IMG/VR virus record: IMGVR_UViG_3300024344_000052
Coordinates: 1-36,775 of that record
Origin: a virus
Reading direction: 5' to 3' (one strand)
Length of the DNA stretch: 36,775 nucleotides
Part shown: positions 1-36,775 of the stretch, in pieces
How positions within the stretch are numbered: position 1 is the stretch's first letter
Layout: the number at the start of each line of letters is the position of its first letter
Notes under the pieces: model-generated
Seen by the model: the letters and a program-made list of their open reading frames with translations, nothing else
Told to the model about the DNA's origin: nothing
Database searches by the model: none
Made by a program: the position numbers and the translations under genes

Positions 1-2332
1 CCCGTACCTGTATAAATTGATCTAACCTCTGCAAATGATTATCGGATAGCTCAGGTACAACCAACTGCAGCGCGTTTGCCAGCGACGCAATCGTGGCATG
101 CACTTTAACAACGCGCTCATCCCTGATTTCCTCGATGTCGTGATACTTGCTAACATAGTCTGGATAAACCTTTCTGAACTGATCCAGTATTTGAGTCTCC
201 ATACCCAGGCACCTGGATAAAAATCCAGCCATATCATCCACTGTAAACCTTTCGAATTCCGGAGCCATACCACGCGTCTCCTCTGTAAAATGTTCCGTTG
301 TAAACCGACACTGAACAATTCTTGAAAGCAACGCGGGCGAGCCCTCTACCGCTGCATTTTGCGAAATCACAATCGCTGCCCTAAAGGGCGGTTCCTCCAC
401 ATCATTGCCCCGGTTAAACACACCCAGAGACCGAATCGCCCGGCCGTTGTACGCTGTTTTTAATTCCTCAAAATCAAATTGTTTCTGCTTGGCGCTGGGC
501 GCATCACGATCCGACTCGATCAACACAATCGGCATATTCGAAACTTGCATGAATATCCGAGCCCTGGCCGCAAAGGTCGATTTAGACGGATCAAAACCCT
601 CGTGATCATCCCGGCCGAAGAGTTTCCACATAAATTCCAAAAGCGTTGACTTACCCGTTCCATGCTCACCGGTAATCTCCAAAAAAGGAAAACTCTTAAG
701 CTCCGCCCGGATCTGCTCAGCAAACAACGACCCGAACCAGAACGACAGACACAGCAAGCCATTCCAACCAAAAACCTTCATAAAATGATCGAACCAGGCC
801 GTATTGAAACGATCATCATCGCCACGCTCAATCGTAAATCCCCGAAATTTTGTTTTAATCGGCCGATTGTTGGCCTTAAAAAAACCATGCTCATTCAGAG
901 CCAGCTCCTGGCCTTTATAAAATGCAAACGACTGATACAAATACGTCTGACTGTCCTTGTCATAGCCCACAAACGGCACCGTTTCCACATGTAGTACCTT
1001 TTTCACGAACCACTTATCTCGGATCAGCCGAAAGTGCATCGCATTACCGTCAAATGTCGCCCCTGCCGCCTGAGTCAGAAGCGCCTTATTAAACGCCGCC
1101 GGAGACTCAATTCCGGATCCGGAAAACGAAATCTGCACCCTCGGGCTCGCGTTAGAAAAAGAAATCCTAAAGAAATAGCTCAACTCATCTGTCAGCGTAT
1201 AGCGCTCACAATACAAAAACTCCGGATGACAGTTGGATATTGGACTAATACTCGAATGTGCAGTAAATAACTCCAGTGCCTGTCGATCTTTAATAGCCAT
1301 GCCATGCTCAGCCAACTCCTTACCCAACTTATCGTCCACCTTGATACCAAATAGCTTATTATTAAACTCCAGCACAGCCAAAGGAAAAGAACGCCAGGCA
1401 AAATAAGCCCAGGCCTTCGCCGTGATATTTTTCGCCGTAAACATCCGTCCCCGCCACAGCGCATCGCCCAGGAACCGATCATTAATCCGATCCAACCGAT
1501 ACAAATCGTCCCAATCCTTGTCCGTGCCTGTCAGAATCACCTCACAGCGCTCACCCAGCTTTCTGAGTTTTCGACTGTGCCGAATCATCGACTCACGCCC
1601 GGCCTTATCATCGTCCAGCGCCAAACGCCACTGGATCGCCTTATTAATATGCCTCTCGACCCCCGCTGCTGGAAAATTCCCCGCCATCAACAAAGCACAC
1701 GCCTTGCGACCACTCAAATGCAAAGCAATCGCATGAAAAATACCCTCGACCAGATACACCTCATCCCCGGCATTGATTGTCTGCCCAGGCGGAGCCCACC
1801 AATCGCCCTTGACTAAAGACCCATCCTTTTTTCGCCTGCCCCCAAAATTAATCCTCTGGCCGTCTTTTTTAGCCTGGTCAATCAACCGCTCCCAGTACCG
1901 CGTACGACCCTCATCCAGATAAAACCGCACCGTCTCCGCAGTGACGCCGGACTCTGGGACCCGATACCGTTCCTGCTCATACCACTCGCCAATAACAGCC
2001 AGATCGAACTGCCGATTGTGCGCCATATAGGCATTGGCCGTGGCTTTAGGATCTTCCTCTGTAGGCGGATGTCGATCGATATAATTATTAAAAAGATCGG
2101 GATACAACTCGCGGGTTGTTTCCGACCAGCCGCAATTATTGGTCCGATTGCAAGCCAACCGCCACGGCTTTTCCTTACTGACAAAAATTTCCTTCTTATC
2201 GCACTGTGGGCACACACCCTGCTGCAGATACAGCCCCCGATCTTTAAATCCAAACCGCTGATCCGCTAACAAAGCCCCGACAATCTCATGCTCGCTGACC
2301 GGCAAATATTCTCTTTTCGACACAGATCTCAT
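1..2332 (-). CDS. Toprim primase-helicase, C-terminus cut by window edge
   Basis: This single open frame runs from an ATG at 2332, preceded by GGGAG, to the left edge: 777 codons without a stop. Residues 41-67 form a zinc-ribbon (C41PQC44 and C61-x5-C67) typical of phage primase N-termini. A toprim-like segment follows, with VEG around E196 and LDDDKAGR with D240-D242, the metal-binding acidic residues. A P-loop GEHGTGKST starts near residue 555, with IVLIESD near 601 as Walker B. The order zinc ribbon, toprim, ATPase matches primase-helicases that synthesise RNA primers and unwind the fork. It is the last visible gene of the early operon. The 3' end is missing; if the molecule is circular it continues at the right edge of the window. 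Family role is confident; the exact subfamily is not. Confidence 0.88.
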   Translation of the reverse strand, partial: MRSVSKREYLPVSEHEIVGALLADQRFGFKDRGLYLQQGVCPQCDKKEIFVSKEKPWRLACNRTNNCGWSETTRELYPDLFNNYIDRHPPTEEDPKATANAYMAHNRQFDLAVIGEWYEQERYRVPESGVTAETVRFYLDEGRTRYWERLIDQAKKDGQRINFGGRRKKDGSLVKGDWWAPPGQTINAGDEVYLVEGIFHAIALHLSGRKACALLMAGNFPAAGVERHINKAIQWRLALDDDKAGRESMIRHSRKLRKLGERCEVILTGTDKDWDDLYRLDRINDRFLGDALWRGRMFTAKNITAKAWAYFAWRSFPLAVLEFNNKLFGIKVDDKLGKELAEHGMAIKDRQALELFTAHSSISPISNCHPEFLYCERYTLTDELSYFFRISFSNASPRVQISFSGSGIESPAAFNKALLTQAAGATFDGNAMHFRLIRDKWFVKKVLHVETVPFVGYDKDSQTYLYQSFAFYKGQELALNEHGFFKANNRPIKTKFRGFTIERGDDDRFNTAWFDHFMKVFGWNGLLCLSFWFGSLFAEQIRAELKSFPFLEITGEHGTGKSTLLEFMWKLFGRDDHEGFDPSKSTFAARARIFMQVSNMPIVLIESDRDAPSAKQKQFDFEELKTAYNGRAIRSLGVFNRGNDVEEPPFRAAIVISQNAAVEGSPALLSRIVQCRFTTEHFTEETRGMAPEFERFTVDDMAGFLSRCLGMETQILDQFRKVYPDYVSKYHDIEEIRDERVVKVHATIASLANALQLVVPELSDNHLQRLDQFIQVR

Positions 2333-2454
2333 ACCTACTCCCTGATTTTTATTATCCGATCAGTGATTAGAATCGTTCCAGAAAAATAAAAACAGCCCTT
2401 CTCGCGGGCCAGACGGTGTGATCACACGGAGAGGAGTAGTACAAGAGTAGGTAT
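2331..2454 (-). promoter_or_regulatory. Long-range inverted repeat over the primase start
   Basis: The 10-mer at 2331-2340 (ATACCTACTC on the plus strand) is repeated as a perfect inverted copy at 2445-2454 (GAGTAGGTAT). In the minus-strand mRNA the upstream arm would pair with the bases holding the primase Shine-Dalgarno sequence and the first bases of its start codon. A perfect 12-bp palindrome, GTGTGATCACAC, lies inside at 2416-2427. The arrangement suggests translational masking of the primase; this is inference from complementarity only. Confidence 0.4.
2381..2409 (-). terminator. Weak intrinsic terminator between dNMP kinase and primase
   Basis: On the minus strand a short stem (GCCC at 2406-2409 with GGGC at 2395-2398, 7-base loop) is followed by TGTTTTTATTTTT. 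The stem is only 4 bp, so termination would be partial, allowing graded expression of the downstream primase. Confidence 0.42.
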
Positions 2455-2477
2455 CCGGCTCACACAGGTCCCGTTAT

Positions 2478-3035
2478 TTAAAGCGGCACGGTGACCTGGC
2501 CGCCGTCAGCAATCAAATGATCGAGCTGTTGATACAACTCAGGGATAGAAAAACTGTTATCGATTATTTTGTCGTCAGCCATGAGCCGAATGCCGTCCTC
2601 GCTACGATGCGACTGCACCTTTTTATTGTTCGTCCTCACGATGTGCCAAACCTGCCCGCCTTTAGAGCGAATCCAGTCCGCCTCATTGTCAAAACGACAA
2701 TCACTGATCACCAGATCAGCCCCGGCGTCAGGCAAGCCATCCTGAAACAACCGATATTCCAGAGTCCGTACCCAAATATCCGGGTGAACCCGGTCACGGC
2801 CAAACTCAGTTCCCAGCAATTGATACAACTGCCGGGGGCTGCGCCCGATCCAGCTGATATTCACCTCCTTGTGCTCATCATCAATCAAAGGATCGATGCC
2901 AAACATCGACCTCAAAGCTTCTTTTATCGGAAACGCAAAAGAAAACTGCTGAAACTCATGGTTCGCCACCAAATACTTCGCCACAGTATCCTTCCCACAA
3001 CGCGCCCGACCCGCCAAACCAATCAAAAGGCTCAT
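2478..3035 (-). CDS. Deoxynucleoside monophosphate kinase-like protein
   Basis: A 185-residue P-loop kinase. The N-terminus has GLAGRARCGKDT at residues 6-17, a Walker A motif ending GKDT as in phage T4 gp1-like dNMP kinases. VISDCRFDNEADWI in the second half resembles the Asp/Arg region used by this family. The probable role is phosphorylating dNMPs to feed phage DNA synthesis. The ATG overlaps the stop of the upstream winged-helix gene (ATGA) and is preceded by GGTGGAGGT. It is followed by a weak terminator, then the primase. Substrate range cannot be read from the sequence. Confidence 0.78.
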   Translation of the reverse strand: MSLLIGLAGRARCGKDTVAKYLVANHEFQQFSFAFPIKEALRSMFGIDPLIDDEHKEVNISWIGRSPRQLYQLLGTEFGRDRVHPDIWVRTLEYRLFQDGLPDAGADLVISDCRFDNEADWIRSKGGQVWHIVRTNNKKVQSHRSEDGIRLMADDKIIDNSFSIPELYQQLDHLIADGGQVTVPL

Positions 3036-3532
3036 ACCTCCACCCCAGACAACACCTTAATGTCATTCGAAATATCCACCAGCAAATCCACCAAATACGG
3101 AAAACGAGCAATAGACCGGGTGTTGGATAGCTCAATCAACGCCTGAATTTTCTTCTCAGCATCCTCAATCGAAACATCCATTTTTTTGATTTCATTTCGA
3201 GCCGAATCATAAAATGAACCATCATTGCGCTGCGGAAAATCATCGTCATCGTCATCGCCGACGCCAAAATCCCGTTTTTTCGGAGCAGTGACCAAAGAAG
3301 TATCCAATACAGGCAACGGACTGACCCGCTCGCCCACACTAGCCAGCAAATCATACTGATTGGTCTCTTTATTCCGTGAAACCAAATCAGAATCCATCAG
3401 CCCCTTAAGTGCATTCGATGTCTGCTTAAAATTGAGGGCATAATCACTCAACTCAAACAACCCCTTGGCTGACATGGGACCCTTATTCAGCCGCACCAAA
3501 ATTTCATTCTTAACTTCTGCCATCACACTCAT
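3032..3532 (-). CDS. Winged-helix-like replication/regulatory protein
   Basis: A 166-residue protein with a helix-turn-helix-like N-terminus: residues 5-60 read as three helices plus a wing (SAKGLFELSDYALN, then TSNALKGLMDSDLVSR). A low-complexity acidic stretch, GVGDDDDDDF, links it to a helical C-terminus (EIKKMDVSIEDAEKKIQALI) that could oligomerise. Its place between a GemA-like gene and dNMP kinase/primase suggests a replication initiator accessory or regulator. The first ATG is preferred because GGAGGATTTGAA lies in front; a second ATG four codons later is possible. No precise family was recognised. Confidence 0.6.
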   Translation of the reverse strand: MSVMAEVKNEILVRLNKGPMSAKGLFELSDYALNFKQTSNALKGLMDSDLVSRNKETNQYDLLASVGERVSPLPVLDTSLVTAPKKRDFGVGDDDDDDFPQRNDGSFYDSARNEIKKMDVSIEDAEKKIQALIELSNTRSIARFPYLVDLLVDISNDIKVLSGVEV

Positions 3533-3708
3533 TTCAAATCCTCCAAATCAATCGACACCTCAGCATCGAAACGAACAACCAACTCACGAACCACCTCAGA
3601 ACCCAACAACTCCGCCAAATCCGGCCGGTTTTTCTTCAACCACGCCCAGGCTTTTTGCTTGCGCTCCACGGGTAGCCGGGAAATGTTTATATACCGGTCT
3701 TTATTCAC
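3529..3708 (-). CDS. Hypothetical 59-residue protein
   Basis: A GTG-started ORF fills the gap between the GemA-like gene and the winged-helix gene. Its GTG overlaps the upstream stop (GTGA at 3705-3708) and its TGA overlaps the downstream ATG (ATGA at 3529-3532). It begins VNKDRYINISRLPVERKQKA and ends in an acidic tail (VSIDLEDLK). The perfect double overlap and codon use like the neighbours support translation. No domain is recognised. Confidence 0.6.
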   Translation of the reverse strand: MNKDRYINISRLPVERKQKAWAWLKKNRPDLAELLGSEVVRELVVRFDAEVSIDLEDLK

Positions 3709-3983
3709 CCGGCTTTCAAATCCGGCAAAGAATTCAACCCCTTAACAAACTCAAAAAACTGCGACTTTTTCAAATCCTTACAAGACTCCACACCCAACGC
3801 ATTCAACCGCCAGCGGTATACCTCATCATCCAAACCCTTACGCTTCGCCAGCACATGACACAAGCGGATCCGCTCCGTGTTCATCCGCCAACGCTCAAAA
3901 TGATTCTGGCAATGCGAACAAACCTTTGTACCGCGCTGCGATGAAAGACCGCAGCGCGGGCACTGTTTATATTTGCGCGCCAT
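3705..3983 (-). CDS. GemA-like (Mu gp16/DUF1018) protein with zinc ribbon
   Basis: The C-terminal half (IRLCHVLAKRKGLDDEVYRW, then a leucine-rich helix with GVESCKDLKK) matches the pattern of Mu GemA/DUF1018 proteins. The N-terminus adds a zinc ribbon, CPRC-x10-CSHC. In Mu, GemA modulates host gene expression and DNA topology; the role here is inferred. I prefer the ATG at 3983 (MARKYKQCPRCG), which overlaps the upstream gene by 17 bases; an in-frame GTG at 4010 or ATG at 4004 would add up to nine residues. The stop overlaps the GTG of the 59-residue gene. Confidence 0.6.
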   Translation of the reverse strand: MARKYKQCPRCGLSSQRGTKVCSHCQNHFERWRMNTERIRLCHVLAKRKGLDDEVYRWRLNALGVESCKDLKKSQFFEFVKGLNSLPDLKAG

Positions 3984-4245
3984 CCCGACACCGCCGAACA
4001 ACATCGCCACCGGATGTACACATCAACTGCCTCATATACAGAAAAACCGGTTTTCTACACATATCGCCCAGGGCATCCAACCGTCGATCCGCCACCCGCC
4101 GCGCATCGATCAGATCATCCATAGAGCACTCGCAGGCCGTCTGCCAAAAGTCAGCCCGCCGCTGAGACGAATCCCTCTGCCGCTCCGCATAATCCACAAA
4201 GTTTTCTAAAATCTGAATATTTTCAAAATAGGTTTTTTTAACCAC
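3967..4245 (-). CDS. Hypothetical early protein, 92 residues
   Basis: A GTG start preceded by GAGGAG at good spacing begins a 92-residue protein rich in Arg and Asp with a helical middle (DLIDARRVADRRLDALGD). Four cysteines occur but no clear zinc knuckle. It lies between a Cys-rich small protein and the GemA-like gene in the early operon. No family is recognised. Confidence 0.6.
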   Translation of the reverse strand: MVKKTYFENIQILENFVDYAERQRDSSQRRADFWQTACECSMDDLIDARRVADRRLDALGDMCRKPVFLYMRQLMCTSGGDVVRRCRDGAQI

Positions 4246-4256
4246 TTAAAATCTCC

Positions 4257-4535
4257 TCAATGTAAATGACCGCACACTTCGTTTGCGGACACTTCGGCCT
4301 CAGCCTCGTCAATACCAAAATCCCTGCAGAACTGACCGAGGTGATCGTGGCACATAAAAAAGCATCGTTCCGATGATTCGTCATCTTGTTCGATCGGAGA
4401 TACGACTATTAAAAACAGCGCCTTTCTCCGGCACTTTCCCACCGAGCAGGCAGCCCGGTTCGGCGTATTGGAAATTCGCGAGAATGACACCTCAAACCCC
4501 TCCTGTTCCAATCCCTGCTGATCCACCACACTCAT
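4257..4535 (-). CDS. Hypothetical Cys-rich early protein, 92 residues
   Basis: The ATG overlaps the integrase stop (ATGA) and is preceded by a strong GGAGGAGATTCG. The protein has CSVGKC near residue 31 and CFFMCHDH near residue 58, plus later Cys and His. This could bind a metal ion, as in small phage zinc proteins. No homologous family was recognised; coupling to the integrase suggests co-expression. Confidence 0.58.
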   Translation of the reverse strand: MSVVDQQGLEQEGFEVSFSRISNTPNRAACSVGKCRRKALFLIVVSPIEQDDESSERCFFMCHDHLGQFCRDFGIDEAEAEVSANEVCGHLH

Positions 4536-5230
4536 CGAATCTCCTCCATAGACTCACTAAAGTTAGACGCGGATTTTTTTCTATGCCAGACTGAAGTATC
4601 TGGAGCTCTTTTTTTACATCTCCTGGTCTCACCCAAAGTACTAGAAATATCCTCCTTATCTGGGCGCGTATAAACGCCCGTCGTCGTGATACTGCAGTGC
4701 CCCAAAACCGCCTGGGCAACCCCTAATGGATTATTCGAAGTACTGTGTTTCATAATCCGCTTTCCCAGCGTATGACGGAACCAATGTGGTGACACGTTAC
4801 CAACAATACCCGCCCTTTCTGCCCACCATCTCGTTCGATGTTGAAACGATCGAATGCTCATCGATTTTCTACGCTCAGATACAATGAGCGGAGCATCCAT
4901 AGTCAAAGATAAACCTCTGCTCTCAATGATCGTTATCAATAATTTAAAAGCCGCTCGTGCATCCTTGTTGCAAAACACCTCGTAACCCTTACCGCGCTTA
5001 CAAATTTCATCTGAAAGCCGTAGTGTTTTAGTTGAAATCGCCTCATGAGCATGACCCACAGTCAACATAGCCAAACTACCGACCCGAATACCCGTTTCAC
5101 GAAGCAAAGTCATCCAGGCAAAATCTCTCTCCGCCAGCCAACTGTTCGACGACCGCACCGTCAAAAACAACGCCGCCTCCTCGGTCTCAGTGAAATACTT
5201 CTTTAAAACAAGGTTGTGAGAATCTGCCAT
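4532..5230 (-). CDS. Compact tyrosine recombinase/integrase
   Basis: A 232-residue protein carrying the tyrosine recombinase catalytic signature: Arg49 in TGIRVGSL, a basic beta-hairpin around K78-K81, H149-x-x-R152 in PHWFRHTLG, and H178 and Y187 in LGHCSITTTGVYTRP. The catalytic core starts almost at the N-terminus, so the SAM-like core-binding domain and arm-binding domain of lambda-type integrases are missing or reduced to about 20 residues. It sits inside the early operon, between a small membrane protein and a Cys-rich protein, rather than next to a recognisable attP. It may integrate the phage or resolve replication products. The ATG has AGGATG in front and overlaps the upstream gene by 28 bases. 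Confidence 0.85.
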   Translation of the reverse strand: MADSHNLVLKKYFTETEEAALFLTVRSSNSWLAERDFAWMTLLRETGIRVGSLAMLTVGHAHEAISTKTLRLSDEICKRGKGYEVFCNKDARAAFKLLITIIESRGLSLTMDAPLIVSERRKSMSIRSFQHRTRWWAERAGIVGNVSPHWFRHTLGKRIMKHSTSNNPLGVAQAVLGHCSITTTGVYTRPDKEDISSTLGETRRCKKRAPDTSVWHRKKSASNFSESMEEIR

Positions 5231-5382
5231 AACTCATCCTGTGTCGTGGGATTGAAAACCAGCGCAAAGGCCAGAATGGCCGCCGGTATCAACAAACCCG
5301 AATAGATCAAAACGGCCTCCATTACCTTCGAAAATCGCGACAATTCCGTTTTCGCCATACTGTCTGCAAAATCTTTTCTCAT
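5203..5382 (-). CDS. Small single-pass membrane protein, 59 residues
   Basis: The ATG at 5382 has a strong CCAGGAG in front and overlaps the stop of the preceding gene (ATGA). The protein begins MRKDFADSMAKTELSRF and has one hydrophobic segment, about 20 residues of VLIYSGLLIPAAILAFALV, then a short polar tail. It overlaps the integrase start by 28 bases. An early phage membrane protein could act in superinfection exclusion or host control, but nothing shows which. Confidence 0.65.
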   Translation of the reverse strand: MRKDFADSMAKTELSRFSKVMEAVLIYSGLLIPAAILAFALVFNPTTQDELWQILTTLF

Positions 5383-5681
5383 TGGTTTCTCCTGGTTAAT
5401 CGACTAATCGTCTCCAAAGCCGTCGCCAACTCATCGCGCTGGTCCTCGGATAACTTCGGTTCCGGCTCGGCCGGAACCTCAACAACCGGCTCCGGAATGG
5501 GATCCGGCTCAGAACGTCGAACCAAATCCGGATGCTGCATAATTTCCTCCCGTAATGCCCGAAAAATCGCACCCCCCAAGCCACCGACCTCCATACCTTC
5601 TGGAATGTTGTCGTATGCGCCCCGGATGCCCTTTTTTACAAGGATTTCGGGTGGCGGAATGGGGCATTTGTTTAAGCTCAC
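5379..5681 (-). CDS. Hypothetical early protein, 100 residues
   Basis: A GTG start overlaps the stop of the CII-like gene (GTGA) behind GGGGGATTTGTT. The first half (NKCPIPPPEILVKKGI) looks folded, followed by a Pro/Glu-rich linker near residues 57-75 and a helical end (RDELATALETISRLTR). No family is recognised. The double overlap with both neighbours supports expression. Confidence 0.6.
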   Translation of the reverse strand: MSLNKCPIPPPEILVKKGIRGAYDNIPEGMEVGGLGGAIFRALREEIMQHPDLVRRSEPDPIPEPVVEVPAEPEPKLSEDQRDELATALETISRLTRRNQ

Positions 5682-6124
5682 AACAAATCCCCCGCCTGAT
5701 TCACCCGCAGCAAATCCTGCAACGCCGCGATCACCTCCAAAGCCTCACGGGTGATCTCCTTCCGCTCGTTATGCGTAATCACCCCATCCGAGTGGCTGTC
5801 GATCAAAGCAGTGGCCAGATCACCCTGCTCCTTCACAATCGAAGCAAACTGACCGAGCAAATCGGCAGAACTTCTCGCCTGGCGCGGCTCTGCCTGGCAG
5901 ACAAAACCACACTCCGCGCACAGCGCGTTTAAAATTCTAAAATCCTGGGAGATACACATAATGGCCAACAGCTCAGACGGCGAAAAATGCCGCTCGTCGA
6001 TGGCCATGTTAGCCTTGTTGGCCAGTGATGACGGTGCGATACCGGTCTGCCGAGACAACGCCGCAGCGCCGCCGGGAAAATCGTGCACAGTCTGATAGAT
6101 CGCAATATCCAGCGCGGAAAACAC
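5678..6124 (-). CDS. Phage CII-family regulatory protein (Phage_CP76-like)
   Basis: A 148-residue protein with the layout of the phage CII/CP76 regulator family: LDIAIYQTVHDFPGGAAALS, a helix-turn-helix with GIAPSSLANKANM, then HFSPSELLAIMCISQDFRIL and an ALCAECGFV segment. Family members bind DNA and regulate early phage genes. The start is a GTG behind GAGGAG. Just upstream lies a long hairpin ending in nine U residues, so expression may depend on readthrough of that terminator. It heads the operon containing integrase, kinase and primase. Confidence 0.75.
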   Translation of the reverse strand: MFSALDIAIYQTVHDFPGGAAALSRQTGIAPSSLANKANMAIDERHFSPSELLAIMCISQDFRILNALCAECGFVCQAEPRQARSSADLLGQFASIVKEQGDLATALIDSHSDGVITHNERKEITREALEVIAALQDLLRVNQAGDLL

Positions 6125-6150
6125 GAGCGCGAGCTCCTCTTTTTCTCGTT

Positions 6151-6250
6151 AAAAAAAAAGAGCCGACCGGTTACCCTTACAAACTTTGTGTTACGCTGTT
6201 TGCGAGGTTGGCATCGAAGGTAAGTTAAAAACCGGTCGCCTCAAAGGCTC
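6151..6250 (-). terminator. Structured attenuator/terminator before the CII-like gene
   Basis: On the minus-strand RNA, GAGCC (6246-6250) and GACCGGTT (6230-6237) pair with AACCGGTC (6165-6172) and GGCTC (6160-6164). This gives 13 bp interrupted by an 8-base bulge, closing a 57-base loop that itself holds a CTTAC/GTAAG pair and ACAAAGTTTGT. Nine U residues (6151-6159) follow at once. The CII-like start codon is only 27 bases further on. It reads as an intrinsic terminator acting as attenuator, or as the 3' end of a small RNA. Confidence 0.6.
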
Positions 6251-6290
6251 GGTGTGGGCTGCAACTCACACCGGGCCGCTTTATCCGCGG

Positions 6291-6350
6291 CTAGGCGGAT
6301 TCGCAGTACGATTTAATATCTCTATGGGGTGTGCTATCATCTTCTTTCAT
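6291..6350 (-). CDS. Putative 19-residue leader peptide
   Basis: An ATG at 6350 with GAGAGGG seven bases in front opens a 19-codon frame (MKEDDSTPHRDIKSYCESA) ending in TAG. It lies between the bidirectional terminator and the attenuator-like hairpin. It could be a leader peptide coupled to attenuation or chance; only the ribosome binding site and position support it. Confidence 0.3.
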   Translation of the reverse strand: MKEDDSTPHRDIKSYCESA

Positions 6351-6382
6351 CGTTTGACCCTCTCTGGGTTAGTAAAAAATCG

Positions 6383-6418
6383 AAACCCGCTCCGGCAGCT
6401 ACCGGAGCGGGTTTTTTT
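6383..6418. terminator. Bidirectional intrinsic terminator
   Basis: A perfect 13-bp stem (6383-6395 with 6402-6414, core ACCCGCTCCGG) with a six-base loop is followed by T7 on the plus strand. On the minus strand it is followed by TTTCGATTTTTTAC. It overlaps the stop codon of the ribbon-helix-helix gene and so ends that minus-strand transcript. An extended -10 (TGCTATCAT, 6332-6340) upstream on the plus strand could start a short RNA ending here. Confidence 0.85.
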
Positions 6419-6596
6419 ATGCGGCAAGATCCTTCTCGTATTCGTCCATTGCCCTCTCCAACAAAATGGCCGAAAAGTTACAAATGGACCGTCGGTCGTT
6501 CTCCGCATGTCGTTTAATCCGGGCATGCAAATCCTTACTGACTCGTGCAACCAAATAGCCTTTACTGTTTTCGGAACGTCTGTCCTCGTCTTTCAT
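6417..6596 (-). CDS. Ribbon-helix-helix (Arc/CopG-like) early regulator
   Basis: The start is the ATG at 6596, with AGAGG eight bases in front. The 59-residue protein reads MKDEDRRSENSKGYLVARVS and then two helices (DLHARIKRHAENDRRS, CNFSAILLERAMDEYEK). The strand YLVARVS followed by two helices is the ribbon-helix-helix pattern. It is the first gene of the transcript divergent from the CI-like repressor, the position of Cro in lambdoid phages, so a Cro-like role is inferred. A terminator follows directly. Confidence 0.65.
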   Translation of the reverse strand: MKDEDRRSENSKGYLVARVSKDLHARIKRHAENDRRSICNFSAILLERAMDEYEKDLAA

Positions 6597-6636
6597 AAAT
6601 AAAACCTCTAAAATAGATCGTTGTGGGGAGACTTTG

Positions 6637-6665
6637 ATAATATGACTAATTTTTGTCATTGTAAA
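6637..6665 (-). promoter_or_regulatory. Early minus-strand sigma70 promoter (PR-like)
   Basis: On the minus strand TTTACA (6660-6665) and TATTAT (6637-6642) are separated by exactly 17 bases, each matching consensus at five of six positions. It drives the ribbon-helix-helix gene with a 5' leader of about 30 bases. The spacer holds an inverted repeat, so binding there would block RNA polymerase. Confidence 0.75.
6642..6659. promoter_or_regulatory. Candidate repressor operator in the promoter spacer
   Basis: ATGAC (6642-6646) and GTCAT (6655-6659) form an inverted repeat with an eight-base AT-rich centre, lying between the -35 and -10 boxes. A third ATGAC overlaps the CI-like start codon (6672-6676). 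This is the expected site for the adjacent CI-like repressor; binding is inferred. Confidence 0.5.
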
Positions 6666-6671
6666 TAGAAA

Positions 6672-7430
6672 ATGACCAATAAAGATAAAAATAATTACCT
6701 ATCCAGAATGGATATCGTATTGGGAGACCGAAAAAAGTACCCCTTTGGCTTCTCTATGGGCTTTTCTCGCGGCACTATTAACCGCTTGTTTTCTATGGAA
6801 ATGGCTGGAAATATTGATACCTTCATGGCAATGCGCCACGCCGAAAACCTTTCCCTCGACTGGCTCCTGAACGGAATCGGAGCCCCCTACGTCACCCGGC
6901 TGACATCAACCGACAACACCACCGCGGAACTCATCACCCACCTGTTTGAAGGCGAGCCAATGGACTGGCAGGCGACAGTCCTCACCGACCAGATCACAAA
7001 CCTGGTGATCCTCAGTCAGCCAGCAATCTATGTCGTCGGTAAAAGAACGCTTGATTACACCCGGCTTGAAGTATTAACCGGCCCAGTCGGTGAGGGCACC
7101 TTGGAACTGTTGGATACCGCCGGTCTGACTTGCAAAGTAGCAAAGACCGACACACTCACCCTGCGCCGGGTGTTGTCCGGACAGATCGGCACCTATGCAC
7201 TACTCGAAAATCCAGGAATACTAAAAAATGCAGAGACACGAGCGCGACTCTCCACCGCGCAGATCGCAGAACCGAGAGCCCGCTACGACTCGTTCAGCAC
7301 GCTAAAAAAACCCGAAATACTACTGCTACAAAAATACCGCACCCTCAGCGCCAGCGATCAATCTGTGCTCAACGACATCTGCACCGTCCTCGCGGACCAC
7401 ACACTACCGAAAAAAGCCCAACAGGCCTAA
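6672..7430 (+). CDS. CI-type phage repressor (Phage_CI_repr-like HTH)
   Basis: A 252-residue protein on the strand opposite nearly all others. The N-terminal 70 residues (LGDRKKYPFGFSMGFSRGT, then SLDWLLNGIGAPY) match the Phage_CI_repr helix-turn-helix family. The remaining 180 residues do not show the Ala-Gly cleavage site and Ser/Lys dyad of an S24 peptidase that I could recognise. Induction may therefore not use RecA-stimulated self-cleavage and could instead rely on the antirepressor at 28.7-29.3 kb. No Shine-Dalgarno sequence is visible (TGTAAATAGAAA precedes the ATG), so translation may be leaderless or weak. It converges with the lipoprotein gene with a 4-base overlap. Confidence 0.82.
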   Translation: MTNKDKNNYLSRMDIVLGDRKKYPFGFSMGFSRGTINRLFSMEMAGNIDTFMAMRHAENLSLDWLLNGIGAPYVTRLTSTDNTTAELITHLFEGEPMDWQATVLTDQITNLVILSQPAIYVVGKRTLDYTRLEVLTGPVGEGTLELLDTAGLTCKVAKTDTLTLRRVLSGQIGTYALLENPGILKNAETRARLSTAQIAEPRARYDSFSTLKKPEILLLQKYRTLSASDQSVLNDICTVLADHTLPKKAQQA

Positions 7431-7702
7431 TGGCCTGACGCGGGCATCCCCTCAGCCCGGCAAATGGATTGCCACCACGGCGCTTGAGTCCGAATCGCAA
7501 TCAGCAACAGCTCACGTGTCGCCGGACTCCACTCATTACAATAACGATGGTGCGCCTCCAGCAAAGTCATCGCAGTATTTTCGAAATGAATAATAATCGG
7601 CTGCTCTGCATCACCCAGCTCGGATCGATCACTGAACAAAGAGCAACTGCTGAGTAACGCAGCGAATAAGGCAGAAAATAAAAAATTACGCAGCGTAGTC
7701 AT
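7427..7702 (-). CDS. Small lipoprotein at end of late operon
   Basis: A 91-residue protein with a lipoprotein signal (FLFSALFAALLSSCSLFS; lipobox LSSC, Cys20). AGAGAGG lies before the ATG. The mature part has EWSPATRELLLIAIRTQAPWW and no known domain. It follows the tail fibre genes, so it could be an outer-membrane lysis or superinfection-exclusion lipoprotein. It is longer than a typical Rz1 and no partner inner-membrane spanin lies beside it. Confidence 0.68.
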   Translation of the reverse strand: MTTLRNFLFSALFAALLSSCSLFSDRSELGDAEQPIIIHFENTAMTLLEAHHRYCNEWSPATRELLLIAIRTQAPWWQSICRAEGMPASGH

Positions 7703-7781
7703 AAAATCGCCTCTCTCAGATCGCGTCTAAGCCCCGAAACCGGGGCAGGGTATGCGTTGGCATCAACCAACTATCAAGCAC

Positions 7782-8411
7782 TTAGGCCCAAGTGACCAAA
7801 TCCACGGCCGCCGGGTCAACGGCAGCCCGGACCGCGGCCCGTTTTGAATCGTATGTCGCGTTGTGGGTCTGAACGTGCGCAACGCCGTCGGCAAAAACCT
7901 GGGCCATTTGCGCCGCCGTGTGAAATCGCTCAGTCTTTAACCCAGTGGCATCGGTACAGGTGTAATTGAGATCCACGCCTGCCTGGGCAGCACCGGAGAC
8001 GTTAATATGATCAAAAGGACTGGCAGAATCATACGTGTGAGCAGAACCCAGGGCACTGCTCACAAAACCCGCAGCCAGCGCCGCATTCCGCGACACTTTT
8101 AATGTCTCCAGATGAGCAGTCCGGTAATCGTCCAGATTTTCAGCCGCTGTTTTTACCCGCCAGGTGCCTGCATCTTTGATGAGTGTATCCGTCCAATTGC
8201 ACGTCAACGCCTGCCAGGATGGATCGTGTTGGACAATATGCCGCAGTCCACCTGAGTCGATAAAAAAGGCGGTGATTGCTGTCGCGTCAACAATATTCGC
8301 GCCATCAAAACGAAGGCTGGACAAGGGCGTATCATCAAAACCAACCGCCGAGATCCCAACAAACCCGACACCCCGACCGTTTACAATATCGTTATCTACT
8401 GTGTATATCAT
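7782..8411 (-). CDS. DUF4376-type tail fibre-associated protein
   Basis: A 209-residue protein. The C-terminal half (DYRTAHLETLKVSRNAALAA, HTYDSASPFDHINVSGAAQA, then DSKRAAVRAAVDP) matches the DUF4376 pattern seen in phage tail fibre and fibre-assembly proteins. The first 100 residues look like a small beta domain. It overlaps the stop of the fibre gene by 4 bases, so it probably joins or helps assemble the fibre. It is followed by two small hairpins (7732-7747 and 7756-7771) before the lipoprotein gene. Confidence 0.65.
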   Translation of the reverse strand: MIYTVDNDIVNGRGVGFVGISAVGFDDTPLSSLRFDGANIVDATAITAFFIDSGGLRHIVQHDPSWQALTCNWTDTLIKDAGTWRVKTAAENLDDYRTAHLETLKVSRNAALAAGFVSSALGSAHTYDSASPFDHINVSGAAQAGVDLNYTCTDATGLKTERFHTAAQMAQVFADGVAHVQTHNATYDSKRAAVRAAVDPAAVDLVTWA

Positions 8412-9379
8412 GCTGACACCTTAATTTTAATTTCCACGCCATTTTCGCCGGTAATCGAAGTCGTGTCGTAAACCTCGGTATTTATGCTGCACGAATATCG
8501 ACCCGTGATCGGAGACTCGAATAGGAAATGCTGCATCCCTTGCGTATGTGCGATCGTCGGAGCACTCAACGCGGCTAGATCCTGGCCGTTGTACCCGACC
8601 ATTAAATTATCGTGCTGTGTCGGCGTCCTCGCCCAATCGATAGTCATTGTTTTCTGCACGGATGTTGCGGTCACTGCAAAAGTAAACGCAGCAGCCGCGT
8701 CCAGCCGCTTGTTATTCGCCAGATCAGTGACGGTTGGCACAGTGCCGGCCGTACCGGTCACAACTTTTGCAAACAAAACATCCAGCACAGTGGAATCAAA
8801 CCCACCCCCAGATCCACCGTCCGGCGTCCCCACCATCCCGCCCGGAATGGTATCCACATCAGTTCCTTGTTGTGTGTAAATTTCCAGCGCCCCGGCGGTC
8901 ACCCGAGCGCGTAAATAGTAGGTACTGCTAACTGACAGATCGGCGCTGGTATAAGCAACTGTTTTAAACTTTTTAGTTCGCCCGGACTCCCCGGCGACAT
9001 CCTCCTCACCCAGCGACAGCACCACATTGGCCGGGATCGAAACCGTCCCGCCATTGGTTGCAATCGCCCCGGTCACCCCGGCTCGATTATCGGCCGTATC
9101 AATCGTCGGAAAATCCATCGCACCCAGCGCCTGAGAACCGGTCAAAATCTGAATCGCCTGGCTCAACTGGGTAAAATCGGCCTTCGTCGCATCCGGAGTC
9201 AGCCCCGCGTCCTCCACAACGCGGACCATTTCTTCTTGCAACATATTAAAAAAGTCCTGCCCCGGCACAGTGGCTTCAATGGCGCCCACCGGATTGCCCT
9301 TAGTGAAATAACCAGGCGTCCCCGGAGCCTCCGATGTCGGCAGCGTGGCCGCAGCCGACGGCGTGTCTACTCTATGCAT
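8408..9379 (-). CDS. Tail fibre protein
   Basis: A 323-residue protein. The N-terminus (MHRVDTPSAAATLP, GYFTKGNPVGAIEATV, then a QEEMVRVVEDAGLTPD helix and QLSQAIQ) is the baseplate-attachment region typical of Mu/P2-type tail fibres and collar fibres. The rest is Thr/Gly/Ser-rich beta structure, the receptor-binding end. The position after the gp48-like protein fits. Eight bases separate it from the upstream gene. Confidence 0.8.
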   Translation of the reverse strand: MHRVDTPSAAATLPTSEAPGTPGYFTKGNPVGAIEATVPGQDFFNMLQEEMVRVVEDAGLTPDATKADFTQLSQAIQILTGSQALGAMDFPTIDTADNRAGVTGAIATNGGTVSIPANVVLSLGEEDVAGESGRTKKFKTVAYTSADLSVSSTYYLRARVTAGALEIYTQQGTDVDTIPGGMVGTPDGGSGGGFDSTVLDVLFAKVVTGTAGTVPTVTDLANNKRLDAAAAFTFAVTATSVQKTMTIDWARTPTQHDNLMVGYNGQDLAALSAPTIAHTQGMQHFLFESPITGRYSCSINTEVYDTTSITGENGVEIKIKVSA

Positions 9380-9387
9380 AGTAACCT

Positions 9388-9972
9388 CTAGCTATAGCTA
9401 TATAGAACATGAGTGTGCCCTGGTTTTAACCGATCAATCACACACTCCAATAAATCATTCCCCCACGATCTCAATGGCTCAGTACACGCCGAATCAACCG
9501 TAAAATCCGTAATCGTATTCAGCGCCGCGTTGACTTGCCACGCCCAGGCCCACTCCTGGCCATTAATTCCCAATTGGCAATCAAGTTCGCAGTGATGCGG
9601 CCGATATTCCGTGATCGTAATCGCAAAACCCAACGCCGCCGCAATATCAATAAAATACTGACGGCTTTGCCCGCCAATTTCTATACGTTTTGCATGCAAT
9701 GCCCGCTGTCGCTCATCAACAGTATCAGGTGGCGTTGCGCACGGTTCCGGCAGGGCGTAGTACTGCTCCCACTCAAACAACAATTCGACCGCAGTGCGTG
9801 GGTCGGTCTCGTCGATAATATCCGCAGCCCGAGCCTCAACCCGCGCCAGCTCCTCGCCCAGGGCATCGATCAGATCATTGAACAAAACATCCTGCAGCAG
9901 CATTTCCCACAGCCGCCCAACGGGCAATAATGCCCGGATCAGATTGGCATAGTCTGTCGCTGAACGAATCAT
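9388..9972 (-). CDS. Mu gp48-like baseplate protein (DUF2313/YmfQ)
   Basis: MIRSATDYANLIRALLPVGR at the start, then a long helix with LGEELARVEARA and WEQYYALPEPC, is characteristic of DUF2313 (Mu gp48, YmfQ). It connects baseplate wedge to tail fibre in contractile phages. The ATG at 9972 overlaps the stop of the baseplate J gene (ATGA); an in-frame TTG five codons upstream is less likely. Confidence 0.85.
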   Translation of the reverse strand: MIRSATDYANLIRALLPVGRLWEMLLQDVLFNDLIDALGEELARVEARAADIIDETDPRTAVELLFEWEQYYALPEPCATPPDTVDERQRALHAKRIEIGGQSRQYFIDIAAALGFAITITEYRPHHCELDCQLGINGQEWAWAWQVNAALNTITDFTVDSACTEPLRSWGNDLLECVIDRLKPGHTHVLYSYS

Positions 9973-11048
9973 GGCAAAGTCTGCCAAGTGATTGTTCCAC
10001 GCTGCGCAATATTGCCCGTCGCCGGAGCGATATCGACTGTCGGAGAAACCACTTTATAGCCCGTAATCCCAGTCGAATGCTGAATCGCATCGCGCACATC
10101 GTTTAACGGCACAATGCCCTGGCCGTTGCCATCTTCGACCTGAGCCTGGCGTAAAAACAAATCGTCCAGATCGGCCGTCACAGCCGTCTGTACATCAGTG
10201 GTATTCGGCTTGATCTGAATCGTCATATTTTGCAGCAATTTAACCGGCGCAATCACAGACAACGAAGCCATCCCAGCCGGTCGCAACGTCTCAATATAAT
10301 CATTAACCGCCAGCACCTCGGCCGCATCCGGGATCAGATCCACATCGTTATCCCGCACAAAAAACACACCGACAGTTCCCAATCCTAGCCAGTTACTCAT
10401 CGACCAGGCCCGAGTCACCCCGGCCACTTCCAATGCCCAGTGCACATAATCATGTACATTACCGCCGTGCGGCGGACTGCGGTCCAGATCCCGAATACGG
10501 TCCCTATATGGCTCAACCAACTCCAAATCAGCCCCTCCGGTGAGCCCATTAGCATCCACGACACCCGAGCCATTCACCCCGGAAATCGGCGACACCAGAG
10601 AAAAACTCACCCCGGCATTGGCATTGGTAATTTGCCCAGTCGACAGCGCAGTCACCGGTACCGAAGCCGTCCCTCCGGAAATCGTCACTGCGCTGTCGGC
10701 CTGAACCTGGTTGCCATCCGAGCGCTGCAAAACCGTCAACGCCGGAATCTCCGCGCCATCCGTGCCCGTCATATCCACAAAACCCACAGACGGAGCGGCG
10801 ATTTTTTTAGCAATCCCGCGCCAGTTTCCATACCTCAGCAAATGCTCATCGTCCGCACTGTCCGGAACCACCTGCAGAGCGTTGTAATCCAAATGCCCGT
10901 GCAATTCATTGATCGCACCGACATAGGCATTGGATATTGCATTCAGGATATGCGCAGGCAAGCGCGGATCCGCGCCGGGTATCCGGCTCTCTAAATCTGT
11001 GAGCAGACGTTCCAGTTGAACGGGCAGGGTTGCGCGATTAAAAGCCAT
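9969..11048 (-). CDS. Baseplate J-like protein (Mu gp47 family)
   Basis: A 359-residue protein with the baseplate_J pattern: N-terminal RLLTDLESRIPGADPRLPAH, then NWRGIAKKIAAPSVGFVDMTG, the QRSDGNQVQADSAVTISGG beta region, and RSPPHGGNVHDYVHWALEV. It forms the baseplate wedge of the contractile tail. The start overlaps the gp46-like stop (TAATG). Confidence 0.92.
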   Translation of the reverse strand: MAFNRATLPVQLERLLTDLESRIPGADPRLPAHILNAISNAYVGAINELHGHLDYNALQVVPDSADDEHLLRYGNWRGIAKKIAAPSVGFVDMTGTDGAEIPALTVLQRSDGNQVQADSAVTISGGTASVPVTALSTGQITNANAGVSFSLVSPISGVNGSGVVDANGLTGGADLELVEPYRDRIRDLDRSPPHGGNVHDYVHWALEVAGVTRAWSMSNWLGLGTVGVFFVRDNDVDLIPDAAEVLAVNDYIETLRPAGMASLSVIAPVKLLQNMTIQIKPNTTDVQTAVTADLDDLFLRQAQVEDGNGQGIVPLNDVRDAIQHSTGITGYKVVSPTVDIAPATGNIAQRGTITWQTLP

Positions 11049-11506
11049 TAAGCAGACTCCAGCAAATACGGTAATTCCTCAGCATACTTTCCACCTTCAA
11101 CCAGAGGCATATCAATTGTGATCCCAAGCACCCCTGATCGGACCCACCGAGTCGTCACCGCCACCGAAATTGCCACCCCGCGATTAATAAAAAACTGCAG
11201 TGCCTCAATGCAATAGGTCTGTGCTTTTAATAGTGTTTCCTGCGTCTCTTTCGCATCGGCCAAAAGCCACAATAACGAACCCATCGAATCACGATCCGGA
11301 TCCTTATAAGACTCGGCCCAATGACCCTGGCGATTGGTCCCGTTCCCCGGTAACCGTTCGTCCACATCGGCCAGCTTGTCCGTAAACAGCGTATAAATCA
11401 CCGCAGACCGTAAACCGGTATCCGTCTTAATATCCGGACCCTCCATCAAAAGCCCAAATGAGCTGTTGACGATTGTATTCACAACATCAATGTATAAATC
11501 GGTCAT
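11048..11506 (-). CDS. Mu gp46-like baseplate protein
   Basis: A 152-residue protein with SAVIYTLFTDKLADVDERLP, then GHWAESYKDPDRDSMGSLLW and RGVAISVAVTTRWVR, typical of the GP46/gp25-like baseplate wedge family. It lies between gp45- and gp47-like genes as in Mu. The ATG overlaps the upstream stop (ATGA). Confidence 0.9.
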   Translation of the reverse strand: MTDLYIDVVNTIVNSSFGLLMEGPDIKTDTGLRSAVIYTLFTDKLADVDERLPGNGTNRQGHWAESYKDPDRDSMGSLLWLLADAKETQETLLKAQTYCIEALQFFINRGVAISVAVTTRWVRSGVLGITIDMPLVEGGKYAEELPYLLESA

Positions 11507-12009
11507 TTCGGCACGTCCGTATCGGCACCACCCGCCTGGACACCACCATGCACATGGTTGAGAAACGATATCCCGGATACGGTTATGTCTCCATTTGGGA
11601 CATCCACATTCGGCGTATCCAATACTATTTTATTGCTGGATTTTACGACCACATCCGGACACGTCACCGTCACTTTCGTCGCACACACCACATCCAGCAG
11701 ATTACCCTCTTTAAAAATCAGCGTATCGCCCTCGTGCGAGTACAAACCCACCTCGCCGGGCATATTCGCCTTTGTCCGATAGCGCCGATCATCAGCACAG
11801 ATAAAAACCGGATGCGAAGAATCCCCGCCGATCCGCAGCAGTATTCCTTCGGATCCGACGAGCGGATGCGACGTAAACCCATAGGCCCGAAATACCTCAA
11901 TTCCATCCAACGCCTTCTCGTTTTTCGTCACCACAGAAACCGTCTGCAAACCGCCACTGTCATCGACCGCAGTCACAACCGCCCGCAAAACCATCAAAGT
12001 CGTATTCAA
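11503..12009 (-). CDS. Mu gp45-like baseplate spike/assembly protein
   Basis: A 168-residue protein with EVFRAYGFTSHPLVGSEGIL and AEVGLYSHEGDTL-type segments (seen as MPGEVGLYSHEGDTLIFKE), characteristic of Mu gp45, the tail spike that pierces the host envelope. The C-terminus (SGISFLNHVHGGVQAG) has the HxH motif that binds iron in gpV/gp45 trimers. The start is a TTG overlapping the upstream stop (TTGA) behind GGGGGG; an ATG five codons later is the alternative. Confidence 0.88.
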   Translation of the reverse strand: MNTTLMVLRAVVTAVDDSGGLQTVSVVTKNEKALDGIEVFRAYGFTSHPLVGSEGILLRIGGDSSHPVFICADDRRYRTKANMPGEVGLYSHEGDTLIFKEGNLLDVVCATKVTVTCPDVVVKSSNKIVLDTPNVDVPNGDITVSGISFLNHVHGGVQAGGADTDVPK

Positions 12010-13028
12010 AACGACCCCCCATCCTCGGGGATTGGCAACAGATCAAAAGCCTGCGGCAAAGTTAGCTCGATATCACAATGAACCCCCTGGTCATCGATCA
12101 CATACGTGCAACCGGAAACCAGCAAATCACCATCGATACCAAAAAAAGGATCCTGCACCCGCACCAGCCGATTCGGCTCCCACAGTTTCGAACCCGCATA
12201 CCAGCCATAGACCGTATACGTGATCCGGGTACCGCGCCCAGCGCGCACATTCCGTTCCCACTGCGCCCGCTTTTTCAAAGATTCCCCGGCTCCTTGCTGC
12301 TCCGCATCGATGCGCAAAGGCCGGTATCGCTTGATACCCGCATCTTTAATAGCCGCCTTAGGCGTCGCCGCCTGCGTACCATTAAATTCATCGGTGCCCA
12401 CCGTCTGTCCGGCGACAAGATAGTCGCTGTAGCGATCCCGATCACTAAATAACCCGGACGCCTCCCGAATATTCTTGCCCAGCTCCAACGTCACCGGCAT
12501 TTTTTCAGTGCTTCGCTTGGTCAGAACCAGATCTCCTTGAGCATCACTGATCAACAAAATCCCTCGCTGCCGGGCTGCCCGTTCAATCGCATCAAACGCC
12601 GTTTCCGATTCCACTTCGAACCTGTCAAAAGGCTCGCCCACATCCGTGTCCGCAGTAACTTTGATACCAAAGGGCTTGCAAATATCTGTCGCGATCTGCG
12701 TCAAATCCTGCCCGTTGTACTGCTTATCCACCGCACTGCAATCCGCAAGATCTACGGTCTTGGCATCCCCGGAAACCGAGATTTCGTGAGAATCTGAATT
12801 ATAAGTAGGCACTATTTCAGAAACATAGCCCGAAATGACATTAACGCCGTCAATACTCAACCGGCAAACCGCCCCGCGCTTAATGGGCCGCGGCGTCCTT
12901 TGATCCGCCCACTTATCCGTATGAGAGATATCAAAAGACCCCGACACCTGCTCGATGGACCGGGATACCGTCACAGACTCCCAGCCGCCATAAATCTGGC
13001 CATCCACATGCAACGCGACATCATGCAT
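12006..13028 (-). CDS. Mu gp44-like baseplate hub (late control D/P protein)
   Basis: A 340-residue protein starting DVALHVDGQIYGGWESVTVS, with GSFDISHTDKW and GYVSEIVPTYNSDSHEISV, the hub fold of gp27/gpD type. RNLVAGQ-type strands follow (SDYLVAGQTVG). It forms the ring between tail tube and spike. It overlaps the gp43-like stop by 8 bases. Confidence 0.9.
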   Translation of the reverse strand: MHDVALHVDGQIYGGWESVTVSRSIEQVSGSFDISHTDKWADQRTPRPIKRGAVCRLSIDGVNVISGYVSEIVPTYNSDSHEISVSGDAKTVDLADCSAVDKQYNGQDLTQIATDICKPFGIKVTADTDVGEPFDRFEVESETAFDAIERAARQRGILLISDAQGDLVLTKRSTEKMPVTLELGKNIREASGLFSDRDRYSDYLVAGQTVGTDEFNGTQAATPKAAIKDAGIKRYRPLRIDAEQQGAGESLKKRAQWERNVRAGRGTRITYTVYGWYAGSKLWEPNRLVRVQDPFFGIDGDLLVSGCTYVIDDQGVHCDIELTLPQAFDLLPIPEDGGSF

Positions 13029-14343
13029 CGGTCAAAACCTCCAGAGCCTCGCCACCCGGCACAAATCCAGGGTGCGGTAAAGCGTTGCGGGCCACAATGC
13101 CCGCAGCCATATCCGCATCGCGGTACAAATCCCAGGCAATCGCCAAAGATGGACGCGTAACCAGCGGTCTATACTCCGTAATCGCCGGCAGATTCGCAGC
13201 GCGAATTTTTACATCCGCAACCACAGACGCCCGCAGATCAATCAACTGCGCAGAAATATGATCACCCGCGGTCGGCATCAACTGCTCGATGCGAGCCAAT
13301 AAATCAGATTGAGCCGCCAACGCCTGGTCACGACTCTCAAAAACCATCGGCGATAAATGCACCGCCTGGTCAACCAGTGGAATCACCAAATCATCCGGCC
13401 CACCGACCAAAACAACCGCCTCCGGCGTCGACCGCAAGCTGTCCGTATTACTCTCAAAATTCAAGCCGCCCGAAATCTGGCGAGCCATTTCAAACACCGC
13501 TGCCGTTTTTGCAAACTGCAACAATGCCTGGCGGTTTTTTTGTGACCGCAGCCCACTGGACGTCGAGGGGTTGCCACCATTCGTTAGCCGATCCACGCGA
13601 TTGACCAGCCGCCCATAAGCCCCAAAGGCCGCCAACGGCGTCGTCGCCAGCGCAGATATTCCCGCAATCGTACCCACAAACTGCCCCGCCAGCGCCGCCG
13701 GCGTCCGAATCAAAGTCTCGGCCGCATTACGCACATCCGACACCACCGACTTAACCGCGCTCACAGCGCCCAAAACCTCATCGATCGCCAACGTATCCAG
13801 CACCGCATCGACCTGATCCATCACATCATTAACCAGCTCCGTCGCAGCCTCCGCCACCCAGTCCGAAGCCTCCGACAAACTAAAGCCATCATCCAGATCC
13901 GCCGCATTCGCCACAGCCGATTCATCCGCAGCTTTCGAAACCTTTGCCGCCGTATCGGTTCGCGCCGTTGGATTCTTAATCGGCGCACCCTGGACAAACA
14001 CCAGGTCAAATCTCACCATGCCCGACTCACTGATCGAATGCGTCTGACTGCCAGGCAATACACTTACCGTTAGCTCCCCGAGCTTTGGATGAACTAATAG
14101 CCCAGGACCGGGCTTATTCAATAGCGCAACAAACTTATCACGCGCTGTGTGATACTCAGGGCCGATGATAAAGCCCGGCATGCGTATTTCGCCCGCGAAG
14201 AGGCCCATATCTTCGACATACGGAATATCCCGCAGTGGATACTCATGCACCACCTGTCTGCGACCCACTGGATCCTGCGTCTCGTTGGTGTGGAACTCCA
14301 TTCCACGAAACGACGCTACTCGCAAAGAATCCCGCCAGCTCAT
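13021..14343 (-). CDS. Mu gp43-like DNA circularisation N domain protein
   Basis: A 440-residue protein. The N-terminus (WRDSLRVASFRGMEFHTNET, then GRRQVVHEYPLRDIPYVEDMG and FIIGPEYHTARDKFVALLNKPG) matches the DNA_circ_N family (Mu gpN). Despite the name, family members are baseplate/tail proteins joining tape measure and hub. The C-terminal helical region is variable. The ATG overlaps the tape measure stop (ATGA). Confidence 0.9.
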   Translation of the reverse strand: MSWRDSLRVASFRGMEFHTNETQDPVGRRQVVHEYPLRDIPYVEDMGLFAGEIRMPGFIIGPEYHTARDKFVALLNKPGPGLLVHPKLGELTVSVLPGSQTHSISESGMVRFDLVFVQGAPIKNPTARTDTAAKVSKAADESAVANAADLDDGFSLSEASDWVAEAATELVNDVMDQVDAVLDTLAIDEVLGAVSAVKSVVSDVRNAAETLIRTPAALAGQFVGTIAGISALATTPLAAFGAYGRLVNRVDRLTNGGNPSTSSGLRSQKNRQALLQFAKTAAVFEMARQISGGLNFESNTDSLRSTPEAVVLVGGPDDLVIPLVDQAVHLSPMVFESRDQALAAQSDLLARIEQLMPTAGDHISAQLIDLRASVVADVKIRAANLPAITEYRPLVTRPSLAIAWDLYRDADMAAGIVARNALPHPGFVPGGEALEVLTDA

Positions 14344-16043
14344 TGGGTGCCGACTCCGGCCATTGCAGTGCCGCGTCCAGTCCGTACTTTCATGCCTTTG
14401 GCACTCTTCGTCTTGACTGATGCAGGCGCAAGTCCACCATCACTGGTTTGCTTGATTTCTATCAGTAAATTGGCCTCGGGTTGCTTGAAACTTAAGGGCG
14501 AAAACTCTGGAGTCTGTAACGCTGCGGCCTCAAATACTGCAGGTGATATGGGTTGCGCTGCCGGAGCCCTGTTGGGATCTCTGGGGCCTAGTCCATCTTG
14601 ATTCACTTGATTGAACGGTATATCTACACCGAATTCTTTTCCGCGAATTTTTCTTTCGACATCCGCAAAACTTGTACTGCCAATCTTGCTCAGTCCTTCA
14701 TAGAGATTCGCAACCACTTTGAGTGGTAATGCGAGTAGAGTCAGTGAATCAGCGATCTGTGTTAAAGCATTTAGAAACTTCTCAGCGAATTCAATCGCTG
14801 GCTCGAATGCCTTCGTTAGATTTTTGCCTATGTTTTTGGCAAACTCATCCAATTTACCCGATTTTTCCATCTCTTCAATCTTTTCAAGAAATGCTTGTAA
14901 TTTACCTTTGAGCAGATCGAAAACACCGTGACTTAATACTCTATTTGCAAACCTAGAAAATTGGTCACCCATAAGGTTGACCATACCATTCCAGGTTTTT
15001 GTGGATCTTAACGCGGCCCCCTTTGAACGCTTACCCATCTGATCAATAAGTAAAGTAATCTCTTTACGGGCTAACTTTCCTTTCGATGATGCCTCTTGAA
15101 GATCTTTTGTAGATCTACCTGTTGCTTTAGATAACAAATCCCAAACTCCGACCCCGCGTTCTATTAATTGCAGAGCTTCCTCCCCTTGTAATTTCTGTTT
15201 GCTCCACGCTTGGCCAACGGCCAGCAAAATTCCGTTGAGTGTTTCCTGCTTAGCTCCTAATGCAGCAGACTGATCGGCAATCGCCTGTAAAGACCCGTTC
15301 ATTGGATCAATACCAAAGGATTTCAATTTAATAAAAGCCTGCATTGTTTGCTGAATTGTAAAAGGTGTACGGGCTGCGAAATTTTCAATCCACTTCCTCG
15401 CAGTCTGTGCCTCTTTTACATTCCCTCGAAACAAAGTCGTCAATTGTGTGTTGAATTGCTCAAATTCAGCCGCCGTATCCAAAAAAAACCGCTTAAACAC
15501 AAAACCCAAAACCCCAAACGAAGCCGCAGCACCCACCGCACCTTTGCCAGCAACCCGCAAAGCACCACCGACTTTACCTAAGCCCTTACTAATACCTTTA
15601 AAAATTTTCAGCTTTGTTTCTAATCGTCCTAGCTTTCGATTCAAACGATCAGATTCGGTCGTTAACTTCCTTTGTGCATCACGCAGCTTTCGAGTATTCG
15701 TTCCCGCTTTCGTCAATGATCGCCGCAGTCGTTCCAGTTGCTGGGTTTCTTCAGAAAGTTTCCGCTTAAGTTGCCCGGCTTTTCTTTTGGCGTCGTTGAA
15801 CTGCTTGGTCAACGCCTTCGTGGGTTTTGCTGTGGACTTGAACTGTCGCGCCAGGCGCGACGCATCTTTCGTGGCCTCTTCGAATTTCTTCGATGATTCG
15901 CTGGTTCTTTTTTTCAGCTTCTTGAAATTTTCAATCGCTTGCTTTTGCTCACCGAGCTTTTTTAAAGCGTCCCGAGTTTTCTTCAAAGGGGCCGACATCT
16001 TGTCGATGGCCTCCAGAATGATCGATGTTTTTAACTCAGCCAT
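14340..16043 (-). CDS. Tape measure protein
   Basis: A protein of about 567 residues. Residues 1-160 are Lys-rich coiled coil (KTRDALKKLGEQKQAIENFK and similar). The central part (ARTPFTIQQTMQAFIKLKSF, then GILLAVGQAWSKQKLQGEEA and QLIERGVGVWDLL) is the conserved tape-measure domain. A hydrophobic helical segment follows (FLNALTQIADSLTLLALPLK). It sets tail length and is ejected with DNA. I chose ATG 16043 (MAELKTS), which overlaps the end of the frameshifted chaperone; a TTG five codons upstream also exists. By eye the stretch 14.6-15.5 kb is more AT-rich than flanking tail genes. Confidence 0.9.
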   Translation of the reverse strand: MAELKTSIILEAIDKMSAPLKKTRDALKKLGEQKQAIENFKKLKKRTSESSKKFEEATKDASRLARQFKSTAKPTKALTKQFNDAKRKAGQLKRKLSEETQQLERLRRSLTKAGTNTRKLRDAQRKLTTESDRLNRKLGRLETKLKIFKGISKGLGKVGGALRVAGKGAVGAAASFGVLGFVFKRFFLDTAAEFEQFNTQLTTLFRGNVKEAQTARKWIENFAARTPFTIQQTMQAFIKLKSFGIDPMNGSLQAIADQSAALGAKQETLNGILLAVGQAWSKQKLQGEEALQLIERGVGVWDLLSKATGRSTKDLQEASSKGKLARKEITLLIDQMGKRSKGAALRSTKTWNGMVNLMGDQFSRFANRVLSHGVFDLLKGKLQAFLEKIEEMEKSGKLDEFAKNIGKNLTKAFEPAIEFAEKFLNALTQIADSLTLLALPLKVVANLYEGLSKIGSTSFADVERKIRGKEFGVDIPFNQVNQDGLGPRDPNRAPAAQPISPAVFEAAALQTPEFSPLSFKQPEANLLIEIKQTSDGGLAPASVKTKSAKGMKVRTGRGTAMAGVGTQ

Positions 16044-16427
16044 GATTCCCGCCGACAATCTTCATAATTCGTACCGCTTGACCGTTCCACTCCCCTAGAT
16101 CCTCTGCAGTGAATGCATCCAGCTCACGCAGAGAAAAGTGAAATACGTAAGCAATGTCCGCTAGAGTGTCTCTCCATCCGTGGGGGAATCGTCCAAAAAA
16201 TCGGTAATGACCCCCGTCACCCGCATAAAATCAGAGGCATCCATCATATTGACACTGTCCTCTGGAATACTGGCCAAGGTTGCTGCCATCACCGCCATTT
16301 TTTGGATATCGCCGCCCACCAGGTCGAATTTTTTCATATCGCGAACAGTCGGCCTGCGAATATTCAGCTCTGTGACTTCGACCTTGTTCACCAGTACCGG
16401 GTATTTCAGTGTGATTTGGGTTGTCAT
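16036..16427 (-). CDS. Tail chaperone frameshift product (E+E'-type), 130 residues
   Basis: A -1 shift at the slippery heptamer 16194-16200 replaces the last ten residues of the short chaperone with 52 others. The new part reads GRFPHGWRDTLADIAYVFHF and continues with LRELDAFTAEDLGEWNGQAV. ADIAYVFHF-x4-LDAF-x4-LGEW matches the P2 GpE' family. The product ends at TGA 16036-16038, overlapping the tape measure start by 8 bases. Long tailed phages make both forms, and the ratio controls tape measure wrapping by tube subunits. Frame, motif and slippery site agree; the shift itself is inferred. Confidence 0.8.
16161..16427 (-). CDS. Tail assembly chaperone, short form (Mu gp41/P2 E-like)
   Basis: An 88-residue protein: TTQITLKYPVLVNKVEVTEL, NIRRPTVRDMKKFD, then two helices with a central Met/Asp-rich turn. 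This is the phage tail assembly chaperone E/gp41 family. It lies between tail tube and tape measure genes as expected. Its stop is in-frame only if the ribosome does not shift at 16194-16200. Confidence 0.85.
   Translation of the reverse strand: MTTQITLKYPVLVNKVEVTELNIRRPTVRDMKKFDLVGGDIQKMAVMAATLASIPEDSVNMMDASDFMRVTGVITDFLDDSPTDGETL
16194..16200 (-). promoter_or_regulatory. Programmed -1 frameshift slippery site T TTT TTG
   Basis: In the zero frame codons 76-78 read GAT TTT TTG, giving the heptamer T TTT TTG in the X XXY YYZ phase. The same heptamer is the reported slippery site of the P2 E/E' chaperone. The -1 frame stays open for 52 codons beyond it and encodes a GpE'-like domain. Confidence 0.8.
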
Positions 16428-16439
16428 AATGTCTCGCTT

Positions 16440-16796
16440 TTATTGTTCGTCTACAGATTGCCCGGATAACTTCAGGCTGATTTCACCGGCCCCGGAATCC
16501 AGTTGTGGCGGCTCCATTGTCCAGGCGTTACGCATGTGGAAAACCACACCGGTATCTGTCGTCACAATCGCCAGGGCATCCACAATGTCCGCCAATTCTC
16601 GGATTGACTGATCCGCAGTGTGCGCTACCTTCATATCCAGTTCTGGAGGTTGAGGATCTTCCTTGTATAAAAACTCACCGCCCGCATAAATGGCCTCTTT
16701 GTTTGCACCATCCAGCGTCAGCGTCGCTCCTGGCAAAGACCGAATGACATTCCCGTCAATCCTAATTTCAACCAGACCTGTTACTTGAGTTGCCAT
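16440..16796 (-). CDS. Tail tube protein (Mu gp40/M-like)
   Basis: A 118-residue protein: QVTGLVEIRIDGNVIRSLPG, then ATLTLDG and EEDPQPPELDM-type segments (YKEDPQPPELDMKVAHT), matching the Mu-type tail tube family. It builds the inner tube of the contractile tail. AGGGGGTAGATT lies before the ATG. Its place between sheath and chaperone genes is that of Mu gpM. Confidence 0.9.
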   Translation of the reverse strand: MATQVTGLVEIRIDGNVIRSLPGATLTLDGANKEAIYAGGEFLYKEDPQPPELDMKVAHTADQSIRELADIVDALAIVTTDTGVVFHMRNAWTMEPPQLDSGAGEISLKLSGQSVDEQ

Positions 16797-16813
16797 AATC
16801 TACCCCCTACAGA

Positions 16814-17038
16814 CTAAAAGAACGTCGGTTTTGCAACCGCTCGGGTAAGAGCCATCAGCCCGGTTTGCAAATCAGTTGCGCCGATTGATACCCATTGTTG
16901 ATCGATGTTCTCCAATGCCCTCAACCTTTGACAGAGATGATCTAGCTCAACACCTAATAGCTTGATATCATTCATAAGCTCTATTTCGGACTCTGAAAGC
17001 TCCCGATAACTTTTTATTTTCCTGTGTTGGTTTTCCAC
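16814..17038 (-). CDS. Acb2/Tad1-like cyclic nucleotide sponge (anti-CBASS/Thoeris)
   Basis: A 74-residue protein with a GTG start behind GGGGGGTAGATC. It begins with ENQHRKIKSYRELSESEIEL and ends with a WVSIGATDLQTGLMALTRAV helix and a short KPTFF tail, the pattern I know from proteins called Acb2/Tad1 hairpin-domain (DUF7681). Family members bind and sequester cyclic di- and trinucleotides or gcADPR signals made by CBASS and Thoeris defence, without cleaving them. It is translated in the tail operon between sheath and tube, so it would be made with late proteins. Family recognition is from memory of motif layout; ligand is unknown. Confidence 0.72.
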   Translation of the reverse strand: MENQHRKIKSYRELSESEIELMNDIKLLGVELDHLCQRLRALENIDQQWVSIGATDLQTGLMALTRAVAKPTFF

Positions 17039-17050
17039 GATCTACCCCCC

Positions 17051-18511
17051 CTATCTAAACTCAGAATGAACCGCAGTAATCCGCAGTTGCCCGACCAGAT
17101 CCGGATTCTCATACACATCCAACCGGCTCTTATTACTGCCGTTGATCTGCAGCGTCAGGGTTGACTTATACCCCTCATACCCCTGCATCCAGCCGTTGTC
17201 GATCGCTTCCTGATACGTCGCAAGAATCACCGGCTTAACCGTCTTAGGCTGAGCAATCGCCTGGCCGCGAGTCACATTCACCGTATCATCGGCCAGCTTA
17301 TGCCGTGGATACTGCGCGGCAATCCGAGAGCGCAACAAAAACCGCCAACGCTCAAGCGTCTCAGCAGTATTGATATAAAGGTAAGCATCGTCCTGCAGGT
17401 TTGAACTGTTGACCTGGTACATACTGATCTGCGCCTCGATCTGCACCGTGCCATCCCTCTGAACCCGATGCGTCGCAATGCCATCAAAGAGCAGAGTATT
17501 GCGCTCGGAATCGTCCCAATGATCCTCAATCTTCGCAGGCAAAACCCCCTCAAGCTCAAGAGAGACCAACTGCCTCGCCGGATCATTGGTCAGATTAAAC
17601 GCCCCAACCGCACCATTCACCGCCGCCCAGATCCACGGCGGTGTCGGGCTGATATTCGTCCCCATCGCCGTCACATGCGGATTATTCCGACCGTTGCCAA
17701 ACGCAGCAGTCGCCGCCAGATTACCGCGAAATGCGGTAAATGCCCGACCGCCGATCTGACGTAAAGGCCCAAATCTTGAATCCAGCTCGTTTTCCAAAGC
17801 CAGCAAATTCGGCGTATCCGTCCACGGCGTCACATACCAGTTCCACCATTCATCGCCAAACGCAGCAATCGCCGTATTAATATCCGGATTGGCTGTACCG
17901 CCTGCCATCGCAACAATCGCCACCGCTACACCGGCAGGTGTCGTCTCACCAAAATAATTAAACCGCACATCGATATCGTTACCGGTTTCACCCTTCCATC
18001 GGCATGTCAGCGTAACAACCGCCAGAGTCGCACTGGCCGTCACCGGCAAATCAGTCTGCAAAGTAATCGCCGCCGCAATGGCCGCCGCGATCGTCGCATC
18101 GGTATCGCCACTGGTCACGCCCACCTGGACCCGATAGCCCGCAATATAAAGATTCAAAGTCCCACTGCTCGTCGCAGGCCCGGTGATCGTTAATGTCCCG
18201 GTCGCATTCGCACCCGCGCCGTTTTCATCCAGAGCGATCGCCCACATCTCCACAAACGGCTCGGCCTTTTTCGCCGCCTTGATCATCTCAGCCAACTGAG
18301 AACCACGACCAAAATAGCCTTCCGTCACCTCGCTGTTGCTGGTAATCAACGTCGGCACCGCCTGGGCAACGCTTCCCGCAGCCAGCTTTTGACCGATGAG
18401 CAGCATTTTAAAAGCAATAACCGGGTTACCCGCCAGCCGTGGATCGAACTCCACATAAACGCCCGGTATTCTCAGATTTGCCGGAATTTCGTTAAATGAA
18501 ATCTCGCTCAT
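17051..18511 (-). CDS. Contractile tail sheath protein (Mu gp39/L-like)
   Basis: A 486-residue protein: ISFNEIPANLRIPGVYVEFD at the start, KMLLIGQKLAAGSVAQAVPT, then PDINTAIAAFGDEWWNWYVT, and SYLYINTAETLERWRF-type C-terminus (DDAYLYINTAETLERWRFLL). These are hallmarks of the Mu-type sheath. Length matches the family. The ATG overlaps the DUF2635 stop (ATGA). Confidence 0.95.
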   Translation of the reverse strand: MSEISFNEIPANLRIPGVYVEFDPRLAGNPVIAFKMLLIGQKLAAGSVAQAVPTLITSNSEVTEGYFGRGSQLAEMIKAAKKAEPFVEMWAIALDENGAGANATGTLTITGPATSSGTLNLYIAGYRVQVGVTSGDTDATIAAAIAAAITLQTDLPVTASATLAVVTLTCRWKGETGNDIDVRFNYFGETTPAGVAVAIVAMAGGTANPDINTAIAAFGDEWWNWYVTPWTDTPNLLALENELDSRFGPLRQIGGRAFTAFRGNLAATAAFGNGRNNPHVTAMGTNISPTPPWIWAAVNGAVGAFNLTNDPARQLVSLELEGVLPAKIEDHWDDSERNTLLFDGIATHRVQRDGTVQIEAQISMYQVNSSNLQDDAYLYINTAETLERWRFLLRSRIAAQYPRHKLADDTVNVTRGQAIAQPKTVKPVILATYQEAIDNGWMQGYEGYKSTLTLQINGSNKSRLDVYENPDLVGQLRITAVHSEFR

Positions 18512-18687
18512 TTTTTATCTCCTTTCGGTGGCTTGGCCTCGAGCACGCTGCCATCCCTCAGCCGTCGTATCCAGAATGGGGTTTTATCCACAAGTGCCCC
18601 CGCATCCGGCAACACATTACGCAGATTCCCCGGCATCCGAACGACATATTCTGGCTGCGCCGGTTTAACAAAAATCTTCTTCAACAT
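18508..18687 (-). CDS. DUF2635 protein (Mu gp38-like)
   Basis: A 59-residue protein, MLKKIFVKPAQPEYVVRMPG followed by a PDAGALVDKTPFWIRRLRDG segment and a basic tail, matches DUF2635. This small protein lies directly before the sheath gene in Mu-like phages; its function is unknown, perhaps sheath assembly. It has a GGGTGATTT leader and overlaps the sheath start by 4 bases. Confidence 0.85.
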   Translation of the reverse strand: MLKKIFVKPAQPEYVVRMPGNLRNVLPDAGALVDKTPFWIRRLRDGSVLEAKPPKGDKK

Positions 18688-18697
18688 AAATCACCCA

Positions 18698-19204
18698 TTA
18701 TTGAGCTAAAGTTTCTTCACTAATCATCACCGGATCATCCGCTGTCCCGCCAAAATTGCTCTCTGCATGAAACAAAATAAAATCCGCCAGCCCGGAAATA
18801 TCCGGACAATTAAAATCAAACGGTCCAACCTTCGATTCCACCGAAATCCACCCGTAAGGCGCATCCAACTGTCGGCTCTGAATAATGCGATCCAATGGTA
18901 TGTTCAAGCGCATCGCCGCCTGAAAAGCCATCACCTCATCGATCATCGTCAGCTCGGCCTCTTCAATCGCCAGGCCCCCGGCATCGTCTTCCGTCTTTAT
19001 TTGTCCGACGAGGATAAAATCGACGTATCGCTTATAGATCGAATCCTCGGAAATGCCCTTGCTGACAAAGGAATAAACCCCTTTTCTCAGCTCCTGTTCG
19101 TCGCGGTCTGAAAAATCTTTTAGTTCCCGTACCACTAGCCGATGAGTCAGTCCGGACTGCAATCCAGCCCGCATCTGCTCCATAATCACACCCGATTGGC
19201 TCAT
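18698..19204 (-). CDS. Mu gp37-like protein
   Basis: A 168-residue protein with HRLVVRELKDFSDRDEQELR, GVYSFVSKG and RLNIPLDRIIQSRQLDAPYG, consistent with Mu gp37-type tail terminator or joining proteins. It overlaps the gp10-like gene stop (ATGA). Role in capping the tail and joining it to the head is inferred from position. Confidence 0.7.
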   Translation of the reverse strand: MSQSGVIMEQMRAGLQSGLTHRLVVRELKDFSDRDEQELRKGVYSFVSKGISEDSIYKRYVDFILVGQIKTEDDAGGLAIEEAELTMIDEVMAFQAAMRLNIPLDRIIQSRQLDAPYGWISVESKVGPFDFNCPDISGLADFILFHAESNFGGTADDPVMISEETLAQ

Positions 19205-19695
19205 AGCCCGACTTCGCGCAATCCTTTCGCTGCGCCTTCGCGTACCAGCTTGATCACCCGGCTTTCCTTAGCCTTCAACGCCGGTTCCAGATACGGCTGT
19301 TTCGGCGTACCCTTACGTGCAATCGAGCGGGCCATCACATACGCCAGGTCTTCCTCAGACATTTCGGAGTCATTGGGTGAAATGCCTTTTGTCTTGATCC
19401 AGCTCAGCATCGCATCATGGCTGGGACTGCCGCCGGATTCAGCGCCTTGCTCAACAGCACCCGCGTAATTCAATCCACTGCCGACCAGATATCGAATATC
19501 CGACTGCTTTTTAACCGTGATCGAGTTCGTCAGGTTAGAAAACGCTTTCGGCGCTTCCTTACGTGCTTCACGACTGATTTCCAATGCCCCGCGGTGCAAC
19601 CCCCGCGAGACATTGGAAATCATCGCACTCGGGAACTTCTTAAACGCCCGCAGTACCTTCTCATCCTTGATATCAACTTTAAGCGCCAGGCTCAA
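19201..19695 (-). CDS. HK97 gp10-like head-tail joining protein
   Basis: A 164-residue protein with VDIKDEKVLRAFKKFPSAMI, EISREARKEAPKAFSNLTNS, then YLVGSGLNYAGAVEQGA and KQPYLEPAL, the HK97 gp10 pattern (tail completion/head-tail joining). The start is a TTG overlapping the upstream stop (TTGA) behind GGGGGATTCGTT. Confidence 0.85.
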   Translation of the reverse strand: MSLALKVDIKDEKVLRAFKKFPSAMISNVSRGLHRGALEISREARKEAPKAFSNLTNSITVKKQSDIRYLVGSGLNYAGAVEQGAESGGSPSHDAMLSWIKTKGISPNDSEMSEEDLAYVMARSIARKGTPKQPYLEPALKAKESRVIKLVREGAAKGLREVGL

Positions 19696-19871
19696 AACGA
19701 ATCCCCCGGCCCTAAGACATCCGCAAGAAATAACAAAACCTGCTCACCCAAAGCAAAGCAGAATCCAAAAATAAACCCCACGATCATCACGCCGACCGCC
19801 GCCGCTTTTAGAATGGATTCACGTCCATTCACCGACCAGTAATCTTTCTCGTTCGGATGTCCCATCATCAT
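19692..19871 (-). CDS. Small single-pass membrane protein, 59 residues
   Basis: Three tandem ATGs (19871, 19868, 19865) overlap the upstream TGA. The protein has HPNEKDYWSVNGRESILKAA and one membrane segment (AVGVMIVGFIFGFCFALG). It sits between the adaptor and gp10-like genes, not far from holin and XhlA-like genes. It may be an accessory lysis protein; function unknown. Its end GPGDSF creates the GGGGGATTCGTT ribosome binding region of the next gene. Confidence 0.65.
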   Translation of the reverse strand: MMMGHPNEKDYWSVNGRESILKAAAVGVMIVGFIFGFCFALGEQVLLFLADVLGPGDSF

Positions 19872-20485
19872 GCCGCCTGTCGGTCAAATTCATCCATCAG
19901 CTGCTTATACAACGCCGCCGGAGTGCCATTCTTAGGCCCCGACTGCAAACCATCGCGCAACTGCACCGGCTTACCCACATTCCGATTTGCCAGCTCCTTC
20001 ATGGCTTCTGCACTGGCGCGTAACAGCACTAGATGCAAATACTGATCCTGTATCGTTGTCTCGGCATCGGTATCGCCAATCGCATGCCGCGCTGCATAAA
20101 AATAATCGTAACTCACACCATAGGTGTTAATTTCCTGAGCATTCGGCGGCGTGTCGAAATACAAATTTCTCACCCCACCAACATCCACAACCCGCGGCTG
20201 CGGAACAGGGCGCAGATAGTCCGGGTTCCAGGGCTGTTTCGCTTTTTTAATGCGAATCCCCCAGTGTGAAAATCCGAAAGTGTCAAAGTCAGCAGGCACC
20301 GTATAGCTGTCCACATCCGCCACCAGCGTCAATGTCCCTTTAACGCGCCTCGGTACTGCACGCGACATATCCAAAGCCGTCAGATCCAAATGCCGAATAA
20401 AATCCTGATCGCCCGGCGCGGTGAACTTCTTCGCCGCATCGTGCAAAATGCATTTGATCTCGGTAATCAGCTGGTTTCGGTTCAT
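19868..20485 (-). CDS. Putative head completion/adaptor protein
   Basis: A 205-residue protein from the ATG at 20485 (MNRNQLITEIKCILHDA), which overlaps the upstream stop (ATGA). Helical N-terminus, a beta-rich middle (GTLTLVADVDSYTVPADFDT, NLYFDTPPNAQE) and a helical C-terminus (LHLVLLRASAEAMKELANRN) resemble gp11/adaptor-type connector proteins. Position between capsid and gp10-like gene supports a head-neck role. Family match is tentative. Confidence 0.6.
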   Translation of the reverse strand: MNRNQLITEIKCILHDAAKKFTAPGDQDFIRHLDLTALDMSRAVPRRVKGTLTLVADVDSYTVPADFDTFGFSHWGIRIKKAKQPWNPDYLRPVPQPRVVDVGGVRNLYFDTPPNAQEINTYGVSYDYFYAARHAIGDTDAETTIQDQYLHLVLLRASAEAMKELANRNVGKPVQLRDGLQSGPKNGTPAALYKQLMDEFDRQAA

Positions 20486-20730
20486 CCGGCGATCTGATTT
20501 GCGAACTCGCTGATAACGAGCCCCACGAGCAACATAATAATGGCCCATTCCCGCTTGGCCCGCTTCTCCATCTCCTTCTTAATGTTCTCGATAGCAGACT
20601 GCGTCAAAGCGATATTCGTCACAATGCCCGTCGTTCCATTACCGTACAGCGTGTTACGTATAGAGTTCACTTCATTCCAAATCGATTCCTCACCACGACG
20701 TACTTCTTCTCTCAGTTTTTCGCTATCCAT
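20482..20730 (-). CDS. XhlA-like coiled-coil/membrane lysis-associated protein
   Basis: From the ATG at 20730 the protein is 82 residues: an N-terminal coiled coil (EKLREEVRRGEESIWNEVNS), a second helix (SAIENIKKEMEKRAK) and a C-terminal membrane segment (WAIIMLLVGLVISEFA). This is the layout of XhlA-type proteins that assist holin-mediated lysis. It is directly downstream of the 3-TM holin gene. A fusion or in-frame upstream start nine codons earlier is possible but lacks a ribosome site. Confidence 0.6.
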   Translation of the reverse strand: MDSEKLREEVRRGEESIWNEVNSIRNTLYGNGTTGIVTNIALTQSAIENIKKEMEKRAKREWAIIMLLVGLVISEFANQIAG

Positions 20731-20740
20731 GTGTATTTCG

Positions 20741-21157
20741 CTACCGGGTGCGGCCACTAAACTTCTCCACCGTTCTCAGAGTCCCCATTCCGAGCAGCGC
20801 AAAAACCAACTCCGTCATCATATCCGTCGGCAATTGAGGCCCCGGCGCACCGGTTACCCACTGAATCACCGGATTAATCAAAAACGTCATGACTAAGGCC
20901 GCCACGCACACCCAGCCGATCGCGGGCCGCCAGCCCGAGATATAAAAAGTTCGCCGATTGGCGGTTAATTTCGCAACTTCCGGATCGATCTGAGTCGCTT
21001 TTTGCAACACCAGATCCTTGACCAACTTCACCGCGGCCGACTGAGCCTCGCCAACAGCGTGATCCGCGAGAACGTCGACAATACGACGCACAGACAGCCC
21101 GGAATCCCCGACATCCATTCCATTAACCATGCGCTTTAAAGCATCAAACATCCGCAT
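20741..21157 (-). CDS. 3-TM holin (GTA holin-like)
   Basis: From ATG 21157 (MRMFDALKRMVNG, behind AGGGTG) the protein has 138 residues. RTFYISGWRPAIGWVCVAAL, a proline-bearing second segment (MTFLINPVIQWV) and LVFALLGMGTLRTVEKFSG match the GTA_holin_3TM family: RP-x-IGW and G-x-x-RT-x-EK motifs. It permeabilises the inner membrane at lysis. It overlaps the upstream gene by 14 bases. The open frame extends far upstream but the earlier codons are a shadow of the neighbour. Confidence 0.82.
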   Translation of the reverse strand: MRMFDALKRMVNGMDVGDSGLSVRRIVDVLADHAVGEAQSAAVKLVKDLVLQKATQIDPEVAKLTANRRTFYISGWRPAIGWVCVAALVMTFLINPVIQWVTGAPGPQLPTDMMTELVFALLGMGTLRTVEKFSGRTR

Positions 21158-21602
21158 CGTCACCCTGAGCAACCTCCGGACTAATCGCCCCAACAACAAT
21201 CTCAATAAAACCCTTGCGCTCAGAATGTTCGTCCAGGAACCCCTGCAAATCTCCAGCCTCAGCTTGCTCCACCTCAGCCATAAAATCAGCCCGTGCCAAA
21301 CGCTCCTGATCAATCGCTGACAATACTCCTTTCCGGGTATGTTCAGACGCCAGCTCCGCCTGCTCCAACGCATCCAGTTCATCGGCCAACAAATTCAGCA
21401 TCGCCTTGGCCACGCTGGCAACATTGCCGCCCAGAATCGCCTCGATAAACTCATCCGCGTCCTGCAGTACTGGTTCAACGGCAGGTTCGGGTTCTTTCAA
21501 ACCCGGCACCTCAGCCTCGTCCACCAACACAGTCTCTCCGGGCAAAACAGCCCGACCGCCAATATAACGAACGGTCGATCCCGTATTTTTTATCGGTTGC
21601 AT
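21144..21602 (-). CDS. Hypothetical head-region protein, acidic
   Basis: A 152-residue acidic protein. The N-terminus (TVRYIGGRAVLPGETVLVDE) looks like a small beta domain and the rest is helical with many Glu/Asp/Ala. It lies immediately after the capsid gene, where Mu has gp35. AGGAAAACTCT precedes the ATG. A head accessory or neck role is likely by position only. Confidence 0.6.
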   Translation of the reverse strand: MQPIKNTGSTVRYIGGRAVLPGETVLVDEAEVPGLKEPEPAVEPVLQDADEFIEAILGGNVASVAKAMLNLLADELDALEQAELASEHTRKGVLSAIDQERLARADFMAEVEQAEAGDLQGFLDEHSERKGFIEIVVGAISPEVAQGDDADV

Positions 21603-21614
21603 AGAGTTTTCCTA

Positions 21615-24206
21615 TTAAAGATTCACACGATCAATACGCGCAGCTGCACTGAACAGCACAATCGAAGTCAATGCACGCTTAAGCTGAGTCGGTGTGTGCA
21701 GGATCAAAAACTGATCCCCATAGGCTTCTTTCTTTCCAGTAAAACGCCCATTGGCATCTTTCTGATTCTCCAGCTCGCCCATCGTCCACGGTTTCATCAT
21801 CCGCAACCGCGTCTGACCCCGCTCACCGAGGACTACCCGCTGGTCGCCCATCCACAGCCCAGGCGCGGAGGTTTTAAAGTTCGGAATATCCTTGACCCGT
21901 CCCAAATTCCCGTCCATAGACAAATCCGTACCGGGTCGTTTACTGTTGGCACCAAACTGCTTGGCCTGCTCGATCTGCGTCATCGCCGTACCGCTCATCA
22001 AACCGAAATTAGCCCGGTGATACCGCTGGTCCTCGATCACGCTCTTGCGTAATCCGTAGCGATACAAAAACCCATCCCAATGCGCATCGACATCCGCAGC
22101 CCCCGGATCGGTATCAAACTGGAATGCATTGGTTGCATAGCTGTAATCGACCAGCAACGCATCAGTACCGCCCGGCGTTTGAATCACACCCGCCTCGTTA
22201 ACGATATAAATCTCGCCAACATTGTAATTAATCACGTAATAATCACCGGCAGCCTGTGCCCCAGAGCCATCATATTCGTTGATTGCACCACCTTTAAAAG
22301 TGACCGTAATCGGGTTGACAGTAGCGCCCACCTGGCTGCCGTTCAGATCGTACTGCGCCCGAGGATGCACAACCGGAAAATTCACCAAAGTGAAAATGCG
22401 ATTCGTGCCATTGGTCTTTGGCCCCAGATCCTCAGCCGACACCGCCACAGACACATATTCATCCGCGGCTCGCAACTGCTCGTTAAAAATCATCTGCTCC
22501 GTATCTTCCGCAATAATCCGGCTGGCATTGCGCTGATTTTCGACCAGCGCATCCCAGTTCAAAATCCCGGATTGCGTCAAATACCGCAACTCGTCCGATA
22601 CCTCAAACGCAATTTTTTGCGGAATCGGGTAGGCTGTTTCAGAATCCTGAATCACTCCCGCGCGTGGAATAGAGCCGCCTTCATAAGTGCGCGTATTATT
22701 CCGTCCTGCGGCAGCAGGGTCACGATGTGAATACGGAATCAGCGCAGAACTGGCAAAGGGCAGGGTACCCGAGTCCACAAACTGCAAACCCACCAACTGA
22801 TACACCGCCTCACGAATCACCGTCCGCTCGAAAATCGCCGGGACCGCCACATCGGCCACCACGCCGTCGCCACCGGACAGCAATTTATGCTCCCTGGCAA
22901 GATCATCCCCATGCCGGGCGTCATACATCGCCAGCACTTCGTCCGCCAAAGCCTTATTCTCAGCCAAAAGCACACCACCAGTACTTGCATAACGCCGCGA
23001 GTCGGGCTGACTGGAAAGATTCAACCGTTTATCCACAGACTCCTGCAGCGCTTTGACATTATTCGAATCATCGACAGTAATATGCACGCTGCCCGACGGC
23101 CCGGCAAAACCCTTCGCCGCCAGTTTCGCATTGACCGCAATCTGATTGCCCAGGGCGATCTGATGTTCCGCCAGTGATTTGACCTGATCCTCACTCATCT
23201 CCGCCGTGATCATATCCCGCGCAGAGCGAACAATCGCCAGAGAATCTTCCGAGAGAGCTTTCAGACCCTCCGAAGCATCAATCAAAGTATCGAATTGTCC
23301 CTGTCGAGTTTCCAGCGTCTCCGCCAGCTTCTTTGCGTCGGCCGCCCGCGCATCGTCACGCTCAGCCAAAAGTTTTTCCACATCCGCCGCAGTTAAACCC
23401 GCACCCCCCGCAGAATCCGGCATCTTAATATCCAAAGTCACCGCCCCCGATCCCGAAGCCTCGGCCAGAGTCTTGCCGGTGTCCTCAAACTGAGAAAACA
23501 AAGCCTCCATCGCCGCTTTATCCTCGCCCAAAGTCTTCGCCGACAGCTCAAACGCCGCAACCAGCTTCTGTACAATGGCCTCCGACAATTTCAGCTCGCC
23601 GAATTTTTGGTTCAGTAATTTAATCAGTTCCTTCATATTCATAATTGCGCTCTCGCTTAGTTTGTGGGCAAGTTCAGGGTTAAAAAATGTTTTTACATTG
23701 TCTTCGGCAGTGGGTTCAGATAGGCGTACAGGATCCAGACGCTTTATAACGGGACGGGTGGTCAAACCCGCACCCTGCAAAAGAGTCCCATGTTTCTCAC
23801 CGGTCTCGTTATCCCGGAAATTCTCATGGAAATCGGCGCTTAAATAGATAAAACCGCGCTTCTGCACAGCCTCAAGCCCGTATTCAGTCCAATCGACCTC
23901 CGCAAGCAATCGCCCGTCAGAAATCGTTAACGACTTAATCGTCCCGGCCGAACCATTTTTTGGATTGTGTTCAACATCAATAAAAATATTTTGCCCGTAC
24001 GTATTTTTATTGAAGTTATCGACCATCGATAACAGCATTGCCTCAGAAATCTCAAACCGCCCATAACGCGGATCCGAAAAGTGGCCGGTACGCAGCACCG
24101 TGACAGTACTGGTTTTATCCTCTCCGAGTGTGATTTCGCCCGACAGAAAACGGACGATCACCGGGTTCCCAGGCTCACTCAATAATATTCGTTTCGAATC
24201 ACTCAT
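21615..24206 (-). CDS. Fused prohead protease-scaffold-major capsid protein
   Basis: An 863-residue polypeptide. Residues 1-170 match the Mu I-type protease: IFIDVEHNPKNG with D77 and H80, VDWTEYGLEAV, and YLSADF with S123 as likely nucleophile. Residues about 195-370 are helical and charged, as in scaffolds (LSEAIVQKLVAAFELSAK; KLLAERDDARAADAKKLAET). From about 455 on is a major capsid domain (FERTVIREAVYQLVGLQFVD, YPIPQKIAFEVSDELRYLTQ, then GLRKSVIEDQRYHRANFGLM). In Mu these are separate genes. Self-cleavage would release the capsid protein. No internal start with a good ribosome site was noted. A promoter and terminator lie just upstream. Confidence 0.88.
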   Translation of the reverse strand: MSDSKRILLSEPGNPVIVRFLSGEITLGEDKTSTVTVLRTGHFSDPRYGRFEISEAMLLSMVDNFNKNTYGQNIFIDVEHNPKNGSAGTIKSLTISDGRLLAEVDWTEYGLEAVQKRGFIYLSADFHENFRDNETGEKHGTLLQGAGLTTRPVIKRLDPVRLSEPTAEDNVKTFFNPELAHKLSESAIMNMKELIKLLNQKFGELKLSEAIVQKLVAAFELSAKTLGEDKAAMEALFSQFEDTGKTLAEASGSGAVTLDIKMPDSAGGAGLTAADVEKLLAERDDARAADAKKLAETLETRQGQFDTLIDASEGLKALSEDSLAIVRSARDMITAEMSEDQVKSLAEHQIALGNQIAVNAKLAAKGFAGPSGSVHITVDDSNNVKALQESVDKRLNLSSQPDSRRYASTGGVLLAENKALADEVLAMYDARHGDDLAREHKLLSGGDGVVADVAVPAIFERTVIREAVYQLVGLQFVDSGTLPFASSALIPYSHRDPAAAGRNNTRTYEGGSIPRAGVIQDSETAYPIPQKIAFEVSDELRYLTQSGILNWDALVENQRNASRIIAEDTEQMIFNEQLRAADEYVSVAVSAEDLGPKTNGTNRIFTLVNFPVVHPRAQYDLNGSQVGATVNPITVTFKGGAINEYDGSGAQAAGDYYVINYNVGEIYIVNEAGVIQTPGGTDALLVDYSYATNAFQFDTDPGAADVDAHWDGFLYRYGLRKSVIEDQRYHRANFGLMSGTAMTQIEQAKQFGANSKRPGTDLSMDGNLGRVKDIPNFKTSAPGLWMGDQRVVLGERGQTRLRMMKPWTMGELENQKDANGRFTGKKEAYGDQFLILHTPTQLKRALTSIVLFSAAARIDRVNL

Positions 24207-24221
24207 ATTTTCAACACGTAC

Positions 24222-24267
24222 AAAAAAAGCCGAGCGCTAATGACTTGCGTCATCAACAACCCGGCTT
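24222..24267 (-). terminator. Intrinsic terminator just upstream of the capsid gene
   Basis: On the minus strand AAGCCG (24262-24267) pairs with CGGCTT (24227-24232). An inner 5-bp stem ATGAC/GTCAT (24240-24253) with a TTGC loop lies inside, and seven U residues follow (24222-24228). It lies about 45 bases downstream of a strong promoter and 16 bases before the capsid start, so capsid expression from that promoter needs readthrough. Confidence 0.75.
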
Positions 24268-24310
24268 CGTGTGTTCCGCCTTTGTGGTTGACTTACCAAA
24301 AATTTTCTAA

Positions 24311-24339
24311 CTTATAGCGCGGAATCCCGCGCGAGTCAA
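24311..24339 (-). promoter_or_regulatory. Sigma70 promoter with palindromic spacer before capsid gene
   Basis: TTGACT (24334-24339) and TATAAG (24311-24316) are exactly 17 bases apart on the minus strand, each five of six to consensus. The spacer contains the perfect inverted repeat GCGCGG-4-CCGCGC, either an operator or a hairpin. The -35 begins at the stop codon of the upstream gene. The transcript would meet the terminator at 24222-24267 after roughly 45 bases, a layout like lambda PR'-tR'. Confidence 0.68.
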
Positions 24340-24657
24340 CTAGCGCCGCTCAATCGCCCGATACCACCGCTCCCAATGCGCCTGATAGCCACCGCCATCG
24401 ACATCAATCACCGCCTGGTACTGTGCATTTTTCACCAGAGCCAGAGTATCCTGCAATATCCCCGCATAGCGACCATTCGACGCCGCCACATAATTCAGCG
24501 TTAAAGGCCACGCCTGGCCGAGCACATCAACACCCGCGCTGTCCTTAAGCGTCACCGAAACTGTGGCATCATTAATCAACGCACCACTGGCCCCATCACT
24601 CAGCGCATCGACCTCGATATAGTTATCGTTACCTACAAAAAGATAATTATTCGACAT
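24340..24657 (-). CDS. Hypothetical virion protein, 105 residues, Ig-like
   Basis: A 105-residue beta-rich protein (NYIEVDALSDGASGALINDA, VSVTLKDSAGVDVLG, GRYAGILQDTLALVKNAQYQ). The strand pattern suggests a small immunoglobulin-like fold, common in capsid or fibre decoration proteins. It overlaps the fibre gene by 11 bases, so it is translationally coupled to it. Confidence 0.6.
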   Translation of the reverse strand: MSNNYLFVGNDNYIEVDALSDGASGALINDATVSVTLKDSAGVDVLGQAWPLTLNYVAASNGRYAGILQDTLALVKNAQYQAVIDVDGGGYQAHWERWYRAIERR

Positions 24658-26350
24658 AATTCAACCGTATTTCAGCACCCACAGCCGGGACAGACTTCAC
24701 CGCCGCCTCAAGCCAGCCCGAGGCCGCAATATACGAACCCAATACACCACTTGCCGCAGCCTCAGCCAGAGCAGTCACCGATAAAGGAATCTGTGTCGTC
24801 ATCGAAGCCGACGCCAAAGCATCCGCCAGAGCAGCCCCCGACAAACCCTGCTCAGCGGTCAAATCGCCCTGGGCAAGTGCCTGGGCCAGAGCAGCAGCAT
24901 CAAATGTTATTTGAGCCGACAAATCACCGCTGCTATTCGCCACAGAAACCACCGCGCCCTCCAGACGGATAATGGTTGATAGCCCACCGGATACAGACAC
25001 AAACGCCTGAGCCTGACCGGCCAGATCGATACCCGTATCAAGATCACCCGTCGCCGCAGCCTCGCCGGAGACAGCACCCGATAAACCAGAACCCGGCGAG
25101 GTCAAATCGGCCGAGGCCAAGGACTCAACCAGAGCCGAGCCGGACAAAGTAATTTGTGTGCTAATTTGCCCCTGAGCACTGGCATCCGCCGCGGCATCGC
25201 CGCTAAACAGCGCCCCGGCATCCAGACTGCCAGTCGCTAGTGCTTCGGCCAGGGCAGCGCCCGAAAATTCTATTTTTGCAGTCAGAGAGCCATTGGCCGT
25301 GACTACCGAGGCAGCCACACCGGACAGATCAATACCCGTATCCAAAGCACCACCCGCCAGGGCATCACCCAGAGCTGCACCCGTGACCTCAATACCCGTC
25401 GTTATCGAACCGCTGGCACTGGCATCACCCGAAGCATCACCCTGCATTGAGATCCCGGTCTGCAAATCACCCGAGGCCGAGACATTGCCCGCGGCATCGC
25501 CTGCGAGATCTGCAGCCGGACCCCCGGTCGATGTACTTACCCAAACCAGCCGCGGTTTCGGACGAAGAGGCGAGAATGCATCATAATGCAGATGCATCAG
25601 CATATCGTCGGTCAAACAAAGCCCATCGATAAAATACAAAAAGTGAAACCACCCCTTGAACGTCCGATCTGCCGTCGTTCCGGTACGGGCAATCTTGGTT
25701 GGATCATTATTAAAAGTGACATCCCCGGTTTTGTCCTCGGATGACGATACAAATGAACCGGAGCCGTCGATTGATTTAAGTGTGTATTGCGATCCGTCGT
25801 AAGTGACCGCGATCAAATTGAGTCTTTTATCAACACTCAAGTTTCCGGCGAACAAAGTCTCAAGCGCCCGACTCCCGCCAAATCCAACGCGTGAGCGCGC
25901 AGTAATATTTCCGCCCGAATTCTGAGTGCCAAACATAAACGTATGGTCACCCATAGCGGTTCCGACATCTTTGGCAAAACAACGGTAGTCTTTCTCAAAA
26001 ACATAGTCGCCCGACTGAAAGCTAAGCCCAGCTACCGCGCTGAACAATTGCCTGTTTTTAATCGGGATATTGTTCGTGCCTAGATCATAATGATTCGCTG
26101 GATTATCCTCAAACCGAGCACCCAAACCAATCGCATAATCATTAAATACCGGGTTAATCGGGATCGATCCAACCGCATCAAAATCAAACCCCTTTCTCAA
26201 TCCGAGATTGACCAGCCTTTTTTGGTTAAACAAATACGCGACAGATAAATGGCTACCAATCAGGTCGTCTTCATCCGCGCAAACATCATAAAGCGGCTTA
26301 AAGCCGGGCGGTGATGTATTAAACAGTTTTGATTGTGCGAAGTAGCCCAC
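24647..26350 (-). CDS. Repeat-rich virion fibre with LamG-like N-terminus
   Basis: A 567-residue protein. Residues 1-270 look like a concanavalin/LamG-like domain (LNLIAVTYDGSQYTLKSIDG, FKGWFHFLYFIDGLCLTDD). Residues about 280-545 are some thirteen tandem 20-residue repeats of the form AALA-x-ALA-x-G-x-L-x-T-x-I-x-L-x-G, for example AALAEALATGSLDAGALFSG. The regular small residues suggest a beta-solenoid or triple-beta fibre. The start is GTG. Position between packaging and capsid genes suggests a head fibre or receptor-contacting appendage. Confidence 0.68.
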   Translation of the reverse strand: MGYFAQSKLFNTSPPGFKPLYDVCADEDDLIGSHLSVAYLFNQKRLVNLGLRKGFDFDAVGSIPINPVFNDYAIGLGARFEDNPANHYDLGTNNIPIKNRQLFSAVAGLSFQSGDYVFEKDYRCFAKDVGTAMGDHTFMFGTQNSGGNITARSRVGFGGSRALETLFAGNLSVDKRLNLIAVTYDGSQYTLKSIDGSGSFVSSSEDKTGDVTFNNDPTKIARTGTTADRTFKGWFHFLYFIDGLCLTDDMLMHLHYDAFSPLRPKPRLVWVSTSTGGPAADLAGDAAGNVSASGDLQTGISMQGDASGDASASGSITTGIEVTGAALGDALAGGALDTGIDLSGVAASVVTANGSLTAKIEFSGAALAEALATGSLDAGALFSGDAAADASAQGQISTQITLSGSALVESLASADLTSPGSGLSGAVSGEAAATGDLDTGIDLAGQAQAFVSVSGGLSTIIRLEGAVVSVANSSGDLSAQITFDAAALAQALAQGDLTAEQGLSGAALADALASASMTTQIPLSVTALAEAAASGVLGSYIAASGWLEAAVKSVPAVGAEIRLNYVE

Positions 26351-26353
26351 GAT

Positions 26354-26806
26354 TTATTTCGCGACTGGGCCAAGGGGACGGTAATAAAGATCGTGCCCGG
26401 CGAGTAAATTCGACGTCGCGGTTTGCAAATAAATATAATATTCTTCGTCGCGCTCGACATTACCCACGCCAAAGACATTAATAGTCGTCGGATTCGTGTC
26501 AAACGGCAGAAAGGCCACCGGCCTCTGATAATTAGTTAAACTAGGGACATCGGCATCTGTAGCAGGCGCGGCAATAATATTCTTTTTTCTGCCGTATATT
26601 ACTGCACCTTCCTGAGCGCCTGCCGGAAAACTCAAATCACCGATCAACACGAATTCCGCGCGGTACGCGTTTTCGCTGGATGCAAGCAAAACAGCAATCG
26701 ATGCAAGCCCAAATGTCCCCGCATTAATCTGCGCAGAGCCGGCCCCATCAATGATTTTGATCTGGTCGCCTTCACCGCGAATCCCTGATCCGGTAGGTAA
26801 TGCCAT
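26354..26806 (-). CDS. Hypothetical virion protein, 150 residues
   Basis: A beta-rich, Gly/Ala-rich protein (GSAQINAGTFGLASIAVLLA; EFVLIGDLSFPAGAQ; EEYYIYLQTATSNLLAG) with no charged helical segments. It lies in the appendage cluster and overlaps the upstream stop (TAATG). No family recognised; likely structural. Confidence 0.58.
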   Translation of the reverse strand: MALPTGSGIRGEGDQIKIIDGAGSAQINAGTFGLASIAVLLASSENAYRAEFVLIGDLSFPAGAQEGAVIYGRKKNIIAAPATDADVPSLTNYQRPVAFLPFDTNPTTINVFGVGNVERDEEYYIYLQTATSNLLAGHDLYYRPLGPVAK

Positions 26807-27303
26807 TACTGCACCCGCGCCTGATTAATCTCGCCCAGCGTCACCGTCGAACGGCCAAACCCGATCCGCTCCAGCACATTTCGATTGCCCCAAGCCATCC
26901 CCTTGAGAGCGGTCTCGTGTGCGGAGCTGATCAGGCCGTCCGCAACAAGCTGAGAAACATTGGCATCATAAACCGCCCGTACACTCGCATCGCTGGTCAA
27001 CAGCGGCGTGTCAGAGCTCATTTCCAATGCTGAAACCGTATTAATCGCCGAGTCCAGCGTGGACCTTTTGACGCCGCCCCATTTATTGACAGAGACCAGA
27101 TAAAATACCGCCGAGTGCTTATCGATATCGACGGGCACCAGAACCATCGTCGTCTCGACGTGGGTTTTTACCTGGGCAGGGGTCATGCCGCTATAAACCG
27201 CGTCCTGCAATTCAGTGCGCAGTTTTGATAAATCGCCCGCCTGGGCGAAAGACCAGGCGAGTAACAGCACGATTAACAAGCCAAAATGTTTAGCCCGAAT
27301 CAT
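26806..27303 (-). CDS. Exported protein of unknown function, 165 residues
   Basis: A clear Sec signal peptide: basic MIRAKHF, hydrophobic GLLIVLLLAWSF, then AQA with probable cleavage before GDLSKL. The mature part (TPAQVKTHVETTMVLVPVDI; HSAVFYLVSVNKWGG; ADGLISSAHETALKGMAWGN) matches no family I recognise. An exported protein among virion genes is unusual; periplasmic exclusion, lysis or host-surface modification are possible. It overlaps both neighbours by TAATG. Confidence 0.62.
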   Translation of the reverse strand: MIRAKHFGLLIVLLLAWSFAQAGDLSKLRTELQDAVYSGMTPAQVKTHVETTMVLVPVDIDKHSAVFYLVSVNKWGGVKRSTLDSAINTVSALEMSSDTPLLTSDASVRAVYDANVSQLVADGLISSAHETALKGMAWGNRNVLERIGFGRSTVTLGEINQARVQ

Positions 27304-27743
27304 TAGTTGTCTTCCTGAATCGTCAACGCTCCCGCCGCAAAACTCGGGGCCGCATCGCCGTTATTAATCGTTTTACTGGTTGTCAAAGCCGCCTGATACA
27401 GCAAATTCCCCCCGGACAGTGCATCAAAAATGCCAAAATGCGTCACTACGCCCCAGTTCGCCGTCGGAGCAGCAAACGTCACTGCATTATTATTGCTCGT
27501 GGTCCCACCGGTACCGGATGAGGCCACCGTCGATCCAGGCGCTTGCGTCCCCGCCCAATTCGCCAAAGAACTGGCCACCGCAATCCGCGCATACGCACCC
27601 CCTGCAACCTCAACACCACCGCCCGCATCGGACGGAGCGCCGGTAAACAGCGCGATAAAAACGCTGGTCGGAGCCGTAAACGGCTGACCGCGCAGAATAA
27701 AATCAGTCAGCGCATTTTCTAAATAATCAGTTTTTGCAGTCAT
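27303..27743 (-). CDS. Virion protein, possibly Gp80-type fibre/decoration
   Basis: A 146-residue protein: DYLENALTDFILRGQPFTAP, TSVFIALFTGAPSD, then GAYARIAVASSLANW, THFGIFDALSGGNLLYQAAL. This layout (net-forming start, FIALFT, GIFDA, LLYQA) is common in small phage structural proteins of the Gp80 type. ATGAGG lies before the ATG. The exact role is unknown. Confidence 0.65.
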   Translation of the reverse strand: MTAKTDYLENALTDFILRGQPFTAPTSVFIALFTGAPSDAGGGVEVAGGAYARIAVASSLANWAGTQAPGSTVASSGTGGTTSNNNAVTFAAPTANWGVVTHFGIFDALSGGNLLYQAALTTSKTINNGDAAPSFAAGALTIQEDN

Positions 27744-27758
27744 AGTTGCCTCATTTGC

Positions 27759-27863
27759 TTACCAACTCCCCGTCAGTAAAAATCGAATAAAAAAAATAAT
27801 CCCGCCAACACACATAAAAATGGGCAGTACGTGGAACAAAAAATAAACAAGCGTCCGAAACAT
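27759..27863 (-). CDS. Small hydrophobic protein, 34 residues
   Basis: The frame opens at ATG 27863 (MFRTLVYFLFHVLPIFMCVG) and is almost wholly a membrane segment (IIFFIRFLL), ending TGSW. GCTGAG precedes the ATG. It begins just after a terminator and ends 16 bases before the next gene. It could be a small membrane or lysis protein; short length keeps confidence modest. Confidence 0.48.
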   Translation of the reverse strand: MFRTLVYFLFHVLPIFMCVGGIIFFIRFLLTGSW

Positions 27864-27875
27864 ATCTCAGCCAAT

Positions 27876-27909
27876 AAAAAAGCCCGGAATCGCGAAAGCG
27901 AAACCGGGC
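27876..27909 (-). terminator. Intrinsic terminator after the zinc-ribbon gene
   Basis: On the minus strand GCCCGG (27904-27909) pairs with CCGGGC (27882-27887), with an inner CGC-GAAA-GCG stem-loop, then six U residues (27876-27881). It ends the zinc-ribbon transcript, yet same-strand structural genes begin 13 bases further on. Confidence 0.78.
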
Positions 27910-27977
27910 TCTGATGTGCCAGCACTAGGGTTTGTAAGAAAGCTATTCCTTTTTCAAGAAAAAATCAAGTTCTAAAA

Positions 27978-28181
27978 CTAAGAAACTTTAAGCCGCACAG
28001 GAACAGACACCCAGGTTTTGCAATTTTTGCAAAGCGCTTCCGACTTGGGATGAAAACGGATTACCGGAGACCGCAAAGCCTGGCCGTCAAATATCAGCTT
28101 AAAGCAGCTTGGGCACTCGACTGGTGGAGGATTAAAACCTGCAGATATTGATACGACCTTTCTGTAAACGCGGACAGACAA
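27978..28181 (-). CDS. Com-like small zinc-ribbon protein
   Basis: A 67-residue protein with ECPSCFKLIFDGQALRSP and ALCKNCKTWVSVP, giving CPSC-x24-CKNC, a four-Cys zinc ribbon like phage Com-type regulators. It has its own promoter (28225-28254) and terminator (27876-27909), so it is a single-gene unit. The start appears to be TTG 28181 behind GGTGG. Com in Mu activates translation of mom; no mom gene is seen here. Confidence 0.55.
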   Translation of the reverse strand: MSVRVYRKVVSISAGFNPPPVECPSCFKLIFDGQALRSPVIRFHPKSEALCKNCKTWVSVPVRLKVS

Positions 28182-28224
28182 TCAAACCACCATATATTGT
28201 GTTTCAATATCGATAATAATACAT

Positions 28225-28254
28225 GTTATAGTGGATCTTGTCGTTGATTGTCAT
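28225..28254 (-). promoter_or_regulatory. Sigma70 promoter for the zinc-ribbon gene
   Basis: ATGACA (28249-28254) and TATAAC (28225-28230) with an 18-base spacer on the minus strand, each five of six to consensus. The -35 region shares the 8-mer AATGACAA with the early promoter at 6.65 kb, so the same repressor could bind both. Confidence 0.58.
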
Positions 28255-28255
28255 T

Positions 28256-28289
28256 AAAAAAGCCCCGCCAGAATCAACCAACGGGGCTT
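28256..28289. terminator. Intrinsic terminator of the antirepressor operon
   Basis: AAGCCCCG (28260-28267) pairs with CGGGGCTT (28282-28289), with a 14-base loop. On the minus strand six U residues follow (28256-28261). It ends the minus-strand antirepressor unit. On the plus strand the U-tract is weak (TTTATACTTT), so it may pass transcription into the tRNA-like gene. Confidence 0.75.
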
Positions 28290-28318
28290 TATACTTTCTT
28301 CGACGAGCTCTTTATGAT

Positions 28319-28390
28319 GGCGGGGTGGCCGAATGGACAGGCGGAAGGGTCGCAATCTTTCAAATACCGGTTCGAATCCGGTCCCCGCCT
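28319..28390 (+). tRNA. tRNA-like gene, predicted anticodon CGC, identity unclear
   Basis: A full cloverleaf of 72 bases can be drawn. The acceptor is GGCGGGG/CCCCGCC (7 bp) and the D arm is GCC/GGC with GG in the loop. The anticodon arm is GAAGG/TCTTT with two G-U pairs and loop GTCGCAA; the variable loop is CAAAT. The T arm is ACCGG-TTCGAAT-CCGGT. The discriminator is T and CCA is not encoded (CA follows). The seven-base loop gives anticodon CGC (Ala GCG codon), but the G3:U70 pair and A73 of tRNA-Ala are absent. U73 and the 3-bp D stem look more like tRNA-Cys. It lies on the plus strand between minus-strand genes. Confidence 0.62.
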
Positions 28391-28485
28391 CACTCTTTAG
28401 CTCACCGGGTTGCGGAGCTGCACAACCCGACAACTTCAATTATGGTTCCCCAAACCCACTACGTCAACCCCCGCCGTCACCGCCG

Positions 28486-28719
28486 TCAACTACCGGACAC
28501 CCGCTGACCCGCCTCATCCATCCACATCCGAATCGACACCAGATCATCTTCCACCGACTTTAAAACCTCCGCCAGCCCCGTAGAGCAGGGCACCGACAGC
28601 ATAATCTCGCCAAAATCATCGGTCACTACTGTCCCGGCCAGAAACTGCACCTTACCAATCGCCTTCTCCACCCGCTCATCCGCGGCCGATGCCGTCATAA
28701 TCCGATTACAGCTACACAT
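28486..28719 (-). CDS. Hypothetical protein, 77 residues, after the antirepressor
   Basis: From ATG 28719 (MCSCNRIMTASAADER, behind GAGGGGG) a small protein with VEKAIGKVQFLAGTVVTDDF and an acidic helical end (LAEVLKSVEDDLVSIRMWMD). It overlaps the antirepressor by 8 bases and ends before the terminator at 28256-28289. No family recognised. Confidence 0.58.
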   Translation of the reverse strand: MCSCNRIMTASAADERVEKAIGKVQFLAGTVVTDDFGEIMLSVPCSTGLAEVLKSVEDDLVSIRMWMDEAGQRVSGS

Positions 28720-29275
28720 CACCCACCCCCTCGCGGCATTCAAGCTGCTTCATCTGAGAAGCCGACAAAATCCCGTCCAACGGCTCGCCAATCTCCGACG
28801 ACAACTTACGCGCCTGCGACAAAAACACCGTCCGAAGCCCCTCATTATTGCACGAGATCGCCTCCTGCAAGGTCAACCGAATCTCCTTACGCACCGCCAA
28901 CCGGTCACGGATCGGCAGCGAAGGCGGCTGCGCCGCGATGTTTTTTATCAACTGCCGCTCGCACTCGATGAAATAGCGCCGGGCTTCCTTGCCCTTTGGG
29001 GTGCGCTCGACCATAGAGAGTTCCTTGGCCATGTCTAGGGTTAGGTTGTAGTCGATTACCTTGCGCGAGCCTCCTCGACCTTTTGAAATAATAATTTTAT
29101 TATTCCAAACAAAATCTATACCATCCTGAAAGTCATACTGTTTTATGCGTAATGCCATCCAGTTTCCAAAACGAGAACGGCATCCGAGGAACGCGTGAAG
29201 CGTTCGACCGTCTACGATGTTTTGAGAAATGTTTCCAATTTCCCCGGTGAAGACCGGAATCAGTTGATTGGACAT
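28712..29275 (-). CDS. AntA/AntB-type phage antirepressor
   Basis: A 187-residue protein. Residues 20-110 (IVDGRTLHAFLGCRSRFGNW, KQYDFQDGIDF, DYNLTLDMAKELSMVERTPK, GKEARRYFIECERQL) match the AntA antirepressor domain. The C-terminus is helical and may bind the target. Antirepressors inactivate CI-type repressors to induce prophages. The ATG has AAAGAGG in front. Its long, highly structured leader and nearby promoter-terminator pair suggest tight RNA-level control, as with antisense-controlled ant in P22-like phages. Confidence 0.82.
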   Translation of the reverse strand: MSNQLIPVFTGEIGNISQNIVDGRTLHAFLGCRSRFGNWMALRIKQYDFQDGIDFVWNNKIIISKGRGGSRKVIDYNLTLDMAKELSMVERTPKGKEARRYFIECERQLIKNIAAQPPSLPIRDRLAVRKEIRLTLQEAISCNNEGLRTVFLSQARKLSSEIGEPLDGILSASQMKQLECREGVGDV

Positions 29276-29305
29276 AGTAGTACCTCTTTGATTTCATTTA
29301 TATGA

Positions 29306-29389
29306 AGCCCAATAGGGCGCCGGGAGCTAAATACCGCAAAGAGACGGCCGGAATATTCCCCGAAGGTCTTGTATTATCCGACTCCCGGC
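29306..29389 (-). ncRNA. Structured 5' leader of the antirepressor mRNA
   Basis: On the minus strand GCCGGGAG (29382-29389) pairs perfectly with CTCCCGGC (29319-29326), closing a 55-base internal region. Inside, AATAC/GTATT and AGAC/GTCT helices can stack, with CCUUCGGG and the palindrome GGAATATTCC at the top. A separate GCCC-TATT-GGGC hairpin (29307-29318) adjoins the closing helix. The element ends about 30 bases before the antirepressor ATG. Nested complementarity this dense suggests a cis-acting RNA; no known riboswitch class is recognised. Confidence 0.5.
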
Positions 29390-29413
29390 ATAAACCGAGA
29401 TAGTGAAAGGCAT

Positions 29414-29441
29414 AAAAAAGCCGCAAGACTTTCGGGTGCGG
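29414..29441 (-). terminator. Intrinsic terminator in the antirepressor leader
   Basis: On the minus strand CCGCA (29437-29441) pairs with TGCGG (29421-29425), then C and six U residues (29414-29419). The 5' arm also belongs to an alternative palindrome GCGGATATCCGC (29438-29449), so the two folds exclude one another, as in attenuators. Confidence 0.6.
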
Positions 29442-29482
29442 ATATCCGCTCTTTGAGGAGTATTTAAGCTCCGAACCTTGAG

Positions 29483-29509
29483 ATTATGCCTGTTTTTATG
29501 TATTGTCAA
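29483..29509 (-). promoter_or_regulatory. Promoter upstream of the antirepressor leader
   Basis: A perfect TTGACA (29504-29509) on the minus strand is followed by CATAAT (29483-29488) at a 15-base spacing; TAATCT at 17 bases is an alternative -10. The RNA would begin near 29476 and meet a terminator after about 60 bases, before the antirepressor gene. Confidence 0.55.
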
Positions 29510-29631
29510 GTGAACATATTGCGTTTTACGACAGCAGTTGTACATCGAACAAAGATTCGAACGAAGCGTATAAATAGAATTATAAAATACGGATAGTCTA
29601 TTCTAAAGGGAAAGATTAGAGGAGATGAAAA

Positions 29632-30021
29632 ATGAATTTTATTAACAAGATTATTGCTTGGCATTCCAAAGAGGAATGTCAGCACACAGTACAAGTAGGC
29701 TTGCATGTTTTGATTACAAAAGAAGAGAATCTTTGGTCTGCACAAGGGCTGGAAATTGATTATGCAGCATGTGGAACCAGTTTAGAAGATGTAAAATATC
29801 GATTTGAACAGGGCTTGGACAGGACAATTAAGACCTACCTTAAAAAATGCCAGAGTATCCAGAATTTAATAAACCCCGCGCCAAGTGATGAGTGGGTGGA
29901 ATACATGAAATGTGCGTCCCATCCTCATTTAAGTATGAAAATCTGTCAGCTGGTTCCGGAAGATAACGAATTCTCTATGATAAATCACATCGGATTTATC
30001 GATAAAACTGCTACAGCTTAG
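29632..30021 (+). CDS. Plus-strand moron, HicB-like fold suspected
   Basis: A 129-residue protein behind AGGAGATGAAAA. The middle (VQVGLHVLITKEENLWSAQG, LEIDYAACGTSLEDVKYRFE) gives a beta-beta-alpha pattern like HicB/partially degraded RNase H-like domains. It stands alone on the plus strand inside a minus-strand operon, in AT-rich sequence unlike its neighbours, with its own AT-rich upstream region (TATAAA near 29571). These are signs of a recently acquired lysogenic-conversion gene. No HicA-like partner is beside it. Function unknown. Confidence 0.65.
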   Translation: MNFINKIIAWHSKEECQHTVQVGLHVLITKEENLWSAQGLEIDYAACGTSLEDVKYRFEQGLDRTIKTYLKKCQSIQNLINPAPSDEWVEYMKCASHPHLSMKICQLVPEDNEFSMINHIGFIDKTATA

Positions 30022-30082
30022 TGCGGCTACCAAAAGATGAATTGGACGGGGCATTATCCAGGGATCGTGTAATTATCACAAA

Positions 30083-30097
30083 AGGGGTCAGACCCCT
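30083..30097. repeat. Short perfect palindrome AGGGGTCAGACCCCT
   Basis: A 15-base palindrome with a single central base lies between the moron and the minor head gene, flanked by AAAA and AAAC. Such GGGGTC-x-GACCCC units are common extragenic palindromes in proteobacteria and can also terminate transcripts. Only one copy is seen here. Confidence 0.4.
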
Positions 30098-30186
30098 AAA
30101 CACTTTAAACACTAACCGTCCCGGTCACCAAAAAGTACATTCATAATTTTATCTCAGGCCAGTCCTGCTTCATAAACCAATCGATA

Positions 30187-32040
30187 TTATCGCTTTTTCT
30201 CTGCCTCAAGGATTCGATTTCTGATGGTGTCAGCATCGTCGGATCGCTCGAGGTAGCGAGCCTCGGACTCAGTGAGTTGCCCGAATCCGTAGCCGTATTT
30301 TTCGACCCACCAGTTTTCAAGTTCTTGACCATGTTTGTTGCGTAATTTTTCTATTGTTGATTGGGTGACTTCAAGTTTCGCTGAATATGGCTTTCCCGTC
30401 AAGACCGTGGCTCCGATAACATCACCGCCATTCTCTTCGATATAGCCGCGCAAATTAGCCAGAGTTCCACCCTGACCGACAAAATCGTCGACTAATAAAT
30501 ACGACACGCCAGACTCGACTATGCCACCAAAAGCTGCGGGCGTGGCCAGGCGGCTGTAACCGGAGGCACCTGTATGTCCGACCCGGTTAATTTGCACAAT
30601 ACTTTTATCTGTTGGGCGCCCTAATACACGGGCCAAAACAACGGCCAGAGCCTCAGGAATCATATTAACACCCTCAGATTCCTCCGCACTCACACTGATC
30701 AGTATGGCTTTTTCATTTTCCAGCAATCGATCAATGTCTATTATAGACTGGCGGCTTACTGTATCAGAAACCAGTCGTTTCGCAGCGTCTCGGTCTCCAG
30801 ATTTGGCTGCACGGTAATCCGAGTGTTGTTTAACAGCGCTTTCTGATGCATGAATCGATACATCGGGAAATCCATTCCATGTTGCACGGGGTACTTTCAC
30901 GCGATTGCCCTCAATAATCGGTACGCTAAAGTGTAGCGCATCGGTGTCAATACCGCTTTTCTGATATCTGACTTTTAAGTTTGCCCACGGCGTTAATATT
31001 TGCCTTTCTTTTAATACACCACTCTGCAAGGCGGCGGCTTTTTTCGTCGAACCCAAAACACTCGCTTGCGTAGAAGCAGATTGTCGCTTCAACCAGTCGA
31101 TACGGTTTTCTTTTCCTCTTTTGTCAGACGATTTCACCTCATCATCAAACACAACCTCAACAAAACTTTTTGTATTCGGATGCGCGGGCCAAGGACTGCG
31201 GCCTTTTGGATACACACCCGGCCCAAGCCCAAAGCGGTTCACACTGGCATGCATATCACAGATGTCCACCTTCGGATGCCCAGGCGACAACAAAAACCGG
31301 GTACCAATCACGTCCGGATGTTCAAACGCCGCGGCTTGATACGCTTCGCCGTGCGCCCGGTTGATCTCAGTACGAAATAACCGCAGCGCATTATCGTAAG
31401 GACTCCCAGGATTTTTCAGTATTTCATCCCGAATCCGACCGCCGACCCGTTCCGCCGAGGCCTGCTTGATCTTCCGCTGCAAATCGCCCGGAACCGGTTG
31501 ACCACGCGCCAGCAATGCCTCTGCCGCCTGTGTCGCCGAGTGCCCCTGAATCACTGCCTGTTCAATCGCTTCCTGCACCACCCTCCGTGCATGTCGATCA
31601 TTACGCCAAATGCGATCCGACAACTGCAACCCGTCGGCCGCCACAAAATCCCGCACAAACCGCACCGCATCATCGGCGATCTGAGACAGACTCGATCCAA
31701 CTACAACCGAATCCACCGCCAAAGGCTCCACGCCGATCTTTGCCGCCTCAACAAAAGAACGATCCAGCAAATCCAGCTTTGCATTCTCCAACTGCGCCAA
31801 TCGCGCCTGCGCCTGACCCAAAAGATCCTGCAAAGTCTCAAGTCGCAGAGAGCCCTGGCCATCCGCGTATTGCTTGACCTGGTCGTCCAAATCATCCACC
31901 GCCTGACGGTAGATGCGCGTCAGATCCGCCAAAGCCTCCTTATCCAACCGCGACATCGACCGCCGGGCCTTCGCCGATCCGCGCTTGATCGCGGCTTTCT
32001 GAGCCGTCCGTTGGTTTTCCGCCAGTACAACCGCAACCAT
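30187..32040 (-). CDS. MuF-type minor head protein fused to phosphoribosyltransferase domain
   Basis: A 617-residue protein. Residues about 1-240 are helical (DKEALADLTRIYRQAVDDLD; AIEQAVIQGHSATQAAEALL) and RLFRTEINRAHGEAYQAAA leads to DICDMHASVNRFGLGPGVYP with WPAHPNTKSF, the Mu F/SPP1 gp7 head-morphogenesis domain. After a linker, residues about 390-600 hold a PRPP-type phosphoribosyltransferase: AAKSGDRDAAKRLVSDTVSR near 400-430 and YLLVDDFVGQGGTLANL near 512-528 (VDD-x4-GGT PRPP loop). MuF proteins enter the head and can be ejected with DNA, and many carry C-terminal effectors. A base- or nucleotide-modifying role of this domain is inference. Confidence 0.82.
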   Translation of the reverse strand: MVAVVLAENQRTAQKAAIKRGSAKARRSMSRLDKEALADLTRIYRQAVDDLDDQVKQYADGQGSLRLETLQDLLGQAQARLAQLENAKLDLLDRSFVEAAKIGVEPLAVDSVVVGSSLSQIADDAVRFVRDFVAADGLQLSDRIWRNDRHARRVVQEAIEQAVIQGHSATQAAEALLARGQPVPGDLQRKIKQASAERVGGRIRDEILKNPGSPYDNALRLFRTEINRAHGEAYQAAAFEHPDVIGTRFLLSPGHPKVDICDMHASVNRFGLGPGVYPKGRSPWPAHPNTKSFVEVVFDDEVKSSDKRGKENRIDWLKRQSASTQASVLGSTKKAAALQSGVLKERQILTPWANLKVRYQKSGIDTDALHFSVPIIEGNRVKVPRATWNGFPDVSIHASESAVKQHSDYRAAKSGDRDAAKRLVSDTVSRQSIIDIDRLLENEKAILISVSAEESEGVNMIPEALAVVLARVLGRPTDKSIVQINRVGHTGASGYSRLATPAAFGGIVESGVSYLLVDDFVGQGGTLANLRGYIEENGGDVIGATVLTGKPYSAKLEVTQSTIEKLRNKHGQELENWWVEKYGYGFGQLTESEARYLERSDDADTIRNRILEAEKKR

Positions 32041-32044
32041 AAAG

Positions 32045-32518
32045 CTACAGTTTCATAATGACAGACGTTTTTTTCTTAAACCCAGACACCGTGCCTGCTC
32101 CCAGGACAGTGTTGTAATACTTTTTCCAGTACTCCGCGAGTCCGTTCAGATCGTCCGCATCCGGAAGCCGGGCCGGGACCCGTAAGTAATGAACCCGGCA
32201 CATCGCGGTGGCGTAATAAGCGTTTCCGTGTAACTGCTGCGCCCGAGTTAGTCCAGGCACTAACAGATGTTCCACGCCAGATTCGACCTGTTTTTTAAAC
32301 TTCAAAAAATTCCTCCAGATGTCATCATGCGTCGCCAGCTCCATCTGGTACCAGCTCCGCGCCGGGCCTTTGTGTAGCTGCCGAACATACTTGAATCCGG
32401 ACTCAGCCAGCCCGGTACCTATAATCAAACGCTCTGCCGATTTGCTGTAATACCCAATTTCCTCAAGCGTAGGCCGGACAATATAATCCCGTATTTGCCT
32501 CAGTCCGGTGATATTCAT
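32045..32518 (-). CDS. Lytic-transglycosylase-like virion/lysis protein
   Basis: A 157-residue protein with IRDYIVRPTLEEIGYYSKSA, LIIGTGLAESGFKYVRQLHK, then GPARSWYQMELATHDDIW. The ESGF followed by a GPA-x-x-x-YQM segment resembles the Glu-Ser-Gly and Gly-x-x-Gln-Met motifs of SLT-type transglycosylases, with E37 or so as catalytic acid. It could open peptidoglycan during DNA entry or exit. No signal peptide. The assignment rests on short motifs. ATG overlaps the upstream stop (ATGA). Confidence 0.5.
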   Translation of the reverse strand: MNITGLRQIRDYIVRPTLEEIGYYSKSAERLIIGTGLAESGFKYVRQLHKGPARSWYQMELATHDDIWRNFLKFKKQVESGVEHLLVPGLTRAQQLHGNAYYATAMCRVHYLRVPARLPDADDLNGLAEYWKKYYNTVLGAGTVSGFKKKTSVIMKL

Positions 32519-32883
32519 TCTCGTATGATCCAGAGTCGAATATTGCCGTCGGACATCATCGATGCATTGTAAAACCGTTCAATAAACTGATAACAACTCT
32601 GATCGATTTCGCAAATCAAAACCACACCAGGTTGTAGACCCAGAAGGCCCGCATAATGTAAAGCCTGAAACCCCGACTCTGGCCACTTGTCTGCAAAATC
32701 AACCTCAATGGCGTAGTCTTCGGTAACACAATCTACTCTGCTGTTGTCTTCCAATATGACTTCCATCTCGCCGCCTTTTGCGGAGCACCATTTCGCCTGA
32801 TAGTATTTTTCTGGATTCAGTCTTTCAGCAAACGAATCACTGGACCCCAAAAAAAACAAAACCGCAATCAATAAAAATCTCAT
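32515..32883 (-). CDS. Exported PD-(D/E)xK-like protein, 122 residues
   Basis: I chose ATG 32883 behind GGGGGTGACT. The signal peptide is MRFLLIAVLFFLGSSDSFA with cleavage before ERLNP. The mature part has NSRVDCVTEDYAIEVDFADK, then WPESGFQALHYAGLLGLQPG and VVLICEI. D-x6-E-x-D with a following Lys and an E/Q helix resembles the PD-(D/E)xK nuclease core, and VVLI the next strand. A secreted nuclease-fold protein between portal and MuF genes is unexpected. It could protect against or attack DNA in the periplasm. Fold is inferred from motif layout. Confidence 0.58.
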   Translation of the reverse strand: MRFLLIAVLFFLGSSDSFAERLNPEKYYQAKWCSAKGGEMEVILEDNSRVDCVTEDYAIEVDFADKWPESGFQALHYAGLLGLQPGVVLICEIDQSCYQFIERFYNASMMSDGNIRLWIIRE

Positions 32884-32885
32884 AG

Positions 32886-34256
32886 TCACCCCCGGGTGCT
32901 AATGGTTGTAGAACTTTCACCTTTCGGCGCATTGCCCGGCGTCACGCTGACGTTAGGACCACCGCGGCCAATATTGTTCGGATCCGGAAACGGATCGTCC
33001 TCGTTTGCCTCAGCCTCGCGCTGTGCCCGCACATCTGCGGGATTCAACCCGGCCGACTGCCAGATCATATCCTTTGGAACGCCCATTGCCTGGTGTTTCA
33101 GCGCCAGGTCTGCGCGTTGATTCGGCGTATCCGTGCGACGCTCAGCAAACTGCACAGAAAACTCAACATCGTCCGGATTAATCCCGCGCATCAGTAAATC
33201 CAGTCGGAATATATTTTCATACGCCATCGATTGCGTATCCTGCAGCGCGTCGATCTCTTCAAAAAAATCCTTTTTCAGATCCTCAAGAATGTCCCGATTC
33301 AACCCCTCGCTGTAACCAAACAGCGCTTTGGGCGCAGGCGTACCCGCAAAAAAAGTATCCAACAGATAACTGACATCGGCGATTTGATCGAGATTTGCAT
33401 CACCCTGGACCGCCGACACTCCGCCTTTTCGATTCAAATAGAAATCAGTCGTGATCTGATCCTGGTCCATCTCGATTTTGTTTCTATAATCCAGTAGATC
33501 CTCTTTCGTCGCACCTTCCAGAACATGCGCCATACGCAGCGGCGCACGAGTCCGGCGACGAATCACCAGATCCTCTTCGGTCATCGTCAGTTTTCGCCAA
33601 ACCGTTCGATTCGCATCCAGGTACGGCCGACCCCGAGCGCCGAAGTCGTCAAAGTTATCCGGCGTCAGGCGTACAGTCTCCAGTTGCCACAACGGATACT
33701 CGGCAATTTTTATCCCGGTCGTCAGGTCGTATTGTTCCCAGGCTTTTCTCGGATCAATAAACGTGCCGTTGGCATTCACTCTCGGCAACAAAGTCTCAGC
33801 CGCCATGCGCACACACTGCACCACCTGGCCCGTCGGATCGATAACCACTTGCAAAGCCAGATTGCCTTCCATAAGCAATCCACGCGCATCGCTTTTCAGT
33901 TTTTGATGATTCTTCAACCCCAGACGCCGTTCAAAATCTGCCCAGGCTTTAATTAATCTCTTGTGACTGCTGCCGGTTTTGAGTTTCAGCCCACCTTTTA
34001 CGACCGACTCAGCCACCCGCTTATGTATCCGTTTTACCCGGCCATCCACCCGATCCATTTCCCGAATGTCCAATATCGCCGCGCGTAGATCAGGATCGAC
34101 CCACATCAGACGATACAGATACTTCATATAATTTTCTGGAGTCGATCGATAACCGATCTCCGACCAATTCGACGGGGTCTCGCCGGGTAACAACTTACCC
34201 GCAAGCATACTGCGCCGGTTTTGAGTCACTGCCGCTAAATCTTGTATAACACCCAT
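32886..34256 (-). CDS. Portal protein (Mu gp29/DUF935-like)
   Basis: A 456-residue protein: YRLMWVDPDLRAAILDIREM, GNLALQVVIDPTGQVVQCVR, WEQYDLTTGIKIAEYPLWQL, and GYSEGLNRDILEDLKKDFFE match the phage portal fold of the DUF935 or related type. It forms the dodecameric DNA channel of the head. I chose ATG 34256, overlapping the terminase stop (TGATG); a TTG one codon earlier also fits. Confidence 0.85.
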   Translation of the reverse strand: MGVIQDLAAVTQNRRSMLAGKLLPGETPSNWSEIGYRSTPENYMKYLYRLMWVDPDLRAAILDIREMDRVDGRVKRIHKRVAESVVKGGLKLKTGSSHKRLIKAWADFERRLGLKNHQKLKSDARGLLMEGNLALQVVIDPTGQVVQCVRMAAETLLPRVNANGTFIDPRKAWEQYDLTTGIKIAEYPLWQLETVRLTPDNFDDFGARGRPYLDANRTVWRKLTMTEEDLVIRRRTRAPLRMAHVLEGATKEDLLDYRNKIEMDQDQITTDFYLNRKGGVSAVQGDANLDQIADVSYLLDTFFAGTPAPKALFGYSEGLNRDILEDLKKDFFEEIDALQDTQSMAYENIFRLDLLMRGINPDDVEFSVQFAERRTDTPNQRADLALKHQAMGVPKDMIWQSAGLNPADVRAQREAEANEDDPFPDPNNIGRGGPNVSVTPGNAPKGESSTTISTRG

Positions 34257-35821
34257 CAAGCCACCCGCTCTAGTAGTTGTTTCCGCGTTTTCGTCTCAGT
34301 CAGAATTGCCCCCGGGGCCTGGTAAGCACCACGCGTCACCAAGCCCCAAACCGCCGCCATCGCCGCATCGAATAAATCATCACCCAACTTTGCATTCGCC
34401 ATTTTGTAACTCGCATAACTGGCTTTCGTTTTTTCCGGCACGATATTCGGCAACTGGCGCACAAAATCGCGGAAATCCTCCAACTCTGGATCGTCCGATT
34501 GATCATCAAAATAAGGAATAGCCGCCTGGTTATTGTGAAATATGGAACGCAGGGCAGTCGCCATTTGATGCTTTGTCATACCCTCAAACCGAATCGGCGA
34601 AAACGCCCAATCAGGCCAGGTGCTCGCCGTACTGTCCCCATCCGCCACCGAACGCCGATCAATATCAGTCAGGCCCGCAGCAAACAGTTCATCATTTAAT
34701 TGAGTCAACATCCCAACGCCGTAAGCGTCACCGAATGCAGTGTCCGGCTGAAAATATTCCCAGAACCCGATCAAGTCCCGTTTCACCACCTGGTCGTCAG
34801 CACCAGCAACCCACGTTTTCACAAAAGGAAAACAAACATAATTACCAATCTGCTCAACCACTACCAGAGCATGCTTTGAAGCCGTCGCACTCTCACCATG
34901 TCCACTGGCATCGTACCCAAACCCCAAAAGCCCACGCTTTCTGTATTTCTCTCCCGGTAACGGCTGCGCCAGGGACAATTTTGCCATCAGCCCAACTTGC
35001 AACGCCCGACGCACATACTTTTCATAAATCAGATTGCGAGCGCTGACATTTTTGCACAGCAGCTGGCGCATATATTCATCCGGCGATAACTGGTCTCGCA
35101 TCTCAGTCATAAACTGACGATTAATAATGCCCATTTCCATACCCAGATGGACATCGATAATGGGCAGAGTAGAGTATCCCGAGCTGTTCACCAGATCAGT
35201 CAGAGTATCAGCGCCTTTGAACACGCCGGTTATTCGAATCTGTGGATCATTCTTACTGTTTTCGCTCGCGCCCAGGCGACGCGCCGAACCCATCATCAAA
35301 AGAAACCGGGAAAACAATCGATCCTTGGGCATGTCGTCGACTTCCTCAAGCGATGCCGCGGTCAGATCGCCACCATCGACCTGAGCCATAATGCCGTAAG
35401 CCTGAGCCTTCGAACGATTGGCAAACTGATAATAAGTGTCCGCCAGCTGCTTTCGGCCACTTTTCACCATCAAATAATTTTGCAGGATTTCAGAGCGACG
35501 AATCGCATCCATGTGATACCCCAGATTAACCAATGCCTGGGCCTCGCGCGGCGCGACAATCCCGAGCTCCTGATCGCCATTGCAAGCATTGTGCATTAAA
35601 AGGTAGAGCTCCTTTACAGCCGTCTTTCCGGTGCGTCTGCACGAGTAATCAACAGTATTATTCGCCTTGTCCATATCCAGACACTTCAACACCTGCATGG
35701 CATCAAGATCGACATTGTGAATATGCTTGTGCCACAGCGCATGATCCCCGGCATAGCGATGTATCTCACGCTCCGCGACATTCTCCAGCTCTACCCGCTG
35801 AGCGGCGCTAACCCTAGCCAT
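34256..35821 (-). CDS. Terminase large subunit
   Basis: A 521-residue protein from ATG 35821 (MARVSAAQRVELENV), which overlaps the upstream stop by 8 bases. Walker A is CRRTGKT near residues 61-67, and ASLEEVDDMP the Walker B/catalytic Glu. The nuclease half has LLGFGYDASGHGESATASKH (first Asp) and DTAFGDAYGVG. It pumps DNA into the prohead and cuts it. Length and motif order fit the family. Confidence 0.92.
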   Translation of the reverse strand: MARVSAAQRVELENVAEREIHRYAGDHALWHKHIHNVDLDAMQVLKCLDMDKANNTVDYSCRRTGKTAVKELYLLMHNACNGDQELGIVAPREAQALVNLGYHMDAIRRSEILQNYLMVKSGRKQLADTYYQFANRSKAQAYGIMAQVDGGDLTAASLEEVDDMPKDRLFSRFLLMMGSARRLGASENSKNDPQIRITGVFKGADTLTDLVNSSGYSTLPIIDVHLGMEMGIINRQFMTEMRDQLSPDEYMRQLLCKNVSARNLIYEKYVRRALQVGLMAKLSLAQPLPGEKYRKRGLLGFGYDASGHGESATASKHALVVVEQIGNYVCFPFVKTWVAGADDQVVKRDLIGFWEYFQPDTAFGDAYGVGMLTQLNDELFAAGLTDIDRRSVADGDSTASTWPDWAFSPIRFEGMTKHQMATALRSIFHNNQAAIPYFDDQSDDPELEDFRDFVRQLPNIVPEKTKASYASYKMANAKLGDDLFDAAMAAVWGLVTRGAYQAPGAILTETKTRKQLLERVA

Positions 35822-36698
35822 CTTGATACTCAATCGCAATCGGGTCATTCTCCGACGCCTGGCGACTGTTTTCTATCAGAGTCGCTAATCCTTCCAGAGC
35901 TTCTGTCTGACGGCGTTGATAGTTTTCACTTTGCTGATTCGACTCAGCATCATGATCCAGATAGCCTTTCAGAGCTGCTTGATCAGCCGTGACCTTCGGC
36001 GTCATCCCCAAATCAGACATCGCCATACTGTTCTTTTGGAACGCATCAGCGATAAACCGCAGCAGTGGGTGTGCCTTGATGACATCCACAGAAACCGATT
36101 CACCCTCAGAATCAGTTTTAAATACCGGCTCTTTAATAGATACGCCTTCGTTGATAATAGACAGCAAACACATATCCAAAATTGCCTGATAATGCGCCTG
36201 CTTGTGCGCCATCATGTCCGCAATTAAAGACGGATCACGGTTCTCGAATGACTCCATGATGCGGGCCATGTGGCCCGTCTGAGTAATACAAAATTGATTT
36301 TTCGAACAGACATCATGCGGAACTTCGCACGATTTACAGAATGCATATTGCCCAGGGCGAGCCTCGAAAAATGTTTTCATCTTCGAATAACGCCCATGCT
36401 TCAATCCATTGAACCGATACCGCGCAGAATCCTCGCCTTGCAGATTCGACGACGAAGCAACTTTACCCGCGACAGTCTTCGGTCCGGTCTGACGACCAAA
36501 CGTCCGCATCAGATTCCGTTCCCACCAAATCTGACCGCACTCAACCTCACACAACGGACAATCCGCAAAATAAGCCCACGGATGTGGATCATTCGCCGGA
36601 CAATCCTCAACCCGCCCCGGCGCAGCACAAAACCGATAATCACACTCCGAACAATGGAACGTAATCTCAGCCAACGGCATAGACAAATCCCGCGCCAT
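35814..36698 (-). CDS. Putative terminase small subunit with zinc fingers
   Basis: A 294-residue protein: zinc-binding FHCSECDYRFC and DCPLCEVEC, a helical middle (GRQTGPKTVAGKVASSSNLQ) and FCKSCEVPHDVCSKNQFC. The C-terminal half is helical (HPLLRFIADAFQKNSMAMSD; QRRQTEALEGLATLIENSRQ). It is directly upstream of terminase large subunit, so a DNA-recognition small subunit is likely; it is larger than most. AGGCGGG lies before the ATG. Confidence 0.7.
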   Translation of the reverse strand: MARDLSMPLAEITFHCSECDYRFCAAPGRVEDCPANDPHPWAYFADCPLCEVECGQIWWERNLMRTFGRQTGPKTVAGKVASSSNLQGEDSARYRFNGLKHGRYSKMKTFFEARPGQYAFCKSCEVPHDVCSKNQFCITQTGHMARIMESFENRDPSLIADMMAHKQAHYQAILDMCLLSIINEGVSIKEPVFKTDSEGESVSVDVIKAHPLLRFIADAFQKNSMAMSDLGMTPKVTADQAALKGYLDHDAESNQQSENYQRRQTEALEGLATLIENSRQASENDPIAIEYQDG

Positions 36699-36775
36699 CA
36701 CGCCGCCCGCCTGAATCTATCAGGCAATTCAACTACAATTTTTCTGGTTCGTAGTAAGCCCTGACCGGGGCGCCA
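36698..36775 (-). CDS. Possible C-terminal end of an upstream gene, partial
   Basis: From the right edge an open frame of 25 codons (containing LLRTRKIVVELPDRFRRAA) ends in a TGA overlapping the terminase small-subunit ATG (TGATG). The overlap style matches this phage. If the molecule is circular, the primase frame instead reaches a TGA at 36729-36731 in another frame, 15 codons past the join. Both cannot be the primase end without an indel or missing bases at the join. Confidence 0.4.
   Translation of the reverse strand, partial: WRPGQGLLRTRKIVVELPDRFRRAA
36710..36724 (-). other. Small hairpin before the terminase gene
   Basis: CCTGA/TCAGG with a five-base loop is a perfect 5-bp stem about 12 bases before the terminase small-subunit ATG. 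It has no U-tract. It may tune translation of the packaging operon. Confidence 0.3.

What the first reader, a model, noticed from the sequence alone, without database searches (positions are those of the whole stretch)
16814..17038. Acb2/Tad1-like anti-defence protein inside the tail operon
A 74-residue protein with the QHRKI, ISIG-x-x-x-LQTG and LTRAVA-x-P pattern sits between sheath and tube genes. Known Acb2/Tad1 proteins sequester CBASS or Thoeris cyclic nucleotide signals. Late-operon placement would mean high expression when defence is triggered.
Basis: partly seen in the sequence, partly recalled or inferred. Interest (0 to 1): 0.62.

Follow-up and report, generated by a model that had tools for sequence, protein, structure and literature searches.

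The report
Acb2 signal sponge between tail genes
A temperate phage carries, tucked between two of its tail genes, a short standard copy of Acb2, a known protein that soaks up the bacterium's cyclic-nucleotide alarm signals; the protein is ordinary, and its position is unusual for this tail type but not unique.

Summary
The ORF is real: minus strand, 16814-17038, GTG start, 74 aa. It is a member of the Acb2 family. It scores 56.8 bits against Pfam PF24729 (cut-off 27), matches solved Acb2 chains 8h2j and 8ixz (E 2e-16 and 7.5e-16), and a profile of 42 relatives also reaches T4 Vs.4 (7uq2). The predicted fold is the Acb2 helical hairpin; top Foldseek hits are Acb2 8h2x and T4 Vs.4. Seventeen positions are invariant across 42 relatives, including Y11 (equivalent to T4 Y8, the cyclic-dinucleotide-binding tyrosine) and K26. 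It is not Tad1: no N-terminal beta domain. The 74-aa form is common (349 relatives in IMG/VR; 232 phage records with a match). The closest relatives lack it and join the two genes with an 11-bp gap. A distant phage (L011) has acb2 in the same slot; a sheath tree requires two separate changes. In 16 annotated phages acb2 sits in structural modules in nine and in replication or early modules in five, so late placement is common and not diagnostic. High late expression is plausible but untested. Verdict: confirmed, new member of a known kind, low novelty.

The parts
16814..17038 (-). acb2: 74-aa Acb2-family cyclic-oligonucleotide sponge (GTG start)
   Evidence: Pfam PF24729 56.8 bits, GA 27; PDB 8h2j/8ixz; profile also finds T4 Vs.4 7uq2; AF2 pLDDT 89.2; Foldseek top hits are Acb2 8h2x then Vs.4
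17051..18511 (-). tail sheath gene, immediately upstream in the operon
   Evidence: PF04984, phrog_165 E 1.9e-177
16440..16796 (-). tail tube gene, immediately downstream in the operon
   Evidence: PF10618 81.4 bits, phrog_185
16161..16427 (-). tail assembly chaperone (E/41/14 type)
   Evidence: PF10109
14340..16058 (-). tape measure protein
   Evidence: PF20155 E 1.6e-34
17039..17050 (-). 12-bp sheath-acb2 gap with a G-rich Shine-Dalgarno-like run; the leader resembles that of the tube gene (GGGGGTAGATcgTGG versus GGGGGTAGATtaTGG)
   Evidence: the resemblance is second-highest of 406 leader pairs in the window, so only suggestive

Best explanation
The gene encodes Acb2, an anti-CBASS sponge. 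The small two-helix protein most likely forms a hexamer and binds host cyclic di- and trinucleotides tightly without cutting them, so CBASS effectors are not activated. It lies in the tail operon with 12 and 17 bp gaps to sheath and tube and with no promoter-like site of its own, so it is most likely transcribed late together with the virion proteins. Shown here: family membership, predicted fold of the monomer, conservation of the key tyrosine, operon position, absence of the gene from the slot in the closest relatives. Inferred: hexamer, ligand binding, ligand range, late timing and amount.
For: PF24729 at twice its cut-off. phmmer to Acb2 chains 8h2j and 8ixz, E 2e-16 and 7.5e-16. The profile finds T4 Vs.4/Acb2 7uq2. 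AF2 model, pLDDT 89.2, short helix at 11-13 then helices 16-41 and 47-69, as described for Acb2 (PMC10419184). Foldseek top hits are Acb2 8h2x (prob 1.00) and Vs.4 with cGAMP. Y11 aligns with T4 Y8, whose mutation disrupts cyclic dinucleotide binding (PMC12657218; alignments). K26, R66, P71 and the C-terminal F74 are invariant in 42 relatives. Position and gaps; no promoter-like site in 16400-18800.
Against: No binding or phage assay. Hexamer not modelled. The helix-helix loop is 19 aa shorter than in the solved PaP2 Acb2; the 74-aa length is nevertheless the common form in nature. Foldseek TM-scores are moderate (0.65-0.67 by query). NCBIfam and PADLOC have no matching model.
Confidence: 0.92

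Rival explanations
1. It is a Tad1-type protein that mainly sequesters Thoeris gcADPR.
For: Tad1 shares the hairpin domain in the Pfam model PF24729 Acb2/Tad1 hairpin.
Against: Only 74 aa, with no N-terminal antiparallel beta-sheet, which is part of Tad1 (PMC12043709). PDB sequence searches, one protein and profile, return Acb2 and Vs.4 but no Tad1 chain; Foldseek shows no Tad1 among the best 50.
Confidence: 0.02
2. It is a structural or assembly protein of the tail (for example a sheath terminator or chaperone) that happens to share the hairpin.
For: It sits between sheath and tube genes with tight spacing.
Against: 78 of 83 related sheath-tube junctions have 61 bp or less and no gene there. 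Relatives of this protein occur beside portal, terminase, capsid, ssDNA-binding, exonuclease and topoisomerase genes in unrelated phages, including podophages with no sheath.
Confidence: 0.03
3. It is an Acb2-family protein that has drifted to another ligand or lost binding, for example under pressure from Panoptes, which punishes phages carrying Acb2.
For: Phages T2 and PaMx41 carry damaged acb2, and Panoptes selects against Acb2 (PMC12657218). The window has S10 where nearly all relatives have G10.
Against: All invariant positions are kept, including Y11 and K26. The near-identical L002 has G10 and an otherwise almost identical gene.
Confidence: 0.05

Closest known systems
Pseudomonas phage PaP2-type Acb2 (PDB 8h2j, 8h2x, 8h39, 8ixz, 8iy0-8iy2, 8j8o)
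   Same: Same family, collinear over the full length, with matching N-terminal signature, Y11, K26 and C-terminal F; predicted fold matches 8h2x
   Different: Loop between the two long helices is 19 aa shorter. In Pseudomonas phage 119X, whose 93-residue match is 43% identical, the gene lies in the replication region next to DNA polymerase, primase and MazG, not in the tail operon
Phage T4 Vs.4/Acb2 (PDB 7uq2)
   Same: Same fold, equivalent binding tyrosine (T4 Y8)
   Different: Sequence very divergent; found only with a profile. T4 F82 aligns with the family-invariant A69
Acb2 of Vibrio phages H188 and 1.087.A, Acinetobacter phage Ab9, Beetrevirus vB_Pae-SS2019XII
   Same: PF24729 matches for the first three and tblastn match for the last; acb2 lies inside head/tail operons (directly before the tail sheath in 1.087.A, and before the equivalent tail protein gene in H188)
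   Different: None of these has it between sheath and tube
IMG/VR contig 2627854152_000001 (L011)
   Same: acb2 in the same sheath-tube slot
   Different: Sheath 46%, tube 36% identical, separate clade of the sheath tree

Membership tests
Acb2 (anti-CBASS 2) | Sequence match to the Acb2/Tad1 hairpin profile above the curated cut-off | tested here: met
   56.8 bits, cut-off 27, residues 10-70 on profile 1-58 of 58
Acb2 (anti-CBASS 2) | Homology to solved Acb2 proteins over the full length | tested here: met
   8h2j and 8ixz, T4 Vs.4 7uq2 with the profile
Acb2 (anti-CBASS 2) | Short N-terminal helix plus two long antiparallel helices | tested here: met
   AF2 model pLDDT 89.2; Foldseek top hits 8h2x and 7uq2
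Acb2 (anti-CBASS 2) | Conserved cyclic-dinucleotide-binding tyrosine (T4 Y8) | tested here: met
   Y11, invariant in 42 relatives (mutation effect from PMC12657218)
Acb2 (anti-CBASS 2) | Homohexamer | not testable with these tools
Acb2 (anti-CBASS 2) | Binds and sequesters cyclic di- and trinucleotides; rescues phage from CBASS | not testable with these tools
   Needs ITC or gel shift and plaque assays
Tad1 | N-terminal antiparallel beta-sheet domain before the two helices | tested here: not met
   Protein is 74 aa and all-helical in the model
Phage tail structural protein | Conserved member of the sheath-tube gene block | tested here: not met
   78 of 83 related junctions have no gene there

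The most novel reading that the evidence does not exclude
The sheath-tube junction of Mu-like tails is a recurrent cargo slot, into which acb2 has been placed at least twice independently, so that the sponge is made with the virion proteins just when assembly products can trigger CBASS.
Probability: 0.2. Interest if true: 0.4.

Novelty: new member of a known kind. Interest (0 to 1): 0.2.

Why it matters
It shows that a counter-defence gene with a clear function is commonly hidden as a hypothetical protein inside virion gene blocks: in all 16 annotated phage records inspected it is called hypothetical or, once, an NAD/FAD enzyme. It adds a case where acb2 sits in a tail operon whose nearest relatives lack it there, which makes a with/without pair for testing what the gene does for a phage.

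Tried and rejected
Tad1 identity: rejected (length, no beta domain, no PDB hit). Tail-structural role: rejected (slot empty in relatives, gene present in phages without sheath). PADLOC and NCBIfam: no model matches. Near-identical phage DNA in the phage collection: none for window 12000-36775 or L011. Idea that acb2 was inserted with a duplicated ribosome-binding leader: the acb2 and tube leaders share 13 of 15 bases, but that pair ranks second of 406 pairs in this window, and the L011 pair is not its best match, so it is left as suggestive only. Idea that late-operon placement is a special property of acb2: 9 of 16 annotated phages against 5 in replication or early regions, and mixed neighbours in about 65 IMG/VR loci; this is about what I would expect from the share of structural genes in such genomes, though no formal null was computed. 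Original papers on Acb2 tried by DOI are not held; reviews and the Panoptes paper were used.

Full report
Observation. The ORF 16814-17038 lies on the minus strand, has a GTG start and encodes 74 aa: MENQHRKIKSYRELSESEIELMNDIKLLGVELDHLCQRLRALENIDQQWVSIGATDLQTGLMALTRAVAKPTFF. The GTG aligns with the first methionine of relatives, so the N-terminus is right. The gene lies between a tail sheath (17051-18511) and a tail tube (16440-16796), followed by tail chaperone, tape measure and DNA-circularisation-type genes. The gaps are 12 bp on the sheath side and 17 bp on the tube side. The phage is temperate by gene content: integrase, CII-like regulator and Ant-type antirepressor.

Identity. Pfam PF24729 (Acb2/Tad1 hairpin) scores 56.8 bits with a cut-off of 27. 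phmmer against PDB finds the Acb2 chains 8h2j and 8ixz at E 2e-16 and 7.5e-16; 8H2J is the PaP2 Acb2 hexamer with 3'3'-cGAMP (PMC11722364). A profile of 42 relatives reaches T4 Vs.4, 7uq2, at E 1.5e-4. The AlphaFold2 model (mean pLDDT 89.2, pTM 0.72) has a short helix at 11-13 and two long helices at 16-41 and 47-69, the described Acb2 architecture (PMC10419184). Foldseek ranks three chains of Acb2 8h2x first and Vs.4 with cGAMP next. No Tad1 entry appears and the Tad1 beta domain is absent.

Binding residues. Invariant in 42 relatives are M1 N3 Q4 H5 I8 Y11 R12 L14 K26 W49 T55 Q58 M62 R66 A69 P71 F74. Y11 corresponds to T4 Y8, whose mutation disrupts cyclic dinucleotide binding (PMC12657218; alignment, where the chain numbering appears shifted by one). 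That K26 also contacts the ligand is from memory and was not checked in a held paper. The only oddity is S10 where nearly all have G; the near-identical phage L002 has G10. The loop between the long helices is 19 aa shorter than in PaP2 Acb2, but the 74-aa length is the common form in nature.

Mechanism. Established for the family (PMC10419184, PMC12043709, PMC11722364): Acb2 is a sponge, a hexamer that holds three cyclic dinucleotides and, at independent sites, two cyclic trinucleotides, and so blocks CBASS effectors without degrading the signal. The same property makes it a trigger for the Panoptes system (PMC12657218). I infer the same mechanism here. Late expression follows from operon position and the lack of a promoter-like site nearby, but is not shown.

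Position. In the closest sheath relatives, L083 and L084 (sheath 65%, tube 70% identical), sheath and tube are 11 bp apart and acb2 is absent from the slot and from the rest of the records held. Of 83 related sheath-tube junctions, 78 have a gap of 61 bp or less. The rest hold a SEC-C-motif protein (L126, PF02810), a 62-aa ORF of unknown type (L130), gaps of 241 and 81 bp without a listed ORF (L135, L136), and acb2 (L011). L011 came in through the acb2 search, not the sheath search, so none of the 82 independently found junctions has acb2 in this slot. In the sheath tree the window and L011 lie in separate well-supported clades and none of 200 bootstrap trees joins them, so two changes are required. 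The tool warns that L011 is a long branch. Two gains is the simplest reading; one old gain with many losses is not excluded. In 49 related records acb2 occurs in three: L011, L004 (where it lies between a DUF1804 gene and a 578-aa gene that is followed by a Mu-type portal; the sheath on the same contig is L113) and one more distant copy.

Is late placement special? In 16 annotated phage records acb2 lies in a head, packaging or tail module in nine (Ab9, Thiohalocapsa LS06, Mwe-JY05, PB119, 1.087.A, PS6, Lsp-JY19, SS2019XII, H188) and in a replication or early module in five (119X, Ac42, D69, MQM1, B8b); two are unclear (CHOED, 1.204.O). Neighbours of about 65 IMG/VR loci are likewise mixed: ssDNA-binding proteins, exonucleases and ribonucleotide reductases on one side, terminase, portal, protease, capsid and tail on the other. 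This is compatible with free movement of a small gene rather than targeting to late operons. In H188 and 1.087.A acb2 directly precedes the sheath (or equivalent tail protein) gene, so tail-operon placement is not new either.

Verdict. The protein is a standard Acb2, new only as a member. The point of mild interest is the second, apparently independent use of the same sheath-tube slot.

Noticed in passing
L126, sheath-tube junction (269-bp gap): A different small gene, a 73-aa SEC-C-motif protein (PF02810, 38.5 bits), occupies the same sheath-tube slot; L130 holds a 62-aa ORF with no Pfam match there.
   Followed up: partly
window 17039-17050 versus L002: The G-run in the acb2 leader is 7 in the window and 8 in the near-identical L002, the only difference besides S10G in the compared stretch; could be a sequencing difference or a variable tract.
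   Followed up: no
L011, about 6230-6255: A perfect inverted repeat GTTATCCGGAATTTCCGGATAAC lies between acb2 and the tube gene, possibly an attenuator or terminator.
   Followed up: no
phage records MN536027, OR577172: The Acb2 homologue is annotated as 'NAD/FAD-utilizing enzyme', probably a wrong name passed between records; PHROG phrog_717 that holds the family has no function label.
   Followed up: partly
window 21615-24206: An 863-aa ORF looks like a fused head protease/scaffold and capsid protein (phrog_328 at residues 28-311; weak phrog_22848 match at 610-839).
   Followed up: no

Follow-up and report, generated by a model that had tools for sequence, protein, structure and literature searches.

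MuF proteins are components of the phage head, and the domains fused to them have been proposed to be delivered with the DNA (PMC5512222, PMC5576092). Fusions of MuF proteins with phosphoribosyltransferases (PRTases) in phages and prophages were already reported by Iyer et al. 2017, who called the role of PRTases in phages and plasmids enigmatic and also proposed a DNA-linked role (PMC5512222). In the MuF polymorphic toxins described by Jamet et al. 2017, a head scaffold is followed by a variable C-terminus, and proteobacterial MuF proteins carry an unnamed Ct_MAD domain (PMC5576092). The words phosphoribosyl and PRTase are absent from the main text of PMC5576092, and Kfr and XopC are absent from the available text of PMC5512222. 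A further system is KfrC of the IncU plasmid RA3, which has a C-terminal part of its own that binds KorB and VirD4. Excess KfrC slows the growth of E. coli, an effect that is abolished when its DDT motif is replaced with three alanines, and strongly condenses the nucleoid in E. coli and P. putida (PMC8124265). The terms MuF and polyvalent are absent from the available text of that study.

The DNA analysed here, which we call the window, comprises 36,775 bases and is a virus record from IMG/VR. The preliminary description had noted in one of its proteins a head-morphogenesis domain followed in one frame by a PRTase, and both were recovered in that order: PHROG 1657 ('head morphogenesis') covers residues 17-303 at E 1.2e-35, and PHROG 22413, whose function is unassigned there, covers residues 393-615 at E 1.4e-62. 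The computed start of the PRTase domain, at about residue 385, agrees with the ~390 given earlier. The start of the 617-aa ORF (Table 1) lies 4 bases from the stop of the upstream gene 32045-32518. The product of the gene at 29632-30021 (+), which by eye resembled HicB, was set aside as an immunity protein, since it matched nothing in Pfam, PHROG or PADLOC and none of 96 related loci held a relative at E <= 1e-4.

As in the MuF polymorphic toxins, the window protein joins a head scaffold to a variable C-terminus, but no cognate immunity gene was seen beside it. With the mobile-element PRTases of polyvalent proteins it shares the MuF fusion and the catalytic DD; this comparison uses the wording of Iyer et al. 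2017 rather than an alignment, and D518, D519 and R497 are each invariant in 43 of 43 domains in our own set. The fusion itself is known in kind, and what is added here are the links to KfrC toxicity, to Csb2 and to ruvAB and the exchange of C-termini on matched scaffolds. On balance, we lean towards the reading that the protein would be packaged and ejected, and that in the new host its PRTase would act in a PRPP-dependent manner on nucleotides or on the handling of DNA; the preliminary description had suggested that it could act on host nucleotides or signals after ejection.

Table 1. Coordinates of features in the window and of Csb2 genes that carry a PRTase insert.
Feature	Position	Strand	Basis
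Predicted MuF-like minor head protein with C-terminal PRTase, 617 aa	30187..32040	-	ORF; ATG start; PHROG 1657 and PHROG 22413
Predicted head-morphogenesis (MuF-like) scaffold, residues 1-330	31051..32040	-	PHROG 1657; tblastn; AF2 pLDDT 79.3
Junction (~residues 352-384), end of the identity to scaffold relatives that have other C-termini	30889..30987	-	alignment, sliding identity
Predicted type I PRTase domain, ~residues 385-617	30190..30888	-	PHROG 22413; AF2 pLDDT 94.7; PDB fold matches
PRPP loop VDDFVGQGGT, residues 517-526	30463..30492	-	D518 and D519 invariant, 43/43 domains
R497 codon	30550..30552	-	invariant 43/43; model strands
Portal-like gene, upstream, same strand	32886..34259	-	PHROG head morphogenesis 2e-23, portal 2.5e-8
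Head protein gene, downstream	27303..27743	-	PHROG 240
Rfam sRNA-Xcc1, near AntA-type antirepressor gene, downstream of head protein	29311-29389	-	Rfam
tRNA-Ala (CGC), near AntA-type antirepressor gene 28712-29275	28319-28391	+	
129-aa gene, opposite strand, in gap after head-protein gene	29632-30021	+	no family match
Csb2 with PRTase insert	L130:7314-9665		
Csb2 with PRTase insert	L113:7230-9710		
Csb2 with PRTase insert	L141:3902-6247		
Csb2 with PRTase insert	L197:814-3162		

A tblastn search with the scaffold returned 34 phage records. Seven of the 20 listed are annotated as head morphogenesis, minor head or MuF-like, and the others are mostly hypothetical, with one terminase large subunit. 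The match in Arthrobacter phage Wollypog is annotated 'MuF-like minor capsid protein'. Judging from its annotated homologues and its place after the portal gene, the window protein can be classed as a MuF-like head morphogenesis protein in the broad sense. Two results count against the reading we favour: Pfam Phage_Mu_F (PF04233) finds no match in the window scaffold, and the AlphaFold (AF2) model of the scaffold (10 sequences, pLDDT 79.3) has no PDB match at E <= 0.001. PF04233 matches 11 of 14 tested head-type PRTase fusions at E <= 0.01, nine of them above the cut-off, with misses in L011, L012 and L033. In a profile comparison with a MuF set, the alignment is collinear but weak (prob 7, E 0.0049). 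A structural search for a MuF fold was uninformative, as the VIA rows are mostly helical bundles or other helical proteins. A BFVD search gave four matches at E <= 0.001, all of them proteins of large DNA viruses. Elsewhere, an 892-aa head protein (L029:2035-4713) contains Phage_Mu_F, a PRTase and an Intein_splicing match below the cut-off (25 of 35.8 bits).

The PRTase domain (residues 380-617, 39 sequences) was modeled by AlphaFold with a mean pLDDT of 94.7 and a pTM of 0.92. A Foldseek search with this model found 78 PDB chains at E <= 0.001, headed by H. pylori ComF (7p0h, E 4.4e-6). The titles of the best 50 of these 78 name PRTases or PRTase-fold proteins, xanthine PRTase, PurR, APRT and ShosT among them, except for titles that give no function (4paw, 2dy0). 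VIA-align ranks ComF first (Z 12.1, 159 residues, 3.0 A) and human APRT next (Z 10.5), and the PRTase family profile matches APRT-type chains around the PRPP loop (E 6.5e-6). The TM-scores by query length are modest, 0.28-0.48 among the matches listed, which counts against our reading. As a prediction, a type I PRTase fold with an intact PRPP loop carrying DD and GGT is confirmed by matches far beyond chance, in line with what had been proposed. The Pfam Pribosyltran match is weak (residues 465-556, E 0.0022, 17.7 bits against a cut-off of 26.3); therefore, routine annotation could miss the domain. An NCBIfam match to the XopC/Rsp1239 effector (residues 478-561, E 0.001, 17.3 bits against a cut-off of 1000) was rejected as likeness at the superfamily level.

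The residues D518, D519, R497, E454, N459 and Q483 are invariant in all 43 non-redundant domains, a set built from matches stronger than 1e-60 (87 domains, reduced to 43 at 85% identity) that excludes the split L006 copies and a piece from L088. R497 comes after the second core strand (model residues 102-104). The invariance of GGT..A..G arises partly from the search pattern, which included the GGT part. Position 523 is Q, which counts against our reading; the corresponding position of the PRPP loop is usually T, S or A in enzymes. Two motifs had been assigned to PRPP-dependent PRTases in general: VDDFVGQGGT is indeed the PRPP loop, but AAKSGDRDAAKRLV, which is conserved within this PRTase subfamily, is a signature of the subfamily and, to our knowledge, not a general PRTase motif.

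A scan for the scaffold only found seven relatives with 52-67% identity to the window, none of which carries the PRTase; this was a pattern scan, and it missed L010-L012, which have both scaffold and PRTase. The VDD-GGT region is absent from all seven, so it lies outside the conserved scaffold, as the preliminary description required, and the identity of these relatives to the window collapses past about residue 352. Four of them end in a C-terminus with HNHP-x5-S-x2-D and one in a C-terminus with HEIGH, and two stop at 373-374 aa. Pfam has no family for the C-termini of the scaffold relatives; by eye, we take the HNHP-x5-S-x2-D type to be JAB-like and the HEIGH type to be metallopeptidase-like. 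The relatives with these two types of C-terminus are L091:2725-4539, L092:2346-4091 and L095-L097. The window scaffold is closer to that of L091, which has a different C-terminus (66.8%), than to those of L011 (50.7%) and L012 (47.1%), both of which have the PRTase. The scaffolds of the Moraxella phages Mcat8 and Mcat5 share 95.7% identity over 351 aa, but in Mcat5 the PRTase is broken: the head protein stops at 354 aa, and separate ORFs hold pieces of the PRTase; therefore, the head does not need the PRTase. In these alignments, the PRTase domain behaves as exchangeable cargo, the same scaffold carrying other C-termini or none.

A search for the same fusion in other phages had been suggested, and fusions of this kind were found. 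By tblastn, the domain occurs in 2 of 50,697 phage records (Moraxella Mcat8 and Mcat5) and in 170 of 72,556 plasmid records. A pattern scan of viral_contigs kept 80 loci, with 89 of 94 stretches confirmed, and a single-sequence scan of the same collection gave 12 stretches, none confirmed. The carriers are head-type fusions, polyvalent proteins of ~1,600-3,900 aa and solo proteins of ~245 aa. In a tree of 84 rows, labelled according to ORF geometry (L048 is labelled solo despite a Phage_Mu_F match), the head-fusion label needs 10 changes, at least seven of them forced by well-supported branches. The window belongs to a well-supported group of 45 rows, in which 34 carry the solo label, and has no starred sister group; L105 and L005 sit on long branches. 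Across 11 proteins from the different settings, hand-picked by the analyst, 40 positions are invariant. In this alignment, the window domain is closer to the PRTases inserted in Csb2 (50-55% identity) and to the ruvAB-linked ones (49%) than to those of Mcat8 (41%) or KfrC (38%).

The genome scan gave 55 PRTase loci. Three of them (L113, L130 and L141) have the PRTase as an in-frame insert in Csb2, so that Cas_GSU0054 matches as two stretches flanking the insert; a fourth case, L197, lies in the genome of L126 (Table 1). Csb2 is a fusion of a Cas5-like protein with Cas6 whose domains meet in a linker at R260 (PMC9638904), and the insert sits between these two halves. NCBIfam scores for type I-G Csb2 are 278 bits in L130 and 303 bits in L197 against a cut-off of 45. 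The neighbours of the L130 gene are Csb1/Cas7g, Cas3g and Cas4g/Cas1g by NCBIfam, with six CRISPR-like repeats and, by eye, a cas2-like gene. The carrier here is the Cas5-Cas6 subunit of a host immune system, in contrast to the phage head protein of the window. Solo PRTases lie beside I-G genes in two further loci of the 55, L126 (7935-8729) and L129 (7989-8774), and PRTase remnants by cas3 in L188 and by csb2 in L198. Among 369 genomes of one class, Csb2 is present in eight, with no PRTase in any of those loci (2.7-4.0 kb each); the PRTase is found in 9 of the 369, five of them strong, in a sample centred on a genome chosen for having one. Our literature search, which covered neither subscription papers nor preprints, returned no paper joining Csb2 or type I-U with a phosphoribosyltransferase.

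In another five of the 55 loci (L137, L139, L140, L142 and L143, from Duganella, Rugamonas and kin), ruvA and ruvB flank a solo PRTase; both gene names were confirmed for L137 (region L137:7348-9940). In a family sample of 195 Oxalobacteraceae genomes, which includes G001 and G003, chosen as gene carriers, 14 match the PRTase, and five of these (L153, L157-L160) have the order ruvA-PRTase-ruvB; L153 is L137's own genome, L158 and L142 have identical PRTases, and an internal stop interrupts L157. The ruvAB-linked PRTases are less conserved than their neighbours, yet they are under purifying selection (dN/dS 0.09-0.17). DNA-linked settings therefore recur, with the same PRTase subfamily inside Csb2 and between ruvA and ruvB, although both links are rare, which counts against our reading. 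Around solo PRTases in general, no family exceeds 3 of the 90 entries scanned out of at least 117 (HSDR_N 3, gyrB 2). Among 449 neighbours of 53 solo-like loci, the larger shared clusters come from the L080-L088 prophages and the ruvAB group, and a few mixed clusters of 3-4 loci are also present. Two Undibacterium genomes (L102:5321-8693; L145:5175-8693) have a gyrB-like gene directly upstream of the solo PRTase.

KfrC of RA3 (L089, 355 aa) is 39% identical to the PRTase domain over 232 aa, and its DDT at 141-143 aligns with the DDF of the window. Both proteins share the R.W..FP start, the DD and a C-terminal LT..EA motif. KfrC has no head scaffold, whereas the window protein has one in front and ends right after the PRTase, without a KfrC-type C-terminal part. 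Given this kinship and the published substitution of DDT, the family of the window domain has one member whose growth effect needs the motif with the PRPP-loop aspartates. Against our reading, the effects of excess KfrC vary by host, with growth of C. necator unaffected, and excess KfrA is more harmful than excess KfrC (PMC8124265). A second case of toxicity that depends on the PRPP site of a PRTase fold is RqlH, which differs as a helicase fusion: its genotoxicity needs the PRTase domain and is mostly removed by D663A, but the PRTase domain alone does not inhibit growth, which again counts against our reading (PMC4670107). ShosT (PDB 8zvc, 8zvd) has the PRTase fold in common with the window; of five proteins tested against the PADLOC ShosT family, only the solo relative L081 matches, weakly (E 5.7e-4), the window matches no PADLOC family, and our literature search found no paper on the mechanism of ShosT.

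In the reading we favour, the window gene would encode a minor head protein, its MuF-like scaffold being encoded with portal and head genes and its last ~230 residues forming a type I PRTase module that belongs to a mobile-element family and can be exchanged. The protein would be built into the virion, and the PRTase would enter the new host along with the DNA. There it may bind PRPP-Mg through DD518-519 and use or sense PRPP on a nucleotide or on exposed DNA, so that host DNA metabolism would be disturbed or steered during entry. At a high dose, such an activity would slow bacterial growth, as published for KfrC. A DNA-linked role is favoured over bulk salvage because the carriers share DNA settings, namely ejection, conjugation, Cascade, Holliday-junction genes and DNA uptake by ComFC.

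ComFC (PDB 7p0h), the nearest solved fold, has the PRPP loop and a DNA-entry setting in common with the window at 16-17% identity, whereas its N-terminal zinc finger has no counterpart seen in the window protein. ComFC binds ssDNA, and its PRPP loop is required for DNA transport but not for ssDNA binding; a PRTase fold may therefore bind nucleotides without known catalysis, which counts against our reading (PMC9005727). This gives weight to a tentative alternative, that the domain is a non-catalytic sensor or DNA-handling module, ComFC- or PurR-like, that would bind PRPP or nucleotides and help the entering DNA without phosphoribosyl transfer. PurR is also the best named PRTase-fold match with the single sequence, while APRT chains come first with the family profile. 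The invariant DD and R497 and the DD-dependent inhibition by KfrC (PMC8124265) fit an enzyme at least as well, and a binding-site mutant of a sensor would look alike.

That the protein is a classical polymorphic MuF toxin, a growth inhibitor that an immunity protein encoded nearby keeps in check in the lysogen, is unlikely: swappable toxin C-termini are known on MuF proteins (PMC5576092) and the family member KfrC inhibits growth (PMC8124265), but no immunity candidate was recognised near the head-protein gene and many relatives in genomes are solo genes. Still less probable is an enzyme of nucleotide salvage, expanding the pool of nucleotides on which phage replication draws. Although type I PRTases are mostly salvage enzymes and APRT, XPRT and HGPRT folds are among the matches, in neither Pfam nor NCBIfam does a salvage family score up to its cut-off, bulk salvage is not what fusions to Csb2 and KfrC point to, and minor head proteins occur at low copy number. 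A neutral passenger, as which the PRTase broken in Mcat5 on a nearly unchanged scaffold would count, being dispensable for the head, is the most improbable, since dN/dS is ~0.11 for L011-L012 and 0.20 for L012-L009 (of six pairs near the window, the two in which dS is unsaturated, and rough because dS is ~2), the ruvAB-linked solos are also constrained, and the active-site residues are invariant.

Building on the favoured, PRPP-dependent reading, a doubtful but more far-reaching proposal is that one module serves on both sides of the phage-host conflict, as ejected head cargo and as a Csb2 domain. Its site of action would be DNA exposed in single-stranded or branched form, such as the entering genome, the R-loop and the Holliday junction. 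The copy on the phage side could rival or counteract that of the CRISPR system. With head cargo, KfrC and the Csb2 domain in one family, the proteins to examine are well defined and a single substitution can be tried in them. An activity found in any member could be checked in a phage head protein, a plasmid stability and transfer protein and a CRISPR subunit. These family ties make a long-standing question on mobile PRTase modules testable, and the main interest lies in the insertion into Csb2.
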